Under the pieces are notes generated by a model that did not search any database, had not been told where the DNA came from, and saw nothing but the letters and a program-made list of their open reading frames with translations. Below are positions 1 to 59,771 of a stretch of 59,771 bases of DNA, piece by piece (position 1 is the stretch's first letter; every line of letters begins with the position of its first letter). A program made the translations under genes and the position numbers. The stretch is from Bacteroidales bacterium (GTDB taxonomy: Bacteria; Bacteroidota; Bacteroidia; Bacteroidales; P3): contig JAGADZ010000020.1 in the NCBI GenBank assembly GCA_017613375.1, forward strand, positions 1-59,771. The letters run 5' to 3'.

Positions 1-1259
1 AAATTCAAAATTCAATCGATGCCTCAGGGATGATTCTTGTTCCGGGCATTATCGACACGCATGTGCATTTCCGAGAGCCGGGGCTGACCGAGAAGGCCGA
101 TATCGCCAGCGAAAGCCGTGCGGCTGTGGCAGGAGGAGTGACATCCTATGTGGATATGCCAAATACCAAGCCTCAGACGACGACGATGGAACTGCTGGAG
201 GAGAAGGCTTCCATCGCCGCGGAGAGAAGCATGGCGAACTACGGTTTCATGCTTGGCGCCACCAACGGCAACATCGACGAATTGCTCGATGCCGACCCCG
301 CAAAATATGCCGCCATCAAGCTTTTTCTCGGCAGCAGCACGGGCGATATGCTGGTAAACGACCCCAAGGCTCTCGACAAATTGTTCTCAAAGGCGAAGAA
401 ACTTATCGTTGCTCACTGCGAAGAGGAGGAGATTATTCAGGCTAACCTGCGTAATTTCAAGATGGAGTGTGCCGGCACCGAACGCGAGACGGCAGCCCTG
501 CACCCGCAGATACGTACCACGGAGGCATGCTATGTGAGCACCTACAAAGCCATAGAACGTGCACGCAAATACAAGACTCGCCTGCACATAGCACATATAA
601 GCACAGCCACGGAACTGGACCTGCTGAGCAATATGGCGTTGGAAAAGAAACATGTCACCGCCGAGGTTACGCCGAACCACCTGTGGTTCGACGACCGCGA
701 CTATGCCGAGCTGGGCAATCTGATAAAGTGCAACCCCTCCATAAAACGTAACGAAGACCGTTTAGCTCTGTGGGCCGCACTCTACGACGGACTTATTGAC
801 ACCATAGGGACTGACCACGCACCGCATACGTTGGAAAGCAAACAGAAACGCTATTTCGACGCCCCGGGAGGCATCCCGTCGATACAGCACTCCCTGCTCA
901 TGATGCTTGAACCTCTGTTCAACAACAAATACAACGCAGAGGAGCAGAGAGAATTCCAGAACAACTGGCTTCCGCTGATAGTGAAGCTGATGTGCCACAA
1001 TCCAGCCCTCCTATTCGGCATAGAGGGACGCGGATTCATCCGCGAAGGCTACAAAGCGGACCTAACACTTATTAAGCCCGGTGTCGAGAACACCGTAACG
1101 AAAGAGGATATCTTGTACAAATGCGGATGGTCTCCTGTCGAAGGACTGACTTTCCACAGCCGTGTGGAGATGACATTCGTCAACGGCAGGATAGCCTACA
1201 GCCACGACGGCGGACTGGCAGACTCTCACAACGCCGAAAGGCTTGTGTTCAACAGATAA
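1..1259 (+). CDS. pyrC: Dihydroorotase, 5'-partial at window edge
   Basis: Cyclises N-carbamoyl-aspartate to dihydroorotate in pyrimidine synthesis; cytoplasmic amidohydrolase. The frame is open to the left edge (first full codon at 3), and the residues before the first in-window ATG (30) already match the family (DASGMILVPG leads into the metal-binding HVHFREPG), so the true start lies upstream. Other family marks are GSSTG, HCEEEE, HISTA, the catalytic GTDHAPHTLESK stretch and a C-terminal GYKADL. The Bacteroidota type of this enzyme is about 445 aa, so some 30-50 residues are missing here. Bases 2-15 of the frame are two copies of the AATTCAA heptad seen elsewhere in the window. Identification is secure; the 5' end is not visible. 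Confidence 0.93.
   Translation, partial: IQNSIDASGMILVPGIIDTHVHFREPGLTEKADIASESRAAVAGGVTSYVDMPNTKPQTTTMELLEEKASIAAERSMANYGFMLGATNGNIDELLDADPAKYAAIKLFLGSSTGDMLVNDPKALDKLFSKAKKLIVAHCEEEEIIQANLRNFKMECAGTERETAALHPQIRTTEACYVSTYKAIERARKYKTRLHIAHISTATELDLLSNMALEKKHVTAEVTPNHLWFDDRDYAELGNLIKCNPSIKRNEDRLALWAALYDGLIDTIGTDHAPHTLESKQKRYFDAPGGIPSIQHSLLMMLEPLFNNKYNAEEQREFQNNWLPLIVKLMCHNPALLFGIEGRGFIREGYKADLTLIKPGVENTVTKEDILYKCGWSPVEGLTFHSRVEMTFVNGRIAYSHDGGLADSHNAERLVFNR
2..15. repeat. AATTCAA heptad array, cut by window edge
   Basis: Two consecutive AATTCAA units lie at the very start of the window, in frame inside pyrC, just before the conserved LVPG segment. The array may continue upstream. The same heptad family occurs at 4518-4547 and 10613-10629. 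Confidence 0.5.
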
Positions 1260-1293
1260 CAACAATACAATTGAAAATAAAGAATTAACAGAT

Positions 1294-1725
1294 ATGAAAA
1301 AAATTGCTCTTGTCTTTTTAGCTGTTCTTACGATGTCGATATGTGCATCGGCACAGGAAATCGTTCAGATAAACAGTGCCAAACTGCCTGCCCAAGCCCG
1401 CACTACTATTCGTAACGCATGGAACAACGCCCCCATCGTCGACGCATGGCGTTACAAAAACGGCCGCATCGTGGAATACAAAGCCTCTGTCGAAGATGGC
1501 TCAATAATAAAATTCAACGCCAACGGACAGTGGATTGAAATCAAGAGCTATGGCGGAGTGCCCACAAACCTGTTGCCGAAAGCCTTGGTGAAATTCGTGA
1601 ACGACTACTACGAAGGCCAGCAGATAGTACATGTCACAAAAACGACTAAACGCTACCGCATAGAGCTCACCGACGGGACAAAGCTTGAATTCAACAGCAA
1701 GGGTGTCTTCCAAGCATTCTTGTAG
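1294..1725 (+). CDS. Secreted PepSY-like (DUF2874) protein
   Basis: A 143-residue exported protein. Start at 1294 is chosen because it gives a clean signal peptide (MKKIALVFLAVLTMSICASA, cleavage before QE); the longer frame from 1243 only adds a polar stretch that overlaps pyrC. After the signal there is one PepSY-like (DUF2874/PF11396-type) domain: a helix with the LPAQARTTIRNAW pattern, then two beta-rich segments with alternating charged and aromatic residues ending in KLEFNSKGVFQAFL. Such proteins are periplasmic or surface-exposed in Bacteroidota; their substrate is unknown and some are thought to inhibit proteases. It follows pyrC by 34 nt and is closed by a strong terminator, so it is probably the last gene of the pyrC transcript. 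Confidence 0.75.
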   Translation: MKKIALVFLAVLTMSICASAQEIVQINSAKLPAQARTTIRNAWNNAPIVDAWRYKNGRIVEYKASVEDGSIIKFNANGQWIEIKSYGGVPTNLLPKALVKFVNDYYEGQQIVHVTKTTKRYRIELTDGTKLEFNSKGVFQAFL

Positions 1726-1753
1726 CATTTCTTCGATAAAACAAAACAGATTA

Positions 1754-1795
1754 CGAGGGTGTCCGAAAAGTTTTCATGGACACCCTCGTTTTTTT
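1754..1795 (+). terminator. Rho-independent terminator
   Basis: Perfect 11-bp stem (CGAGGGTGTCC, 1754-1764, with 1778-1788), a 13-nt loop that can itself pair (GAAAA/TTTTC), and seven T residues at 1789-1795. It ends the pyrC/PepSY-like transcript. Confidence 0.9.
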
Positions 1796-1808
1796 GAAAT
1801 AAAAAACG

Positions 1809-1816
1809 TAAATTTG
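1809..1816 (+). promoter_or_regulatory. Possible TAnnTTTG promoter core for aspA
   Basis: TAAATTTG 69 nt before the aspA start and just after the terminator. No TTTG box lies at the usual 19-21 nt spacing, so only the -7 element supports it. Confidence 0.4.
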
Positions 1817-1884
1817 CAGCGTGAAATACTAATGCAATAATTCCATACGACACTAACAATAAAACTCATACGGAAAATACAGCG

Positions 1885-3306
1885 ATGGCCAAACAAAAAT
1901 ATAGGACGGAGAGTGATTTGCTCGGGACGCACGAGGTGCCTGAAGAGGCCTACTACGGCGTGCAGACAACACGAGCCATGGAGAATTTCCATATCAGCGG
2001 ACAGCTCTTGAGCAGTTTTCCGAATTTCATCATTGGCTTGGCGATGACAAAGAAAGCCGCCGCGATGGCCAATATCGAAGTAGGGATGATTTCGGAGCAG
2101 CAGGGAGAAGCCGTGATATGGGCCTGCAACCAACTGATTGCGGGGAAATACCACGACCAGTTCCCCATAGACATGATACAGGGAGGTGCGGGGACCAGCA
2201 CCAATATGGCCGCCAACGAGGTCATCGCCAATCTCGCACTCGAATATATGGGCAAAGAAAAAGGGCAGTATGAATTCTGCTCGCCCAACGATGTCGTGAA
2301 TGCATCCCAGAGCACCAACGACGCCTACCCCTGTGCCATCCATCTGGCCATATACCTCGAACATGAGGCGTTCCTTCCGCACCTGAAAAACATGATTGCC
2401 GCCCTTGACAAGAAATCCAAGGAATTTGCCCGTGTCATAAAGATGGGACGCACCCAGCTCCAGGATGCCGTACCGATGACTTTGGGACAGACGTTTGGAG
2501 GCTTTGCAGCGTCGTTGCGAGGCGAAGTCAACAACCTGAATCTTGCCGCACGCGAATTTCTTACCGTCAATATGGGAGCCACCGCCATAGGCACAGGGAT
2601 ATGCTCCAAGCCTGGCTACAGCGAGGAGTGCATAAAAGCCTTGAGACAAGTCACAGGGTGGAATATCAAGCTTGCCGATAACCTGATAGAGGCCACCAGT
2701 GCCACGAGCTGCATGATACAATACTCTAGTGCATTGAAACGCCTATCGCTGAAGATAAACAAGATATGCAATGACCTGAGGTTGCTGAGTTCCGGTCCAC
2801 GATGCGGATTGAACGAGATACATCTGCCAGAGCGTCAACCCGGCTCGTCAATCATGCCTGGGAAGGTCAACCCTGTTATTCCCGAAGTGATGAATCAGGT
2901 ATGTTATAAAGTCATCGGCAACGATATGTGCATCAGCTTCGCCAGCGACAACGGGCAGTTGGAGCTAAATGTCATGGAGCCTGTCATAGCCTATACCTTG
3001 TTTGAGAGCATCCACCTGCTGGAGAACGGACTGGACACCTTACGTACCCTGTGTATAGAAGGAATAAAAGCCAACGAGGAACGCTGCCGTCAGCTTGTAG
3101 AACACAGCATCGGCATCGTCACAATGCTCAACCCTATTATAGGCTACAAACAGAGCACAAAAATTGCCAAGGAAGCCAATGAGACCGGACGGGGTGTATA
3201 CGAACTAGTTCTCGAACACGGTCTGCTAACAAAGGAACAACTCGACACGATACTGAAGCCAGAGAATATGATAAAGCCTGTGGATTTGGGGAAGATGAGG
3301 GGATGA
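1885..3306 (+). CDS. aspA: Aspartate ammonia-lyase (aspartase)
   Basis: Deaminates L-aspartate to fumarate and ammonia; cytoplasmic homotetramer of the fumarase/aspartase superfamily. 473 residues, the usual length. It carries the N-terminal ESDLLG..EVP..AYYGVQT block, the substrate region GGAGTSTNMAANEVIAN, SQSTNDAYP, and the superfamily signature GSSIMPGKVNPVIPEVMNQV containing the flexible catalytic serine loop. Aspartase is preferred to fumarase C because of the YYGVQT/ENFHIS N-terminus and the NDVVNASQSTND form; this is a family judgement. Its position just upstream of the NQR and fumarate reductase operons suits a role in producing fumarate as anaerobic electron acceptor. Confidence 0.93.
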   Translation: MAKQKYRTESDLLGTHEVPEEAYYGVQTTRAMENFHISGQLLSSFPNFIIGLAMTKKAAAMANIEVGMISEQQGEAVIWACNQLIAGKYHDQFPIDMIQGGAGTSTNMAANEVIANLALEYMGKEKGQYEFCSPNDVVNASQSTNDAYPCAIHLAIYLEHEAFLPHLKNMIAALDKKSKEFARVIKMGRTQLQDAVPMTLGQTFGGFAASLRGEVNNLNLAAREFLTVNMGATAIGTGICSKPGYSEECIKALRQVTGWNIKLADNLIEATSATSCMIQYSSALKRLSLKINKICNDLRLLSSGPRCGLNEIHLPERQPGSSIMPGKVNPVIPEVMNQVCYKVIGNDMCISFASDNGQLELNVMEPVIAYTLFESIHLLENGLDTLRTLCIEGIKANEERCRQLVEHSIGIVTMLNPIIGYKQSTKIAKEANETGRGVYELVLEHGLLTKEQLDTILKPENMIKPVDLGKMRG

Positions 3307-3308
3307 GG

Positions 3309-3338
3309 GACGTTAACGTTGACGTTAACGTTAACTTT
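3309..3338. repeat. Hexad array of the AACGTT type
   Basis: Five 6-nt units of the form RACGTT (the last is AACTTT) directly after the aspA stop codon. GTTAAC and AACGTT are self-complementary, so the array can fold on itself in RNA. No normal poly-T terminator follows aspA. Confidence 0.7.
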
Positions 3339-3390
3339 TGGGACTAGGAGGATAAACAACACAATATAAAATAAAACAACATAGTATAAA

Positions 3391-4809
3391 TTGGATAATT
3401 TAGAAGTCATAAAAATCAAGAAGGGGCTTGACATACCAATTCCTGGGACAGCTGAGCGACATACCACATTGTTGTTCCCATCATACGATGGGGTACAATA
3501 TGAATATGCCGTTAAGCCTACTGACTATGTCGGTGTTGCACCACGTCTGCTCGTTGCAGAAGGTGACGACGTCCTGGCCGGCACACCGCTGTTTGAGGAC
3601 AAAAACAACGAAGGTGTACCATTTGTGTCGCCTGTCAGCGGCACAGTGAAAGCCATCGTCCGTGGAGAAAAACGTGCACTGTTCTCTGTTATCGTGGAAG
3701 CCAATGAAGGCTTGCAGAGATATTGTTCTTTTCCAAAAGCCGATCCCCAAGAGAGCGACGCCGACACCATAAGAGAAATCATGGTCACGTCGGGCCTGTG
3801 GAACTCTCTACGCCAACGTCCGTTCAGCATTGTACCACGCAAAGGCAGCACTCCGAAAGCGATATTCATATCGGCCTTCGACAGTTCGCCTCTTCCTGTC
3901 GACTACGACTATATGCTGCAACAAGACTCTAATATCCACCGCAGAGATGACTTCCAATGGGGCATAAATGCACTTGCCAAGTTTGCCCCTGTCCACTTAT
4001 CGCTTGACGGCAAAACACAACGCAACTCATTCTTTGCCAAGACAGAAAACGCCGAAATCCATTTCTTTGAGGGTCCCCACCCTGCCGGACTTGTAGGCAC
4101 ACAGATTGCCAAAATATCACCAATCAACAAGGGTGAGACGGTATGGACCATCAACGTGCAGGATGTTGCAATCATTGGGAACCTGCTCCACACCGGGACT
4201 TACAACCCCGAACGAGTCGTGGCGTTCTGCGGCCCCGACGTAAGCGAGCCTAAATATTACAGACTGATAAGTGGCTCAGATTTGCCGGGAACAACACTCA
4301 AAAACGGCAGCGGAAAACAACGCATCATCTGTGGCGACGTGCTGAGCGGAGTCTCCATGCAGAGGACAAAAAACAATATTGAATCAGACTCATATATCTC
4401 TGCATCGTGCGACAAGGTGTGTTTCATTCCCGAAGGCGACTACTACGACTTTATGGGGTGGCTGAGACCCAATTTCCGCAAATACAGCTTCTATCGTACT
4501 TATTTAAGTGGAATACTTTCAAAATTCAGAATTCATAATTCAAAATTAGATTTTGATACTGGTATGCATGGGAGCGTTCGTCCGCTGTTTGTCACAGGCG
4601 AATTTGAAAAGCTGGTGCCGCTTGACATATATCCGATGCAGCTCATCAAAGCATGCATCATTGGCGACATCGAACTTATGGAAAACCTCGGCATTTACGA
4701 GGTGGAGCCTGAGGATCTGGCTCTATGCGAGTTTGCTGACACGTCAAAGACGGAAATACAAGCCATTATACGTGAAGGACTCGAAAAGATAAGAAAGGAG
4801 GTGGTATGA
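3391..4809 (+). CDS. nqrA: Na+-translocating NADH:quinone reductase subunit A
   Basis: Peripheral cytoplasmic subunit of the sodium-pumping NADH:ubiquinone (here probably menaquinone) oxidoreductase. The N-terminus IKIKKGLDIPIPG is typical. The only plausible start is TTG at 3391, since an in-frame TAG stands 9 nt upstream and no ATG lies nearby. At 472 residues it is longer than the usual ~450; part of the excess is an in-frame AATTCAN heptad array (4518-4547) that inserts FRIHNSKLD-type sequence before the conserved D-TGMHG segment. It overlaps nqrB by 4 nt (ATGA). Its last codons hold the AGAAAGGAGG Shine-Dalgarno-like sequence for nqrB. Confidence 0.92.
   Translation: MDNLEVIKIKKGLDIPIPGTAERHTTLLFPSYDGVQYEYAVKPTDYVGVAPRLLVAEGDDVLAGTPLFEDKNNEGVPFVSPVSGTVKAIVRGEKRALFSVIVEANEGLQRYCSFPKADPQESDADTIREIMVTSGLWNSLRQRPFSIVPRKGSTPKAIFISAFDSSPLPVDYDYMLQQDSNIHRRDDFQWGINALAKFAPVHLSLDGKTQRNSFFAKTENAEIHFFEGPHPAGLVGTQIAKISPINKGETVWTINVQDVAIIGNLLHTGTYNPERVVAFCGPDVSEPKYYRLISGSDLPGTTLKNGSGKQRIICGDVLSGVSMQRTKNNIESDSYISASCDKVCFIPEGDYYDFMGWLRPNFRKYSFYRTYLSGILSKFRIHNSKLDFDTGMHGSVRPLFVTGEFEKLVPLDIYPMQLIKACIIGDIELMENLGIYEVEPEDLALCEFADTSKTEIQAIIREGLEKIRKEVV
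4518..4547. repeat. AATTCAN heptad array inside nqrA
   Basis: About four AATTCAN heptads in frame within nqrA, in a surface-loop position judged by the conserved flanks (TYLSG before, DTGMHG after). No stop codon is created. Confidence 0.75.
4792..4801 (+). promoter_or_regulatory. Strong Shine-Dalgarno sequence of nqrB
   Basis: AGAAAGGAGG followed by TGGT and the nqrB ATG. With the next bases it reads AAGGAGGTG, a full complement to the usual 16S rRNA 3' end. The same 10-mer precedes nqrC and nqrD. It supports 4806 as the true start despite the odd N-terminus. Confidence 0.7.
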
Positions 4810-6254
4810 ACGGAGAACGGAAAACGGAAAACGGAAAACGGAAAACGGCCGAACGCGACCGTAAGGGAGCAAACGGATGTTCCTGCGGAGAGCGACCGAA
4901 CGCGACCGATTGGGAGCGAACGGGTGTTCTTGCGGAAAACGGAAAACGGAAAACTGAGAGCGGAGAACGTCCGAACGCGACCGATAGGGAGCGAACGGGT
5001 GTTCTCTCGGAGAGCGGAAAGCGAAGAACGGAGGGCGGAGTGAATGGGTGGCTTAGGAAACGGTTTGACACAATGAAGCCCAAATTTAGTAAAGGAGGTC
5101 GCTTTGAGAAACTGTCGTCGACGTTCGAAGCCTTTGAGAGTTTTGCGTTTACACCCAATACGGTGACAGGCGGCAAAGCATATAAAAGATACCGAGGATG
5201 TCATCTGCGTGACGCCGTGGATTTGAAAAGGACCATCATCACCGTCGTCATTGCCCTGATGCCTGCTCTGCTGTTTGGCATGTGGAACATTGGCTACCAG
5301 CACTATATGGCTGATGATATTATACGAATAAAGATGGGTGGAATGTTTTTCCTCGACCACCTGTTATGCTTTGTGTTCGGATTCCTGCGGATGTTGCCTA
5401 TCATCGTCACGAGCTATATCATCGGTCTCGGCATCGAGTTCCTTTTTGCCGAGATACGCCACGAGGAGGTCAGCGAGGGTTTTATCGCCACAGGTCTTAT
5501 AATCTCGATGATAGTGCCCGTCACCGTGCCGCTGTGGCAACTGGCACTGGCTGTATCCTTTGCAGTAGTGATTGGCAAAGAGGTGTTTGGTGGCAGCGGC
5601 TACAACTTCCTCAACCCTGCACTTGTGGCACGTGCATTCCTTTTTTTCAGCTATCCCAGCCATATGTCGGGCGACAGCATATGGATTGCCGCCGACTTGT
5701 GGGGCAGCGATGCAGTCACAGGTGCCACACCGCTGGGACAACTGATGTCCGGGCAGTCCCTGTCGGCCTCAGCCGTGGAGATGTTTCTCGGTACCATCCC
5801 CGGAAGCACCTGCGAGACCTCGGTAGTGGCGATACTGCTTGGAGCCGCCCTGTTGCTGATAACCGGAGTGGCCAGTTGGAGGATAATGCTTAGTGTGTTA
5901 CTTGGCGGCGGCCTTACAGGGTTGCTTTTCAACGGTATCGGAGCCAATGAATATATGCAGATACCTTTTTACTATCACTATCTGATGGGCGGATTCATGT
6001 TCGGATGTGTGTTTATGGCCACCGACCCGGTGACAGCAGCACAGACAAACATAGGCAAATGGATATATGGATTCCTTATTGGCGTCTTCGCGGTAGTGTT
6101 AAGAGTACTGAACCCTGCCTATCCCGAAGGGATGATGCTGGCAATACTGCTGATGAACTGTTTTGCACCGCTGATAGACCATTGCGTCGTAGCAGCTAAT
6201 ATCAACAGACGCAAGAAACGGTGGGCCATATCAGAAAGGAGGGCTGAGCTATGA
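4806..6254 (+). CDS. nqrB: NQR subunit B with a repeat-encoded N-terminal extension
   Basis: Large membrane subunit that carries covalent FMN and riboflavin and forms part of the sodium channel. The FMN-acceptor motif TGAT is present (DAVTGATPLG, Thr308), and several membrane helices follow. At 482 residues it exceeds the normal ~390-410. The excess is the first ~79 residues, encoded by a heptad/34-bp repeat array (4811-5042), giving KTENGKR-like and PNATDRERTGVL-like peptides. Homologues start close to the MKPKFSKGGRFEKL segment. The strong Shine-Dalgarno sequence and the ATGA overlap with nqrA favour the ATG at 4806, so the array probably inserted directly behind the original start codon; a GTG at 5040 is an alternative internal start. 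Second gene of the nqr operon. Confidence 0.93.
   Translation: MNGERKTENGKRKTAERDRKGANGCSCGERPNATDWERTGVLAENGKRKTESGERPNATDRERTGVLSESGKRRTEGGVNGWLRKRFDTMKPKFSKGGRFEKLSSTFEAFESFAFTPNTVTGGKAYKRYRGCHLRDAVDLKRTIITVVIALMPALLFGMWNIGYQHYMADDIIRIKMGGMFFLDHLLCFVFGFLRMLPIIVTSYIIGLGIEFLFAEIRHEEVSEGFIATGLIISMIVPVTVPLWQLALAVSFAVVIGKEVFGGSGYNFLNPALVARAFLFFSYPSHMSGDSIWIAADLWGSDAVTGATPLGQLMSGQSLSASAVEMFLGTIPGSTCETSVVAILLGAALLLITGVASWRIMLSVLLGGGLTGLLFNGIGANEYMQIPFYYHYLMGGFMFGCVFMATDPVTAAQTNIGKWIYGFLIGVFAVVLRVLNPAYPEGMMLAILLMNCFAPLIDHCVVAANINRRKKRWAISERRAEL
4811..5042. repeat. Composite array: CGGAAAA heptads and three 34-bp units
   Basis: Five CGGARAA heptads (4811-4845), a 34-bp unit (4849-4882), about one heptad, a second 34-bp unit (4896-4929), five heptads (4933-4967), a third 34-bp unit (4971-5004), and five more heptads (5008-5042). 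The 34-bp units begin CCGAACGCGACCG and end GTGTTC or ATGTTC; copies 2 and 3 differ at one base, copy 1 at a few more. The whole array is open in the nqrB frame. Confidence 0.92.
6233..6242 (+). promoter_or_regulatory. Shine-Dalgarno sequence of nqrC
   Basis: AGAAAGGAGG, 8 nt before the nqrC ATG, within the end of nqrB. Confidence 0.6.
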
Positions 6255-6898
6255 AGAAATTCAGCAACAGCTATATGATGCTTTACGCCTTAGGCATTGC
6301 CGCCATAGTCGCGGTATTGCTGACAGTAGTCTCCCTGAGTCTGAAAGCGAGACAGGAGACGAACATACGCAATGAGAAAATGCAGATGCTGCTTGCCACA
6401 ATAGGCGTTCAGAGCGAAAGAGACGGTGTTGAGACAGAGTACAACAAGTATTTCAAGGAAGAGCTGAATGTCGCAGTAGAAGGCGAAGAACCTCTAAGCG
6501 TCTATCTGTTTGAGAAAGACGGGAAACGAGGCTATGTAATCCCCACCAAAGGCAATGGCTTATGGGGAAAGATATATGCCAACATCGCATTGGCAGAAGA
6601 CCTCAACACGATAGTAGGTATCACTTTCAGCCATGACAGCGAGACTCCAGGATTAGGAGCCGAGATAACATCGGAATCGTTCTGCAACCAATTCATAGGT
6701 AAAAAGATTCTTGACGAAGAGGGCAAAGTGGTTTCCGTAGCGGTGATAAAGCATGCCGATGTCGCCGACATGCACCAAGTGGATGCCATCAGCGGCGGTA
6801 CGATGACGAGCAACGGAGTGAGCGAAATGCTGCTGAACGGACTGACGCGGTATCAAGAGTTCATAACATCGGAGAGAAAGGAGGCTACAAATGAATAG
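6251..6898 (+). CDS. nqrC: NQR subunit C, FMN-binding
   Basis: Membrane-anchored periplasmic subunit with a covalently bound FMN. One N-terminal membrane helix (about residues 8-30, ALGIAAIVAVLLTVVSL) is followed by the FMN_bind domain. The flavin-acceptor motif appears as SGGT (Thr184 in DAISGGTMTSNGV); the usual form is S/TGAT, so the alanine is replaced by glycine while the acceptor threonine is kept. 215 residues, slightly short for the family. It overlaps nqrB by 4 nt and nqrD by 8 nt, as expected for translational coupling. Confidence 0.93.
   Translation: MKKFSNSYMMLYALGIAAIVAVLLTVVSLSLKARQETNIRNEKMQMLLATIGVQSERDGVETEYNKYFKEELNVAVEGEEPLSVYLFEKDGKRGYVIPTKGNGLWGKIYANIALAEDLNTIVGITFSHDSETPGLGAEITSESFCNQFIGKKILDEEGKVVSVAVIKHADVADMHQVDAISGGTMTSNGVSEMLLNGLTRYQEFITSERKEATNE
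6875..6884 (+). promoter_or_regulatory. Shine-Dalgarno sequence of nqrD
   Basis: AGAAAGGAGG, 6 nt before the nqrD ATG, inside the 3' end of nqrC; third copy of the same 10-mer in this operon. Confidence 0.6.
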
Positions 6899-7508
6899 CA
6901 CTCGAAGAAAACTGATAACCAACCCTCTGGGTAAGGACAATCCGATAACAGTGCAGGTATTAGGCATCTGTTCGTGTCTCGCCGTGACAGCACAGCTGAA
7001 GCCAGCTGTCGTCATGGCCCTATCCGTAACCGTTGTAGTCGCACTCTCGAACCTTATCATCTCTCTGATACGCAAAAGCATACCTCCGCGAATAAGAATC
7101 ATCGTGCAACTCGTAGTAGTGTCATCATTGGTGATACTGGTCAACCAAATCCTTATGGCATTTGTCTATGACGTCAGTAAACAGTTGTCGGTCTATGTGG
7201 GGCTGATAATAACAAACTGCATCGTGATGGGACGTCTCGAGGCTTTTGCCATGAGCAACAAGCCGTGGGATTCGCTACTTGACGGCATCGGCAACGGCCT
7301 TGGCTATGGAATAATCCTTGTCATTCTCGGATTCGTGAGAGAGTTGTTTGGACGTGGAAGCCTATGGGGGTATCCTGTATTCGAGAAGATAGGACTGTAC
7401 AATATTGGCTATGAGAACAACGGTTTTATCATCATGGCACCGATGGCATTGATACTAGTAGGAATAATAATATGGATTCAGAGGAGTAAGGAGCAAAAGA
7501 GCCAATAG
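6891..7508 (+). CDS. nqrD: NQR subunit D
   Basis: Integral membrane subunit; with NqrE it coordinates an intramembrane iron-sulfur cofactor and shapes the sodium path. 205 residues with about six hydrophobic segments. The family pattern NPLGKDNPITVQVLGICSCLAVT is at the N-terminus (the cysteines near residue 25-27 belong to the cofactor site) and the second conserved stretch IITNCIVMGRLEAFA follows the fourth helix. It differs from Rnf subunits by operon context (NqrA, B, C, F present). Confidence 0.93.
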   Translation: MNSTRRKLITNPLGKDNPITVQVLGICSCLAVTAQLKPAVVMALSVTVVVALSNLIISLIRKSIPPRIRIIVQLVVVSSLVILVNQILMAFVYDVSKQLSVYVGLIITNCIVMGRLEAFAMSNKPWDSLLDGIGNGLGYGIILVILGFVRELFGRGSLWGYPVFEKIGLYNIGYENNGFIIMAPMALILVGIIIWIQRSKEQKSQ

Positions 7509-7533
7509 GTGGTTAAAACAATAGAAATACGTT

Positions 7534-8148
7534 ATGGAATACTTTAATATCTTTATAAAGTCAGTCTTCATCGACAATATGATTTTTGCCTTCTTTCTGG
7601 GCATGTGTTCCTACCTGGCGGTATCGAAGACGGTGAAGACCTCGTTAGGGCTTGGTGTGGCGGTGACTTTTGTCCTGCTTATTACTGTCCCTGTCAACTA
7701 CTTAATAGACAAGTACCTCCTCGGGGAGGGAGCACTGACATGGATTAGTCCTTCGCTAGCAGATGTCGACCTGAGTTTTCTGAGTCTCATCATGTTCATT
7801 GCCGTTATCGCCGCCATAGTACAGATTGTGGAGATGATAGTGGAGAAATTCTCGCCTGCCCTGTATAACGCCCTAGGAATTTTCCTGCCCCTGATTGCCG
7901 TGAACTGTGCCGTGCTTGGCGGCTCACTATTCATGCAGCAGCGTGAATACAGCAACATAGGCGAAGTCAGCTGTTTTGCTCTGGGGTCAGGGATAGGGTG
8001 GCTTATTGCCATTGTGGGCATTGCCGCGATACGCGAACGTCTTAAATACTCAGCCATACCGCCAGCATTGAAAGGTGTCGGCATAACATTCATTATAACA
8101 GGACTTATGGGTATTGCCTTTATGTCGTTTATGGGAATAAAACTATAA
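7534..8148 (+). CDS. nqrE: NQR subunit E
   Basis: Partner of NqrD in the membrane. 204 residues and six predicted helices; typical N-terminus [20 protein letters not shown] followed by [12 protein letters not shown] (conserved Cys) and the second half-site [16 protein letters not shown]. It follows nqrD after 25 nt. No repeat array is present in nqrD or nqrE, in contrast to nqrA, B and F. Confidence 0.93.
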
Positions 8149-8161
8149 AAGAAGAGAGAAA

Positions 8162-9451
8162 ATGTTTCATTCTATAATATCTGCAGTAATAGTATTTTTG
8201 AGCATCATCCTGGTGTTGGTGGCGTTGTTGCTTGTGTTGCGTGCCAAACTGATGCCGTCGGGAGATGTGAAGATAACCATCAACGGCGACAAGGAGCTTA
8301 CCGTCACTACTGGCAATAGCCTAATATCCACCCTTGCCGAGCAGCACATCTATCTTCCCTCAGCTTGTGGCGGCAAAGGGTCATGTGGCCAGTGCCGCTG
8401 CCGTGTTCTGCAGGGAGGAGGCTCGATACTGCCTACCGAAGTAGGCTTCTTCTCACGAAAAGAGATACAGCAGGGTTGGCGGCTCGGATGCCAGGTGAAA
8501 GTAAAAGAGGACCTAAGCATAGCAGTACCCGAGAGCATACTCAGCATCAAGGAATATGAATGCACTGTTGTATCGAACCAAAACGTGGCAACATTTATCA
8601 AAGAATTCAAAGTCCAGCTGCCTCCAGGCGAACATATGGACTTCGTGCCTGGCAGCTATGCCCAAATCAAGATACCGACATTCCGCATACCTTATTCCGA
8701 ATTTGACAAGAGCCTCATAGGCGACGAGTACCTTCCGGCATGGGAGAAGAACAAGATGTTCGACCTTGTCTGCACAAATGACGAGCCCACTGTGCGTGCC
8801 TACTCAATGGCCAACTATCCCGCCGAGGGCGATGTGTTTATGCTCACCGTGCGAATCGCCACACCGCCAATCGACAAAACGGAAAACGGAAAACGGAGAA
8901 TGGAAAACGGCGGAAGCCCCTTTTTACCTGTCAATCCAGGCATTGCATCAAGCTATATTTTCTCACTTAAGCCTGGCGATAAAGTCACTATGTCGGGGCC
9001 TTACGGCGATTTTCACGTCAGAGGAACGGAGAACGAAGAACGGATTTGGGTTGGCGGGGGTGCCGGAATGGCTCCGTTGCGGGCTCAGATTATGCACCTG
9101 ACACGCACTCTCCATTACTCGGGCATAATGCATTTCTTCTATGGTGCACGGGCGTTGAACGAAGTGTTCTACCTTGATGATTTCAGACAATTAGAGAAAG
9201 ACTTCCCTAATTTCCATTTCCACCTAGCCCTTGACCGTCCCGACCCTGCCGCCGACGAAGCCGGAGTACCCTACACTGCTGGATTTGTCCACGATGTTAT
9301 GTACAATACCTATCTGAAGAACCATCCTACCCCAGAAGATATCGAGTACTACATGTGCGGTCCCGGACCGATGTCGAAAGCCGTATGTGCAATGCTTGAC
9401 AATCTCGGCGTAGCTCCCGAGAATATCATGTTCGACGACTTCGGTGGTTGA
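8162..9451 (+). CDS. nqrF: NQR subunit F, NADH-oxidising flavo-iron-sulfur subunit
   Basis: Entry point for electrons from NADH. In order: N-terminal membrane helix (residues ~5-28), [2Fe-2S] domain with CGGKGSCGQC and a later fourth Cys (RLGC), FAD domain with RAYSMANYP, NADH-binding GGGAGMAPLRA, and C-terminal YYMCGPGPM ... FDDFGG. 429 residues versus ~405-425 usual; the surplus comes from a heptad array (8876-8910) that adds KTENGKR-type residues between RIATPP and the SSYIFSLKPGD segment. A second, shorter array (9024-9044) codes for TENEER just before GGGAGMAP. Last gene of the operon; no clear terminator follows. Confidence 0.94.
   Translation: MFHSIISAVIVFLSIILVLVALLLVLRAKLMPSGDVKITINGDKELTVTTGNSLISTLAEQHIYLPSACGGKGSCGQCRCRVLQGGGSILPTEVGFFSRKEIQQGWRLGCQVKVKEDLSIAVPESILSIKEYECTVVSNQNVATFIKEFKVQLPPGEHMDFVPGSYAQIKIPTFRIPYSEFDKSLIGDEYLPAWEKNKMFDLVCTNDEPTVRAYSMANYPAEGDVFMLTVRIATPPIDKTENGKRRMENGGSPFLPVNPGIASSYIFSLKPGDKVTMSGPYGDFHVRGTENEERIWVGGGAGMAPLRAQIMHLTRTLHYSGIMHFFYGARALNEVFYLDDFRQLEKDFPNFHFHLALDRPDPAADEAGVPYTAGFVHDVMYNTYLKNHPTPEDIEYYMCGPGPMSKAVCAMLDNLGVAPENIMFDDFGG
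8876..8910. repeat. AAAACGG heptad array in nqrF
   Basis: Five heptads, four AAAACGG and one AGAATGG, in frame in the FAD-domain loop of nqrF. Same motif and phase as the array in nqrB. Confidence 0.9.
9024..9044. repeat. GAACGGA heptads in nqrF
   Basis: Three heptads (GAACGGA, GAACGAA, GAACGGA) in frame directly before the NADH-binding glycine motif; a second site of the same family within one gene. Confidence 0.65.
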
Positions 9452-9604
9452 AATAACTCAAAAAGTCACATCCGAGAGTAACACTCCAATGATGAAGAAA
9501 CTAATTGTCAGATAGCGATTCTCCAGCTGCCCAGTTACACTCGCTTATCCATACCTTGGTAAAATCCATTATTTTTTTTTTGCGATGGATGTGTAAAAAA
9601 ATAG

Positions 9605-9612
9605 TATCTTTG
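9605..9612 (+). promoter_or_regulatory. Promoter core for the sdhC-frdA-frdB operon
   Basis: TATCTTTG followed by C, a canonical Bacteroides -7 element, 28 nt before the sdhC start. A TTTG lies 22 nt upstream, slightly far for the -33 box. The rest of the 9452-9640 gap shows no other feature. Confidence 0.75.
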
Positions 9613-9640
9613 CAAATAGAAAAAACTTACTATTTTAGAG

Positions 9641-10600
9641 ATGGATACAACTAAACTTATTAGAATCAGTTCTATAACAAAAAAGCTTTTAGTAGGACTG
9701 TTTGGCTCTTTTCTGTTGGTGTTCTTGTTATTCCACATGACTGCCAACCTCTTCATCCTCGCCAAAGATGGAGGCGATGCATACAGTGCGTTCTGCCATT
9801 TCATGGGGAGCAACATTTTCATCAAAGTGTTTGAGATAGCACTTTTCGCTTGCTTTGTTTTACATGCCGCATTATCCGTCTGGCTATGGTTCTGCAACAA
9901 GAGGAACCGTCCTGTAGGCTATCACAAACCCTCTCGTACCAAGACCGCCAAAGGCTCCAAACTTGCAATCATTAGCGGCAGCCTTCTGTTGGTGTGTCTC
10001 TTTTTCCATTTTTATGATTTCTACTTTGTGAAGACCAAAATGGTAAAAAGCACATATATGGTCAAGATAGAGGACCTCTATAAAGGTGAGAACGGCAATG
10101 AGCTATACACACTGGAGCAACAACTACAAATATATCAAAAATCGCCCGAAGATGTCTTGGAGACTTTCAACGAAGCCATGGCAAGCGGAGAGAAAATAGA
10201 TGCAGACCAGCAGCATATCTTCGATTTGCTGAAAGCCATGAGTATCATTGGAAAAGCCACAACCGACAGCCGTCTCAGCAAAGACATGAAATGGCTACGC
10301 CAGATAAGTGCAGAAGAACGTGAAACCATTGAGAAAGCCATAAATAATGTCGAATTCGAACCGGATTTCTACAACATCGCACATCAGAAATTCAGCATAT
10401 GGCATATAGTACTGTGCTATCTGATATTCTTTATCGTCGTGGGGTTCCACATCCGTCACGGCTTTGAGTCGGCATTCCAGACCTTCGGCCTTAACCACTA
10501 TAAATATAGCCGTATCGTCGAAGTCCTCGGCATTATCTATTGCTGGATTATCTGCCTTGGTTTTGCCATAGTGCCAATAGGAGTTTTTCTTGGTCTGTAA
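9641..10600 (+). CDS. sdhC: Fumarate reductase/succinate dehydrogenase cytochrome b subunit, enlarged
   Basis: Di-haem membrane anchor (sdhC_b558 family) that passes electrons between the quinone pool and the iron-sulfur subunit. Five hydrophobic segments with family histidines (FHMTANLF, LHAALS, FFHFYDF, IWHIV, FHIRHGFESAFQTFGLNH). It is 319 residues whereas relatives in Bacteroides are about 230. The surplus is a single hydrophilic, helix-prone block at roughly residues 130-240, between the third and fourth membrane segments, rich in Glu, Lys and Gln, and not made of the short DNA repeats seen elsewhere. First gene of the three-gene operon. Confidence 0.9.
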   Translation: MDTTKLIRISSITKKLLVGLFGSFLLVFLLFHMTANLFILAKDGGDAYSAFCHFMGSNIFIKVFEIALFACFVLHAALSVWLWFCNKRNRPVGYHKPSRTKTAKGSKLAIISGSLLLVCLFFHFYDFYFVKTKMVKSTYMVKIEDLYKGENGNELYTLEQQLQIYQKSPEDVLETFNEAMASGEKIDADQQHIFDLLKAMSIIGKATTDSRLSKDMKWLRQISAEERETIEKAINNVEFEPDFYNIAHQKFSIWHIVLCYLIFFIVVGFHIRHGFESAFQTFGLNHYKYSRIVEVLGIIYCWIICLGFAIVPIGVFLGL

Positions 10601-10612
10601 TTCTTGTTTAGT

Positions 10613-10629
10613 AATTCACAATTCATAAT
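10613..10629. repeat. AATTCAN heptads between sdhC and frdA
   Basis: Two units plus a partial third (AATTCAC, AATTCAT, AAT) in the 33-nt gap, ending 4 nt before the frdA ATG. Confidence 0.6.
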
Positions 10630-10633
10630 CAGA

Positions 10634-12601
10634 ATGAATCTCGATTCCAAAATACCTGAAGGTCCGCTCAGTGAAAAATGGACCAATTATAAGACAAATC
10701 AGAAATTAGTCAATCCCGCCAACAAACGCAAATTGGACATCATTGTCGTAGGCACAGGCTTGGCGGGTGCTTCCGCAGCGGCATCGTTAGGTGCGTTAGG
10801 ATTCAATGTTGACATCTTCTGCATACAGGACTCCCCACGTCGAGCCCATAGCATAGCTGCTCAGGGTGGCATCAACGCTGCCAAGAACTATCAGAACGAC
10901 GGCGACAGCGTTGAGCGCCTATTCCGTGACACCATCAAAGGCGGTGACTATCGTGCCCGAGAGGCCAACGTCTACCGTTTGGCAGAGGTCAGCGGCGACA
11001 TCATCGACCAATGTGTGGCACAAGGTGTGCCTTTTGCCCGCGACTACGGCGGTCTGCTCGACAACCGTTCCTTCGGAGGTGCACAGGTCAGCCGCACCTT
11101 TTATGCCAGAGGCCAAACGGGTCAACAGCTACTGCTCGGTGCCTATGGAGCGTTAAGCCGCGAAATTGAACGCGGAAGCGTCAAGTTGCACACTCGATGC
11201 GAGATGGAAGAGCTGGTGCTCGTAAAGGAGACGGAAGGGCAAAAAACAGAGAAGAAGGTCCGTGCACGTGGCATTATTGTCCGAAATCTTGTCACAGGGA
11301 AGCTCGAGAGATATTCGGCCCATGCCGTTGTTCTTGCCACGGGAGGCTACGGAAACGTTTATTTCCTCAGCACCAACGCCATGAACAGCAACGGCAGTGC
11401 AGCGTGGATATGCCACCGCAAAGGTGCCTTATTCGCCAACCCCTGCTACGTGCAAATTCATCCCACCTGTATACCCGTCCACGGCGACTACCAATCAAAA
11501 CTCACCCTTATGAGTGAGAGCCTGCGTAACGACGGCCGCATTTGGGTACCCAAAAAGAAGGAGGATGCCGAAGCCATCCGTGCCGGCAAGAAGAAAGCCA
11601 ACGACATACCTGATGAGGAACGCGACTACTACCTCGAACGCCGCTATCCCGCATTCGGCAACCTTGTCCCACGCGACGTCGCCAGCCGTGCAGCCAAAGA
11701 ACGCTGTGACGCAGGCTATGGCGTAGGACCCACGGGTCTGGCAGTTTACCTCGACTTTGCTGACGCCATCGAGCGTTTAGGACGCAAGAATGTCGAGCAG
11801 AAATACGGCAACCTCTTCCAAATGTACCAAAAAATCACCGATGAGAACCCCTACGAGACTCCAATGATGATCTACCCTGCAGTACACTACACTATGGGCG
11901 GACTCTGGGTCGACTATGAGTTGCAGACCACCATCCCCGGACTCTTCGCAGCCGGTGAAGCCAACTTCAGCGACCACGGTGCCAACCGTCTTGGAGCTTC
12001 CGCACTGATGCAGGGTCTGGCAGACGGATACTTCGTATTGCCCTACACCCTGCAGAACTACCTCGCCGACCAGATAACTGTAGGTCACATCTCCACCGAC
12101 ACACCAGAGTTCGATGAAGCCGAACAGAGTGTGCGTCAGCGCGAAGAGAGACTACTAAACATCAAGGGTGACAAAACCGTTGACCATTTCCACAAACGTC
12201 TCGGCCACATTATGTGGGAATATGTTGGTATGAGTCGCAATGAAGAAAGTCTGACCAAGGCCGCCTCAATGATTGACGAGCTTGAAAACGAGTTCTGGCA
12301 GAACGTGCATGTTCCTGGAGACATCGAAAGCTTCAACCCTGAAATGGAGAAAGCTCTGCGACTGCCCGATTATTTCGAGCTTGCACGCCTTATAACGGCC
12401 GACGCCCTGCACCGCAAGGAATCCTGCGGAGGCCACTTCCGCACCGAAAGCCAGACCGACGACGGAGAGACCCTCCGCGACGACCAAAACTATATGTATG
12501 TAGCCGCATGGGAGTATCACGGCCACGCGAACCAAGAGACCCTTCACAAAGAAGAGCTAAACTATGAGCATATCCAAATAGTAAATAGAAATTATAAATA
12601 A
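10634..12601 (+). CDS. frdA: Fumarate reductase/succinate dehydrogenase flavoprotein
   Basis: Catalytic subunit interconverting fumarate and succinate with covalently bound FAD. 655 residues from the ATG at 10634; a TTG at 10604 would add ten residues encoded by repeat DNA and is rejected. The dinucleotide fold [19 protein letters not shown] is near residue 40; the FAD-linking histidine lies in [17 protein letters not shown]; the active-site region HPTCIP and the C-terminal flavin segment [21 protein letters not shown] are present. In an anaerobe with aspartase upstream and NQR beside it, fumarate reduction is the likely physiological direction (inference); sequence alone does not separate Sdh from Frd. 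Confidence 0.95.
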
Positions 12602-12687
12602 TGCGTAAATGTGTTAATGTGCAAATGTGTAAGTATCTGATGTAGCTAACACTAACACACTAACGCGATGACGCAATAACACATTTG
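12600..12687. repeat. Inverted octad array between frdA and frdB
   Basis: From the frdA stop codon onward the DNA has an 8-nt period: four AATGYGTN units, a 16-nt spacer, then about five units of the opposite orientation (AACACTAA, CACACTAA and similar, ending CACATTTG). The two halves are partly complementary and could form an imperfect hairpin in the mRNA between the two genes. Confidence 0.8.
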
Positions 12688-12692
12688 AAAAA

Positions 12693-13457
12693 ATGAACTT
12701 CACACTACATATATGGCGTCAGGAGAACGCCACAGCCAAAGGTCGTTTCGAGACCTATGAGGTCAGAGACATTTCACCAGACTGTTCTTTCCTTGAAATG
12801 CTCGACATCCTCAATGAGCAACTCATCAACGACAATATAGCCCATCCTGTCTGCTTCGACAACGACTGTCGCGAAGGCATCTGCGGTATGTGCGGACTCT
12901 ATATCAATGGTCGTCCCCATGGCAACGACGACGGTGTCACCACTTGCCAACTGCACATGCGCAAATTCCACGACGGTGACGAGATATGGATAGAACCATG
13001 GCGTGCCAAAGCTTTCCCTGTAATCCGCGACCTCGTTGTCGACCGTAGCGCCTTCGACAAGATTATCCAAGCAGGCGGCTACGTCAGCGTCACCACTGGC
13101 GGTGTGCCAGATGCCAACACCATTGCCGTTCCCAAACGCCTGGCCGATATGGCTATGGATGCCGCCGAATGCATAGGCTGCGGAGCCTGCGTGGCAGCAT
13201 GCAAGAACGCCAGTGCCATGCTCTTCGTCGGTGCCAAAGTAGCCCACCTCGCGCTGTTGCCACAAGGACAAGTCGAGGCCAACGAGCGCGTCAAAAAGAT
13301 GGTATGCCGTATGGACGAACTCGGTTTCGGCAGTTGCACGAACACCTATGCCTGTGAGGCCGAATGCCCAAAACAAATCAAACGTCAAAATATAGCACGT
13401 ATGAATCGCGAATGGATAAAATCCCTATTCGCAGGCAACCATAAAAAAGAGCAATAG
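12693..13457 (+). CDS. frdB: Fumarate reductase/succinate dehydrogenase iron-sulfur subunit
   Basis: Electron relay between flavoprotein and cytochrome b. 254 residues. The N-terminal [2Fe-2S] ligands are in [14 protein letters not shown] plus a later Cys (TTCQLH). The C-terminal ferredoxin-like half has [11 protein letters not shown] and [21 protein letters not shown], together giving the [4Fe-4S] and [3Fe-4S] sites. Third gene of the operon, after the inverted octad array. Confidence 0.95.
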
Positions 13458-13469
13458 CAATCCCACACC

Positions 13470-14168
13470 ATGAGAATACTGAAATCTATAGCATTTGCCT
13501 TTTTGCTTGCATCGGCATCCACCGTTACAGCACAGGTCGTGACTCCGCCACAATATCCTGGAGGAGACTATAGTTTTGCAGGATTTCTCTTTGGGAACCT
13601 CCGTTATCCAGATGTCGACAGTGCCATAAGCGGCAGAGTCTATGTTAGAATAACTATAGACACCGACGGAACGGTTGTCAACCCTCGGGTTGTAAAGAGT
13701 CTGGGGGCTGAATTTGACAATGAAGCTCTGAGATTGGTCAATATCATGCCCCGATGGGAGCCTGCTCGCGACGAATCAGGAAATCCAATCGTCGTAACCA
13801 GTGCGATACCTATCCCTTTCTTTGCACCAAAAGAAAAAGAAAGGATGCTATTAGACAGTAACTATACTAATGCAAAGCCAGTCTTTCCTGGTGGGAAAGA
13901 AGGATGGACAGCCTATTTCAAGGAACAACTCGAGCGGATGAACGTCACCCAACCAAACTGCGGTGACATACAGTTGTTCCTTTCTGTCGAGAGCGACGGA
14001 AGACTTACCAACATCAAATACCCTGAGGATTTGGATGAGAGATGCCTTACAATCATTAAAACCATAATGGACAATATGCCTCGTTGGATCCCTTCGGCCG
14101 ATAAAGGTGTCCCATCACGTTCCTCAATAGGCTTCTCTGTCAACATAGACGAAATAACAAGGCAATAA
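13470..14168 (+). CDS. Exported protein with two TonB C-terminal-like domains
   Basis: 232 residues. Signal peptide MRILKSIAFAFLLASASTVTAQ, then a TonB_C-like domain (about 24-117: QYPGGDYSFAGFL, GRVYVRITIDTDGTVVNPRVVKSLGAEFDNEALRLV, MPRWEPARDESGNP, PIPF) and a second, more degenerate copy (about 130-230: PVFPGGKEGWTAYF, LFLSVESDGRLTNIKYPEDLDERCL, MPRWIPSADKG). There is no membrane anchor or proline-rich linker, so it is not a full TonB; it is probably a periplasmic or envelope protein of unknown role. It begins 12 nt after frdB and may be on the same transcript. Confidence 0.75.
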   Translation: MRILKSIAFAFLLASASTVTAQVVTPPQYPGGDYSFAGFLFGNLRYPDVDSAISGRVYVRITIDTDGTVVNPRVVKSLGAEFDNEALRLVNIMPRWEPARDESGNPIVVTSAIPIPFFAPKEKERMLLDSNYTNAKPVFPGGKEGWTAYFKEQLERMNVTQPNCGDIQLFLSVESDGRLTNIKYPEDLDERCLTIIKTIMDNMPRWIPSADKGVPSRSSIGFSVNIDEITRQ

Positions 14169-14201
14169 CGAAAAAAAATTCACAATATTCGTTTTTTTTT
14201 C

Positions 14202-14209
14202 TATTTTTG
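14202..14209 (+). promoter_or_regulatory. Promoter core for corA
   Basis: TATTTTTG followed by C, 78 nt before the corA start; no clear TTTG box at the right distance. Confidence 0.65.
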
Positions 14210-14287
14210 CAAATCAAAACAAAGAGTAATAAAGGAATGTAGAATACTGACCACCAATGTGATCGCCAAACAGAAAGGGAGGAAACC

Positions 14288-15217
14288 ATGATTGAGACTA
14301 TCCAAAATGGGTCTTTAAAATGGCAACATATTACCAATCCAAGCGAAGATGACTTCCGTTATCTGCTTGAAGAATACGATTTCCACCCTCTGGACATCGA
14401 AGACTGCCGTGGTACAAATCAACGTCCAAAAATTGACGAATATGACGACTACTACTTCCTGATTCTCAACTTCCCATACTTCGACAAAGGTAACAAATTC
14501 ATCAGGGTCCGTGAAGTAAAAATCTTCTGGGGCAAGGACTACATTATCACCATAGGCAAATCACACTGGGTTGTCAAGAAACTCTTTGACGAGATGAAAG
14601 AAGATCTTGAAGAGCGAGACGAAGATACACTCAAAGCACTATCCTGCAGCGACCTTCTGCTCTACACCATCCTCGACCGTCTTATGCTCGAAACATACCA
14701 ACTCATTCTCCGTGTCGGTGCTGAAGTAGACCTGATAAACTATGATATCTTCAACAAGAAAGCGAGCAGTATCATCGAGCTCATTTCAATTACACGACGC
14801 AACGTCATTCTTCTAAACACCTCTTTCAAGCCCCAACTACGAGTCCTCCACATGTTTGAAAGCGGTGGAATCAAAGGCTTCATAAACCCTGAGTTAGTCG
14901 ATATGGAAGACTACTGGGGCGATATCCTTGACCAATACCAAAAGATGTACGATCTCGTCGAAGACTATGGAGAACTCATTGAAGGCCTCTCAAAAACCTT
15001 CGACTCCCTCCAGACAAACCGGACCAACGACATTATGCGTGTACTTACCTACTTCAGCACCATCATGCTTCCCCTTACCGTGGTTGCCAGTCTTTTCGGC
15101 ATGAATGTCTCTTTCCCATTTGTCACCAACACCACTTCATTCTGGGTAATCCTGGCTTCAATGGCTCTGCTGACTTCAGGGCTTCTGCTCTTCTTCAACA
15201 GAATGACCAACCGCTAA
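14288..15217 (+). CDS. corA: CorA-family magnesium/divalent cation transporter
   Basis: Pentameric inner-membrane channel for Mg2+ (possibly Co2+/Ni2+). 309 residues: a large soluble acidic N-terminal domain (EEYDFHPLDIEDCRG, typical family opening), a long helix, and two C-terminal membrane helices. The signature GMN is at residues 271-273 (FGMNVSFPF; usually YGMN), at the end of the first helix. A Shine-Dalgarno-like AGAAAGGGAGG lies 5 nt before the ATG. It is convergent with the folate cyclo-ligase gene. Confidence 0.92.
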   Translation: MIETIQNGSLKWQHITNPSEDDFRYLLEEYDFHPLDIEDCRGTNQRPKIDEYDDYYFLILNFPYFDKGNKFIRVREVKIFWGKDYIITIGKSHWVVKKLFDEMKEDLEERDEDTLKALSCSDLLLYTILDRLMLETYQLILRVGAEVDLINYDIFNKKASSIIELISITRRNVILLNTSFKPQLRVLHMFESGGIKGFINPELVDMEDYWGDILDQYQKMYDLVEDYGELIEGLSKTFDSLQTNRTNDIMRVLTYFSTIMLPLTVVASLFGMNVSFPFVTNTTSFWVILASMALLTSGLLLFFNRMTNR

Positions 15218-15245
15218 TCCCCGTTTCCCGCTTTCCTTTCCCCAT

Positions 15246-15779
15246 TCACTCACTCACAACACAATCCATTGGAACATCAAAACTCTCAGTGGGTATACTG
15301 TCATATATCTGAAAATCAAAAGCCACTCCGACTTTATATGCATTAGGAGTCGTTTTCAACAGACGGTCATAAAAACCACGACCGCGCCCCATACGGTTCC
15401 CACACTTGTCAAAAGCGACCCCAGGAACAACAATAATATCTATCTCGTCCAACTTTTCAAACACCGACCCCGTCGGCTCGGGAATTCCAAACTGAGGTCC
15501 CTTGGTCATGCTCGACGGCCCTGAATAACGACGCAACAGCAAGTCATCGCCCTCCACACAAGGAAGAAGAATATTTTTCTTTTTGTACCACATGTTTACA
15601 AAAGCATGAGTACTTACTTCATCATCCATCGACCAATAAAGCAGTACTGTATTGGCTGATTTGAACTGCTCGAGTTCCCCGACCTTTGTCATTATCTTTT
15701 CAGAGCGAGAGATTTTCTCCTCGAGAGGGACAAGAGCCTTTGCAATACGGACCTGTTTCCTTAATTCTTTCTTATCCAT
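15246..15779 (-). CDS. 5-formyltetrahydrofolate cyclo-ligase
   Basis: ATP-dependent conversion of 5-formyl-THF to 5,10-methenyl-THF (5-FCL family, also called YgfA/FAU1/MTHFS). 177 residues from the ATG at 15779 (MDKKELRKQVR); the upstream ATG at 15800 would extend into the neighbouring terminator. Family marks: LYWSMDDEVSTHAFV, ILLPCV, FGIPEPTG, VPGVAFDKCGNRMGRGRGFYDRLL with the ATP/substrate loop GxGxGFYDR. It lies downstream of the DUF3127 gene and is convergent with corA. Confidence 0.9.
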   Translation of the reverse strand: MDKKELRKQVRIAKALVPLEEKISRSEKIMTKVGELEQFKSANTVLLYWSMDDEVSTHAFVNMWYKKKNILLPCVEGDDLLLRRYSGPSSMTKGPQFGIPEPTGSVFEKLDEIDIIVVPGVAFDKCGNRMGRGRGFYDRLLKTTPNAYKVGVAFDFQIYDSIPTESFDVPMDCVVSE

Positions 15780-15798
15780 AAATCCATTAACAAACAAC

Positions 15799-15826
15799 AA
15801 GCCTTCGCCTTTAGTGGCGAAGGCTT
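15799..15826 (-). terminator. Hairpin between DUF3127 gene and folate cyclo-ligase
   Basis: Perfect 11-bp stem (AAGCCTTCGCC with GGCGAAGGCTT) and a 6-nt loop. On the minus strand it is followed by a T-rich run (TGTTGTTTG), so it may end the DUF3127 transcript. Confidence 0.65.
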
Positions 15827-15856
15827 AGTTATACATACATACGACAATTCATTGAC

Positions 15857-16246
15857 TTAGAAAGGCAAATCATCATCCGAATCAGCAGGCTGACTTGCAA
15901 AAGGAGTCGGAGCCGGATCGGGAGCCGGAGTTGCTGCCGGAGCCGCAACAGGTGTTCCTGCTGCTGCAGGTGCCGAACCGACAGGAACAACTCGTATACA
16001 GCGCAAATCCGTATACCAACGTTCCTGATATTCCCTCGATTCCGGCGAGAAAGTAACAACAACCTGTGCATTCATGGGCAATCCTGTCACCATTGCAATC
16101 CTGTCTTCTCCAAAAAGCGTGAAAGCGACCTGACGCGGATAAGCATCTTCCGTTTCAATGACGAATCCACCCCTCACCCATGGGCCTCGGGCAGACTCTC
16201 CCCTAACCTCGGGCAAAATCTTAATTAGTCTTCCTGTAATATCCAT
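15857..16246 (-). CDS. DUF3127 protein with an SSB-like acidic tail
   Basis: 129 residues. The N-terminal ~85 residues form the DUF3127 domain (MDITGRLIKILPE, SARGPWVRGGFVIETEDAYPRQVAFTLFGEDR, REYQERWYTDLRCIRV), thought to adopt an OB fold in Bacteroidota. A low-complexity Ala/Pro linker (about 90-115) ends in DSDDDLPF, which copies the arrangement of the single-stranded-DNA-binding protein tip (DDDIPF) that recruits replication and repair partners. A role as an SSB-like DNA-binding protein is inference from this architecture. Confidence 0.8.
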   Translation of the reverse strand: MDITGRLIKILPEVRGESARGPWVRGGFVIETEDAYPRQVAFTLFGEDRIAMVTGLPMNAQVVVTFSPESREYQERWYTDLRCIRVVPVGSAPAAAGTPVAAPAATPAPDPAPTPFASQPADSDDDLPF

Positions 16247-16563
16247 ATTATTGTTTTATTTAATTAAATATCAATAAAAACATATTAGATGGCCGAATAA
16301 AACACCATCACTATTAAAAGACAAAAATACACAAAAAGTGACAATAATCACCATCTACTCCTGAAAAAAGTTATGAACATATTTCTTTTACACAAAATGA
16401 AGTCTTAGTTTTATATTTAAAGAATTTATATTCAAATTATTAATTATCTATCTAATAATAATGAACAATCATAATCAAAAACAACTCTGCAGAAACTTTT
16501 TTTCCATTGCAACACAATAAAATGCACACTATATATGTTACATTTAATAAAAACACACATACT
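16247..16563. other. AT-rich intergenic region between divergent genes
   Basis: About 315 bp with very high AT content and no credible ORF. The minus-strand core TATTTTTG at 16322-16329 probably serves the DUF3127 gene. I see no clear plus-strand core for the gene at 16564. Confidence 0.6.
16322..16329 (-). promoter_or_regulatory. Promoter core for the DUF3127 gene
   Basis: TATTTTTG on the minus strand, 76 nt before the start codon. Confidence 0.55.
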
Positions 16564-17061
16564 ATGCCGATGTTCTACACCCCAAAGCCGAGGCAGTTTC
16601 ATTATTCACCCCGGCTTTACGACCCCGAAAAAGAAGAATGGGAAAAGCTGAAAGCAAAATACCGTCTAAAAAACGGCATACCTCTTGATGACAATTTATT
16701 AAACAGCAATAACGAATCCAATAACAACGCCATTAATGAGGAATCTGTCGACAGCGAACTAGCCTATTTTCAACGTCGTGTCAAGGATATTGACAGGAGT
16801 GAACGTCAAAGAAAAAACAAACTGACTCTTAGCGATTTATTTGTCAAAAGAGAAAAACCTGAATTTCATTACGTGTCCCGATTTGACAACGAAGGCAACC
16901 TTGTCGACAGTTCAACTCATTTATCCGAGAAAGCCGTGCAGCATAAATTCAGTCGTCGTTTTGACAATGACGACATGGACCGGTTCAAACCCATACCTGC
17001 AAGCAAAATAATACTTTACACTCTCGGGGTTTGTATACTGTTACTGTTCATTTTCTCATAG
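16564..17061 (+). CDS. Conserved Bacteroidota protein with C-terminal membrane anchor
   Basis: 165 residues from the ATG at 16564, where the motif MPMFYTPKPRQFHYSPRLYDPEKEEWEKLKAKY starts; this N-terminus recurs in Bacteroidota hypothetical proteins as I remember them, so the extra 19 residues from 16507 are discarded. The middle is charged and low in hydrophobics. Residues ~148-165 form one membrane helix (IILYTLGVCILLLFIFS) at the extreme C-terminus, as in a tail-anchored protein. A repeated RFDN motif occurs twice (SRFDNEGN and RRFDNDD). Function unknown. Confidence 0.7.
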   Translation: MPMFYTPKPRQFHYSPRLYDPEKEEWEKLKAKYRLKNGIPLDDNLLNSNNESNNNAINEESVDSELAYFQRRVKDIDRSERQRKNKLTLSDLFVKREKPEFHYVSRFDNEGNLVDSSTHLSEKAVQHKFSRRFDNDDMDRFKPIPASKIILYTLGVCILLLFIFS

Positions 17062-17131
17062 CAGGCTCATGTCATTACCTTTTCTCATTTATTTATAGCC
17101 TTTTTTACTTGTCCATATCGTTCAACTTTCG

Positions 17132-17139
17132 TATTTTTG
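17132..17139 (+). promoter_or_regulatory. Promoter core for panD operon
   Basis: TATTTTTG followed by C, with TTG 20 nt upstream as a partial -33 box, 16 nt before the panD start. Confidence 0.7.
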
Positions 17140-17155
17140 CAAAAATTTTTTTCCT

Positions 17156-17500
17156 ATGTTTATAGAGGTATTAAAATCTAAAATACATAGAGTTACAGTA
17201 ACCGAAGCCGATTTGGATTATATCGGAAGTATCACTATTGACTCCATCTTGATGGATTCCGCAGGCTTGATTGAGAACGAACGTGTCGACATATACAACA
17301 TTACTAACGGTGAACGCTTCTCAACTTATGTAATCCGTGGCGAAGCAGGCAGCGGTGTTATTGGCATAAATGGCGCTGCAGCACATAAAGCCAGAATCGG
17401 AGACCTGCTTATCATCGCCTCTTACGCCACAATGGATTACGAAGAAGCCAAGCAATGGCATCCAACGGTTATTTTCCCAAAAGACAACCACATACAATGA
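17156..17500 (+). CDS. panD: Aspartate 1-decarboxylase
   Basis: Makes beta-alanine for pantothenate/CoA synthesis; pyruvoyl enzyme produced as a pro-protein. 114 residues. Self-cleavage occurs between Gly24 and Ser25 in DYIGSITID, giving the pyruvoyl group on the alpha chain. Other conserved parts: [49 protein letters not shown]. It overlaps the next gene by 4 nt (ATGA). Confidence 0.95.
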
Positions 17501-18501
17501 AGAAAAGACTTATCGATATATTAAAGTTCGTGGTCTTTTTTGGCATCGGTTTATTTTTCATATACTGGTTCCTACTGAAACTCGATGCAGAAGAACGCTC
17601 TGCCATATGGGAATCTTTCCTGTCTGCCAAATGGGGTTGGGTAATATGCGTAATGGTGGTGAGTCTTCTCTCTCATTTCATTCGTGCCCTCAGGTGGCAG
17701 TTACTGTTTAAGCCTCTGAATCATCATCCTAACATTAACAACACCTTCGGTGCCGTGATGGTGACATATCTGGCAAATCTCGCATTTCCCCGTCTTGGCG
17801 AGGTGATGCGCTGTGCCATGTTGAGAACAAGTGACAGAATTCCCATGGAGAAGTCGCTCGGCACAGTAGTTACCGAAAGGCTGTTTGACACATTGATATT
17901 TGTCATCATTGTCCTGATGGGATTTCTGTTGATGTTCGGAGATGTCAAGGATTTTATTTATGACACACTGTCTCAGAAATTCAGTGCCCTTCCGACATTG
18001 ACAGGCATTGTCATATGCGGTATAGCTCTGCTAATCGTACTGTTTGTGTTGTACAAGCTGTTTCACGAGAAGATGATGAAATTCGCATTCTACCGCAAAA
18101 TCACATCAATGGTGACAGGATGTGTCGACGGCATCAAAAGCATCCTTCATCTGGGTCCAAAAGCTACTTTTCTTTTCATTGTCTACAGTTTGGCAATCTA
18201 TTTCCTTTACATAGCAGGAGGATGGGTTATTCTTCAAGCATTTACAGAGACCTCCTCTTTAGGGATATCAACCGCTTTTGTGATTTATCTCTTTGGCTCT
18301 GTTGGAATGATGATATCACAAGGTGGCCTTGGTGCATACCCTGTCCTTGTATGGCAGGCATTACACTTATACGGAATAGGCGAAGCAACAGGCCTTGCTT
18401 GCGGATGGATGCTGTGGAGCTCACAACAGGTGATAGTTTTACTGTTCGGCCTTGCCTACCTTGTCTATTTTTCATTGATGAAGAAAAAGACCGTATCATA
18501 A
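17497..18501 (+). CDS. Polytopic membrane protein of the LPG-synthase/AglD (UPF0104) family
   Basis: 334 residues from the ATG that overlaps the panD stop; the longer frame from 17455 would overlap panD further and has no support. Seven to eight hydrophobic segments and the family motif block [27 protein letters not shown] followed by [10 protein letters not shown]. Relatives include the flippase-type domain of lysylphosphatidylglycerol synthases; the catalytic aminoacyl-transfer domain is absent here. Probable role in lipid or glycolipid handling; substrate unknown. Translationally coupled to panD. Confidence 0.8.
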
Positions 18502-18517
18502 ACAGTGATTTTTCGAG

Positions 18518-19012
18518 ATGGGTTTTCATCAAGACATAGAACAAAAAATCATCACTCTGGATGAAATGTGCAAAAGACTCGACACATTAAGATCCCGAGA
18601 AACCAAATGTAATGTTGTCTTCACCAATGGCTGCTTTGATTTGCTACACCGCGGACATGCCGACTACCTCAGCCGTGCCCGAGATCTTGGCGACCTACTT
18701 ATTGTAGGTCTGAACAGCGACAGTTCTGTAAGCAGGCTGAAGGGGCCGTCACGTCCCATTTCTAACCAAAATAGCAGAGCTTATCTGCTGGCGTCATTCG
18801 CTTTTGTCGACTATGTGATTCTTTTTGAAGATGACACCCCTAAAAAACTCATTGAAGCCATACGTCCCGATATACTTGTAAAAGGCGGAGACTATAAAAA
18901 AGAAGAGGTTGTAGGTTGGGATTTTGTAGAATCCTATGGCGGAAAAGTAGCGCTGCTGGACCTGGTGCGTGGAGAATCAACCACAAATCTCGTGAACCGT
19001 ATGAATCGATAA
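18518..19012 (+). CDS. rfaE2: D-glycero-beta-D-manno-heptose 1-phosphate adenylyltransferase
   Basis: Second-half (RfaE2/HldE C-terminal) nucleotidyltransferase making ADP-heptose for lipopolysaccharide core. 164 residues with the nucleotide-binding TNGCFDLLHRGHADYL (HxGH motif as HRGH), LNSDSSVSRLKGPSRPI, and KGGDYKKEEVVG. The kinase half is absent, as in organisms with separate genes. It follows the membrane protein by 16 nt in the panD operon. Confidence 0.9.
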   Translation: MGFHQDIEQKIITLDEMCKRLDTLRSRETKCNVVFTNGCFDLLHRGHADYLSRARDLGDLLIVGLNSDSSVSRLKGPSRPISNQNSRAYLLASFAFVDYVILFEDDTPKKLIEAIRPDILVKGGDYKKEEVVGWDFVESYGGKVALLDLVRGESTTNLVNRMNR

Positions 19013-19025
19013 TGCCATTTAAGAA

Positions 19026-19661
19026 ATGTACAAAAGGATATCAATAATATTATTTACCATACTACTACTGTCTGGCAGCAATGCACTTGCCCAACGCGGG
19101 AAGAAGCATTCCAAGAGCACCTTTGACTATGAGATGAGAGCAGGAGTCAATTTCTGCCAGATTGACGGGGACGGTTCAGGCAACTATGACAAACTCGGAT
19201 GGCACGGCTCCGTAAACACCTCCTTTCCAATAGGTCTTGACGACGCCCTACGTTTTCAGGTAGAGATAGGACTCACACAAAAAGGGTCACATGTCAATCA
19301 GATAGACAGATATATTTCTTTATTGTATTTAGAGGTACCACTGTTGTTGAGTTACAACACCATGGAGAATAGACTGAGGATTATGGCCGGTGTTGCACCT
19401 GCAATATTGGCATCGTCAAGAGTCACTACGGACGGTGCCTACGACAAACTACAATCCGAGAATTACAAGCGCATGGATGTTTTGCCTTTGTGCCTTGGCG
19501 TCAGGTATATCTTCACAGAGCATGTCGGAATTGACCTGCGATACTACAACTCCATGCTGAATACAGCGAAGGAAAACGGTACAGGGACTTATCGGATATT
19601 CCGCAGCAACAAAGGCCAGTTCAACAGACTTCTACAATTTGGCATCACATTGAAATTCTGA
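19026..19661 (+). CDS. Small outer-membrane beta-barrel protein
   Basis: 211 residues. Signal peptide MYKRISIILFTILLLSGSNALAQ, a short basic linker (RGKKHSKS), then alternating-polarity strands typical of an eight-stranded barrel (EMRAGVNFCQIDGDGSGNY, GWHGSVNTSFPIG, FQVEIGLTQKGSH, YLEVPLLLSYN) ending in a C-terminal Phe (LLQFGITLKF), the usual BAM recognition feature. No specific function can be assigned. Confidence 0.75.
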   Translation: MYKRISIILFTILLLSGSNALAQRGKKHSKSTFDYEMRAGVNFCQIDGDGSGNYDKLGWHGSVNTSFPIGLDDALRFQVEIGLTQKGSHVNQIDRYISLLYLEVPLLLSYNTMENRLRIMAGVAPAILASSRVTTDGAYDKLQSENYKRMDVLPLCLGVRYIFTEHVGIDLRYYNSMLNTAKENGTGTYRIFRSNKGQFNRLLQFGITLKF

Positions 19662-19674
19662 AATATTTATTATC

Positions 19675-20601
19675 ATGGAACATACACGTTGTTTAATTAT
19701 TGGATCGGGGCCTGCAGGATATACAGCAGGCATTTACACAGGACGTGCAGACCTGAAGCCCTTGCTTTTCGAAGGCAACCAACCTGGAGGTCAATTGACA
19801 ATAACAACTGAAATCGAGAACTTCCCTGGTTATCCTGAAGGTGTTTCGGGAACAGCCATGATGGAAGATTTACGAAAACAAGCACTCCGTTTTGGCGTGG
19901 AGATTAGAAAACGTACTGTTGAGAAAATAGACCTGTCAAAAAGACCCTTCAAAGCAACAGATGACAAAGGTAATGAGATAGAAGCCGAAACAGTTATCAT
20001 AGCCACAGGTGCGTCCGCACGCTGGTTAGGACTTGAGAGCGAAAAGAAATACTATGGGCAAGGCGTGTCTGCATGTGCCACATGTGACGGTTTTTTCTAT
20101 AAGAATTTGGATGTAGCCGTTGTCGGAGGAGGTGACACTGCATGTGAAGAGGCAGCCTATTTGGCAACACTCTGCAGAAAAGTGTACCAGATTGTACGTC
20201 GTGACGAATTACGTGCCTCAAAAGCCATGCAGCACAGAGTTCTCAGCAATCCGAAGATTGAAATGGTTTGGAACAGTGTAACCCAGGAAATAATAGGCAA
20301 TGACATGGATGGTGTGATTGGTGCCGATGTAAAGAATGTGAAGACTGGAGAGATACGTCGTCTTGACATAGCGGGATTCTTTGTAGCCATAGGCCATCAG
20401 CCCAATACTGATTTCCTTGAAGGTCAACTGGAATTGGATGAAGCCGGTTACATCAAAGTACAAAATCCTTCGAGTGCAACAAGTGTTCCCGGTGTTTTTG
20501 CCGCCGGTGACGTATGCGACCCCAATTACCGTCAAGCATGTGTGGCCGCAGCAAAAGGTTGCGTGGCGGGTATTGATGTAGAACGTTTCCTACATTCATA
20601 A
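19675..20601 (+). CDS. trxB: Thioredoxin reductase
   Basis: NADPH-dependent flavoprotein that reduces thioredoxin. 308 residues: FAD-binding GSGPAGYTAGIY at 11-22, GGQL, the redox pair CATC at residues 134-137, NADPH-binding GGGDTACEEA, and the C-terminal FAD motif GVFAAGDVCDPNYRQACVAAAKGC. Normal length and complete. Confidence 0.95.
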   Translation: MEHTRCLIIGSGPAGYTAGIYTGRADLKPLLFEGNQPGGQLTITTEIENFPGYPEGVSGTAMMEDLRKQALRFGVEIRKRTVEKIDLSKRPFKATDDKGNEIEAETVIIATGASARWLGLESEKKYYGQGVSACATCDGFFYKNLDVAVVGGGDTACEEAAYLATLCRKVYQIVRRDELRASKAMQHRVLSNPKIEMVWNSVTQEIIGNDMDGVIGADVKNVKTGEIRRLDIAGFFVAIGHQPNTDFLEGQLELDEAGYIKVQNPSSATSVPGVFAAGDVCDPNYRQACVAAAKGCVAGIDVERFLHS

Positions 20602-20610
20602 AACCATCTC

Positions 20611-22794
20611 TTGAAGAGGTCTACAAAAAAATATCACTCTATTTTTATGCTACTGCTTGCAGTAGCCACAGCCATTATGCCCTGTAGCATAGTCGCTCAA
20701 GTTACAGTTGACAGGGACAGCATTGACAATAGAGACAGTATAAGAACCACTGAACCTCAGGGTATTATCTACGACAGCGGAGAAGAGACCGACAGTGTCA
20801 TGCCTTATTATGTATTCTTTTTTGAGAGGACTGTAAGGAATGTAAAGATTACCGATATACTGAATCCTTCACTAAAGCCTGACGGCGTTGCCATCCTGAA
20901 TGCTGTAAACAGATTGGATTACAACTACTACTTAGACCAAGGAGCATTAGGGCAAGTTCATCTGTCAGTATTTCCATATGCAGACGTCACAAGATATTTG
21001 TTGTCATCCAACAGCCATATTGAACCACTATTATTTACTCTTCTGCCTGACGCCAATATTGTCTATAACAAGTGGTTGCACAAAAAAAGTTACTTCCAGA
21101 CTTTGCGTCCCTATACCCTGTTAGGATATGGGAGTTCTTTAAACAAAGATTACCAAATCAGCATAATACATACGCAGAATATCAGGCCTCGATGGAATGC
21201 TGCATTCATGTATGATCTTGTCAGCCGAGATGGGCTTTATTCCAATTCCGACGTGACGAATCATATACTTGATGTCACTACAAACTATTATTCTGAAGAT
21301 TCTCGCTACCAGATTCAAGCGGGGATAAGCCTCCATACGATGCGTCATGAAGAAAATGGCGGAGTGGACAACGATACGACATGCTGGAACGAGAACAAAC
21401 GTCCCGGTGTCCCTGTCAATATGTACAGTGCCGCCAACCAGTGGCGGAACTTAGACATTTCTGTTCATCAGAGCTACAATACCGTAAGGCAGTTCTCTTA
21501 CCTTAAGCCCATTGTCAAGCAATGTGTAGACACCATTGCAGAATGGACCGGCCTTGCCCGTGCTGACCAAGCAACAGATAGCACATCTGGCCTTGTCACT
21601 GAATATGGCTACACCATACAAAAACGTGACACCATTATTGGATATGACACAATATTTCCACACGCACCACACACTTTCAACACCGGAGTTTTCGGTCTTG
21701 ACCTGCAATACACCCGCCAAAGGCGTAACTTCTATGACAGCCAAGCCTCCAGTTGGTTCTATAATGCCGGTACCCTCGACACATCATACTACTTCGACTC
21801 AACGACTCATCACAGAATATCAGCTGATATGTATTGGACCAACGACGCCTACATGCAGCATCGATGGGACAATCCTCTTATCATCAAATTCGGAATAAGA
21901 CCAGAATACAACATAATACAATATGCACATAGTCAGCGCCATTTTATGTCTTTCAATCCTTTCGCCATGGCATCAATAAAGATTGCATCCGTTCGACTAT
22001 CTGTTACTGGTGAGGAAGTGATTGGCAAAGAACGTAATGGCGACTATCGTATCAATGGTAATATAACCTTGAACACAGGTTTGCGTAGCACATTCAGCAT
22101 TGCCCTGCTCAGCGAAGCACAATCCCCAGACTATATTTTCTACCACAACGAAGGGTGTTACCAATGGGATATCAGCAATTTCAACAAGATAAAACGACAA
22201 CAGATAGCCATAAGATACTCTCTCAGAGATAACGACAGCGTTAAAAGTCATCTTGTTAATTTAGAGACACAAAGCAGTGCAATGCTGTTAAGCGACAATG
22301 TGTGGATAAACAGTTCTATGATTCCCACACAGGGCAACGAGAGCGGGCTTTTGTTTCAGTCCATATTGTCCACCCACTTACAATTTGGATGGCTACACAT
22401 TCGTCTTCAGGAGATATTTCAGTACAGCAGTAACGATGCCGTTGTAAGAGTGCCTGTCTTCGCAAGCAGGAACAGTATCTACAGCGACCTGAAAGTATTT
22501 AAAGGAGCGTTGCATCTGCAGACAGGTTTTGATATTAGATACCATACAAGATATAAGGCTGATGCATGGAATCCCGTCCTGGGTGCATTCTACAGACAAG
22601 ACGATGTAAGCGTCGGCAACTATATTGTGGCTGATTTTTGGATATCGATGCAAATAAAAAGAGCCAGTATATATCTTAGAGTCAACCATTTCAATGCTCC
22701 ATTAGAGCAAAATCCCCACTATTTCAGCCTACCGCACTATCCCATGGAAGATTTGGGTGTATACTGGGGAGTAATATGGAAGTTTTTCAACTAA
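20611..22794 (+). CDS. Putative porin (PF14121-type), large outer-membrane barrel
   Basis: 727 residues. Start taken as TTG at 20611, since it gives a basic n-region (KRSTKKYHS) before the hydrophobic core (FMLLLAVATAIMPCSIVAQ); the first ATG (20647) would leave a signal without positive charges. The mature part has many aromatic-rich beta strands, the YFQTLRPYTLLGYGSSLNKD.Q.SIIHTQN segment near the N-terminus and FN at the C-terminus. The Bacteroidota putative porin family fits this length. It starts 9 nt after trxB and ends one nucleotide before sdaA. Confidence 0.75.
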   Translation: MKRSTKKYHSIFMLLLAVATAIMPCSIVAQVTVDRDSIDNRDSIRTTEPQGIIYDSGEETDSVMPYYVFFFERTVRNVKITDILNPSLKPDGVAILNAVNRLDYNYYLDQGALGQVHLSVFPYADVTRYLLSSNSHIEPLLFTLLPDANIVYNKWLHKKSYFQTLRPYTLLGYGSSLNKDYQISIIHTQNIRPRWNAAFMYDLVSRDGLYSNSDVTNHILDVTTNYYSEDSRYQIQAGISLHTMRHEENGGVDNDTTCWNENKRPGVPVNMYSAANQWRNLDISVHQSYNTVRQFSYLKPIVKQCVDTIAEWTGLARADQATDSTSGLVTEYGYTIQKRDTIIGYDTIFPHAPHTFNTGVFGLDLQYTRQRRNFYDSQASSWFYNAGTLDTSYYFDSTTHHRISADMYWTNDAYMQHRWDNPLIIKFGIRPEYNIIQYAHSQRHFMSFNPFAMASIKIASVRLSVTGEEVIGKERNGDYRINGNITLNTGLRSTFSIALLSEAQSPDYIFYHNEGCYQWDISNFNKIKRQQIAIRYSLRDNDSVKSHLVNLETQSSAMLLSDNVWINSSMIPTQGNESGLLFQSILSTHLQFGWLHIRLQEIFQYSSNDAVVRVPVFASRNSIYSDLKVFKGALHLQTGFDIRYHTRYKADAWNPVLGAFYRQDDVSVGNYIVADFWISMQIKRASIYLRVNHFNAPLEQNPHYFSLPHYPMEDLGVYWGVIWKFFN

Positions 22795-22795
22795 T

Positions 22796-23995
22796 ATGGA
22801 AAGCATAAAGCAGATACTAAAAAAAGGGTATGGCCCCTCAAGCAGTCATACGTTAGGACCACACCGAGCCGCTACAATATTTCATCAGCGCAATCCTGAA
22901 TCATACAAATACAGAGTGACATTATACGGCAGTCTTGCCGCCTCAGGCAAAGGTCACCGTACTGATGTCGCAATACAGGCAGCAGCAGACCCAATACCCG
23001 TGGAATTCATATGGAGACCCGATATTGTCCCATCATTCCACACCAACGGGATGCTGTTCGAAGCGTTGGATTCCGATGGAAAGCTCAAAGACAGCTGGAC
23101 AATCTATAGTATAGGTGGCGGCCTTTTAGCAAACGAAGACACAAAAGAAGAAGCAAAACCTGTATACGAATTATCCCATATTTCCGACATATTGGCTTTT
23201 ATTGAGAAAGAAGGTCTTACATTTTGGGAATATGTTGAAAGACACGAAGATGAAGACATATGGGATTACCTGATGGAGATGTGGGAAACCATGCAACAAA
23301 CAATAGAATCAGGGCTCAAGTCTGAAGGTGTAATACCCGGAGGGCTTCATCTACGCAGCAAAGCACATCAGTATTATGTTCGGGCATCAAGCTACAAACC
23401 GTCGCTTCAAGGACGTTGCCTTGTAATAGCATATGCCTTGGCCACCAGTGAACGCAATGCCGTGGGTGGTCCTATTGTCACTGCCCCGACATGTGGTGCA
23501 TCGGGAGTCCTTCCTGCCGTATTATATCATCTAAAAAAGAATCACGGTTTCAATGACATTGATATCCTTCGAGCCATGGCCACTGCTGCTCTTTTTGCAA
23601 ATGTAATCAAAACTAATGCCTCTATTTCCGGAGCTGAAGTCGGTTGCCAAGGTGAAGTAGGCAGTGCATGCGTTATGGCTGCCGTTGCTGCAAATCAGCT
23701 ATTCGGAGGAAGCCCTCAACAGATTGAATATGCAGCAGAGATGGCAATGGAACATAATCTCGGTTTGACCTGCGACCCTTTGTGTGGATTAGTACAGATT
23801 CCTTGTATTGAACGCAATGCGATGGCTGCATTACGAGCTCTCGACATAAACCTTTATACCATGATGAGTGACGGGAAGCACATCATAACTTTCGATAAAG
23901 TTGTTGAGACCATGAACAAAACGGGCAAAGATATTCCCAGTCTCTATAAAGAAACCTCCATGGGAGGTCTTGCTCTTTTGGCCGAACAACAATAA
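22796..23995 (+). CDS. sdaA: L-serine ammonia-lyase (iron-sulfur)
   Basis: Single-chain [4Fe-4S] serine dehydratase giving pyruvate and ammonia; cytoplasmic. 399 residues with the beta-like domain at the N-terminus (GPSSSHTLGPHRAA) and the alpha-like domain behind it (GGPIVTAPTCGASGVLPAVLYHL, SGAEVGCQGEVGSACVMAA, EMAMEHNLGLTCDPLCGLVQIPCIERNAM). The cluster-binding cysteines are visible in CDPLCGLVQIPC and TCGASG. It is convergent with the next gene and the stop codons are only 6 nt apart. Confidence 0.92.
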   Translation: MESIKQILKKGYGPSSSHTLGPHRAATIFHQRNPESYKYRVTLYGSLAASGKGHRTDVAIQAAADPIPVEFIWRPDIVPSFHTNGMLFEALDSDGKLKDSWTIYSIGGGLLANEDTKEEAKPVYELSHISDILAFIEKEGLTFWEYVERHEDEDIWDYLMEMWETMQQTIESGLKSEGVIPGGLHLRSKAHQYYVRASSYKPSLQGRCLVIAYALATSERNAVGGPIVTAPTCGASGVLPAVLYHLKKNHGFNDIDILRAMATAALFANVIKTNASISGAEVGCQGEVGSACVMAAVAANQLFGGSPQQIEYAAEMAMEHNLGLTCDPLCGLVQIPCIERNAMAALRALDINLYTMMSDGKHIITFDKVVETMNKTGKDIPSLYKETSMGGLALLAEQQ

Positions 23996-24001
23996 AAAAA
24001 A

Positions 24002-25102
24002 CTATCTAAAACTGCTTTTGGTAAACATATAGCTATATCCTATTGCCAACGTGAACAGCCCTACGGAAAACGAAGACTGCGGTTGGGATACATGTGCAAA
24101 ACGCGGTGGTGTCATTAGATACCTGGCATCAAGAAAGAGCTCGTTATTCTTTGAGAATTTATACACCGCCATCATTCCTGCCGTGGCAGAGACAAGAAAA
24201 TTCGACTGGTCATCAAGACGTGCAACAACACCTGTACTAACATATGGACGCAAGGCAAATGGCAACGAATAACCATTTGGTGCAAAAAGTGTGATTACAT
24301 CAAGGATAATGTCTCCCCTAATATTATAATATGAAAAGAGTTCCTCTTCGCTTCGGGCGTAGAGTCCCGATGCAGAAACACGGACAAGCCAATGGGTATT
24401 CAGTTGCTTTCCTATACTGAATTCCACAATTGGGGTCAGCAGAGAAAGACGCTGGTTCATAGACTCTATACCTTTATAATTAAACGAACTGACTCCCATT
24501 GACACTTGAAAGAAACAGTCGTTTTTTAGTCCCTGTGTTTCAAAACGGGAACGGCTACGTGTTGGATTGTTATCTATATCATAAATCGAACCGAAAGAAA
24601 GCAACGTCAATAACGAGGAATTGGCATTGTTGTCAAAACCAGAAGGGTGGATATGATTTTTCAGTTCTGCATATAGCCTAAAGTTGTTTCCTATCACATA
24701 GTCAACTCCCAATCCAATATTTCCGCTAAAGTCATTATCTCCGTTTATTCCATGCACAGCACCTATGCCAACAATAACATAAGAACGCCAGAAATTGCTG
24801 TGACTACGCCCTTTGATGGATGTAATCGGGTCAAAGAAAAAATCGAGATCGGCATAGGTATACAGCTGCGAACCCGCATATTGACCAGAGAGCTGTCCTC
24901 TTACACCAGCAGTGTTTAGTATCCATTTACCAAAAGCCACTTCAGCTCCACCGCCGACAGACAATCTTCCATCCCTAACATACGCATCAGGACCTATACC
25001 GAATGAAACATAAGTATTATGAAAAAGACTGTTGTTTTGAGAGTACAAATCCATAGCAGTCATAATAAACACTAACGTCAATATTGACTTTAACCTTAAC
25101 AT
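24002..25102 (-). CDS. Outer-membrane beta-barrel protein
   Basis: 366 residues from the ATG at 25102 (an ATG at 25126 would add eight). Signal peptide MLRLKSILTLVFIMTAMDLYSQ; the positively charged n-region is encoded by a hexad repeat array. The mature protein has OmpA-like barrel strands (SFGIGPDAYVRDGRLSVGGGAEVAFG, SYVIVGIGAVHGINGD, IGLGVDYVIGNNFRLYAELKN) and repeats that topology in a second half. Function unknown. Confidence 0.7.
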   Translation of the reverse strand: MLRLKSILTLVFIMTAMDLYSQNNSLFHNTYVSFGIGPDAYVRDGRLSVGGGAEVAFGKWILNTAGVRGQLSGQYAGSQLYTYADLDFFFDPITSIKGRSHSNFWRSYVIVGIGAVHGINGDNDFSGNIGLGVDYVIGNNFRLYAELKNHIHPSGFDNNANSSLLTLLSFGSIYDIDNNPTRSRSRFETQGLKNDCFFQVSMGVSSFNYKGIESMNQRLSLLTPIVEFSIGKQLNTHWLVRVSASGLYARSEEELFSYYNIRGDIILDVITLFAPNGYSLPFALRPYVSTGVVARLDDQSNFLVSATAGMMAVYKFSKNNELFLDARYLMTPPRFAHVSQPQSSFSVGLFTLAIGYSYMFTKSSFR

Positions 25103-25106
25103 TAAT
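25071..25106. repeat. Hexad array at the start codon of an outer-membrane protein gene
   Basis: Six 6-nt units of the NTTAAC/ATTGAC type. On the minus strand they read GTTAAG, GTTAAA, GTCAAT and so on, beginning inside the ATG and running through codons 1-11. Shares GTTAAAGTCAA with the array at 27849-27878. Confidence 0.65.
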
Positions 25107-25175
25107 CCAATATTTGATTTCAGCATTAAAAATGACTTTGTCTATTTAACTGCAAATCCACTCTCTCGTCTATCA

Positions 25176-25214
25176 AAACAGATAGCGGCGAAATATTTTC
25201 GCCGCTATCTGTTT
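25176..25214 (-). terminator. Long hairpin terminator after trigger factor
   Basis: An 18-bp perfect stem built on ACAGATAGCGGCGAAA with a 3-nt loop, just after the trigger factor stop on the minus strand and followed by T residues. Confidence 0.85.
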
Positions 25215-25226
25215 AGTCAAAAAAAA

Positions 25227-26582
25227 TTATTTTACAATCTCGGAGAATTCCTTGATAGTCACCTTCTCTGGTTCCGGCTTCAACTGCTCCTTGAAAAGGG
25301 AGCAAGTGTTCTCAGCATAGAGACGGTCAACAATCTGCTGAACGTTCTGACGATCTTTTGCTATGCTTCGAGCCGACTGTTCCAAACGTTCCTCACGAGC
25401 CTTCTCATCCTCATTTTCTTTAGGAGTATCTGAAGAGCGGAGAATATTCTTTACATAGTCAACGATATCGTTTTGTGTAGGCTCTATGGACTTTATCTTA
25501 TTAAGTGCATTGTCGACCATTTCCCATTTCAACGAAGGAAGATATTTATCATTCCATTCTTCCTCAATTTTTTCAGCAGTGATGTCCTTCTCACCACGGC
25601 TGAGAATCCAGCGTTTCAAGAATGTTTCAGGCATAGCTGCATTGAAATTATCAATGAGTTGCTTGCGGACTTCGTTGACATAAAAGATGTCTGCCTGGCT
25701 GTTATAACTCTTTTCCAATTCTTTGCCGAGTTGTTTTCTAAAAGCTGCAAGATCCTTGATTGTATCATCGGGGAACACCTTAGCAAACAGTTCGTCATTG
25801 ATTTCATGAGGTGTGATGTGCGAACAGCCACTTACTGTAAGTTCCACATCGGATTTGAATTTCTTTGCAGCAGCAGCATCGATACGGAAGTTTTTCTCAA
25901 TATCCGCAGCAGTAAAAGCCTTCGAAGGATTGAAAACAATCTTGTCCTCAGCTTTTTTGCCGACAAAGAGAGGTGCTATCTCGTCATGGTTCTTAATTGT
26001 GGAGAGATCAAAAGAGACGAATGTATCAACACCACCCTCTTTAGGCTGACCGTTTTTGTCGAGTTCGACAGCTTTTCCGTATACGTAATCTTTTTCACCT
26101 ATAGTCTCAGGAGTTTCAAAAGAGCCATAACGTTGGCATATTTCCTCGACTTGCTTGTCAATATCCTTAGGGTTGACTTTTATCTGATATAGTTTGGCAT
26201 TAATTTTATCCCACGCCAATTGAACATCGGGCATCAGGGCTGCATCAAAATAGAATGTATAATCTTTGTCTGCAGCAAAGTCAATCTTTCCTGTTTTTTC
26301 GTCGTTGGAAAGAGGGCTGCCAATGATATCCAATTTTTCGTCTTCCAAATATTTATACAGAGATTCTCCGAGTAATGACTGTACTTCGTCGGCAACAATA
26401 GCAGATTTATACATACGTTGAATCAGTCCCATTGGAGCCATTCCCTTACGGAATCCTGGAACAGAAGCTTTCTTTTGATAATCTTTAAGTTGTTTGGTTA
26501 CTCGCTCAGCATAGTCGTTTTCAACGATTTCGATCTTGATAAGGAGGTCTAAATCGCCAGATTTTTCTCTTGTTATATTCAT
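25227..26582 (-). CDS. tig: Trigger factor
   Basis: Ribosome-associated chaperone. 451 residues. The ribosome-binding loop is visible as VPGFRKGMAPM (GFRKG motif, residues ~41-47). A degenerate FKBP-like middle domain follows (about 150-240), then the helical C-terminal arms (NEVRKQLIDNFNAAMPETFLKRWI). It has its own promoter and terminator, so it is a single-gene transcript. Confidence 0.93.
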   Translation of the reverse strand: MNITREKSGDLDLLIKIEIVENDYAERVTKQLKDYQKKASVPGFRKGMAPMGLIQRMYKSAIVADEVQSLLGESLYKYLEDEKLDIIGSPLSNDEKTGKIDFAADKDYTFYFDAALMPDVQLAWDKINAKLYQIKVNPKDIDKQVEEICQRYGSFETPETIGEKDYVYGKAVELDKNGQPKEGGVDTFVSFDLSTIKNHDEIAPLFVGKKAEDKIVFNPSKAFTAADIEKNFRIDAAAAKKFKSDVELTVSGCSHITPHEINDELFAKVFPDDTIKDLAAFRKQLGKELEKSYNSQADIFYVNEVRKQLIDNFNAAMPETFLKRWILSRGEKDITAEKIEEEWNDKYLPSLKWEMVDNALNKIKSIEPTQNDIVDYVKNILRSSDTPKENEDEKAREERLEQSARSIAKDRQNVQQIVDRLYAENTCSLFKEQLKPEPEKVTIKEFSEIVK

Positions 26583-26636
26583 TTTATATATTTAATTTAT
26601 TGATTATTAATTTTATGCTTTTCAATAATGAATTTG

Positions 26637-26667
26637 CAAAGTTACACAGTTTTTATAAACTGGCAAA
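26637..26667 (-). promoter_or_regulatory. Full Bacteroides-type promoter of tig
   Basis: Minus strand: TTTG (26664-26667), exactly 19 nt spacer, then TAACTTTG (26637-26644). It is the best two-box match in the window. The start codon is 55 nt downstream. Confidence 0.88.
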
Positions 26668-26809
26668 ATTTTTTCAATTTAACTTTATCAAATAACAATG
26701 CATGCTATAAACATCTGATTTCCTTGAGAAACAGGTCATGCATTGGCCATTAACGCCGTGGACATCGACAGTATTGATTTTACTGTCTGCAGTGACGGAA
26801 TGCAACAGT
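26668..26809. other. Short intergenic region
   Basis: 142 bp between the lipoprotein stop and the tig promoter. A small inverted repeat (GACAGTA with TACTGTC) is present without a T run; nothing else is recognised. Confidence 0.4.
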
Positions 26810-27880
26810 TCAGAAGCCTATATCAAGTTGTTTAAGCGCTTTGACATAATCGCTTCCCGATGAAGCCGGTGTAGGGACAGAGAAGAATATATGTGTGCGA
26901 CGGGCAGCAAAAACGCCCAATCCTCCTTGAATATTAGTATATATATGAGACTGCTGTATTATGCTTCCTGTATGGCTACCTGAGAAAAGATAAGCAGAAA
27001 GATCCTCTGTACAACAATTAACAAAAATCTGGACAGTGTCGATAATATTCCTATTGACCACTTCATCGCCTATGGAAGTTTTAATAATTGAAAGAAAATA
27101 GTTCTGGTCAATTCGGGTGGTAAGAACCTGAGATATCATATTGCTCTTTATAACAGAACACGGAATATCTATGTAATGCCTGATAATGGTCGTGTCCCAT
27201 ACCGTATTACTGTGATCAATGATAAAATCACGATAATTAAAACGTACTATAGGCTGATAACGACGTGCATTTCTCATCTTAGTCCACGATATTTCACAAC
27301 TTTTGCTACCTGCCGTTCCACTGAATTGGAATTTGGTCAGTTCGTTAGGCTTGAGAAGTTGCATTTCACCGCTGATAAGCATAGTTTCGGACTGTGCAAT
27401 AGTATCTCCTGTGGCTGTTTTTATTATTACGAGGTGATAGATATATGACGTGTCAAGCAAACCTGACGTAACACAATAATAATAAGGTTGCTTGCCGCTA
27501 TAAAACACACCATCCTCTTTGTCTATGGATTCTGTATAGGTGAAATCGAAGACGGTGTCAGGAGATTCACCGTACCTATGAAAGCCGCCATCATTGTCTA
27601 TCCATGTATTCCATGCCTCCAAGCGGACCGTAATTGCACCTTCCGGATAATTAATCGAGTCTCCTACAGTAGCATACACACGTTGGTCCCCCTCACCAAG
27701 AAAACACTTCTGAACACGTACAAAAGTAGTGTCATCATCCTGATCGAGAATACAGTAAACCACTGGTATTTCCCGCCAATCGTCATTAGGATTAAATTCC
27801 GCCTTACAAGACACGAGCATTAAAGGCATTATTATCAATGACAGCAACCATAACCTTGACTTTAACTCAGACTTTGACAT
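26810..27880 (-). CDS. Lipoprotein of unknown function
   Basis: 356 residues. Lipoprotein signal peptide with the lipobox LVSC, Cys25 (MSKSELKSRLWLLSLIIMPLMLVSCKAE), so it is lipid-anchored in the envelope. The mature part is beta-rich: EIPVVYCILDQDDDTTFVRVQKCFLGEG, then an ITVRLEAWN strand and a DTSYIYHLVIIKT segment, resembling the domains of Bacteroidota DUF4249 lipoproteins, but no TonB receptor is beside it and I do not assign the family. Its first ten codons are a hexad array. Confidence 0.7.
   Translation of the reverse strand: MSKSELKSRLWLLSLIIMPLMLVSCKAEFNPNDDWREIPVVYCILDQDDDTTFVRVQKCFLGEGDQRVYATVGDSINYPEGAITVRLEAWNTWIDNDGGFHRYGESPDTVFDFTYTESIDKEDGVFYSGKQPYYYCVTSGLLDTSYIYHLVIIKTATGDTIAQSETMLISGEMQLLKPNELTKFQFSGTAGSKSCEISWTKMRNARRYQPIVRFNYRDFIIDHSNTVWDTTIIRHYIDIPCSVIKSNMISQVLTTRIDQNYFLSIIKTSIGDEVVNRNIIDTVQIFVNCCTEDLSAYLFSGSHTGSIIQQSHIYTNIQGGLGVFAARRTHIFFSVPTPASSGSDYVKALKQLDIGF
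27849..27878. repeat. Hexad array at the start codon of a lipoprotein gene
   Basis: On the minus strand five 6-nt units (GTCAAA, GTCTGA, GTTAAA, GTCAAG and GTTATG) begin at the G of the ATG and code for SKSELKSRLW, the basic n-region of the signal peptide. Confidence 0.65.
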
Positions 27881-27934
27881 TATTTGTTCTTTTTTCTATA
27901 ATCTTATAATATGTATGTCCTTACATTAAAACAG

Positions 27935-28666
27935 TTAATCAATCCCACAATCAACGATATCCCTTATCACAACAGAGGCAACGAAGCATCCAAACAAAGG
28001 AGGCAGATACGATATCGTCCCTATTGTTGTACGTTTGTTTTGTGACGGTTCGTCAAGTGTGGCATTTTCCGAAACCTTCTCAGAAGAAAAAACGACCTTG
28101 ATACCATGATTAATTCCAAGACGGTGGAGACGTTTCCGTACCATTGCAGCCAATGGACATGTATGACTTTTTGAGATGTCTGCGACTTGAATGGCGGAAG
28201 GGTCCATTTTCCCCGCACTACCCATGGAACTAACAATACGAAACCCTTTTTGACATGCATGGTACAGCAAGAATACCTTGGGCGACAAAGTATCAATGGC
28301 GTCAACAACATAATCATACTGCGTAGTATTGAGTAGTTCCACCATTGCCTCATCTCGCAGGAAGCATTGTATGACAGACACATCGCACTCCGGATTAATA
28401 TCCTTTATTCGTTGCCGGAACAAGTCGGTCTTGGCCATTCCTATTGTCGAATTAAGTGCAATAATCTGTCTGTTGAGATTTGTCGGTTCGACGACATCGC
28501 TATCCACCAAAGTAAGGTGCCCTATTCCTGCACGGCATAACATCTCCGCAGCATACCCCCCTACCCCTCCAAGGCCGACGACCAAAACCTTTGCCGACTT
28601 TAGCCGTTCAATTCCTTCGGCTCCAACAAGAAGCTCGGTACGAGAGTATATTCCGTTTTGTTCCAT
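27935..28666 (-). CDS. tcdA: tRNA threonylcarbamoyladenosine dehydratase
   Basis: E1-like enzyme that cyclises t6A37 in tRNAs with ATP (TcdA/CsdL/YgdL). 243 residues: RTELLVGAEGIERLKSAKVLVVGLGGVGGYAAEMLCRAG (nucleotide-binding GxGGVG), DSDVVEPTNLNRQ, VVDAIDTLSPKV, and SMGSAGKMDPS. Complete. It lies 49 nt downstream of the GH2 gene. Confidence 0.92.
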   Translation of the reverse strand: MEQNGIYSRTELLVGAEGIERLKSAKVLVVGLGGVGGYAAEMLCRAGIGHLTLVDSDVVEPTNLNRQIIALNSTIGMAKTDLFRQRIKDINPECDVSVIQCFLRDEAMVELLNTTQYDYVVDAIDTLSPKVFLLYHACQKGFRIVSSMGSAGKMDPSAIQVADISKSHTCPLAAMVRKRLHRLGINHGIKVVFSSEKVSENATLDEPSQNKRTTIGTISYLPPLFGCFVASVVIRDIVDCGID

Positions 28667-28715
28667 TTCTATCTTGGCTTGTTTATATTTGCCGAGACAG
28701 AGCTCTGCCTTTATA

Positions 28716-31700
28716 TCAATGAATCACTTCGTTCAGCTGTATTTCATCGACCATAATCCACGGACGCAACCCTTTCGCTTTATGCCAAGCAGGTATTCTG
28801 GCCAGATTCTTGGCGACCAAACGGACATATCTGACATCGTCCTTGTTCACATCAATCGATACTGTCACCAGTTGAGGAGAGTTCATTGATTCCTCTGCAG
28901 GAGCATATTTTAATTTTGCGTTTATGGCAGGCGAATAGTTCACACCATCCGACGAGACAAACACCTGAACAGCAACTGGAGCGAATGCCCACGCATCAGG
29001 CACATGGGCGAAATTGACGACGACATTCTGCAATTCAATTGCTTTACTCAATTCAAGATTAACATTAAGGTCGTTGCCTGAAAAGCCAAGCCATCCTCTC
29101 GAGAGTTCACTGATATCACCTGTCTCGCCATCGAACAATATGGATTCCTGATTGAAATTGTATGGTGTATTGGATTTGTTTACGAAATCAGCTTTTACGA
29201 TATAGTCGAAGTTAAAACGACTGACTGTAGTGAACGAAGGAGTGCAACCTTTCTTGAAAGCCTTTGCCTTAACATACATGGAGTTCTTAATGACAAAAGG
29301 TTTCTTATATAAGGGCGATGTTTCGGTCGGGGTAGAGCCGTCGAGTGTATACCGAATCTCCACATTGGGAGTCTCTGAGGTAATTGTAATGGTCATAGGT
29401 CCGTCAAACCTATCCCTGTCTTTGCTAATCACAGGCATTGGCAAAACGCTGGAAGCTATCTGCGGATATTCCACCCTACAGAAATCATATGGGTTATATT
29501 CTTCAAGGCTGTAAGCACGCAGATGCATACGGAAATGATAACGGTTTCCTGTCACAAGATCTTTGTCGGCGATATCGGTACCCGCAAGTGAACTTCCAAC
29601 ACCAGACTGACGATAGTCGACATTAAAAGTCCAGAAATCCATTTCTGTCAAAGATGCGAAATCAGGTGATTCAAACAACTGCACATCGGAATAAGGATAT
29701 ATGCTGAAATTGAAATTGGTATCCAACATATCAACAAACAGACCCACATTGCCGTTTTCGACAGAAACCCAGCGAACTCCAGCACGGTTTCCACTTTCCT
29801 GAGGCTTACTGTATTTGAAGAACATCGAACGAATATCACGCCTGTATGTACCAGCGACACCAGAAGACCTACGGTCACTATAAGTCTCCTTGTCAAGGCC
29901 AAACCAACGTACAGAATCCAAATACTTCGGCAGACACATCTGCATTCCCACCTTGGGAAGTGTCTTTACAAGTTCGGATGTCACGATTTCATTGTCAATC
30001 AGAACATCACCTGTGAAAAGAACTGCAATAGACTGTTTGACATCGAAAACAACAGCACCGTTGCGGTCTGTATAACGCAGCATTGCATCAATAGCGACGG
30101 TATTGGCATCAACTTGCCTATAATTGGTGGCAACCACAGTACGTACCAGATTGTCAGGGCTGATGTTCTGCCACAGACGCAAGGCATTCTTATCTATACG
30201 GTCGTTATCAGTAGCCGCACGCCAGAAATTGACCTGAGGCGTTGAAAGCAGCATATCCTGATCATGATACTTATAAGACACGATATCAGCTTTATCCAAG
30301 TCGTACCATAACTCGATGTTATCATTAAAAATCTGAATGACGCCATTCTCTCCTGTTGCAACGCCCTGATCCGCCTTTGTCAGAAACAGTTCCTCTCGGT
30401 CGTATTCAGCGAGAGACTCTTTTCTGACGCCTTTCATAGGTAAAGGAAACTCTACAACACCCAATTCCGTTCCTTTGGGGACAGCCTCGGTATTCTTACG
30501 TTGACGGATTGTAAAACGAATAAACAGTTCTTCTCCAGCATACAATGTCAAGGCTGGAATCTTGAGTTTGAAGTTCTTCAGTTCTCCCGGTTTCAGAGCC
30601 ACTGACACTTCTCCTTCTATAATTCGATTCTTCAGATTGGAGAAAATATTGTACTCCAATATATAGTCATTCAACGACAAGAAAGAAAGTAAATTGGAGA
30701 CACTAAACTCTGCTGCATCAGGACTGATATTCACCAATTGTATATCAAAAGGTCTATAAATATTCCGCAACTCAGGAAGCATAGGTGTTGGTTCACCATT
30801 TACAGTTACAAGACCAGTTGTGTAACTATTAGAGTTTGCAGCGACATCATAATAATGAGCCTGATTCCAATATGCCGCGAAACCGCCTTGCAATGAAGAG
30901 TTTCGACGCACAAGTTGCCAGATAGGTTCAAGACTTCCGTATGAATTGCCCTGTGACGAACCGAAGGTAGCCATAATCATTGGCCTCGGTTGCTGCTTCG
31001 CAACAAAAAGCCTCAAATCGTCATAGTCTGGGTTGGACGAGGCAATGATATCTGTATTCTCTGAAAAACCTGCACCTGAGAAGATTACAATTCGACTTTT
31101 ATCCTTCTGTTTTAGTGTACGGTAAGCATTTTCCATACATACTCCGTTATCAACGCCGTTGCCAAGCGACCAAGCAATAATAGAAGGATGGTTTTTCAGA
31201 CGCTCATACATATTCTGTACCCTTGAGACAAACAGATTTATATAGTTTTTATCTGTCGCAACAGCTTTTGCCTGGGTAGAGTATGGCTGAATATTGGCAT
31301 CACAAAAAACATAAAAGCCATATTCGTCACACATCTCATAGAAATAGGGGGCTGCAGGAGAATAAAGAATTGTACGTATAGCATTGATATTGTTCTGTTT
31401 CATCAATTGAAGAGCTTTCCTCACCTGTTCACGTGTCGGTATTCCACCTGTTGTGCCGTCATAATAGGCATATTGCGTACCACGCAGAGTGACAGGAGCG
31501 CCATTGACCATCAATTGACCGTCTTTTAACTCCACAGTACGGAATCCGAAACGGGAACCGACTGTCTCAACAAGCTGCATTTTTTGATTGCGTAAACGAA
31601 TAACAAGAGTATACATGTTTGGAGTCTCTGCCGACCAAGGTTCAATATTGGCAAAAACACGCTCCATTTTCATCTCCACCTCGTTTTTCTTATCAAACAC

Positions 31701-32591
31701 AACCCAACGTCCCATCTTGTCAAGCTGTTTTCCTTTAGGATTCCATATCTCAATCTCAACATAATACTGTCCTTTCTTGGAGGCATTGAACACATCCAAA
31801 TTGACACTGAAATTACCACTCTTGTTTTGAGCGTCATAGTCGGCCAAAATCTTGTATTCGCTGATATTTGCCTTAGGTTTGAGCACTATGAAGATATCTG
31901 ATGTGATACCATTGAAAAATCTGGCATAGTTTGATTCAAGCATGGATCCATCTGAGGCACTAAGCACCTGCACAATAATATTGTTTGTCTTGCCAGGCTT
32001 GATATGCTTTGTAAGTTCAAACTCACTCAAGTCGCGGGCATCCTCACTATAGCCCACATACTCATGGTTTACCCATACATAACATGCCGATTTAGCTTGG
32101 ATATTGAGAAAAGACTTGTAGTCTTTCCAGTCTTTTGACACAAAAAACTCCTTGTAATATGTTGCAACATAATTACCATTGGAAGGTATGTCTGCCGGAT
32201 TCTTTATCAGCGGAGACATAGCGAGTGCGTTGCGAGTAAAATCGAACCAGTTAGCAGCAGGGACGTCAACTGTAAGCCATCCATTTGCCGAGAAATCATT
32301 CTGCTCAACATTTGCGGGACGTTTGCTGAAATCCGGTTGCAAATTAAACTGCCATTCCCCGTTTAAACTGATGTAGTAGGGCGATTCCATATAAAGGTTT
32401 TTCTCTATGGCATTCTCATTGCCATAAGGAATAACATTTGAACGTGGATATATCTTATTTTGTTCAAATATCTCCACATCGTTCCACTCTTCCGACACAT
32501 CCTGCACAGGTGTTCCGCCTCTTCTAATCTGTGAATTACCAACATTGCAGGCTGCCAAAGCCAATAAAATAGTGAGGATTTTTTTTGTCAT
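28716..32591 (-). CDS. GH2-family beta-galactosidase-like protein lacking both catalytic glutamates
   Basis: 1291 residues, exported (signal peptide MTKKILTILLALAACNVGNS). Domains in order: sugar-binding jelly roll (~40-240), immunoglobulin-like (~245-360), GH2 TIM barrel (~365-640), further beta domains like the LacZ C-terminal part (~740-1020), a chitobiase C-terminal-like module (VEIRYTLDGSTPTETSPLYKKP), and a discoidin/F5-8-like end. In LacZ the acid/base is the E of SLGNES and the nucleophile the E of CEYAHAMGNS. Here the aligned stretches are SLGNGV (Gly479) and MATFGSSQGNS (Thr542), and the metal-ligand stretch DEAN reads CDAN. So hydrolysis by the usual mechanism looks impossible; a carbohydrate-binding role or an altered mechanism are options. 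Confidence 0.85.
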   Translation of the reverse strand: MTKKILTILLALAACNVGNSQIRRGGTPVQDVSEEWNDVEIFEQNKIYPRSNVIPYGNENAIEKNLYMESPYYISLNGEWQFNLQPDFSKRPANVEQNDFSANGWLTVDVPAANWFDFTRNALAMSPLIKNPADIPSNGNYVATYYKEFFVSKDWKDYKSFLNIQAKSACYVWVNHEYVGYSEDARDLSEFELTKHIKPGKTNNIIVQVLSASDGSMLESNYARFFNGITSDIFIVLKPKANISEYKILADYDAQNKSGNFSVNLDVFNASKKGQYYVEIEIWNPKGKQLDKMGRWVVFDKKNEVEMKMERVFANIEPWSAETPNMYTLVIRLRNQKMQLVETVGSRFGFRTVELKDGQLMVNGAPVTLRGTQYAYYDGTTGGIPTREQVRKALQLMKQNNINAIRTILYSPAAPYFYEMCDEYGFYVFCDANIQPYSTQAKAVATDKNYINLFVSRVQNMYERLKNHPSIIAWSLGNGVDNGVCMENAYRTLKQKDKSRIVIFSGAGFSENTDIIASSNPDYDDLRLFVAKQQPRPMIMATFGSSQGNSYGSLEPIWQLVRRNSSLQGGFAAYWNQAHYYDVAANSNSYTTGLVTVNGEPTPMLPELRNIYRPFDIQLVNISPDAAEFSVSNLLSFLSLNDYILEYNIFSNLKNRIIEGEVSVALKPGELKNFKLKIPALTLYAGEELFIRFTIRQRKNTEAVPKGTELGVVEFPLPMKGVRKESLAEYDREELFLTKADQGVATGENGVIQIFNDNIELWYDLDKADIVSYKYHDQDMLLSTPQVNFWRAATDNDRIDKNALRLWQNISPDNLVRTVVATNYRQVDANTVAIDAMLRYTDRNGAVVFDVKQSIAVLFTGDVLIDNEIVTSELVKTLPKVGMQMCLPKYLDSVRWFGLDKETYSDRRSSGVAGTYRRDIRSMFFKYSKPQESGNRAGVRWVSVENGNVGLFVDMLDTNFNFSIYPYSDVQLFESPDFASLTEMDFWTFNVDYRQSGVGSSLAGTDIADKDLVTGNRYHFRMHLRAYSLEEYNPYDFCRVEYPQIASSVLPMPVISKDRDRFDGPMTITITSETPNVEIRYTLDGSTPTETSPLYKKPFVIKNSMYVKAKAFKKGCTPSFTTVSRFNFDYIVKADFVNKSNTPYNFNQESILFDGETGDISELSRGWLGFSGNDLNVNLELSKAIELQNVVVNFAHVPDAWAFAPVAVQVFVSSDGVNYSPAINAKLKYAPAEESMNSPQLVTVSIDVNKDDVRYVRLVAKNLARIPAWHKAKGLRPWIMVDEIQLNEVIH

Positions 32592-32659
32592 AGCCTTGTA
32601 TTTGCCTATTTCTTTTGAAGTAATATGTTTTTATCTGGTTAAATGGCGTGATAAGCAGC

Positions 32660-33277
32660 TTAGAAATTGACACCCAGTCCTGCTTTAAAATTGTGATAGA
32701 GTTCCGGAAGGAATGTAGCTGCGACATTGTCAAAGCCCCTCTCCAAGCTGTTAACATGAATCATCTGATAACCTATAAATAGGTTTATCGCCAGCTTCTG
32801 ACTTATAGCCATACGGCCTCCGAAAGAGACACCTGCCACTATACCGCCCTTTTCAATTCTTGTATAATCTTCAGCAACATTCTTGGAACCAAAAGGAATG
32901 CTGTATCCGAGATGAATAGCTGTGAATGGCGTCAACCTGCTGCGTAAAAAATGGCTGCGGAACTCCAAAAACAGTGGTATCTGTGAGAAAGAACCCGTAG
33001 CGTCATTTAGATAAGAGAAGCCAAGACCTATCGCAGACTCCTTACGCCATTGCCATCCTGCCACAGCGGTAATTCCATTGAGGACATAACTGTCGGTATA
33101 TTCCCCATGTTTTTTGTTCAGATTGGTCATAAACGTATAGTCTATAACCCCATAAAAACCATAATATTTGAATTCTATATGCGGTGGGTTTGACTGAGGA
33201 AGCGGCATAGAAGGCTCCCCTGCCTTGGCGCACACCACCATGCTTAACAGTGCAATTAGAAGAACTGTTTTCTTCAT
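32660..33277 (-). CDS. Outer-membrane beta-barrel protein
   Basis: 205 residues from the ATG at 33277 (signal MKKTVLLIALLSMVVCAKAGE); the longer frame from 33316 lacks a signal. Barrel-type strands: YYGFYGVIDYTFMTNL, AVAGWQWRKESAIGLGFSYL, IPLFLEFRSHFL, FTAIHLGYSIPFG, GIVAGVSFGGRM, INLFIGYQM and C-terminal FKAGLGVNF ending in Phe. Between the GH2 gene and the CoA-transferase gene on the same strand. Function unknown. Confidence 0.7.
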   Translation of the reverse strand: MKKTVLLIALLSMVVCAKAGEPSMPLPQSNPPHIEFKYYGFYGVIDYTFMTNLNKKHGEYTDSYVLNGITAVAGWQWRKESAIGLGFSYLNDATGSFSQIPLFLEFRSHFLRSRLTPFTAIHLGYSIPFGSKNVAEDYTRIEKGGIVAGVSFGGRMAISQKLAINLFIGYQMIHVNSLERGFDNVAATFLPELYHNFKAGLGVNF

Positions 33278-33335
33278 TTTTTTCGAGTTGAAGAGGGATG
33301 GAAGACGAGCTTCCATCCCATTAATATTGAAACTT

Positions 33336-33992
33336 TTACTTTATTTCTTTAAGATCAGGAGACACTATAAGGGTGGCCTCTGTTGCTGCCTGAACATCGG
33401 CGACAGTGAATTCTGGATTAATCTCCGTCAAGACAATACCCTTAGGAGTAATCTCCATGACGCCCATTTCGGTAATAATCATATTAACCTGACCTTTTGC
33501 CGTCAACGGCAAGGTGCACTTCTTCAAAATCTTAGGATTGCCTTTTGCAGTATGCTCCATTGCAAGGATAACCTTCTTTGCACCAACGAGGAGGTCCATA
33601 GCGCCACCCATACCTGGTGTCTTCTTTCCTGGAATCATCCAGTTGGCGAGGTCACCCTGTTCGTCAACCTGCATAGCACCGAGGACAGAGACGTCGACGT
33701 GGCCACCACGAATAATACCAAACGACGTTGCACTGTCGAAAGTGGCAGCGCCAGCCACAGCTGATGTAAATCCGCCACCAGCATTGATAAACCAAGGATC
33801 CTCTTTCCCCTCTTCAGGAGTCGGACCCATTCCTATCATACCATTCTCTGATTGAAGAATGACATTCACACCTTCTGGAAGAAAGTTGGGAATAAGTGTC
33901 GGAAGACCGATACCAAGATTAACCACGTCGCCATCGTGCAGTTCCTGTGCAGCACGGCGAGCAATAAAGTTTCTGATTTCGTTTTTATCCAT
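33336..33992 (-). CDS. Acyl-CoA:acetate/3-ketoacid CoA-transferase, subunit B
   Basis: Beta half of a heterodimeric family I CoA-transferase (AtoA/ScoB type). 218 residues; the catalytic glutamate is Glu49 in SENGMIGMG, and GGGFTSAVAGAATFDSATSFGIIRGGH and PGMGGAMDLLVGAKKVI are typical. In lysine fermenters such an enzyme moves CoA between butyryl-CoA and acetoacetate. It follows kamE by 32 nt, in line with that role. The alpha subunit that normally precedes it is not in the window. Confidence 0.9.
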   Translation of the reverse strand: MDKNEIRNFIARRAAQELHDGDVVNLGIGLPTLIPNFLPEGVNVILQSENGMIGMGPTPEEGKEDPWFINAGGGFTSAVAGAATFDSATSFGIIRGGHVDVSVLGAMQVDEQGDLANWMIPGKKTPGMGGAMDLLVGAKKVILAMEHTAKGNPKILKKCTLPLTAKGQVNMIITEMGVMEITPKGIVLTEINPEFTVADVQAATEATLIVSPDLKEIK

Positions 33993-34024
33993 TTTGCTAA
34001 TATTTTTGATTATTTATTTATCAT

Positions 34025-34813
34025 TTATTTCATTCCACGTTTTACCATCTCCTGTGCTATGAACGAGGCCTCGTCATCAGCATAGGTATTGGGACCGAAT
34101 CCAGCATCATAGCCAAGTTCTTTGGCAAGTTCGTGACTGATACGAGGACCACCGCAGATAAGTATTATTTTGTCACGGAGGCCTTCTGCCTCAAGCATTT
34201 CTACCAATTCGGTCAAGTTCTTGATATGAATATCTTTCTGTGTAACAGTCTGTGACACTATAAGAGCATCGGCATGAAGCTCTATTCCCTTGGCAATAAA
34301 CTCATCATTAGGCACCTGGCTGCCAAGGTTATATGCATCAATCATATCATAACGTTCCAAACCGTAATGTCCTGCGTAGCCTTTCATATTCATTATGGCA
34401 TCAATACCTACAGTATGAGCATCTGTACCGGTTGAAGCTCCCACGATGACAATCTTACGTCCTATGTGTTCACGTATATACTCATCACACTCTTTCATCT
34501 CCATAGTAGTGGATTCCACCTTGGGGACATGTATTGATGTATAGTCTACCGTATGTGTGCAACTTCCATAGCAATTGAAGAACGTGAATCCCTCGGTAAG
34601 TTCCTTGTAATACACCACCAAAGGATTTTCGAATCCCATTTTCTTCAGCAGTTGCTTTGCGGCCTCAACAGCTTCATCGCCTGCAGGAACAGGCAATGTA
34701 AAACTAAGCTGCGTCTTGCCATCGTTCATTGTATCACCATATGGTTTTATTTTTGTCAAGTCTAAGGTTTTGTCGTAATCCTTAGCCTCCATTGAATAAA
34801 GTCCTTCGCTCAT
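34025..34813 (-). CDS. kamE: Lysine 5,6-aminomutase beta subunit
   Basis: Adenosylcobalamin- and PLP-dependent mutase subunit moving the terminal amino group of beta-lysine or D-lysine. 262 residues. The cobalamin-binding DxHxxG motif is at DAHTVG with His133, and Lys144 (MNMKGYAGHYG) is the lysine known to bind PLP in the clostridial enzyme, with the same numbering. Rossmann-type half KIVIVGASTGTDAHTVGIDA. Second gene after kamD. Confidence 0.95.
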   Translation of the reverse strand: MSEGLYSMEAKDYDKTLDLTKIKPYGDTMNDGKTQLSFTLPVPAGDEAVEAAKQLLKKMGFENPLVVYYKELTEGFTFFNCYGSCTHTVDYTSIHVPKVESTTMEMKECDEYIREHIGRKIVIVGASTGTDAHTVGIDAIMNMKGYAGHYGLERYDMIDAYNLGSQVPNDEFIAKGIELHADALIVSQTVTQKDIHIKNLTELVEMLEAEGLRDKIILICGGPRISHELAKELGYDAGFGPNTYADDEASFIAQEMVKRGMK

Positions 34814-34891
34814 AATAACAAATATTGATTTTTGATTATCGAATTATGAAGATTATACATACGGCAGCATATATACTCCCTGAATCCGTAA

Positions 34892-36448
34892 CTATTTTTT
34901 ACCTTTCATTATTTCAACAAATGGGTTGTAGTAGTTGTCCGCTTTCAGTGTAACGCCATCCAAGCCTTTTCCTCCGTTTTTCGGTCTCTTGACATTGGCA
35001 AAGATACCTTTCTCCAAAGCAGTAAAGAGGCCCTCTCGTTCCATACTCTCAAGTAAAGCTGTGGCATCGTCGAGAACCTTCTTTGCCCTGTTGCGGATAA
35101 TACCGTTTTCCTTGAATTCGACCTCTTCACCGATATCTTTCATGTTGTTGAAGATATACTTTGCGTTCTCAATAGACAGATATCTGTCACTCATAAACGG
35201 AGTATGAATAGCCTCGGTAGGCATACCCAGAAGCTGCAGTCCCTGGTGAGTCCACTGACCTATAATGTTAAATAAAGCATCTTGTATGTGTCCACGGAAA
35301 ATATTGCCAGTCATAAATTTCGTAGGGGGCATATATTTCAAAGGAGCTTTGGGGAATATTTCACGAAGCATCTGAGCCTGGGCTAATTCATACAGGAAAC
35401 CGTTCTCCAACATAGGATCCATCTCGAATGCATGACCCAAACCCTGTTGTTCTTCCGGCAATCCGGCAAGCAATGCCAACTGTTCATTAATGAAATCCGA
35501 GGCGAGGACTGTATGAGCTTCCTCATATGCATCGGCAGTGGTAAGGTAGTTGTCCTCACCTGTGTTTATAATCACACCTGCGAAGCCATTGATAATACGC
35601 GAAAAATATTGATCTATCAATGTACGCTGCATATTAATATCGCGGAACAAGATACCATAAAGAGCGTCATTCAGCATCACGTCGAGGCCTTCCAATGCAC
35701 CCATGGCTGCAATCTCCGGCATACAAAGTCCTGAACAATAGTTGCACAGACGTATATAACGTCCGACCTCTTCGCCGACCTCATCAAGAGCCTTGCGCAT
35801 AATACGGAAATTCTCCTGAGTTGCAAACGTGCCTCCAAAGCCTTCCGTAGTAGCTCCATAAGGCACATAATCAAGCAGACTTTGACCTGTTGTACGGATA
35901 ACGGCAATGATGTCAGCACCTTGACGGGCACCGGCCTGAGCCTGGACGACATCCTCGTAAATATTACCAGTAGCAACAATGATATAAAGATAAGGTTTTG
36001 ACCCTTCACCCAATGTCTCTATATATTTTTCACGACGCAGACGGTTGTTTCTGACACGTGAAACATTTTCATCCACATAAGGCTGTATTGCCTTTGCCGT
36101 TTCTGAGACAGGATGCATGTTGAGTTTTGTGATATCCAGTTTGCCAGCAGAAATAGCTTCTGCTATTTCCTGAGGGGTCTTACCCGTCTCAAGAATGGCA
36201 TTTCCAATAAAGAAACACACACCTTGTCCCAACAAACCCTTTGACTTAAGTTCATCGACAATAACATTGGGTAGAGGAACCTCATTCTCATCTACACCAT
36301 CTATTCCGAGCAAACGACATATTGTACGTTCTACAGCCACAGTTGTGTAATTACCGACGAAATCCTGTACTTGATCGGCAATTTTCTTTGCTACACTACG
36401 TGCATGTTCTACTTTTTTAAAATCAAGACCAACTTTACTTTTTTGCAT
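34892..36448 (-). CDS. kamD: Lysine 5,6-aminomutase alpha subunit
   Basis: Catalytic TIM-barrel subunit that pairs with KamE. 518 residues, the usual length. Recognised by the KVGLDFKKVEHARSVAKKIAD opening, LGQGVCFFIGNAILETGKTP, QAGARQGADIIAVIRTTGQSLLDYVPYGATTEGFGGTFATQENFRIMR and LCNYCSGLCMPEIAAMGALEGLDVMLNDALYG. It is the first gene of the kamD-kamE-CoA-transferase unit and has a promoter core at 36545-36552. Other pathway genes (lysine 2,3-aminomutase, 3,5-diaminohexanoate dehydrogenase, cleavage enzyme) are not in this window. Confidence 0.95.
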   Translation of the reverse strand: MQKSKVGLDFKKVEHARSVAKKIADQVQDFVGNYTTVAVERTICRLLGIDGVDENEVPLPNVIVDELKSKGLLGQGVCFFIGNAILETGKTPQEIAEAISAGKLDITKLNMHPVSETAKAIQPYVDENVSRVRNNRLRREKYIETLGEGSKPYLYIIVATGNIYEDVVQAQAGARQGADIIAVIRTTGQSLLDYVPYGATTEGFGGTFATQENFRIMRKALDEVGEEVGRYIRLCNYCSGLCMPEIAAMGALEGLDVMLNDALYGILFRDINMQRTLIDQYFSRIINGFAGVIINTGEDNYLTTADAYEEAHTVLASDFINEQLALLAGLPEEQQGLGHAFEMDPMLENGFLYELAQAQMLREIFPKAPLKYMPPTKFMTGNIFRGHIQDALFNIIGQWTHQGLQLLGMPTEAIHTPFMSDRYLSIENAKYIFNNMKDIGEEVEFKENGIIRNRAKKVLDDATALLESMEREGLFTALEKGIFANVKRPKNGGKGLDGVTLKADNYYNPFVEIMKGKK

Positions 36449-36544
36449 ATGATTATATTAAAAATATGTTTCGTTATAAATAAAACGTTTAAATCTACGA
36501 ACTTACAGTTTTTTCCAATATAAAAAACCGTATGATTGAATGTG

Positions 36545-36552
36545 CAAAGTTA
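36545..36552 (-). promoter_or_regulatory. Promoter core for kamD
   Basis: TAACTTTG followed by C on the minus strand, 96 nt before the kamD start; no good -33 box. No cobalamin-riboswitch-like fold is evident in the leader. Confidence 0.65.
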
Positions 36553-36679
36553 ATGATTTTTTGACAAATAATCGTTTTTTTTTCGAGGTTTTTTCTTTTT
36601 CATCTCTCCAATTTACAAAAATGTATTAACAAACAACAAGATAGCCCATAGTATCTTTCAAGCACACGTAAATGCATGC

Positions 36680-37348
36680 TCACTTTTTGTTACCACTTTT
36701 TTTCGCGGGAATTTTAATGTTGTTTATTGAGTATTTTTTGCTGAAACGAGAAAAATCAATAAAGCCGCGTATGCCTCTCTGGCGACCATGCTGTGTATAC
36801 TGCCAAAGTGTGTAGGACATGGACGGTTCCTTATTGTAATTAGCAATGAAAAAATGGTATCTCTTGTATTTAGGAATATTGAAATGAGTGAAATACAATT
36901 TCTCGCTTGTATAAATCATAGGCTTGACCCCATACTCTCGTTGTAAGAGTTCAAGTAGTTTGTCGACTCGCTTCATATACAACTTGCCACAATGGACAGC
37001 CTCTATGTCAAGAACCGGTATCAGGTCCTGTTTTGTCTTACCAACAACGCGTTTGAAATTACGGAACTGCTCTTGTGCTGTCGATCTACCACTGTAAACA
37101 TGATAACTACCAACCAGAAGACCCACTTCACGAGCCTTTCGAACATTGTAACGGTACATAGGGTCTGCTATTGAAGAACCTTCGGAAGCCTTTACATAAA
37201 CGAACTTTATCTTCTTGTTCGTGGCGACCTGTTTCCAATTAATCGTATCTTGGAAACGAGAAACATCTATCCCCAACTGAGCAGACGACGTGAGATGCAA
37301 AAGAAGCAGAGGCAATAGCAATAAGAGATGTTTCTTTGAGAGTTCCAT
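36680..37348 (-). CDS. Exported GH25-family lysozyme-like muramidase
   Basis: 222 residues. Signal peptide (MELSKKHLLLLLPLLLLHLTSSAQ), then a GH25 beta/alpha barrel: GIDVSRFQDTINW (Asp28), KFVYVKASEGSSIADP, GSYHVYS, and the catalytic pair in PVLDIEA; the end SYTLWQYTQHGRQRGIRGFIDFSRF matches the family. Likely cleaves peptidoglycan in the periplasm. The tail KIPAKKSGNKK is strongly basic. Downstream of RNase G on the same strand, with a hairpin between them. Confidence 0.88.
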   Translation of the reverse strand: MELSKKHLLLLLPLLLLHLTSSAQLGIDVSRFQDTINWKQVATNKKIKFVYVKASEGSSIADPMYRYNVRKAREVGLLVGSYHVYSGRSTAQEQFRNFKRVVGKTKQDLIPVLDIEAVHCGKLYMKRVDKLLELLQREYGVKPMIYTSEKLYFTHFNIPKYKRYHFFIANYNKEPSMSYTLWQYTQHGRQRGIRGFIDFSRFSKKYSINNIKIPAKKSGNKK

Positions 37349-37354
37349 AATAAT

Positions 37355-37405
37355 AATACGCGGAATCGTTTATTTTATTGCATTAAAACAACCATTCCGC
37401 GTATT
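37355..37405 (-). terminator. Inverted repeat between rng and GH25 gene
   Basis: A perfect 12-bp inverted repeat (AATACGCGGAAT with its complement) separated by 27 nt, in the 79-nt gap. It may be a weak terminator or processing hairpin after rng. Confidence 0.45.
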
Positions 37406-37427
37406 GGGGCTAACAAAACAATGGCGT

Positions 37428-38978
37428 CTACATCGTAATCTCGTCGTTATTGGCGTTGAAAAATCTATATTCCAACAGGTTATAGCTTTCCATTGGCTTA
37501 ATTTTCAGTTTAACGCTGTATTTACGTTGCCATTTACGCCGAATCGAGAAGAATCCTTTTGTCAAGAAAGCGAAAATGTACGGATGTGTGATAAGTGTAA
37601 GTTTTCTCTCACTCTGAGAAGACTCCAGATAACGGAGATCTGACTCTATATCATCGACAACAACAAGACTTGATTTAATCGTTCCTGTACCGTCACAGAA
37701 AGGACATTTTTCCTGGACATCAACTTCCACAGCAGGTCTCACACGCTGACGTGTAATCTGCATCAAGCCAAACTTACTGAGAGGCAATATAGTATGACGG
37801 GCTTTGTCTTTTTTCATCTCTTCCGACATCACCTCATATAGCTGACGGCGGTTCTCTGCCTTATGCATATCGACGAAATCGATGATAACGATACCTCCCA
37901 TATCACGAAGACGAAGTTGACGGGCTATCTCTTTCGCCGATTCAACATTCACCTGTAAAGCCGTGTCTTCCTGTCCCGTACCCGCCTTGATATGATTGCC
38001 GCTATTGACATCTATGACATGCATAGCCTCGGTATGTTCAATATAAAGATACACACCTGAGCGAATTGTCACAATACGACCAAATGCGCGACGGATATCC
38101 CTCTGTACTCCAAATTGTTCAAAAATCGGAGTTTCCAATTTATAGTATTTGACAATATCGCATTTGTCTGGAGCAATAGTCTTTATATAACTCTTGACCT
38201 CTTCACAGACATCCTCGTTATCGCAATATATCATATTGAAATCGTCTGTCAAGACATCACGAAGGAGTGCAGAAGTCACGCTCAACTCCGACTCAACAAT
38301 CTGAGGACTGTTTATAGTCTTCAGTTTCGTCGTCATACGAGCCCATTTCTCCATTAACAGATGAAGGTCAGCATCCAACTCGGCGACGGACTTCCCTTCA
38401 GCGACAGTACGGACGATAAGCCCGAAATTATTGGGGCGGATACTCTGTATGAGTCTGCGCAAACGATTTCTTTCTTCCGAGCCTTTAATTTTCTGAGAGA
38501 TAGATATTTTATTAGAAAATGGAACAAGGACAAGGTATCGACCGGCGAAAGAAATATCGCAAGACAATTTAGGACCTTTTGTAGATATAGGTTCCTTTGC
38601 AATCTGGGCAATGATATACTGTCCTACATTTAGAGTATTGGAGAGATTTCCATTCTTTTCAAAAACAGGTTCTATTTTAAAATTTTCAAGAGTACGCATC
38701 GAAGCGTCACCATTCATGGCAAGATTCAAGTACTTGTTAAACGAGTTGAACTGTGGTCCCAAATCAAGGTAGTGCATGAAACCATCCTTCTCGTCATTCA
38801 AGTCAATAAAAGCAGCATTCAATCCTGGCATAATCTTACGCACTTTGCCAATCACAACATCGCCAACAGTGAAACTGCTGTTTTTCTTCTCTTTGTGTAG
38901 CTCCACCAACTGTTTGTCTTCCAACAACGCAATCTGCACATCTGTAGTGGATGCCGATATAATCAGTTCTTTATTCAT
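37428..38978 (-). CDS. rng: Ribonuclease G/E family endoribonuclease
   Basis: Single-strand-specific endonuclease for rRNA maturation and mRNA decay. 516 residues from the ATG at 38978 (MNKELIISAS); the frame to 39038 adds an unlikely hydrophobic lead into the terminator. S1-like domain (~38-125: GDVVIGKVRKIMPGLNAAFIDL), catalytic aspartates in HVIDVNSG and IVIIDFVDM, and the Zn-link CPFC at Cys425/Cys428. Lacks the long C-terminal scaffold of RNase E, as in RNase G. Confidence 0.93.
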   Translation of the reverse strand: MNKELIISASTTDVQIALLEDKQLVELHKEKKNSSFTVGDVVIGKVRKIMPGLNAAFIDLNDEKDGFMHYLDLGPQFNSFNKYLNLAMNGDASMRTLENFKIEPVFEKNGNLSNTLNVGQYIIAQIAKEPISTKGPKLSCDISFAGRYLVLVPFSNKISISQKIKGSEERNRLRRLIQSIRPNNFGLIVRTVAEGKSVAELDADLHLLMEKWARMTTKLKTINSPQIVESELSVTSALLRDVLTDDFNMIYCDNEDVCEEVKSYIKTIAPDKCDIVKYYKLETPIFEQFGVQRDIRRAFGRIVTIRSGVYLYIEHTEAMHVIDVNSGNHIKAGTGQEDTALQVNVESAKEIARQLRLRDMGGIVIIDFVDMHKAENRRQLYEVMSEEMKKDKARHTILPLSKFGLMQITRQRVRPAVEVDVQEKCPFCDGTGTIKSSLVVVDDIESDLRYLESSQSERKLTLITHPYIFAFLTKGFFSIRRKWQRKYSVKLKIKPMESYNLLEYRFFNANNDEITM

Positions 38979-39018
38979 AAAAATGAAACGATAGCAAACC
39001 CAACGGGTCGAGTAAAAC

Positions 39019-39063
39019 AAAAACAAATTACACAACATGACTTTCGTTGTGTAATTTGTTTTT
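39019..39063 (-). terminator. Strong hairpin between the 29-aa gene and rng
   Basis: An 18-bp perfect stem (39019-39036 with 39046-39063) and a 9-nt loop; the AAAAAC/GTTTTT ends supply the T tract on the minus strand. It probably ends the HU/29-aa transcript. Confidence 0.85.
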
Positions 39064-39106
39064 GGTTTCTGTTAGAATACGTAAGAAGGGAAATAAGCCT
39101 TAAGCC

Positions 39107-39196
39107 TTATTTCTTCTTATGTCTGTTCTTGCGCAAACGTTTTTTACGTTTGTGCGTAGACATTTTATGTCTTTTGTGTTTCTTACCGTTTGGCAT
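39107..39196 (-). CDS. 29-residue very basic protein, likely ribosomal
   Basis: Too short for normal ORF tables. It starts with ATG at 39196 (MPNGKKHKRHKMSTHKRKKR) and ends KNRHKKK; 18 of 29 residues are Lys, Arg or His, and there are no acidic residues. Position between HU and RNase G is conserved for such a gene in Bacteroidota as I recall, and small ribosomal proteins of this kind (bTHX; the Bacteroidota-specific bL38) have this composition. I cannot tell which without alignment. 19 nt downstream of the HU stop, so cotranscribed. Confidence 0.75.
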   Translation of the reverse strand: MPNGKKHKRHKMSTHKRKKRLRKNRHKKK

Positions 39197-39215
39197 ATCT
39201 TTATTGTATTAAAAT

Positions 39216-39500
39216 TTATTTCGTATTGTTCTTCACATCAGCCATAAAACTCTTGGCAGGCTTAAAAGCCGGAATATTGTGTGCAGGGATAATAACTGTC
39301 GTGTTCTTTGAAATATTACGACCAGTCTTTTCTGCTCTCTTTCTGACGATAAAGCTACCGAAACCACGGAGATATACATTTTCGCCCTCAGTAAGAGAAT
39401 CCTTAACAACAGTCATCAATTCTTCAACGATTGTTTGAATTGCGATTTTTTCAATACCAGTTTTCTGTGCGATTGAATTTACAACTTCTGCTTTTGTCAT
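39216..39500 (-). CDS. HU/IHF-family DNA-binding protein
   Basis: Histone-like dimeric DNA-bending protein. 94 residues: MTKAEVVNSIAQKTGIEK, LTEGENVYLRGFGSFIVRKRAEKTGRNISKNTTVIIPAHNIPAFKPAKSF. The DNA-binding arm and the proline that intercalates (IPAHNIPAFKP) are present. It has its own promoter core at 39538-39545. Confidence 0.93.
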   Translation of the reverse strand: MTKAEVVNSIAQKTGIEKIAIQTIVEELMTVVKDSLTEGENVYLRGFGSFIVRKRAEKTGRNISKNTTVIIPAHNIPAFKPAKSFMADVKNNTK

Positions 39501-39537
39501 ATTACTATCAATTAATGTTTTTCAAAAATTCAAAATG

Positions 39538-39545
39538 CAAAAGTA
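39538..39545 (-). promoter_or_regulatory. Promoter core for the HU gene
   Basis: TACTTTTG followed by C on the minus strand, 37 nt before the HU start. Confidence 0.65.
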
Positions 39546-39700
39546 CAACTTTTTTTTTGAATGCAATTATTTTTTTTGTTTTTTTATTTTCACCCAATCA
39601 ATTCACCATAGCAACAATCTTATTGTAAATAAATTACGCCATAAACAAAAACCAACAAAACAGTGCCTTCACGCAAAGGACATCCTGTTTTTTTCAAGTT

Positions 39701-40588
39701 TCAGAATGATTTTTTTGAGAATTTTGGCTTCATAAAAAACACATATAACAAGGCTACGGCAATGGCAAGTCCGATAAAAGCCAAATACCACGGAGCATTG
39801 AGACTATTCTCAGCAACATCCATATCCACTTTACCATTAGCGGCAAAATAAAACAGAATAATTGCAGCAGCATTGTTCAAGAAATGTGCTGTAACATTAT
39901 ACCATAGAGAGCCTCCATAATAGAAGAGATACCCAAGGGCAGCACCAAGAACAAAACGAGGCAGAAAAGCAAATATTTCTCCATGGAAAAGAGAAAAAAC
40001 GGCAGCAGTAATCCAAATTGCGACATGATAGTTTTTAGTCATCCTGCAAAAAAGCTGTTGCAAAGCACCACGAAAAAACAGTTCTTCGCAAAATGCCGGA
40101 ACTAAAGCCATCACAATTAGATTGCCCATCAAAGCGCCAATACTGTCCTGTGAAAGAAATGCCGCCACCTGTTCCTGAGATTTCTCTCCCAACAGACGCA
40201 AACTCTCCTCGAACGATGCGAGACCTTGAGGCAGATGCCATGCGTCGTTTATCCGACCCAACCAATCAGACATCGGTAAGAGGCACAGAATAATGACACA
40301 TGTCACTATCAATCTGACAAACATTCCGTCAACAATCGGAAGACCGAGGTGACGCAAAGGTTTTTCGTAAAACAAAAACGCAAAAAACAATGCCGCGCCG
40401 GCAAACGAAACTATCTGTGTAACGGCTATCAGCGATAAATGTACGTCAACGCCATCCGACATCAGAGCAAAAGCAAGCGTGGTGCCTGCCGACAGAATGA
40501 CCGACAGAATGAAAAAGAGGACAAATATCAGCGCCAATGCCAACAACTGTCCTCTAGGCTTCGTGTCTTCAAAAAAATTATTCAACAT
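39701..40588 (-). CDS. CPBP-family intramembrane protease-like protein
   Basis: 295 residues from the ATG at 40588; the frame extends to 40621, but that part is tRNA. Eight or so hydrophobic helices. The CPBP/Abi motifs are intact: EELFFRGALQQLF (EExxxR), a FSLFHGEIFAFLPRFVLGAALGYLF segment (FxxxH) and TAHFLNN (HxxxN/B). These form the metal site of the Rce1-like family; in bacteria the substrates are mostly unknown. The ATG is only 8 nt behind the tRNA-Arg, so the two are probably on one primary transcript. Confidence 0.85.
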   Translation of the reverse strand: MLNNFFEDTKPRGQLLALALIFVLFFILSVILSAGTTLAFALMSDGVDVHLSLIAVTQIVSFAGAALFFAFLFYEKPLRHLGLPIVDGMFVRLIVTCVIILCLLPMSDWLGRINDAWHLPQGLASFEESLRLLGEKSQEQVAAFLSQDSIGALMGNLIVMALVPAFCEELFFRGALQQLFCRMTKNYHVAIWITAAVFSLFHGEIFAFLPRFVLGAALGYLFYYGGSLWYNVTAHFLNNAAAIILFYFAANGKVDMDVAENSLNAPWYLAFIGLAIAVALLYVFFMKPKFSKKSF

Positions 40589-40596
40589 ATCTTTTG

Positions 40597-40670
40597 TGAC
40601 CCCGGCGGGATTCAAACCCACGACTTTCGGAACCGGAATCCGACGTTCTATTCAGCTGAACTACGGGGCC
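40597..40670 (-). tRNA. tRNA-Arg (anticodon CCG)
   Basis: Complete cloverleaf on the minus strand: acceptor GGCCCCG/CGGGGTC (one G-U), D stem GTTC/GAAC, anticodon stem TCGGA/TCCGA with loop TTCCGGT (anticodon CCG, reads CGG), 5-nt variable loop, T stem GTGGG/CCCGC and T loop TTTGAAT. The discriminator is A; CCA is not encoded. Position 19 is A and position 56 is U instead of the near-universal G19-C56 pair. Confidence 0.93.
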
Positions 40671-40756
40671 AGATCCACATTTACGACTTCCAAAACGACG
40701 ACCTGTTTCTTTTATTGTCCGTTTTGAAAAATAATTGCATCTGACGAGTGGAGATC

Positions 40757-41251
40757 TCACGCATCGGCGAAAACTTTCCCATCGTCCAGCGTAATCTGCA
40801 ATTTTGTGTATTCACAGTGAAACTCATTCTTCAATCTTTCCAAGTAGCGACCTGCTTCCCACTTGCACATAGGCAAATCGTGCAACAAGTAGTTTCCGCA
40901 CGTCTCAGGTTCAGTGGCAGGAACCTCTGTTTGGTCGAGTATCCATTCCAGACATTCCATAGTCAGCCGACGCATGTCTTCGGCCGAGTACTCCCCAGTC
41001 ATCACAACGTACATCCCTGTAAGACAGCCCATAGGACCTACATAAACCACATCTTCCTTGACAGATGAATTGCGGAACCATGTAGCCATAAGGTGTTCGA
41101 TGCTGTGCATGGCAGACGGTGCCACAGCCGGCTCCTTGTTCGGCTCTGTTATCCTGAGATCGAAAGTGGTGAAGCCCTTGTCTTGACGGGATATATATAT
41201 TCCGGGCTTTAAATGGGTATGGTCTATTGTGAAACTCTGTATAACTTCCAT
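40757..41251 (-). CDS. luxS: S-ribosylhomocysteine lyase
   Basis: Splits S-ribosylhomocysteine to homocysteine and the autoinducer-2 precursor; also part of the activated-methyl cycle. 164 residues. Metal motif HxxEH at His49-Glu52-His53 (HSIEHLMAT), the catalytic cysteine Cys76 in VGPMGCLTG, and CGNYLLHDLPMCKWEA near the C-terminus. Follows mtnN on the same strand, the two steps of SAH recycling. Confidence 0.95.
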   Translation of the reverse strand: MEVIQSFTIDHTHLKPGIYISRQDKGFTTFDLRITEPNKEPAVAPSAMHSIEHLMATWFRNSSVKEDVVYVGPMGCLTGMYVVMTGEYSAEDMRRLTMECLEWILDQTEVPATEPETCGNYLLHDLPMCKWEAGRYLERLKNEFHCEYTKLQITLDDGKVFADA

Positions 41252-41254
41252 TGT

Positions 41255-41299
41255 AAAGGTTAAAGTTTAAAGGTTATATAGTTTAAAGACTATAGGGTT
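41255..41299. repeat. AAAGGTT heptad array between luxS and mtnN
   Basis: Three clean heptads (AAAGGTT, AAAGTTT, AAAGGTT; 41255-41275) and a more degenerate continuation that runs into the mtnN stop codon. It lies 3 nt from the luxS start codon. Confidence 0.7.
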
Positions 41300-41955
41300 T
41301 CGAGGTAGTTTTTGACAAATTGGAAGGAGCGGTCGCACATGGAGGCGAGGAAATCCTCCCACTGCTGATGATGGTCGTCGGTTCGGCCCGGAGTGTCGCT
41401 GATGACACGCAGGCTGAGGAACGGCAAGCCAAGCAGGAAACAGGTCTGGGCAATTGCTGCACTTTCCATGTCACAGGCCAATCCATCTGGAAAATGGCAC
41501 TTGATTTCATTCTGCCGTTCGCGGTCGGTGATAAACTGATCTCCTGTGCAAATCAGTCCTGTCATCAACCGCTCGCCAGACACAAGAGGCACATTGACAG
41601 CATGTTCAAGAAGTCGTCTATCTGCGTCGTATCGTGCAGGCAGACCCTGAATCTGTCCATGGACGCACCCGAGGCCCGAACCGCAATCGACATCGTGGTA
41701 AACACACTGAGTCGCAGCCAACACATCCATCACCTGCATCTGAGGGTCGATACCACCAGCCAACCCTGTACTTATGATAGCATCAGGATGGTGCTCTTGC
41801 ATAAGACGCATGGTACCCACAGCTGCATTGACCTTACCAATGCCACACTGCCACAAAACGATTTCGTTATTCCCCAAACGGCCTGTGTTACCGCCAAGGG
41901 TTTCGAGCATCTTGCTATACTCAATATCCATTGCAACAATAAGTCCTATTTTCAT
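41290..41955 (-). CDS. mtnN: 5'-methylthioadenosine/S-adenosylhomocysteine nucleosidase
   Basis: Removes adenine from SAH and MTA, giving the LuxS substrate. 221 residues from the ATG at 41955 (MKIGLIVAMDIEYSKML); the ORF to 42036 is not supported. STGLAGGIDPQM, GDQFITD and the purine-site DMESAAIAQTC are as expected. Upstream partner of luxS in one probable operon. Confidence 0.93.
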   Translation of the reverse strand: MKIGLIVAMDIEYSKMLETLGGNTGRLGNNEIVLWQCGIGKVNAAVGTMRLMQEHHPDAIISTGLAGGIDPQMQVMDVLAATQCVYHDVDCGSGLGCVHGQIQGLPARYDADRRLLEHAVNVPLVSGERLMTGLICTGDQFITDRERQNEIKCHFPDGLACDMESAAIAQTCFLLGLPFLSLRVISDTPGRTDDHHQQWEDFLASMCDRSFQFVKNYLETL

Positions 41956-41986
41956 AATTAAGAGTATTATATTATGCCCACATATA

Positions 41987-43459
41987 TCATTTGTCTTGTT
42001 TCTTGGGTTGAGGATCGGAAGTAACATCGACTCCAAGTTTTTTGAAAATCTTTTGATCCACCTCTCCCAACATTGTCGTTGTATGAACCTGACAGCCTTT
42101 CAACAATGGCAGTTTTTCCAATGCCTGCTGACAATTCTCATCGGTAAGGCTTAGCATGGAAAGAGCCAGAAGCACCTCATCGGTATGCAAACGAGGATTT
42201 TTGCCATGGAGGAGGTTGGTTTTTGTATATTGAATAGGCTCAATATATTTTTGGGAAATCAGTTTGATAGCATGGTCGATACCTGCCAAGTGCTTGATGG
42301 CATTGATTAGCATAGCTGCACATGCACCGAGAAGTGGACTGGAATGACCTGTAATGATAGTTCCGTCTTCCATCTCAATAGCAGCTGCTGGCGAATTTTC
42401 GGCAGCGGCCCTTATGCGTGCTGCAATAGTGGTGCGGCGGAAGTCGGTGGTGATTTTCATCTGTTTCATCAGAAGGGCATTCTTATCGACCTCTGTCTCT
42501 GGAATTCGCCCTTGTGCGTACTTGCATAGAGCTGAGAAATAGCGACGGATGATTTCATCCTTTGACGCCTTGCAGCATACCTCATCGTCGCAGATGCAGA
42601 ATCCAGCCATGTTTACACCCATATCGGTAGGTGACTTATAAGGATTCTCACCATAGATGCCTTCAAATATAGCATTAAGGACTGGAAAAATTTCAATATC
42701 GCGATTGTAGTTGACGGCCGTCTTGCCATAAGCATCAAGATGGAAAGGATCAATCATATTCACATCGTTAAGGTCCGCAGTAGCAGCCTCATAAGCCACA
42801 TTTACAGGATGTTTAAGCGGAATGCTCCAAATGGGGAATGTCTCAAACTTAGCATAGCCTGCTTTGACGCCCAATTTATTTTCCTGATAAAGCTGGCTGA
42901 GACAGACTGCCATTTTTCCGCTTCCGGGACCAGGAGCCGTTATCACGACGAGAGGACGTGTGGTACGGATATATTCATTGCGACCGAATCCATCGGCAGA
43001 ACAAATCAAATCCACATTGGTGGGATAGCCTTCAATAAGATAATGATAGTATACACTGATGCCCAGGCGTTCCAAACGTTCGCGAAAAGCTTGTGCACTG
43101 GGTTGTCCATGATACTGTGTTATACAAACCGAACTGACAAGAAGACCTCTGTTTTGGAACTCGTCACGCAGACGCAGCACATCGTCGTCATAGGTGATAC
43201 CCAAATCAGCACGCACCTTGTTCTTTTCAATATCGCGGGCACTGATGGCGATGACTATTTCGGCATCATCACGCAACTGCATAAGCATTTTCAACTTACT
43301 GTCGGGCTCAAAGCCTGGCAATACCCGACTGGCATGAAAGTCATCAAACAGCTTGCCTCCAAATTCAAGATAAAGTTTATTACCGAACTTTGAGATTCGT
43401 TCTTTAATGTGTTCTGATTGGATTTTGAGATACTTCTCGTTGTCGAAACCGTGTTTCAT
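41987..43459 (-). CDS. DUF1846 protein
   Basis: 491 residues from the ATG at 43459 (MKHGFDNEKYLKIQSEHIKERI), where the family normally starts. Conserved stretches: LYLEFGGKLFDDFHASRVLPGFEPDSKLKML, SADGFGRNEYIRTTRPLVVITAPGPGSGKMAVCLSQLY (a P-loop-like GPGSGKMA), and FPIWSIPLKHPVNVAYEAATADLNDVNMIDPFHL. The fold is known from structural genomics but the function is not established. Its leader contains a hairpin (43481-43507) and starts from a promoter core at 43540-43547. 31 nt upstream of mtnN. Confidence 0.85.
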   Translation of the reverse strand: MKHGFDNEKYLKIQSEHIKERISKFGNKLYLEFGGKLFDDFHASRVLPGFEPDSKLKMLMQLRDDAEIVIAISARDIEKNKVRADLGITYDDDVLRLRDEFQNRGLLVSSVCITQYHGQPSAQAFRERLERLGISVYYHYLIEGYPTNVDLICSADGFGRNEYIRTTRPLVVITAPGPGSGKMAVCLSQLYQENKLGVKAGYAKFETFPIWSIPLKHPVNVAYEAATADLNDVNMIDPFHLDAYGKTAVNYNRDIEIFPVLNAIFEGIYGENPYKSPTDMGVNMAGFCICDDEVCCKASKDEIIRRYFSALCKYAQGRIPETEVDKNALLMKQMKITTDFRRTTIAARIRAAAENSPAAAIEMEDGTIITGHSSPLLGACAAMLINAIKHLAGIDHAIKLISQKYIEPIQYTKTNLLHGKNPRLHTDEVLLALSMLSLTDENCQQALEKLPLLKGCQVHTTTMLGEVDQKIFKKLGVDVTSDPQPKKQDK

Positions 43460-43480
43460 AAAAATTAAAATATTAACCTT

Positions 43481-43507
43481 CATTGGCATCTCCCTGAGAT
43501 GCCAGTG
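43481..43507 (-). promoter_or_regulatory. Leader hairpin upstream of the DUF1846 gene
   Basis: An 11-bp stem centred on TGGCATCT/AGATGCCA with a 5-nt loop, 21 nt before the start codon on the minus strand; no T run behind it. It could affect translation or RNA stability. Confidence 0.5.
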
Positions 43508-43539
43508 AGGAGATTGTATAATAAATAAACTACGGGATA

Positions 43540-43547
43540 CAAAAATA
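43540..43547 (-). promoter_or_regulatory. Promoter core for the DUF1846 gene
   Basis: TATTTTTG on the minus strand, 80 nt before the start codon. In the rest of the gap up to 43764 I see no clear plus-strand core for the histidine kinase, only AT-rich DNA. Confidence 0.55.
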
Positions 43548-43764
43548 CATACAATTTCTAAAAAAACAGACAATCGTCACATAACAACATTCAACCAAAC
43601 AACATTAACCACTAAGAAACAACCAATTGTATTGTTGAAAACTTTTTCCATTACAAATCCTCAGACAGAACAACAATCATCTAAATACAGTAAATGTCTT
43701 TTTATAAAAAAGATTTTTTGTTTTTATTGAAACAAAATAAAACTTACAGCGTTACTAAAATGTC

Positions 43765-45297
43765 ATGAAGAAAATATTTTGGATTACTTTTATCACCTTG
43801 TTCTCCCTTGCTGCCGCCAGCTTGATGGTTGTACAATATGTACAGATGAAAAGAACTGTGACAGTAAGCGACAACCTGTTCAATATTAGCGTCAACAACG
43901 CCATGGACGATGTGATTGAACAGCTGAACCGTTTAAAAGTAGAGGATTATATTGGACAAAACGACCGATACAAACTCTTGAAATATAAACGTGTTGAAGA
44001 GCTGAACGGCAGGATGCAGAGTCTGATAAAAGAGAACTACAACCTTTTCTATGACACCAACAAAGTCCGTGTCGGCATCACAATGATTGACAGCGTCAAC
44101 CTGCTGCCAGGAGCCGAAGTCACAGCATCCGAATCCGAAGCCATTTCCCGCTACAATTCTCTTTTGACAAGTCGAGACAAACTGATAAACAATAATGATT
44201 TCTACGATCAGTTTGTTAATGACATTTCAGAATATGTGGTAGACAACCTACTGTCATCAAAGAGTTTCAACTATGAGCTATTTGACTCTCTGATAACAGC
44301 AAAACTCATGATAAATGGTGTCGACATCGCTCCAAATATTGGAATATATGACTATACCAGCGATACATTTCTTTACTGCAATGCACCCGGAAAAGAAAAA
44401 AAACTCAGGGAATCGCCATTTAAATACAGCTTCCATCCCAATGGGATGATGTCCCCCAATGAATATTTCATTATACTCCAATTCCCTCTCTCATCATTGC
44501 TGCTAAAGGAAAACTCAACGATTTATTTCGTTTTAAGTTTCTTCCTGATTTCACTCATTCTTATTCTTTTCTTATTGTCCATGCGTACCATCTTCAAACA
44601 GGACAAACTTGACGAAATGAAGACGGATTTCATCAACAATATGACGCATGAGATAAAAACCCCCATAGCCACCATAGGACTGGCATGTGAAATGCTTCAG
44701 GACAAAAGTATCAGCACCGATCCTGCAAGCAGCGGCACATATATTGGCATAATAAGTGACGAAAACCGTAGGATGAGGATGCTAATTGAGACCATTCTGC
44801 AAAATGCAAAAATGTCTAACAAGAATTTCTCTCTCAATTTCAATGAAGTCAATATCAACGAGCTTATTAACAGCGTTGTCAAACACTTCAATTTACGTTT
44901 AGAGTCTCGTGGAGGTACGCTTAATTGCGAACTAAATGCTCAGCCACCCACCATCTATGCCGATGAGCTCCACATAACCAATATGGTATACAATCTTATA
45001 GACAACGCTATCAAATATTCACCGGAAAAGGTTGAGATACATGTCTCAACAAGAACCGACGGATCCAATACCATTATTTCAGTAACTGACCATGGCCTTG
45101 GTATCAGCAAAGAAGACCAGAAACACATTTTCGAGCGCTTTTACCGAGTATCCACCGGTAACATTCACGATGTCAAAGGCTTTGGTATTGGCTTAAACTA
45201 TGTATATCAAGTAGCGAAACTCCATCACGGTTCTGTCACAATCGACAGCACACTTGGTGAAGGCTCCACCTTTACAGTAACCTTACCTCAGAAGTAA
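43765..45297 (+). CDS. Sensor histidine kinase without adjacent response regulator
   Basis: 510 residues. One membrane helix at each end of a periplasmic sensor (residues ~5-25 and ~254-274), then HisKA with FINNMTHEIKTPIATIG (phospho-acceptor His295) and the HATPase domain (N box NLIDNAIKYSP, G boxes DHGLGIS and GFGIGLNY, F box FERFYR). It resembles RprX-type kinases of Bacteroides, which are followed by the regulator RprY; here the next gene is convergent and unrelated, so it is an orphan at this locus. Confidence 0.9.
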   Translation: MKKIFWITFITLFSLAAASLMVVQYVQMKRTVTVSDNLFNISVNNAMDDVIEQLNRLKVEDYIGQNDRYKLLKYKRVEELNGRMQSLIKENYNLFYDTNKVRVGITMIDSVNLLPGAEVTASESEAISRYNSLLTSRDKLINNNDFYDQFVNDISEYVVDNLLSSKSFNYELFDSLITAKLMINGVDIAPNIGIYDYTSDTFLYCNAPGKEKKLRESPFKYSFHPNGMMSPNEYFIILQFPLSSLLLKENSTIYFVLSFFLISLILILFLLSMRTIFKQDKLDEMKTDFINNMTHEIKTPIATIGLACEMLQDKSISTDPASSGTYIGIISDENRRMRMLIETILQNAKMSNKNFSLNFNEVNINELINSVVKHFNLRLESRGGTLNCELNAQPPTIYADELHITNMVYNLIDNAIKYSPEKVEIHVSTRTDGSNTIISVTDHGLGISKEDQKHIFERFYRVSTGNIHDVKGFGIGLNYVYQVAKLHHGSVTIDSTLGEGSTFTVTLPQK

Positions 45298-45299
45298 TA

Positions 45300-46163
45300 T
45301 CACTTATTGCCGATAAAAGGCTCGTAACAGTGGGCTCCACATAGATAAATATCCGACGGTTTACCTATGATTTCCTTTCTTGACTTAACAGCCAGTGCCG
45401 GGTTGAAATCGTAACGGGCACAAAAGTCGGGATAAGGTATCTGCAAATCCTGTGCGTGAATCAAATCTCCAATAAAGAGGCAAAGGCCTGACTCATAGAC
45501 TGTATGACCTGGAGTATGACCCGGCATTAGATGTGCAACAATCCAGCCGTCAATGAGTGTATCCCCATCCTGAAAAAGATTGATATGATTTGCATAGCAC
45601 GACAAAACTCGTTTCCATAGGTCATTCTGCTCCGCCATAGGGCCATCGTCACTCCAAGCATTGAACTCATCAACGGACAGGTATATTTCCGCATTTGGGA
45701 AAACAGGCTGTCCTTCCTTTATCAGACCACCGATATGGTCTGCATGCAGGTGAGTCAGACACACTGCATCAATCTCTTCTAGTTTCACTCCAAGCTTTTT
45801 TAGTTGAGGTAACAGAGTACCTCCTGCATCCTCTCCTATTCCAGCATCGATAAGGATGTCGTATTCGTGACCATCATAATAATAGCCAGAAGCTCTGACA
45901 AGAAAAACATTGATAGCTGATGGACTTGAGCCGTCGGGCATCAATTTCGCCAACAGACTGTCATTGTACGAGCCCTTGAACAGGTCTATGGACATCTGAT
46001 TGATGCGGTCGGGGATAGCAATGACCTCCATATCGTCCATCTCGCTGAATACGGTACATGGAGCCATTTCTGCTGCATTTGAGTCGATAGCATTATCATG
46101 TTGTCTACCCTTGCAGCCGACAATTATCACAAAAGCCAATAAAAAGTATATTATTCTTTTCAT
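45300..46163 (-). CDS. Metallo-beta-lactamase-fold hydrolase, lipoprotein
   Basis: 287 residues from the ATG at 46163 (lipoprotein signal MKRIIYFLLAFVIIVGC, lipidated Cys17). MBL motifs: THLHADHIGGL (HxHxDH), GHTPGHT (third His), FIGDLIH (Asp), CGAH (last His). The fold and spacing fit the lactonase/glyoxalase II-like branch rather than true beta-lactamases. It lies 11 nt after atoE and probably acts in the envelope. Substrate unknown. Confidence 0.88.
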   Translation of the reverse strand: MKRIIYFLLAFVIIVGCKGRQHDNAIDSNAAEMAPCTVFSEMDDMEVIAIPDRINQMSIDLFKGSYNDSLLAKLMPDGSSPSAINVFLVRASGYYYDGHEYDILIDAGIGEDAGGTLLPQLKKLGVKLEEIDAVCLTHLHADHIGGLIKEGQPVFPNAEIYLSVDEFNAWSDDGPMAEQNDLWKRVLSCYANHINLFQDGDTLIDGWIVAHLMPGHTPGHTVYESGLCLFIGDLIHAQDLQIPYPDFCARYDFNPALAVKSRKEIIGKPSDIYLCGAHCYEPFIGNK

Positions 46164-46174
46164 ATTGATTATTA

Positions 46175-47530
46175 TTAAATTATTGCCCAGAAAAACAGTC
46201 CTCCAGCAATAATTATTCCACTCACGAACAAATCTATAAGACAGAATCCCATTATATCTTTTGCACTGAGTCGTGCGATGGCGAGAGCAGGCAGAGCCCA
46301 GAAAGGCTGAATGAGGTTTGTCCAAGCATCTCCCCAAGCGATTGCAATGCCAGTAAGTCCGGGATCCACGCCAAGTTCGGCACCCGCAGTGAACATTATA
46401 GGAGCCTGAATAGCCCAATGTCCGCCACCTGACGGAACGAACATATTAAGAACCGCAGCACATAAGAAAGTCAGCAACGGATAAGTTACAGGATTGGAGA
46501 TATTTATGCACGCGTTACTTATGACCGTTCCGAGACAGATTCCACTATCACCCACACCGGTAATGATACCCATTATACCAGCATAAAAAGGGAACTGGAG
46601 AATAATGCCCGCTGCGCCAGATGCCGCTTTGCCAAAAGCCCGCACATATGCAAGCGGTGTGCCATGAAGCAGAATTCCTATAAAGAGGAATATCATTATT
46701 ACCGTGCCCAATTCAAAAGTCCCGTTTCTAAAGAAAAGGTCAATAACAAGATAGGAGAAACCCAGCAATGAGACTAACCATGAAAGAATCCTGCTGTTCT
46801 CAATACGTTCTGCCGGAGTTGAAGGCCTGACGGACTTTGCGACATCCTCTTCCTTAAGCAAGAGCGGGTCAACCGAAACGACGTTTTCCGCTTTGGGATG
46901 CATGAGTGAGTTGACAACCGTTATAGCAATGATGACTACAACAACCATGCCGATATTAACAGGATGAAGCACTGTCTGAGATATTGACACTGGGTCTACG
47001 ATAGCACCGTTTGTCGCACTGGCGAGATCGGGACCCGGAGTAGCCAGTTTTAACGGTACTGAGCCCGAAATACCCGCATGCCATACAACAAATCCACTAT
47101 AGGCCGACGCTATCAGGAGACGGTAATCTACACCTGACATGCGGCGTGCTATCTCTTTGGCGAACACCACTCCAATAATCAGTCCGAACCCCCAATTCAA
47201 CCAACATGCCAAAGCCGACACAATCGTGACGAGGGCAATGGCGGACACTGGGGTCTTGGGGATTGATGCGAGACGTGCAATACCGCGTTTCAGCACAGGA
47301 GCCGATGCGAGAGCCGATCCGCTGACGAGCACCAAAGCCATCTGCATAGCGAAAGCCAGAAGATTCCATACTCCACCACCCCAATTGTAAACGACTTCCA
47401 CAGGGGACTGATGACAAATCGGCATTGCAAGAAAAACAGCAATAAATGTGAGAATAATTGCAAACAGGAAAGGTTCAGGCATCCAACGCTGAACCATCTT
47501 TACAGAACCGTCAATAAGTTTTTGTAGCAT
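46175..47530 (-). CDS. atoE: Short-chain fatty acid transporter
   Basis: AtoE-family permease (TIGR00366 type), about ten to twelve membrane helices. 451 residues; family stretches MVQRWMPEPFLFAIILTFIAVFLA, NWGFGLIIGVVFAKEIARR, ASAYSGFVVWHAGISGSVPLKLATPG and FVPSGGGHWAIQAPIM. Likely moves butyrate or other short acids, which fits a lysine/amino-acid fermenter (inference). Middle gene of a three-gene minus-strand operon. Confidence 0.9.
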   Translation of the reverse strand: MLQKLIDGSVKMVQRWMPEPFLFAIILTFIAVFLAMPICHQSPVEVVYNWGGGVWNLLAFAMQMALVLVSGSALASAPVLKRGIARLASIPKTPVSAIALVTIVSALACWLNWGFGLIIGVVFAKEIARRMSGVDYRLLIASAYSGFVVWHAGISGSVPLKLATPGPDLASATNGAIVDPVSISQTVLHPVNIGMVVVVIIAITVVNSLMHPKAENVVSVDPLLLKEEDVAKSVRPSTPAERIENSRILSWLVSLLGFSYLVIDLFFRNGTFELGTVIMIFLFIGILLHGTPLAYVRAFGKAASGAAGIILQFPFYAGIMGIITGVGDSGICLGTVISNACINISNPVTYPLLTFLCAAVLNMFVPSGGGHWAIQAPIMFTAGAELGVDPGLTGIAIAWGDAWTNLIQPFWALPALAIARLSAKDIMGFCLIDLFVSGIIIAGGLFFWAII

Positions 47531-47533
47531 AAT

Positions 47534-48187
47534 TTATTTTTGGAATGAACTGACAATTAAAGGTAAAAGAAGTCTATCGAACACATCCCTACGAATTATA
47601 CGATAGTGTTGTCTATAAGTTTCGTTAAAAAGCCTACTGTGATGCACGGCATATTGTCCAGAAGAAAGCTGCTGGTCAATCATCAAACTGTCATCCTCGA
47701 AATTCAGCGGGCGAGGCTCCACATCATCCAAGCACTGCACTATCAACTGCCACAAAGATTTCCACTGGTCAAGCATAGTTTTTTCGTCGACATCATGAGG
47801 CCTACCACTTTGCAACATAGCCGTCACCATAAGTCCAATTGGTATGATGCCTTTCCTGACATAGTTTAAATCCACACGAACATAGTTATTCACAATAGTC
47901 AAAGGATAATAGAAGAGGGGTCTGTCCCAATCGTTTGTGTCAGAATGGGAGAGTTCATATTCAATGTATCTGGCTGCACCTGCAGAGTCGCTCATTATAT
48001 GCTCCAATCCAAAAAAGTCTTGAAAACAGAACTTGTAGACATCCCTCAGTTGAGACTGAGGAAAAACAGTCATATAGTCCTGCATCTTGCCATAAATCCC
48101 TGTAATGACACAATCTGTCTCTTGTGCATGAGAAAAATGAAAAAGCATAGAAAGCGACAAGAAAAACAACACACCTTTTGAAGACAT
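47534..48187 (-). CDS. Exported Bacteroidota protein of unknown function
   Basis: 217 residues from the ATG at 48187 (signal MSSKGVLFFLSLSMLFHFSHAQ); the frame from 48232 lacks a signal. The mature part is mostly helical with motifs DYMTVFPQSQLRDVYKFCFQDFFGLEHIMSD and FYYPLTIVNNYVRVDLNYVRKGIIP, which I do not recognise as a named domain. First gene of the operon ending with atoE and the MBL gene (3-nt and 11-nt gaps). Confidence 0.65.
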   Translation of the reverse strand: MSSKGVLFFLSLSMLFHFSHAQETDCVITGIYGKMQDYMTVFPQSQLRDVYKFCFQDFFGLEHIMSDSAGAARYIEYELSHSDTNDWDRPLFYYPLTIVNNYVRVDLNYVRKGIIPIGLMVTAMLQSGRPHDVDEKTMLDQWKSLWQLIVQCLDDVEPRPLNFEDDSLMIDQQLSSGQYAVHHSRLFNETYRQHYRIIRRDVFDRLLLPLIVSSFQK

Positions 48188-48221
48188 ACCTATTGAAGTT
48201 AATCTTTCATAAACGAAGATG

Positions 48222-48229
48222 CAAAAGTA
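48222..48229 (-). promoter_or_regulatory. Promoter core for the atoE operon
   Basis: TACTTTTG followed by C on the minus strand, 34 nt before the start at 48187; back to back with the plus-strand core at 48251. Confidence 0.65.
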
Positions 48230-48250
48230 CATTTTTTTTCCGAATCTTAG

Positions 48251-48258
48251 TATCTTTG
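48251..48258 (+). promoter_or_regulatory. Promoter core for the TonB receptor gene
   Basis: TATCTTTG followed by C, 67 nt before the start at 48326. Confidence 0.65.
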
Positions 48259-48325
48259 CATTTTATAAACGGTTCATTATTCTATTCTCACATTTAATTA
48301 TCAATACATTATATCACAATAATAA

Positions 48326-50737
48326 ATGTCATTCCGTAAAAAGGGCACATTAATATTCATACTTCTTTTTGTTGTCTGTGAGATTGCAAAAGGGCAAAGT
48401 CATACCATTAGCGGTATTGTTATCGACTCGACGAATGGAGAAACGTTGATAGGTGCGACAGTTATGGACCTGAAAAGCGGCAAGGGTACATTGACAAATG
48501 ACCAGGGGAGGTTTTCATTGACTTTGAAGGGTAATTCCGCTGTCGTCAGGGTCTCATACGTAGGCTATACCTCCGTGATAGACAGTATTTCATTGAAGAG
48601 TAATGTCACGAAGCGTTATGTCCTAAAGTCGAGTGTGCAACTGAACACGGTTATCGTGAGGGGGCAGAGAGTGGACGACGCACGTTCGTCGCAGTTAAGT
48701 GCCGTTCAGATTCCCATAGAGAAAATCCGTTCTGTTCCTGTTTTGTTCGGTGAAGCCGACCTGGTGAAAGCATTGCAGTTGTTACCGGGGGTACAGAGTG
48801 GTTCGGAGGGGAACAGTGGTTTTTATGTACGTGGCGGAGGTCCCGATGAGAACCTGTTTTTGCTGGATGGGGTACCTTTGTACAATGTAAGCCATATGGG
48901 AGGCTTTTTCTCTGCCTTCAATACAGATGCCGTGAAAGGAGTGACTCTATACAAGGGAAGTTTCCCTGCTCGTTTCAGTGGACGATTGTCAAGTGTGCTG
49001 GATGTCACGACGAACAACGGCAATGACAAAGAACTTCACGGCAATGTTTCGATTGGCTTCATTTCTGCAAAATTGAATCTTGAAGGTCCTGTGATAACAG
49101 AGCGTACGACTTTCAATATTTCGGCAAGACGTACGTATGCTGACTTTCTCTTGCAGCCTCTGGTGCGTAGACTTGCGAATCGAAACGAATACAAACTAAG
49201 TGCGGGGTATTATTTCTATGATTTGAACGGCAAGCTGACGCACCGTTTCAGCGACAGGAGCCGACTGTTTGCAAGTCACTATATGGGTTCGGATGTGGTT
49301 TATGCACGTATTCGTACCATGACGACAGACGTACAAGACCAGTTCCTTAATTTCAATACACGTTGGGGAAATATTGTAAGTTCCGTAAGATGGAATTACG
49401 AACTGACCCCAAAGCTGTTTATGAATGTCACTGGCGCTTATACGCGATACAGCAATAACGTTGGTGTTGCCTATGAGACCATGGCTTATTCAGAAAGCAC
49501 CGACACGACAACTTTCGACATGGACTATCTGTCGACAATAAACGATTTTACGATACGTACGGATTTCGACTTTACGCCTAATCCCGAACACTGTATGAAG
49601 TTCGGTTTGTCATATATTCACCACATATTCAATCCCGAGGTTTCGCAAGCACATCTGAACTCACAGATGTCAGCGAATTTTCTCATAGACACTTCGGTTA
49701 ATTCAGGAACAACATTGGCTGAAGAGTTCACAGCATATATCGAGGACGACTGGAGTGTAAACAATGTTGTGAAAGTGAACTATGGCGTAAATGTGAGCGG
49801 CTTTTGGGTTGACGGGACCTTTTATCCGACTTTGCAGCCTCGTCTATCTGGGAGAGTGATGCTCGGAGAAGGGTTGTCGCTGAAGGCTGGATATGCGTAT
49901 ATGACACAATTCATGCATCTGCTTTCTACTACCAGTGTCAGTATGCCTACAGACCTATGGGTCCCCGTGACAGAAAACATCGCCCCCATGTATTCACATC
50001 AGATGGCTGCCGGTGTATTCTATGAATGGGACAAAGTAGGTGATTTCACCATTGAAGGTTATTACAAGAAGATGAGCAATCTGTTGGAGTACAAGGACGG
50101 TGCTTCGTTCTGGGGAAGTAGTGAGAACTGGCAGGAGAAAGTGGTGTTGGGTGACGGATGGGCATATGGCGTGGAGCTACTTTATCAAAAGAACATAGGT
50201 AATTTAACAGGTTGGATTGGTTACACATGGAGCAAATCGATGCGACTCTTCAACCGTGAAGGCCAGGAACTGAACAATGGAGAGGCTTTTCCTGCAAAAT
50301 ATGACAGACGGCATGATATTAGTATCGTTATAAGCTATCGTATCACTGACAATATCGACGTGAGTGCAACCTGGGTTTTCAGTTCTGGAAACGCTGCAAC
50401 GCTAAGCATGCAGGAATACGCCATTGCACAAGAGACTGCCGACGACTATGCAGGGATTGACCCCGAGGGGTGGGGTGGCTATCTGAGCAGTTATGGGAGC
50501 CGCAACAATTTCAGGATGCCCAACTACCACCGTATGGATATAAGCATGAATCTCCACCGGAATTTCAAGAAATGTTCACGGACCATAAACATCAGTGTAT
50601 ACAATCTGTACAACAGGAAGAATCCCTACATGATATACGAAAGCCACGAGCACACTTACGGAGGGTATAACAGTGCGTTGGTTCAGCTGTCAATATTCCC
50701 GATATTGCCATCGGTGGCTTATACATTGAAATTTTGA
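48326..50737 (+). CDS. TonB-dependent outer-membrane receptor
   Basis: 803 residues. Signal peptide to about residue 24, carboxypeptidase-regulatory-like domain (~25-110: ISGIVIDSTNGETLIGATV...SYVGYTS), plug (~115-240: VKALQLLPGVQSGSEGNSGFYVRGGGPDENLFLLDGVPLYNVSHMGG), then the 22-stranded barrel ending in YTLKF. Too short for SusC (about 1000 aa) and it belongs to the smaller type paired with DUF4249 lipoproteins, which follows here. Substrate cannot be told from sequence. Confidence 0.92.
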   Translation: MSFRKKGTLIFILLFVVCEIAKGQSHTISGIVIDSTNGETLIGATVMDLKSGKGTLTNDQGRFSLTLKGNSAVVRVSYVGYTSVIDSISLKSNVTKRYVLKSSVQLNTVIVRGQRVDDARSSQLSAVQIPIEKIRSVPVLFGEADLVKALQLLPGVQSGSEGNSGFYVRGGGPDENLFLLDGVPLYNVSHMGGFFSAFNTDAVKGVTLYKGSFPARFSGRLSSVLDVTTNNGNDKELHGNVSIGFISAKLNLEGPVITERTTFNISARRTYADFLLQPLVRRLANRNEYKLSAGYYFYDLNGKLTHRFSDRSRLFASHYMGSDVVYARIRTMTTDVQDQFLNFNTRWGNIVSSVRWNYELTPKLFMNVTGAYTRYSNNVGVAYETMAYSESTDTTTFDMDYLSTINDFTIRTDFDFTPNPEHCMKFGLSYIHHIFNPEVSQAHLNSQMSANFLIDTSVNSGTTLAEEFTAYIEDDWSVNNVVKVNYGVNVSGFWVDGTFYPTLQPRLSGRVMLGEGLSLKAGYAYMTQFMHLLSTTSVSMPTDLWVPVTENIAPMYSHQMAAGVFYEWDKVGDFTIEGYYKKMSNLLEYKDGASFWGSSENWQEKVVLGDGWAYGVELLYQKNIGNLTGWIGYTWSKSMRLFNREGQELNNGEAFPAKYDRRHDISIVISYRITDNIDVSATWVFSSGNAATLSMQEYAIAQETADDYAGIDPEGWGGYLSSYGSRNNFRMPNYHRMDISMNLHRNFKKCSRTINISVYNLYNRKNPYMIYESHEHTYGGYNSALVQLSIFPILPSVAYTLKF

Positions 50738-50800
50738 ATTGTGAATCATTTAAGACCCTTAGGTCCAAAAAAACATACAGATCAATATATCTATTGAATC

Positions 50801-51745
50801 ATGAAACAGAAAGGCGTTTTTTTTATTGCGATAGTGGCTGCACTGCTGCTTTGTACCGGATGCGAGAAAGTGGTGGAATTCGACATCGGTGAGACAGATC
50901 GAGACGTGGTGGTGAACAGTCTGCCATGTACAGACAGCATGTTGTTTGTAAACTTGACCTACACGCGTTTTTTTCTGGACAACCGGGAATTTCTTCCTGT
51001 GACAAACGCCGATGTGTCCGTCGAGGTTAACGGAGTTATGCATACATTTTCATCAAGGGAGGGAGCAAATTATCTTTTCAACTACCTCTGCACTGAGGGT
51101 GACACACTGACTGTGCACGTAAATGTAGAAGGAAAGAATGAGATTGTTGGAGGGACAAGAGTTCCTGCTTTGCCTGCGATAGACAGCCTTTCTATGATAC
51201 TTGACACGACTATGCCTTTCCTAAATTCCGGGGAGGTTTCTTTCCTGTTGAGCGACAATGCCACACAATCCAATTACTACTACATATTCATAACAGAACG
51301 CGACAGCGGTTCTCGTTGGAATGAATGGTATCATAAATTTGACACCATCGACACTGTTTACAATGCGTATATCAATTGTATGGATCTTAGCATCACATCG
51401 TCGTCGGTGAACAGCAGCGAGGGAATCCTTGGATATTTCAACACGCTACTGTTTACAGACAGTCTTATCAATGGTGAGGAGCACAAAATATCAATGTCGA
51501 TAATAATACCCAAAGACACCGCAGAACATCCTCTACAGAGAGATTACACCCTTGTAATAGAATCGTTGAGTCGAGAAGCGTATCTATACCGGCGTGCCAT
51601 CCTTCAGGCCACAAGCATGTCACAATATTTTGCTGAACCTGCCGAAATTTATACAAATCTTGGACGAGGCAATTTGGGTATTTTTGCGGCAATCGCCAAA
51701 AGGGTCTACCCCATCACTTTCATCTATAAAGAAACGGAGAAATAA
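50801..51745 (+). CDS. DUF4249 lipoprotein, partner of the TonB receptor
   Basis: 314 residues. Lipoprotein signal MKQKGVFFIAIVAALLLCTGC (Cys21) followed directly by EKVVEFDIGE, then the DUF4249 beta domain (VVNSLPCTDSMLFVNLTYTRFF, VTNADVSVEVNGVMHTFSS, LTVHVNVEGKNEIVGGTRVPALPAIDSL). These lipoproteins sit next to TonB receptors and are thought to act as surface partners, in the way SusD does for SusC (inference). It starts 63 nt after the receptor. Confidence 0.9.
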   Translation: MKQKGVFFIAIVAALLLCTGCEKVVEFDIGETDRDVVVNSLPCTDSMLFVNLTYTRFFLDNREFLPVTNADVSVEVNGVMHTFSSREGANYLFNYLCTEGDTLTVHVNVEGKNEIVGGTRVPALPAIDSLSMILDTTMPFLNSGEVSFLLSDNATQSNYYYIFITERDSGSRWNEWYHKFDTIDTVYNAYINCMDLSITSSSVNSSEGILGYFNTLLFTDSLINGEEHKISMSIIIPKDTAEHPLQRDYTLVIESLSREAYLYRRAILQATSMSQYFAEPAEIYTNLGRGNLGIFAAIAKRVYPITFIYKETEK

Positions 51746-51764
51746 GAGCGGAAACGGAGTGTTA

Positions 51765-53204
51765 CTATAGCGTCTGTTTCAAATGCTCGACGTAGTTGTT
51801 TATCTTCACCATCTGTTCTGGAATATTAATGCCTTGTGGACATTCGGCGACGCAATGGTTGCATCCTATGCAGTGGTCAGCCTGACGCACTGAAGGGATA
51901 GCCCTGTCATATCCGACGAGAAAAGCCCTACGTGCACGACGAAATTCACGTTGCTCTGGTGTAGCGGCACTGCCACTGTCGTTCAAGACATTACCCTCGT
52001 TCAAGCATTTGTTATAGTGTTCGAATATGCCTGGAATATCTATTCCATAAGGACATGGCATACAGTACTTGCACCCTGTGCAGGGAACGTTACGGAAATT
52101 AGCATAGACATCAGCTATCTGTTCGAGAAGGGCCAGCTCCTCTTCGGAGAGGGGCTTATGAGGGGAGTATGTACGGATGTTATCCTGCAAATGTTCCATA
52201 TAGGTCATCCCACTTAGGACAGTAAGAATTCCCGGCTGGTTGCCGGCAAAACGGAAAGCCCATGAAGCCACGGAGTCTTGGGGATTGTGTTGCTTCAAGA
52301 GTTCTATGGCATGATCGTTGAGGTTGACAAGCTGACCTCCGAGGAGCGGTTCCATAACAAATACCGGGATGCCACGTTTCTCCAACTCGCTGTAAAGGTA
52401 GCTTGAATTGGTGTTTCGTTCATTGAGGAGCTTGGAGTGGTTCCAGTCCACATAATTGTGTTGTATAAGGACATGATCCCAGTGGTACTTTTCATTGAGA
52501 GACAGGAGGTAGTCAAAAACACGTATGTCGCCGTGATACGAGAATCCAAGGTTGTGGATATTGCCTTTTGCACGTTCCTCGACAAGAAAATCGAGCATGC
52601 CGTTATCAAAAAACCTTCTCTTGCAGCATTCCATAGCGTCTATCTCATTGCCGTCTTTATCTCGTGAAGGCATACCAATACCATGCAGCATATAGTAATC
52701 GAGATAGTCAACCTGAAGTTCCTTCAAGGAATTACGATAGAGTTTCATGCTTTCCTCACGCGACCATGTGGAAACAGCAAAATTGGACAGTTTAGTGGAT
52801 ACAAAAAACTCGTCACGTTTATGACGGCTGAGGGCTACACCTATGGCATGTTCCGAGCGACCTTTACAGTATGGTGGAGCAGTATCAAAAAGATTTACAC
52901 CATGCTCTATAGCATAATCGACCATACGGTTTATCTGTTCCTGATCCAGTTGTTGGTCTTGTTCCCGGCCACTCTCGCCGTCGATAGTCGGGAAACGCAT
53001 ACATCCAAATCCCAAAAGAGAGACCTTTTCACCATGTCTGTTTTCCCTCATTGTCATTTTTCCGACAGGTACCTCACCAAGTGAAACTCCTTCGACATGA
53101 GTCTCCTGTTTTGGAGAACACCCTGCCGCCAATGCTAAAGAAGCCAGAGATCCGGCACCCATGGTTTTCAGGAATTCCCGCCTATCTATTTGCTTAGATG
53201 ACAT
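51765..53204 (-). CDS. Aldo/keto reductase with C-terminal ferredoxin domain, exported
   Basis: 479 residues. N-terminus RREFLKTMGAGSLASLALAAGC has both a twin-arginine-type motif and a lipobox-like AAGC, suggesting Tat export, perhaps as a lipoprotein. The aldo/keto barrel (~60-350) keeps catalytic Asp and Tyr in NLFDTAPPYC, Lys in VSTKLS and His in YMLHG. The C-terminus has two 4Fe-4S motifs: CTGCKYCMPCPYGIDIP and CIGCNHCVAECPQGINIP. Family members are common in anaerobic Bacteroidota; natural substrate unknown. Confidence 0.9.
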   Translation of the reverse strand: MSSKQIDRREFLKTMGAGSLASLALAAGCSPKQETHVEGVSLGEVPVGKMTMRENRHGEKVSLLGFGCMRFPTIDGESGREQDQQLDQEQINRMVDYAIEHGVNLFDTAPPYCKGRSEHAIGVALSRHKRDEFFVSTKLSNFAVSTWSREESMKLYRNSLKELQVDYLDYYMLHGIGMPSRDKDGNEIDAMECCKRRFFDNGMLDFLVEERAKGNIHNLGFSYHGDIRVFDYLLSLNEKYHWDHVLIQHNYVDWNHSKLLNERNTNSSYLYSELEKRGIPVFVMEPLLGGQLVNLNDHAIELLKQHNPQDSVASWAFRFAGNQPGILTVLSGMTYMEHLQDNIRTYSPHKPLSEEELALLEQIADVYANFRNVPCTGCKYCMPCPYGIDIPGIFEHYNKCLNEGNVLNDSGSAATPEQREFRRARRAFLVGYDRAIPSVRQADHCIGCNHCVAECPQGINIPEQMVKINNYVEHLKQTL

Positions 53205-53249
53205 ATCTTGTTATATTTATCAAAAACTATTCTATCGAGGTTTCTTCAA

Positions 53250-53957
53250 TCACCATTCGTTAAAAAAGAGATGGCTGCCGAAAGTGGTGGCTTCATAATA
53301 AAAAGGACTTCCATAAGGTCCACCGAAAAACATCGGTCCCAAAGCACCTGTACGGTCATCTATATAGGTAAAATGGACATTAAGATAATTGTCGTCGCCA
53401 AAACGATACCGCATCGCTGCACTGAAAGCTGTAGCGTTAAGAGGCATAGGTTCTCCATTATAATACCACGGATTGACAAATACTCCCGCTGCAACATCTC
53501 CAGACATGTGCATAAGAGAGGCTGCAATCCAAAGACGGTCATTAACCTTGTATGTCGCCGACACTGTCGCAGAAAGAGCCATATGGTCAGGATTGCGATA
53601 TGGAGCCAAGCTTCGCGGCCTGTAGCCACTGACACGGTATCCCTCGGGCATTAGCGAAAAAGAATGGACAATTGAAAACCCTGCCTTAACAGTAACCCTA
53701 TCGTTCGGACGATAAACCGCCGATGGAGAAATACCAAAAACAGATGCAGCTGTATATGAACTGCCTATATAGGCTCCCCCCATTGACATATGAAATTCAA
53801 AAGGCTCAATAGTATCCAGAAGTTTTGTGTTGTCATACAAACGATGAATGGGCCTCTCCGAAGGTGGAAGCAAAGGTTCTTGACCCCGAACCACATACGA
53901 TCCACAACAGAGACAGAACAGGCAACACAACAATTGTATATATCCACTTGTTTTCAT
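53250..53957 (-). CDS. Outer-membrane protein
   Basis: 235 residues from ATG at 53957 with signal peptide MKTSGYIQLLCCLFCLCCGSYVVRGQ. Beta-strand-rich (FHMSMGGAYIGSSYT, RVTVKAGFSIVHSFS, MALSATVSATYKVNDRLWIAASLMHM, AMRYRFGDDNYLNVHFTYID) with a C-terminal W. No family assigned. Confidence 0.65.
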   Translation of the reverse strand: MKTSGYIQLLCCLFCLCCGSYVVRGQEPLLPPSERPIHRLYDNTKLLDTIEPFEFHMSMGGAYIGSSYTAASVFGISPSAVYRPNDRVTVKAGFSIVHSFSLMPEGYRVSGYRPRSLAPYRNPDHMALSATVSATYKVNDRLWIAASLMHMSGDVAAGVFVNPWYYNGEPMPLNATAFSAAMRYRFGDDNYLNVHFTYIDDRTGALGPMFFGGPYGSPFYYEATTFGSHLFFNEW

Positions 53958-54174
53958 TTCATCATCCAAGTCAAATGTTATTAGTTAACGTGGTTTTTAT
54001 GTTTTTAGTCTTGACAATGAAAAAAAAGATACAATCTCTGGTAAAAAAACGACGACAAACATCACCTCTACATGCCACATTTTTTCACAGACTGTTAAAA
54101 ATTATTATTTATTAATGAAACAAGCAAAATTCGATTACGTATATACAATATAAAAACACGTTTGGATATGATTT

Positions 54175-54945
54175 ATGATTCGAGCGGTATTTTTTGATAT
54201 TGACGGCACTTTGCTGAGTTACACCACTCACCAAATGCTCCAAAGCACCATCGAGGCTGTAGAAGCGATGAGGCAGAAGGGCATTAAGATGTTTATTTCA
54301 TCTGGTCGGCCAATGGTGTTGATTCCGCATTTCCCTGTTGAGTTTGATGGATACATCACAGTGAACGGAGGATACTGCTTTGTTGGTGACACTGTCGTAC
54401 ACCGCAACGCCATCGATGCCGACGACTGTGAAAGATGGCTTTCATATGTCGAGCAGCAGCAGATAACCACCATGTGTTTCACAGACAAAGAGATGTACAT
54501 CAACCGTATCGACCCCGTCTCTGCCGCATTACGGGACCAACTCGGTTTCGAAATGCCTCCATTAAGACCGCTAAGCGACATGCGAGGAAAAGAAGTCTAT
54601 CAATTTATTGCCGTCCAGCCTGCCGAAAAAGACGCCGAGGCTCTTTCCGTCTTAAACCGCTGCAGGATGCCAAGATGGCACCCAGCCTTCACCGACCTCA
54701 TACCTTGCGACAGCAGTAAAGCCGTGGGGATAGAATGCTTGCTGTCTCATTTTGGAATAGACCGCGAAGACTCAATGGCTTTTGGTGATGGTGCAAACGA
54801 CATCGAGATGCTCGACTATGTTGGATATGGAATAGCCATGGGCAATGCTTCCGACATAGTGAAAAAACACGCAAAATTCACCACAGACAGTGCTGACAAC
54901 GATGGAATTATGAGAGCTATCAAAAAAATGAAAATAATAGAATAA
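54175..54945 (+). CDS. HAD-superfamily (Cof-type, IIB) hydrolase
   Basis: Phosphatase of the haloacid dehalogenase superfamily, probably acting on sugar or nucleotide phosphates. 256 residues: motif I FFDIDGTLLS (nucleophile Asp8, Asp10), motif II ISSGRP, a long IIB cap, motif III Lys near SSKAVGIE, motif IV FGDGANDIEML. Complete. It stands alone with no clear promoter core in the AT-rich 53958-54174 gap upstream. Confidence 0.9.
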   Translation: MIRAVFFDIDGTLLSYTTHQMLQSTIEAVEAMRQKGIKMFISSGRPMVLIPHFPVEFDGYITVNGGYCFVGDTVVHRNAIDADDCERWLSYVEQQQITTMCFTDKEMYINRIDPVSAALRDQLGFEMPPLRPLSDMRGKEVYQFIAVQPAEKDAEALSVLNRCRMPRWHPAFTDLIPCDSSKAVGIECLLSHFGIDREDSMAFGDGANDIEMLDYVGYGIAMGNASDIVKKHAKFTTDSADNDGIMRAIKKMKIIE

Positions 54946-55034
54946 CTAACTAAAATTTAAAAACATAAACAAAAAACAAACAAATAAAATAAAAGAACAC
55001 GCTCGTTATGAAAGCGCAATAAAATAAGGGAGAA

Positions 55035-55868
55035 ATGAGAAAGGGATTGTTGTTGCTACTATTAATGATGATTCTTTCGCATTTGGGAATTACAGCCCAG
55101 AATGTGAAGGTTATCTCTTTTAATGTCTGCAACAGCGTATCATCCCGAAATGACGGCTCCCATTCATGGCCAAACAGGTCTGCTGCAGTAATAAGGATGC
55201 TAAAAGAAGAAAATCCCACAGTCTTTGGTCTCCAGGAGGCTTTGCTTGACCAATTATCCAATATTGACAAACCTTTCATGAAAAAATACCGACGCATCGG
55301 AGTGGGGCGAGACAACGGTATCACACGCGGTGAACACATGGCTATCTACTACAATTACCACCTGCTCGACCTTGTGTCTTACACCACACGATGGCTTAGT
55401 GAAACTCCAACGAGGCTTTCTGTCGGATGGGACGCCTCGTGTGCCCGCACTGTGACCATAGCCCTTTTCAGAGTAAAAGAAACAGGGAAAACGTTTTACT
55501 ATTTCAACACGCAACTTGACGACAAGGGAACCGTCGCACGAAAAGAGTCAGTCAAGTTATTGGCACAATTAATACAGAACGAGACCAAAAGCTCCATTCC
55601 TGTCATTGTAGGAGGAGACATGGATTCCAACATCGATGACCTGACATTCAACCCCCTATTTAGAATCGGAATGAACGAAGCTCGTGAAATAGCACTAAAA
55701 ACAGACCACAAAATAACATATACTGGTTACGGCAAGAAACGTCCTGCGATAAAAGACCATTTCCTCACTCGCGGTCTAAAAATATCACAATTCAGGACAA
55801 TCACGAAACGGTTTGGTGTGCCCTATCTTTCGGATCATTACCCTATCGAGATTATCTTCAGTCTATAG
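55035..55868 (+). CDS. Exported endonuclease/exonuclease/phosphatase-family protein
   Basis: 277 residues with a signal peptide (MRKGLLLLLLMMILSHLGITAQ). EEP-fold motifs: ISFNVCN, LQEALLDQL (metal Glu), GGDMDSNIDD, and the C-terminal SDHYPIEIIF with the catalytic His. Other EEP proteins are DNases, sphingomyelinases or inositol phosphatases; the sequence does not decide. The export signal suggests a periplasmic or secreted hydrolase. Confidence 0.88.
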   Translation: MRKGLLLLLLMMILSHLGITAQNVKVISFNVCNSVSSRNDGSHSWPNRSAAVIRMLKEENPTVFGLQEALLDQLSNIDKPFMKKYRRIGVGRDNGITRGEHMAIYYNYHLLDLVSYTTRWLSETPTRLSVGWDASCARTVTIALFRVKETGKTFYYFNTQLDDKGTVARKESVKLLAQLIQNETKSSIPVIVGGDMDSNIDDLTFNPLFRIGMNEAREIALKTDHKITYTGYGKKRPAIKDHFLTRGLKISQFRTITKRFGVPYLSDHYPIEIIFSL

Positions 55869-55870
55869 TT

Positions 55871-56470
55871 TCAGTCTCCTAAGATTTTCTTTTTCCAACG
55901 CTGGATAAAAGTAGGTTCAGGTTCCGGCTCTGGTGGACGGAATTGATATCGAACGCCAAGACCTATGGTATGATAATACGCCAATCCGTCAAGAACGTCA
56001 AGCATAGGACGATAATCAAGAGTGACCTGTAAAGGTAATTTCATCTTGATTTCAAGTCCAAGCAACACATCAACGCCAAGAATATCGAGACTGTTTTTTG
56101 TAAAAAAGGCAGAGGACCCCACACCGGCATAATAATACAGATTCCAGAATATCTTATGATGCCACTGATACAATACTGTAGCACTCCCCCATTGCGTATT
56201 TGATTGAATATATTGCACAGTTGTCTCTCCTGTGGCAGACGTTGTGTTAACAGGATAAAACACCTGCCTCTTACCCCATCCAAAATCGAATTCAAAACGG
56301 GACTTCTCACCTATAGTTCCTGTGATAACACTTATTTCTGCCCGACGGCGGTCGTCATAGCCTCCATAATTTGAAAGAGACGGCCTGAGACCAACAGAAA
56401 ACTGTGCCTCGGCGACAGAGAACATAGAGATAAATAAAATAAACAACGTGAAATTATTCGCTTTTTTCAT
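55871..56470 (-). CDS. Outer-membrane beta-barrel protein
   Basis: 199 residues from the ATG at 56470 (signal MKKANNFTLFILFISMFSVAEAQ). Alternating strands FSVGLRPSLSNYGGYDD, SRFEFDFGWGKRQVF, SATVLYQWHHKIFWNLYYYAGVGSSAFF, LDVLLGLEIKMKLPLQVTLDYRP and GLGVRYQF; a proline/glutamate stretch (PPEPEPEP) then a basic tail WKKKILGD. Convergent with the EEP gene, 2 nt apart. Function unknown. Confidence 0.7.
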   Translation of the reverse strand: MKKANNFTLFILFISMFSVAEAQFSVGLRPSLSNYGGYDDRRRAEISVITGTIGEKSRFEFDFGWGKRQVFYPVNTTSATGETTVQYIQSNTQWGSATVLYQWHHKIFWNLYYYAGVGSSAFFTKNSLDILGVDVLLGLEIKMKLPLQVTLDYRPMLDVLDGLAYYHTIGLGVRYQFRPPEPEPEPTFIQRWKKKILGD

Positions 56471-56538
56471 AATAATACACTTTATTATCGTAACGCGAAA
56501 CAAACGTTATTATTATACATACAAGCGATCAGGAGACC

Positions 56539-57438
56539 TTACAATTCTGGATTCCATTTTGTTCCGTAAGCCTCAGGATGGCGAAGGAGATACTGGTGAG
56601 CAACGAGTCCCATGGTGTGGCGTAGATTCATCTCGCTTACAAAGAACTCACCCGAAGGTGTCTTGTACATATCAATCCCTACATAGCCTTCATATGTCTG
56701 AGCAATATAAAGTTCCAACCATTTGGCAAGCATGGTCTTAAAACCATCAGAAATCTGCAATGTCTTACAAATATCATCGTCAGGCAAAAGAATATTACAT
56801 CTATATACCCCACTCTGGGTCTCAAACAAAGAATATCCAACAAAATGCACCTTATGGTCTTTTATCACATACTCCAATGCGAAATCATGTGTAACCTGTT
56901 TTCGCTGTTCTGCAATCACACAGCGTTGAATTGACACTGTTTTGTTTATCCAAGAGATGTCATTCTGAGAAAGGTCGCCATCAACCCACCTTATGCCTCG
57001 TCCCGACCCTGACCAAGGAGCCTTGAGCACTATAGAATCATTTTTTGTCAAGACCTGCCTTACCTCGTCAACACTACAACAGCTCCATGCATGTGGCTGA
57101 AGAGGAAGTACCGTTGTCCTGTGTTGTAATTTCCGTATTGATTCCAGTTTTCTGTCGTCAGGAAGGATCTCCAGTTCCATACCCTGCCGAAGGAGTGTCT
57201 GTTTCAACTGTTTGTTCCATCCCCAAGGAACCACAGCGTTTAACTCAACATGAGGATGGTTCTGTCGCCACGACTTATAATCATCCGCAGCTATCACAAC
57301 GGCATTGTCACCATATATAATACGCATTGCCCCCACCCCGCTTCTGGCAAAAGCCAGAGCCGATGATGGCGGAACGAAATTGCGATCTCCGTTAGCAAGA
57401 CACAGGTCATGCTCTGGATTGAATATATATATAGTCAT
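56539..57438 (-). CDS. ATP-grasp-like protein
   Basis: 299 residues, no signal. The end has ATP-grasp features: IVLKAPWSGSGRGIRWV (glycine-rich loop after a lysine), a hydrophobic EYV segment, EGYVGIDM and the metal-binding SEMNLRHTMGLVAHQY (E-x-N). The N-terminus MTIYIFNPEHDLCLANGDRNFVPPSSALAF recurs in Bacteroidota hypothetical proteins as I recall. A ligase acting on an unknown substrate is likely. Confidence 0.7.
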   Translation of the reverse strand: MTIYIFNPEHDLCLANGDRNFVPPSSALAFARSGVGAMRIIYGDNAVVIAADDYKSWRQNHPHVELNAVVPWGWNKQLKQTLLRQGMELEILPDDRKLESIRKLQHRTTVLPLQPHAWSCCSVDEVRQVLTKNDSIVLKAPWSGSGRGIRWVDGDLSQNDISWINKTVSIQRCVIAEQRKQVTHDFALEYVIKDHKVHFVGYSLFETQSGVYRCNILLPDDDICKTLQISDGFKTMLAKWLELYIAQTYEGYVGIDMYKTPSGEFFVSEMNLRHTMGLVAHQYLLRHPEAYGTKWNPEL

Positions 57439-57484
57439 TACCTAAACACCGGTGACAAATTATATTTATGAATACTATAATATA

Positions 57485-57520
57485 AAAAGGGGAGTATTGT
57501 ATAAACAGCTCCCCTTTTTT
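57485..57520 (-). terminator. Terminator of serA (bidirectional shape)
   Basis: Stem AAAAGGGGAG with CTCCCCTTTT, 14-nt loop, and T/A tracts on both sides. On the minus strand it follows the serA stop. Confidence 0.85.
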
Positions 57521-57539
57521 TCAATATTCTCTCAAGAAA

Positions 57540-58460
57540 TTATTTGTTGACCTGGAATTTGGTGCAACCGTTCTTGAAATATTCACTGATTTGATTAGCG
57601 GCAGCAATACCTGCATTGATGTTAGCCTCTTCAGTCTGGGCACCCATTTTCTTAGGTGTTGCGAAATAGCGGCCTTCAAATGCCTTGAATTCGGCATCTG
57701 CATCAGGCATGATATCGGTGACATACTTAATATCGGTACGTTCTGCCATAAGCTTCAACAGTTCAGGTTCGTTAATAACCTCTTTGCGGGCAGTGTTGAC
57801 GAGGATACCACCCTTGCGCATCTTGTTGACAAGAGCATAGTTGATGCTTTGTTTGGTCTCTGCTGTTGCGGGGATGTGGAGGGACACAACATCGCAGGTC
57901 TCAAACAGTGCATCCTGGTTGGCGACAGCAGTAGCCATACCGCTGGCATTGATTTGGTCAGCAGTAAGGAATGCATCGTATGCATATACTTCCATACCGA
58001 AGCCCTTGGCGATGCGGGCGACGCTGCGTCCCACATTACCGAAAGCGAGGATACCAAGTTTCTTGCCCATAAGTTCGGAACCGCTCTTGCCGTTGTAGAA
58101 ATTGCGGACACAGAATACGAGCAGACCCATAACGAGCTCAGCGACGGCGTTGCTGTTCTGGCCGGGGGTATTCATGGCGATGATGCCGCGAGCGGTGCAA
58201 GCCTCGAGGTCGAGGTTGTCGAAACCAGCACCGGCACGGACGACGATCTTAAGCTGTTTGGCATGGTCGATGACCTCTTTGGTAACCTTGTCTGAACGGA
58301 CGATAAGAGCATCGGCGTCAGCAACGGCTGCATAGAAATCATTCACATCGGTATATTTCTCGAGAAGAGCCAAAGTGTGGCCGTTCTTCTCAACCACTTC
58401 GCGGATGCCGTCAACGGCCACTTTTGCGAAGGGCTTTTCTGTTGCTACAAGAACTTTCAT
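57540..58460 (-). CDS. serA: D-3-phosphoglycerate dehydrogenase
   Basis: First enzyme of serine synthesis (3-phosphoglycerate to 3-phosphohydroxypyruvate with NAD). 306 residues from the ATG at 58460 (MKVLVATEKPFAKVAVDGI), short type without ACT domain. Substrate and NAD motifs: RAGAGFDNLDLEACTARGI, LGILAFGNVGRSVARIAKGFG, HIPATAETKQSINYAL, LVNTARKEV. The final catalytic block differs from the usual EPxP..HP form. A further ATG at 58499 would add 13 residues encoded by the heptad array; I prefer 58460. Downstream of serC, with the four-helix gene between. Confidence 0.9.
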   Translation of the reverse strand: MKVLVATEKPFAKVAVDGIREVVEKNGHTLALLEKYTDVNDFYAAVADADALIVRSDKVTKEVIDHAKQLKIVVRAGAGFDNLDLEACTARGIIAMNTPGQNSNAVAELVMGLLVFCVRNFYNGKSGSELMGKKLGILAFGNVGRSVARIAKGFGMEVYAYDAFLTADQINASGMATAVANQDALFETCDVVSLHIPATAETKQSINYALVNKMRKGGILVNTARKEVINEPELLKLMAERTDIKYVTDIMPDADAEFKAFEGRYFATPKKMGAQTEEANINAGIAAANQISEYFKNGCTKFQVNK

Positions 58461-58466
58461 TTTTTT

Positions 58467-58494
58467 GTGATTAGTGATTGGTGAATAGTGATTA
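58467..58494. repeat. GTGATTA heptad array upstream of serA (left arm)
   Basis: Four heptads of the GTGAWTR type, 6 nt before the serA ATG. Together with 58953-58980 it forms an imperfect inverted repeat (22 of 28 positions match) around the four-helix gene. Confidence 0.85.
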
Positions 58495-58502
58495 GACAAA
58501 TG

Positions 58503-58883
58503 CTAAACCTCTTCAGCAATCTGGTTGTTTTTTTCTATTTCTTTTTTAATGTGTTTGTGGAAACCGGCAAGTAGTTTTTGCACAGATTCCAACTTTTCAT
58601 CTATTTCATTCATGTTGTTAATACAACCAAGAGAATAAGCAATATAGCACCGAGTCTCAACTTCTGCCAACGAGCCAGAAGCCACATTAATGAAATGGTA
58701 TAGTTCCTTATTTGAATCCCTACCGCACCCTTCTGCTATATTAGACGGGACTGAAACTACAGCACGACGTAATTGTGCAGAAAGTCCATATTGCTCATTT
58801 TGCGGGAATTTCAGCATGGTATCATGTATCACTTTTACCAAGTCATTACTTTCTTGCCACACTTTTAAATCCCTATGGTACAT
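58503..58883 (-). CDS. Four-helix-bundle protein (23S rRNA IVS / Avd family)
   Basis: 126 residues. Family pattern from start to end: DLKVWQESNDLVKVIHDTMLKFPQNEQYGLSAQLRRAVVSVPSNIAEGCGRDSNKELYHFINVASGSLAEVETRCYIA. This family (PF05635/TIGR02436) is encoded inside intervening sequences of bacterial 23S rRNA and, as Avd, beside reverse transcriptases of diversity-generating retroelements; the fold is a basic four-helix bundle that binds nucleic acid or RT. Here it sits between serC and serA, on the same strand, framed by GTGATTA heptad arrays on both sides. A short inverted repeat (ATTCGT-A-ACGAAT, 58885-58897) lies just before the start codon. No RT or rRNA is nearby. Confidence 0.92.
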   Translation of the reverse strand: MYHRDLKVWQESNDLVKVIHDTMLKFPQNEQYGLSAQLRRAVVSVPSNIAEGCGRDSNKELYHFINVASGSLAEVETRCYIAYSLGCINNMNEIDEKLESVQKLLAGFHKHIKKEIEKNNQIAEEV

Positions 58884-58924
58884 AATTCGTAACGAATGAA
58901 TTTAGACCCTTCAATGGTAAACAT

Positions 58925-58980
58925 GTGAATAGTGACCAGTGATAGTATTGTCTATTCACTAATCACTATTCACTATCCAC
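58925..58980. repeat. Inverted GTGATTA heptad array after serC (right arm)
   Basis: Eight 7-nt units: three of the GTGANNN type, a TATTGTC spacer, then four of the reverse-complement type (TATTCAC, TAATCAC, TATTCAC, TATCCAC). The outer four are inverted relative to the array at 58467-58494. The inner pair can form a local hairpin. Confidence 0.88.
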
Positions 58981-58986
58981 CCAACA

Positions 58987-59771
58987 TTACTTATTAGCTT
59001 TCTCAAAATCCTGCATGCACTGGACGAGAGCCTCGACGGCCTCGACGGGGCAAGCATTGTAGAGGCTGGCACGGAAGCCACCAACGCTACGGTGCCCCTT
59101 GATGCCGACCATGCCACGCTCCTTGGCGAAAGCCATGAAAGCATCCTGCAGGTTCTCGCGGCCTTCAGCCATAACCCAGCAATGGTTCATGATAGAACGG
59201 TCTTCCTTCTCGGCAGTACCGCGGAACATGCTGTTGCGATCGATTTCCTCATAGAGCATGTTGCTCTTCTTAAGGTTGATTTTGTTCATGTTCTCAACAC
59301 CGCCAATGGTGTTCTTAACCCACTTCAGGGTCTCGTGCATAACAAAGATAGCGCTTACTGGAGGAGTGTTGAACATGGAGATGTTCTTAGCCTCTTCAGC
59401 AGCGTGGGTACGGAAGTCCACCATAGTTGGCAGAGGATTCATATACTGACGGTCGGTAATCTTGCCGAGGATGTCCTTGCGAACGATGTAGAAAGTAACA
59501 CCGGCAGGACCCACGTTCTTCTGGGCACCACCATAGATAAGACCATATTTCTTAACGTCGACGGGACGGCTCATGATGTCAGAGCTCATGTCGGCAACGA
59601 GCATAACATTGTTAATCTCGCTGGCATCCATGTCGCGACGGATCTCGGTACCGTAGATGGTGTTGTTGGTAGTGATGTGGAAGTAGTCGGCGTCAGCAGG
59701 AACTGTCCAGCCCTTGGGGATGTAGCTGTAAGTCTTGTCCTCGCTGCTGGCAACGATAACGGTCTCACCAA
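58987..59771 (-). CDS. serC: Phosphoserine aminotransferase, 5'-partial at window edge
   Basis: PLP-dependent second step of serine synthesis (also 3-hydroxy-4-phosphohydroxythreonine in B6 synthesis). The first in-window ATG (59631) is internal: upstream codons ([34 protein letters not shown]) are conserved SerC sequence and run to the window end. The PLP-lysine lies in [19 protein letters not shown]; the C-terminus has [25 protein letters not shown]. Part of the serC-serA operon. Confidence 0.93.

What the first reader, a model, noticed from the sequence alone, without database searches (positions are those of the whole stretch)
58467..58980. Four-helix-bundle gene framed by inverted heptad arrays inside the serC-serA operon: an mRNA counterpart of an rRNA intervening sequence?
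Seen: a gene of the 23S-rRNA-IVS/Avd family sits between serC and serA. On its serA side is an array of four GTGAWTR heptads; on its serC side is an array whose outer four heptads are inverted relative to it (22 of 28 positions match), plus a second local inverted pair. Known: in 23S rRNA the ORF of this family lies inside intervening sequences bounded by inverted repeats that pair and are cut by RNase III; relatives (Avd) work with reverse transcriptases. Inference: this 514-bp unit has inserted between two genes usually adjacent, and in the transcript its ends may pair, so the ORF could be excised or serC and serA uncoupled. It would be a self-contained cassette outside rRNA, with ends made of low-complexity heptads instead of fixed TIRs.
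Basis: partly seen in the sequence, partly recalled or inferred. Interest (0 to 1): 0.8.

Follow-up and report, generated by a model that had tools for sequence, protein, structure and literature searches.

The report
Small gene cassette with private ends
A small bacterial gene of unknown role sits between matching inverted arrays of mostly seven-letter repeats whose sequence is private to each gene copy, a pattern seen here in several bacterial phyla, which suggests a tiny mobile element that carries and co-evolves with its own ends.

Summary
In detail: a PF05635 (23S rRNA IVS/Avd-like four-helix-bundle) gene lies between serC and serA, bracketed by inverted 7-bp arrays. It is not local. Of 122 usable rows of family copies from related genomes, 92 have matching inverted arrays on both sides, against 8 of 610 when downstream flanks are swapped between copies. 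In 80 loci from several phyla it is 36, against 2 of 400. The repeat unit differs between cassettes, also within one genome, but matches within a copy, and it travels with the protein: closely related proteins at different sites share units. Units of some cassettes also occur as solo arrays in the same genome, reminiscent of REP/RAYT systems; this link is partial and weak for the window's own unit.

The proposed RNA mechanism is not supported: arm mismatches show no G-U excess (90 against 121), unit order is not mirrored, and a cyanobacterial copy lies antisense in its operon. Best reading: a minimal mobile cassette whose arrays are iteron-like ends co-evolving with the encoded protein. Architecture, presence/absence and unit inheritance are shown; protein binding and the route of movement are inferred. 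Heptad arrays also occur without the gene.

The parts
58503..58883 (-). Four-helix-bundle (PF05635 / TIGR02436) gene, 126 aa
   Evidence: only solved-structure hit 2gsc (XCC0516, 5 chains), phmmer E 1.1e-20
58467..58495 (.). Downstream arm (serA side): four heptads, GTGAWTR on the + strand, i.e. C-rich on the gene strand
58495..58502 (-). Inner core motif CATTTGTC (gene strand) next to the downstream arm
   Evidence: similar motif at the same place in related cassettes; GACRA core at both inner edges in 23 of 111 copies, at one edge in 11 more
58952..58980 (.). Upstream arm (serC side): four inverted heptads, G-rich on the gene strand
58945..58952 (-). Inner core motif GACAATAC (gene strand) after the upstream arm
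58925..58942 (.). Local anti-array that can pair with 58956-58973, forming a leader hairpin before the gene
   Evidence: 89% complementary; folds of 13 leaders
57540..58460 (-). serA, downstream neighbour
   Evidence: name from the finding
58987..59771 (-). serC, upstream neighbour (cut by window end)
   Evidence: name from the finding

Best explanation
The unit is one copy of a widespread minimal mobile cassette: a four-helix-bundle gene plus two inverted iteron-like arrays of about 4-5 short repeats (mostly 7 bp) that form its ends. SHOWN: the two arrays match each other within a copy, differ between cassettes, are shared by closely related proteins at different sites, and drift together as the protein diverges; cassettes sit in gaps between protein genes and are present or absent in related species; units of some cassettes are over-represented as solo arrays in the same genome. 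INFERRED: the encoded protein (nearest solved relative XCC0516 is an assembly of five bundles) binds one repeat per subunit at both ends, bringing them together, so that ends and protein stay matched while the sequence is free to change; movement probably uses replication, a host enzyme or another element's enzyme, because no catalytic domain was found in the window protein; solo arrays are ends copied or left without the gene.
For: Matched arms: 92 of 122 rows against 8 of 610 swapped-partner controls and 4 of 345 random windows; 36 of 80 multi-phylum loci against 2 of 400. In 450 kb sampled around 23 copies, the 19 periodic inverted pairs with 350-700 bp spacing, at 13 loci, all bracket the gene. 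Own arms beat the nearest relative's arms in 34 of 35 copies at 60-70% protein identity, and no longer at 90% or more (8 of 17). Unit similarity rises with protein identity for 3605 different-site pairs, permutation p 0.0005, the smallest that 2000 permutations can give. Arrays hold a median of 4.6 and 4.7 units. Presence/absence: 11 of 68 serC-serA gaps; a Nostoc plasmid nrdB-nrdA gap occupied, the Calothrix one empty. Dispersal: solo arrays match units of same-genome cassettes in 5.1% of pairs against 1.7% for other genomes; the AGTGGGT pattern has 76, 20 and 12 overlapping matches in the three genomes with that cassette and none in 95 of 119; of prediction P1, G001 ranks first of 119 with 132 matches.
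Against: No movement was observed, no exact joint or target duplication was resolved, no enzyme is known. 112 of 144 arrays lie more than 250 bp from any such gene, some in apparent nqr coding sequence of this window. G139 and G092 have 60 and 34 AGTGGGT matches although their best L012-like protein is 35% and 37% identical. The window's own unit has 5 matches in its genome and up to 206 in others. P1 was half met: G127 ranks third, but 18 of its 31 matches lie at its own cassette. P2 was not met: G139 first, G035 tied third, G117 lower. Pattern counts count overlapping matches, and species relatedness was not corrected for. 30 of 122 rows lack a matched pair. Binding is untested.
Confidence: 0.45

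Rival explanations
1. RNA-level intervening sequence: the arms pair in the mRNA, RNase III cuts the stem, and the ORF is removed or the two operon genes are uncoupled.
For: Same protein family as rRNA IVS ORFs, whose terminal repeats pair and are cut by RNase III (PMC4990558, abstract and passages). Co-directional with both neighbours in 84 of 111 copies against 218 of 347 baseline genes, simple ORF caller. Strong leader hairpins. Upstream arm richer in G than C in 81 copies, poorer in 6, of 92.
Against: No G-U excess among arm mismatches: 70 against 89, 90 against 121, p 0.04 in the other direction. Unit order not mirrored between arms once arrays are trimmed, 42 against 35 of 79 copies, p 0.08. 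Nostoc copy antisense in the nrd operon. No rRNA at the window or at L001 and L003.
Confidence: 0.2
2. Pre-existing heptad hairpins or microsatellites are insertion sites, and the gene drops into them; the arrays belong to the host.
For: Period-7 arrays are common without the gene (111 of 144 arrays have period 7; 32 of 144 lie within 250 bp of the gene). Of 15 periodic inverted pairs with 20-350 bp spacing, 14 have no gene. Gene-less heptad hairpin at serC-serA in L111. Downstream array present in gene-less argF relatives.
Against: Units follow the protein between sites. Cassettes of one genome do not share units, 1.3% of pairs against 1.4% between genomes. Five gene-less argF relatives read by eye show the downstream array only.
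Confidence: 0.17
3. Autoregulated small gene, mainly vertically inherited: the arrays are operator or leader sites for the protein, kept alike in both flanks by recombination between them, without dedicated mobility.
For: Leader hairpin kept in structure but not sequence in serC-serA copies. Many same-site pairs. Upstream arm polarity nearly fixed.
Against: Closely related copies at different sites with the same units, occupied species scattered among empty ones, up to 18 matches per genome, in G002.
Confidence: 0.13

Closest known systems
23S rRNA intervening sequences with S23p/IVP ORF (Leptospira, Coxiella)
   Same: Same protein family; ORF framed by terminal inverted repeats; patchy distribution thought to be horizontal (PMC4990558, abstract and passages; PMC11270868, passages).
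   Different: Lies between protein genes, not in rRNA; ends are short-period arrays private to each cassette; no sign of selection for RNA pairing in the arms.
REP/RAYT (REPtrons, TIRtrons)
   Same: Gene flanked by inverted repeats, repeat families specific to the gene copy, repeats also dispersed in the genome (PMC3733652, passages).
   Different: Protein is a four-helix bundle; only PF05635 was found in it. Repeats are short-period arrays, not GTAG-tagged palindromes. Dispersal link incomplete.
Avd of diversity-generating retroelements
   Same: Related family: PF05635 is said to resemble Avd (PMC10053308, passage); weak NF033474 hit of L020.
   Different: Below the Avd cut-off (31.6 against 80 bits for L020; no hit at E 0.001 for the window protein); template and variable repeats were not searched for.
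Heptanucleotide repeats: cyanobacterial STRR, TAACTGA arrays of Beggiatoaceae
   Same: Intergenic 7-bp arrays of unknown function (PMC2670836, one passage; PMC4679880, passages). Two four-helix genes on Nostoc plasmid pNe_5 have such arms, each with a solo array of the same unit on the plasmid.
   Different: No link to this gene family in the passages seen; 'intervening', 'four helix' and '23S' do not occur in the main text of PMC4679880.

Membership tests
PF05635 / TIGR02436 four-helix-bundle protein | Profile match over curated cut-off | tested here: met
   113.9 bits against 33.8; TIGR02436 109.9 against 24
23S rRNA intervening sequence | Located inside an rRNA gene | tested here: not met
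   Rfam gathering scan of window, L001 and L003 gives only a tRNA at window 40597-40670; neighbours are protein-coding frames
23S rRNA intervening sequence | Terminal inverted repeats around the ORF | tested here: met
23S rRNA intervening sequence | Excision by RNase III | not testable with these tools
   Needs RNA data; indirect G-U test negative
RAYT / REPtron | Y1 tyrosine transposase gene | tested here: not met
   Only PF05635 found in the window protein at E 0.001
RAYT / REPtron | Gene flanked by inverted copies of its repeat | tested here: met
RAYT / REPtron | Same repeat dispersed in the genome | tested here: inconclusive
   Seen for AGTGGGT in G012, G141, G096 and AGTGGTC in G001; 5 matches for the window's unit in G000; P2 not met; G139 and G092 have solo arrays without a close cassette
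DGR Avd | NF033474 over cut-off | tested here: not met
DGR Avd | Adjacent reverse transcriptase and TR/VR | not tested
   Not searched for

The most novel reading that the evidence does not exclude
A pan-bacterial class of minimal mobile elements without a transposase of its own: a pentameric four-helix-bundle protein reads private arrays of about five heptads at both ends, each subunit taking one repeat, so every lineage owns a free-running address that drifts with its protein; the dispersed 7-bp repeats of unknown function in cyanobacteria, Bacteroidota and others are the shed or copied ends of such elements, and rRNA intervening sequences are the same element caught in rRNA.
Probability: 0.27. 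Interest if true: 0.95.

Novelty: new variant of a known kind. Interest (0 to 1): 0.85.

Why it matters
It gives an abundant protein family of unknown role (over the cut-off in 52 of 61 genomes searched) a testable ligand, its own flanking arrays, and offers an origin for 7-bp repeats whose function is described as not known (PMC2670836, passage). It also adds a gene/repeat pair in which the repeat sequence is free but matches at both ends and follows the gene, a natural experiment on co-evolving recognition. In the nine searches I saw, in listings and in passages of the papers opened, no report of this association; the library holds only open-licence papers, and most listed papers were not opened.

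Tried and rejected
RNA pairing selection in the arms: not supported. Mirrored unit order: a first test looked positive (p 3.5e-5) but its array ends held non-array sequence; trimmed, it is not significant, so one search is not used. Unit = target sequence: at serC-serA and argF similar units recur by site, but different-site pairs show the unit following the protein (which replaces). Exact empty-site joints: serC-serA empties differ too much, and in Nostoc/Calothrix I place the joint only to about 10-15 bp by eye, because the aligner misplaced the left flank. The Calothrix brevissima twin-plasmid copy is a larger shared segment by its annotation, not a transposition. Phage records: no match. 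The reversed-pattern control is not independent, since that pattern reads almost the same backwards.

Counts and drops: the 122 rows include one broken gene (L136) as two rows and many orthologues at shared sites, so rows are not independent. 2 of 124 rows lacked flank. Copies under 60 bits were left out. 31 of 142 copies with arm score under 16 were left out of the unit analysis. 2 of 70 serA loci gave no serC gap; these 70 are among the best matches of 119 genomes. 'Different site' means no tblastx flank match; short flanks can be misjudged. Of 17 viral-contig loci 10 score 16 or more, several near-duplicates; not used as evidence.

Full report
The observation. The gene at 58503-58883 (minus strand) encodes a 126-aa PF05635 protein and lies between serC and serA on the same strand (names from the finding).

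It is a family trait. The own genome has six PF05635 matches. The three strongest (L001, the window copy L002, L003) each have short-period arrays on both sides with three different units. The three weakest have no matched pair (arm scores 11.5, 8 and 9), though L005 and L006 have a period-9 array nearby. Among 61 genomes (own plus 60 relatives of the same genus or order; Bacteroidales by the title of the closest named locus, L244), 52 have the family over cut-off, with up to 18 matches each. From these and the serA loci I collected 124 distinct rows, 122 with usable flanks. The best ungapped upstream/downstream inverted match is 16 or more in 92; after swapping downstream flanks between copies it is 8 of 610, and in random windows of the same geometry 4 of 345. 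In the best 80 loci kept from a scan of named species genomes, from several phyla by their titles, it is 36 of 80 against 2 of 400. In 450 kb sampled around 23 copies, arrays are common (144, of which 111 have period 7; 32 within 250 bp of the gene). Inverted pairs with periodic arms and 350-700 bp spacing occur 19 times at 13 loci, and all bracket the gene; of 11 such pairs with non-periodic arms 4 do; of 15 periodic pairs with 20-350 bp spacing 1 does, and of 8 with 700-1600 bp 1 does. The stretches were chosen around the gene, so the background is the remainder of the same stretches.

Private but matched, and inherited with the gene. The period is 7 in 62 of 97 measurable copies and 8 in 16; arrays hold a median of 4.6 and 4.7 units. 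The upstream arm is richer in G than C in 81 of 92 copies and poorer in 6. Different cassettes of one genome share units no more often (1.3% of 152 pairs) than cassettes of different genomes (1.4% of 296). Across 3605 pairs of copies at different sites, unit similarity rises with protein identity (Spearman 0.26, permutation p 0.0005). Examples are L067/L018 and L020/L017 at about 90% identity; a counter-example is L085/L148, 87% identical with similarity 0.24. The L012 subfamily shows a series AGTGGGT, AGTTGGT, AGTGGAT, AGTGGTC. Own arms beat the nearest relative's arms in 34 of 35 copies at 60-70% identity and in 8 of 17 at 90% or more. So the arms behave as part of the moving unit and change together.

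Presence and absence. Of 70 serA loci read, 68 give a serC-serA gap; 11 hold the gene and the other 57 are 26-333 bp. Occupied species are scattered: L044 (occupied) and L049 (empty) are 97.6% identical over the last 450 bases before the serC stop. L038 is a gene-less remnant with arrays, L111 a short heptad hairpin without gene. Other copies lie in gaps between protein-coding frames (gene names there are recalled from translations). At the argF site 5 of 29 gaps hold the gene with both arrays, while five gene-less gaps keep a downstream array (by eye). On Nostoc edaphicum plasmid pNe_5 a cassette sits antisense between nrdB and nrdA; the Calothrix NIES-4105 plasmid has these genes at about 85% identity without it.

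Tests of the RNA reading. If the arms were kept for pairing in the transcript, G-U mismatches should exceed A-C mismatches; they do not (70 against 89; 90 against 121 with more copies). Variant units are not in mirrored order (42 against 35 of 79, p 0.08). Co-orientation with both neighbours is 84 of 111 against 218 of 347, a modest excess. For the serC-serA type, 12 of 13 leaders fold a long hairpin of array and anti-array before the gene with sequence differing by species (L045 is the exception), so a leader role, for example autoregulation, stays open.

Dispersal. In 390 kb of three genomes, solo arrays match cassette units of their own genome in 5.1% of 1221 pairs against 1.7% of 1925 pairs for other genomes. 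Genome-wide patterns over 119 genus genomes count overlapping matches, not arrays. AGTGGGT has 76, 20 and 12 matches in G012, G141 and G096, whose cassettes have that unit, and none in 95 genomes, but also 60 in G139, 34 in G092 and 14 in G023; the best L012-like proteins of G139 and G092 are 35% and 37% identical. The GGAGTGA type has 74, 59, 19 and 13 matches in G001, G002, G008 and G007 with such cassettes, but also 74 and 53 in G110 and G079, and none in G068, G088, G093 and G105, which have related cassettes whose unit looks about 11 bp long. Of two predictions written beforehand, P1 was half met: G001 132 matches, first; G116 47, not predicted; G127 31, third, but 18 of those lie at its own cassette. 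P2 was not met: G139 21, G135 14, G035 and G088 9, G117 5. For the window's own unit the genome has 5 matches while others have up to 206. Relatedness was not corrected for. On pNe_5 two cassettes have two units, each with a solo array of the same unit in the 105 kb sampled; two 50-kb stretches of a Trichormus plasmid that also carries a four-helix gene have none.

Reading. Shown: matched private arrays, their inheritance with the gene, presence/absence between species, a partial link to solo arrays. Inferred: recognition of the arrays by the protein, one repeat per subunit of a pentamer (the title of the XCC0516 structure paper, seen in a reference list, names five four-helix bundles; 2gsc has 5 chains), and mobility by borrowed machinery. 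The closest working analogy is RAYT/REP; membership fails because no transposase domain was found in the protein.

Noticed in passing
window 4518-4547, 4808-5040, 8876-8910: Heptad arrays (AATTCAA and AACGGAA types) inside what look like nqr operon coding sequences (gene names recalled from the translations), with no four-helix gene nearby: heptad arrays also occur alone and apparently in frame.
   Followed up: partly
serC-serA gaps of L036-L125: Many gene-less gaps hold another stem-loop of unrelated sequence, or an apparent in-frame serA N-terminal extension that itself contains an inverted repeat (by eye): an intercistronic hairpin seems kept in place but not in sequence.
   Followed up: partly
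L187 and L190 cassette leaders: A small palindromic insert beginning AACCTCTAAAAAT lies in the leader of two same-site cassettes; looks like a MITE.
   Followed up: no
argF upstream gap, L215, L218, L221, L223, L228: Other sequence of about 450-560 bp, apparently other small ORFs, occupies the same gap with only a downstream AATTCAA array.
   Followed up: no
G139: One genome is rich in solo arrays of several units although searches found only 3 and 1 four-helix matches in it; possible graveyard of lost cassettes or another source of arrays.
   Followed up: no
L327, L328, L330-L335, L338, L339 (viral contigs): Cassettes with matched arms occur on contigs classed as viral; origin of these contigs not checked.
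   Followed up: no
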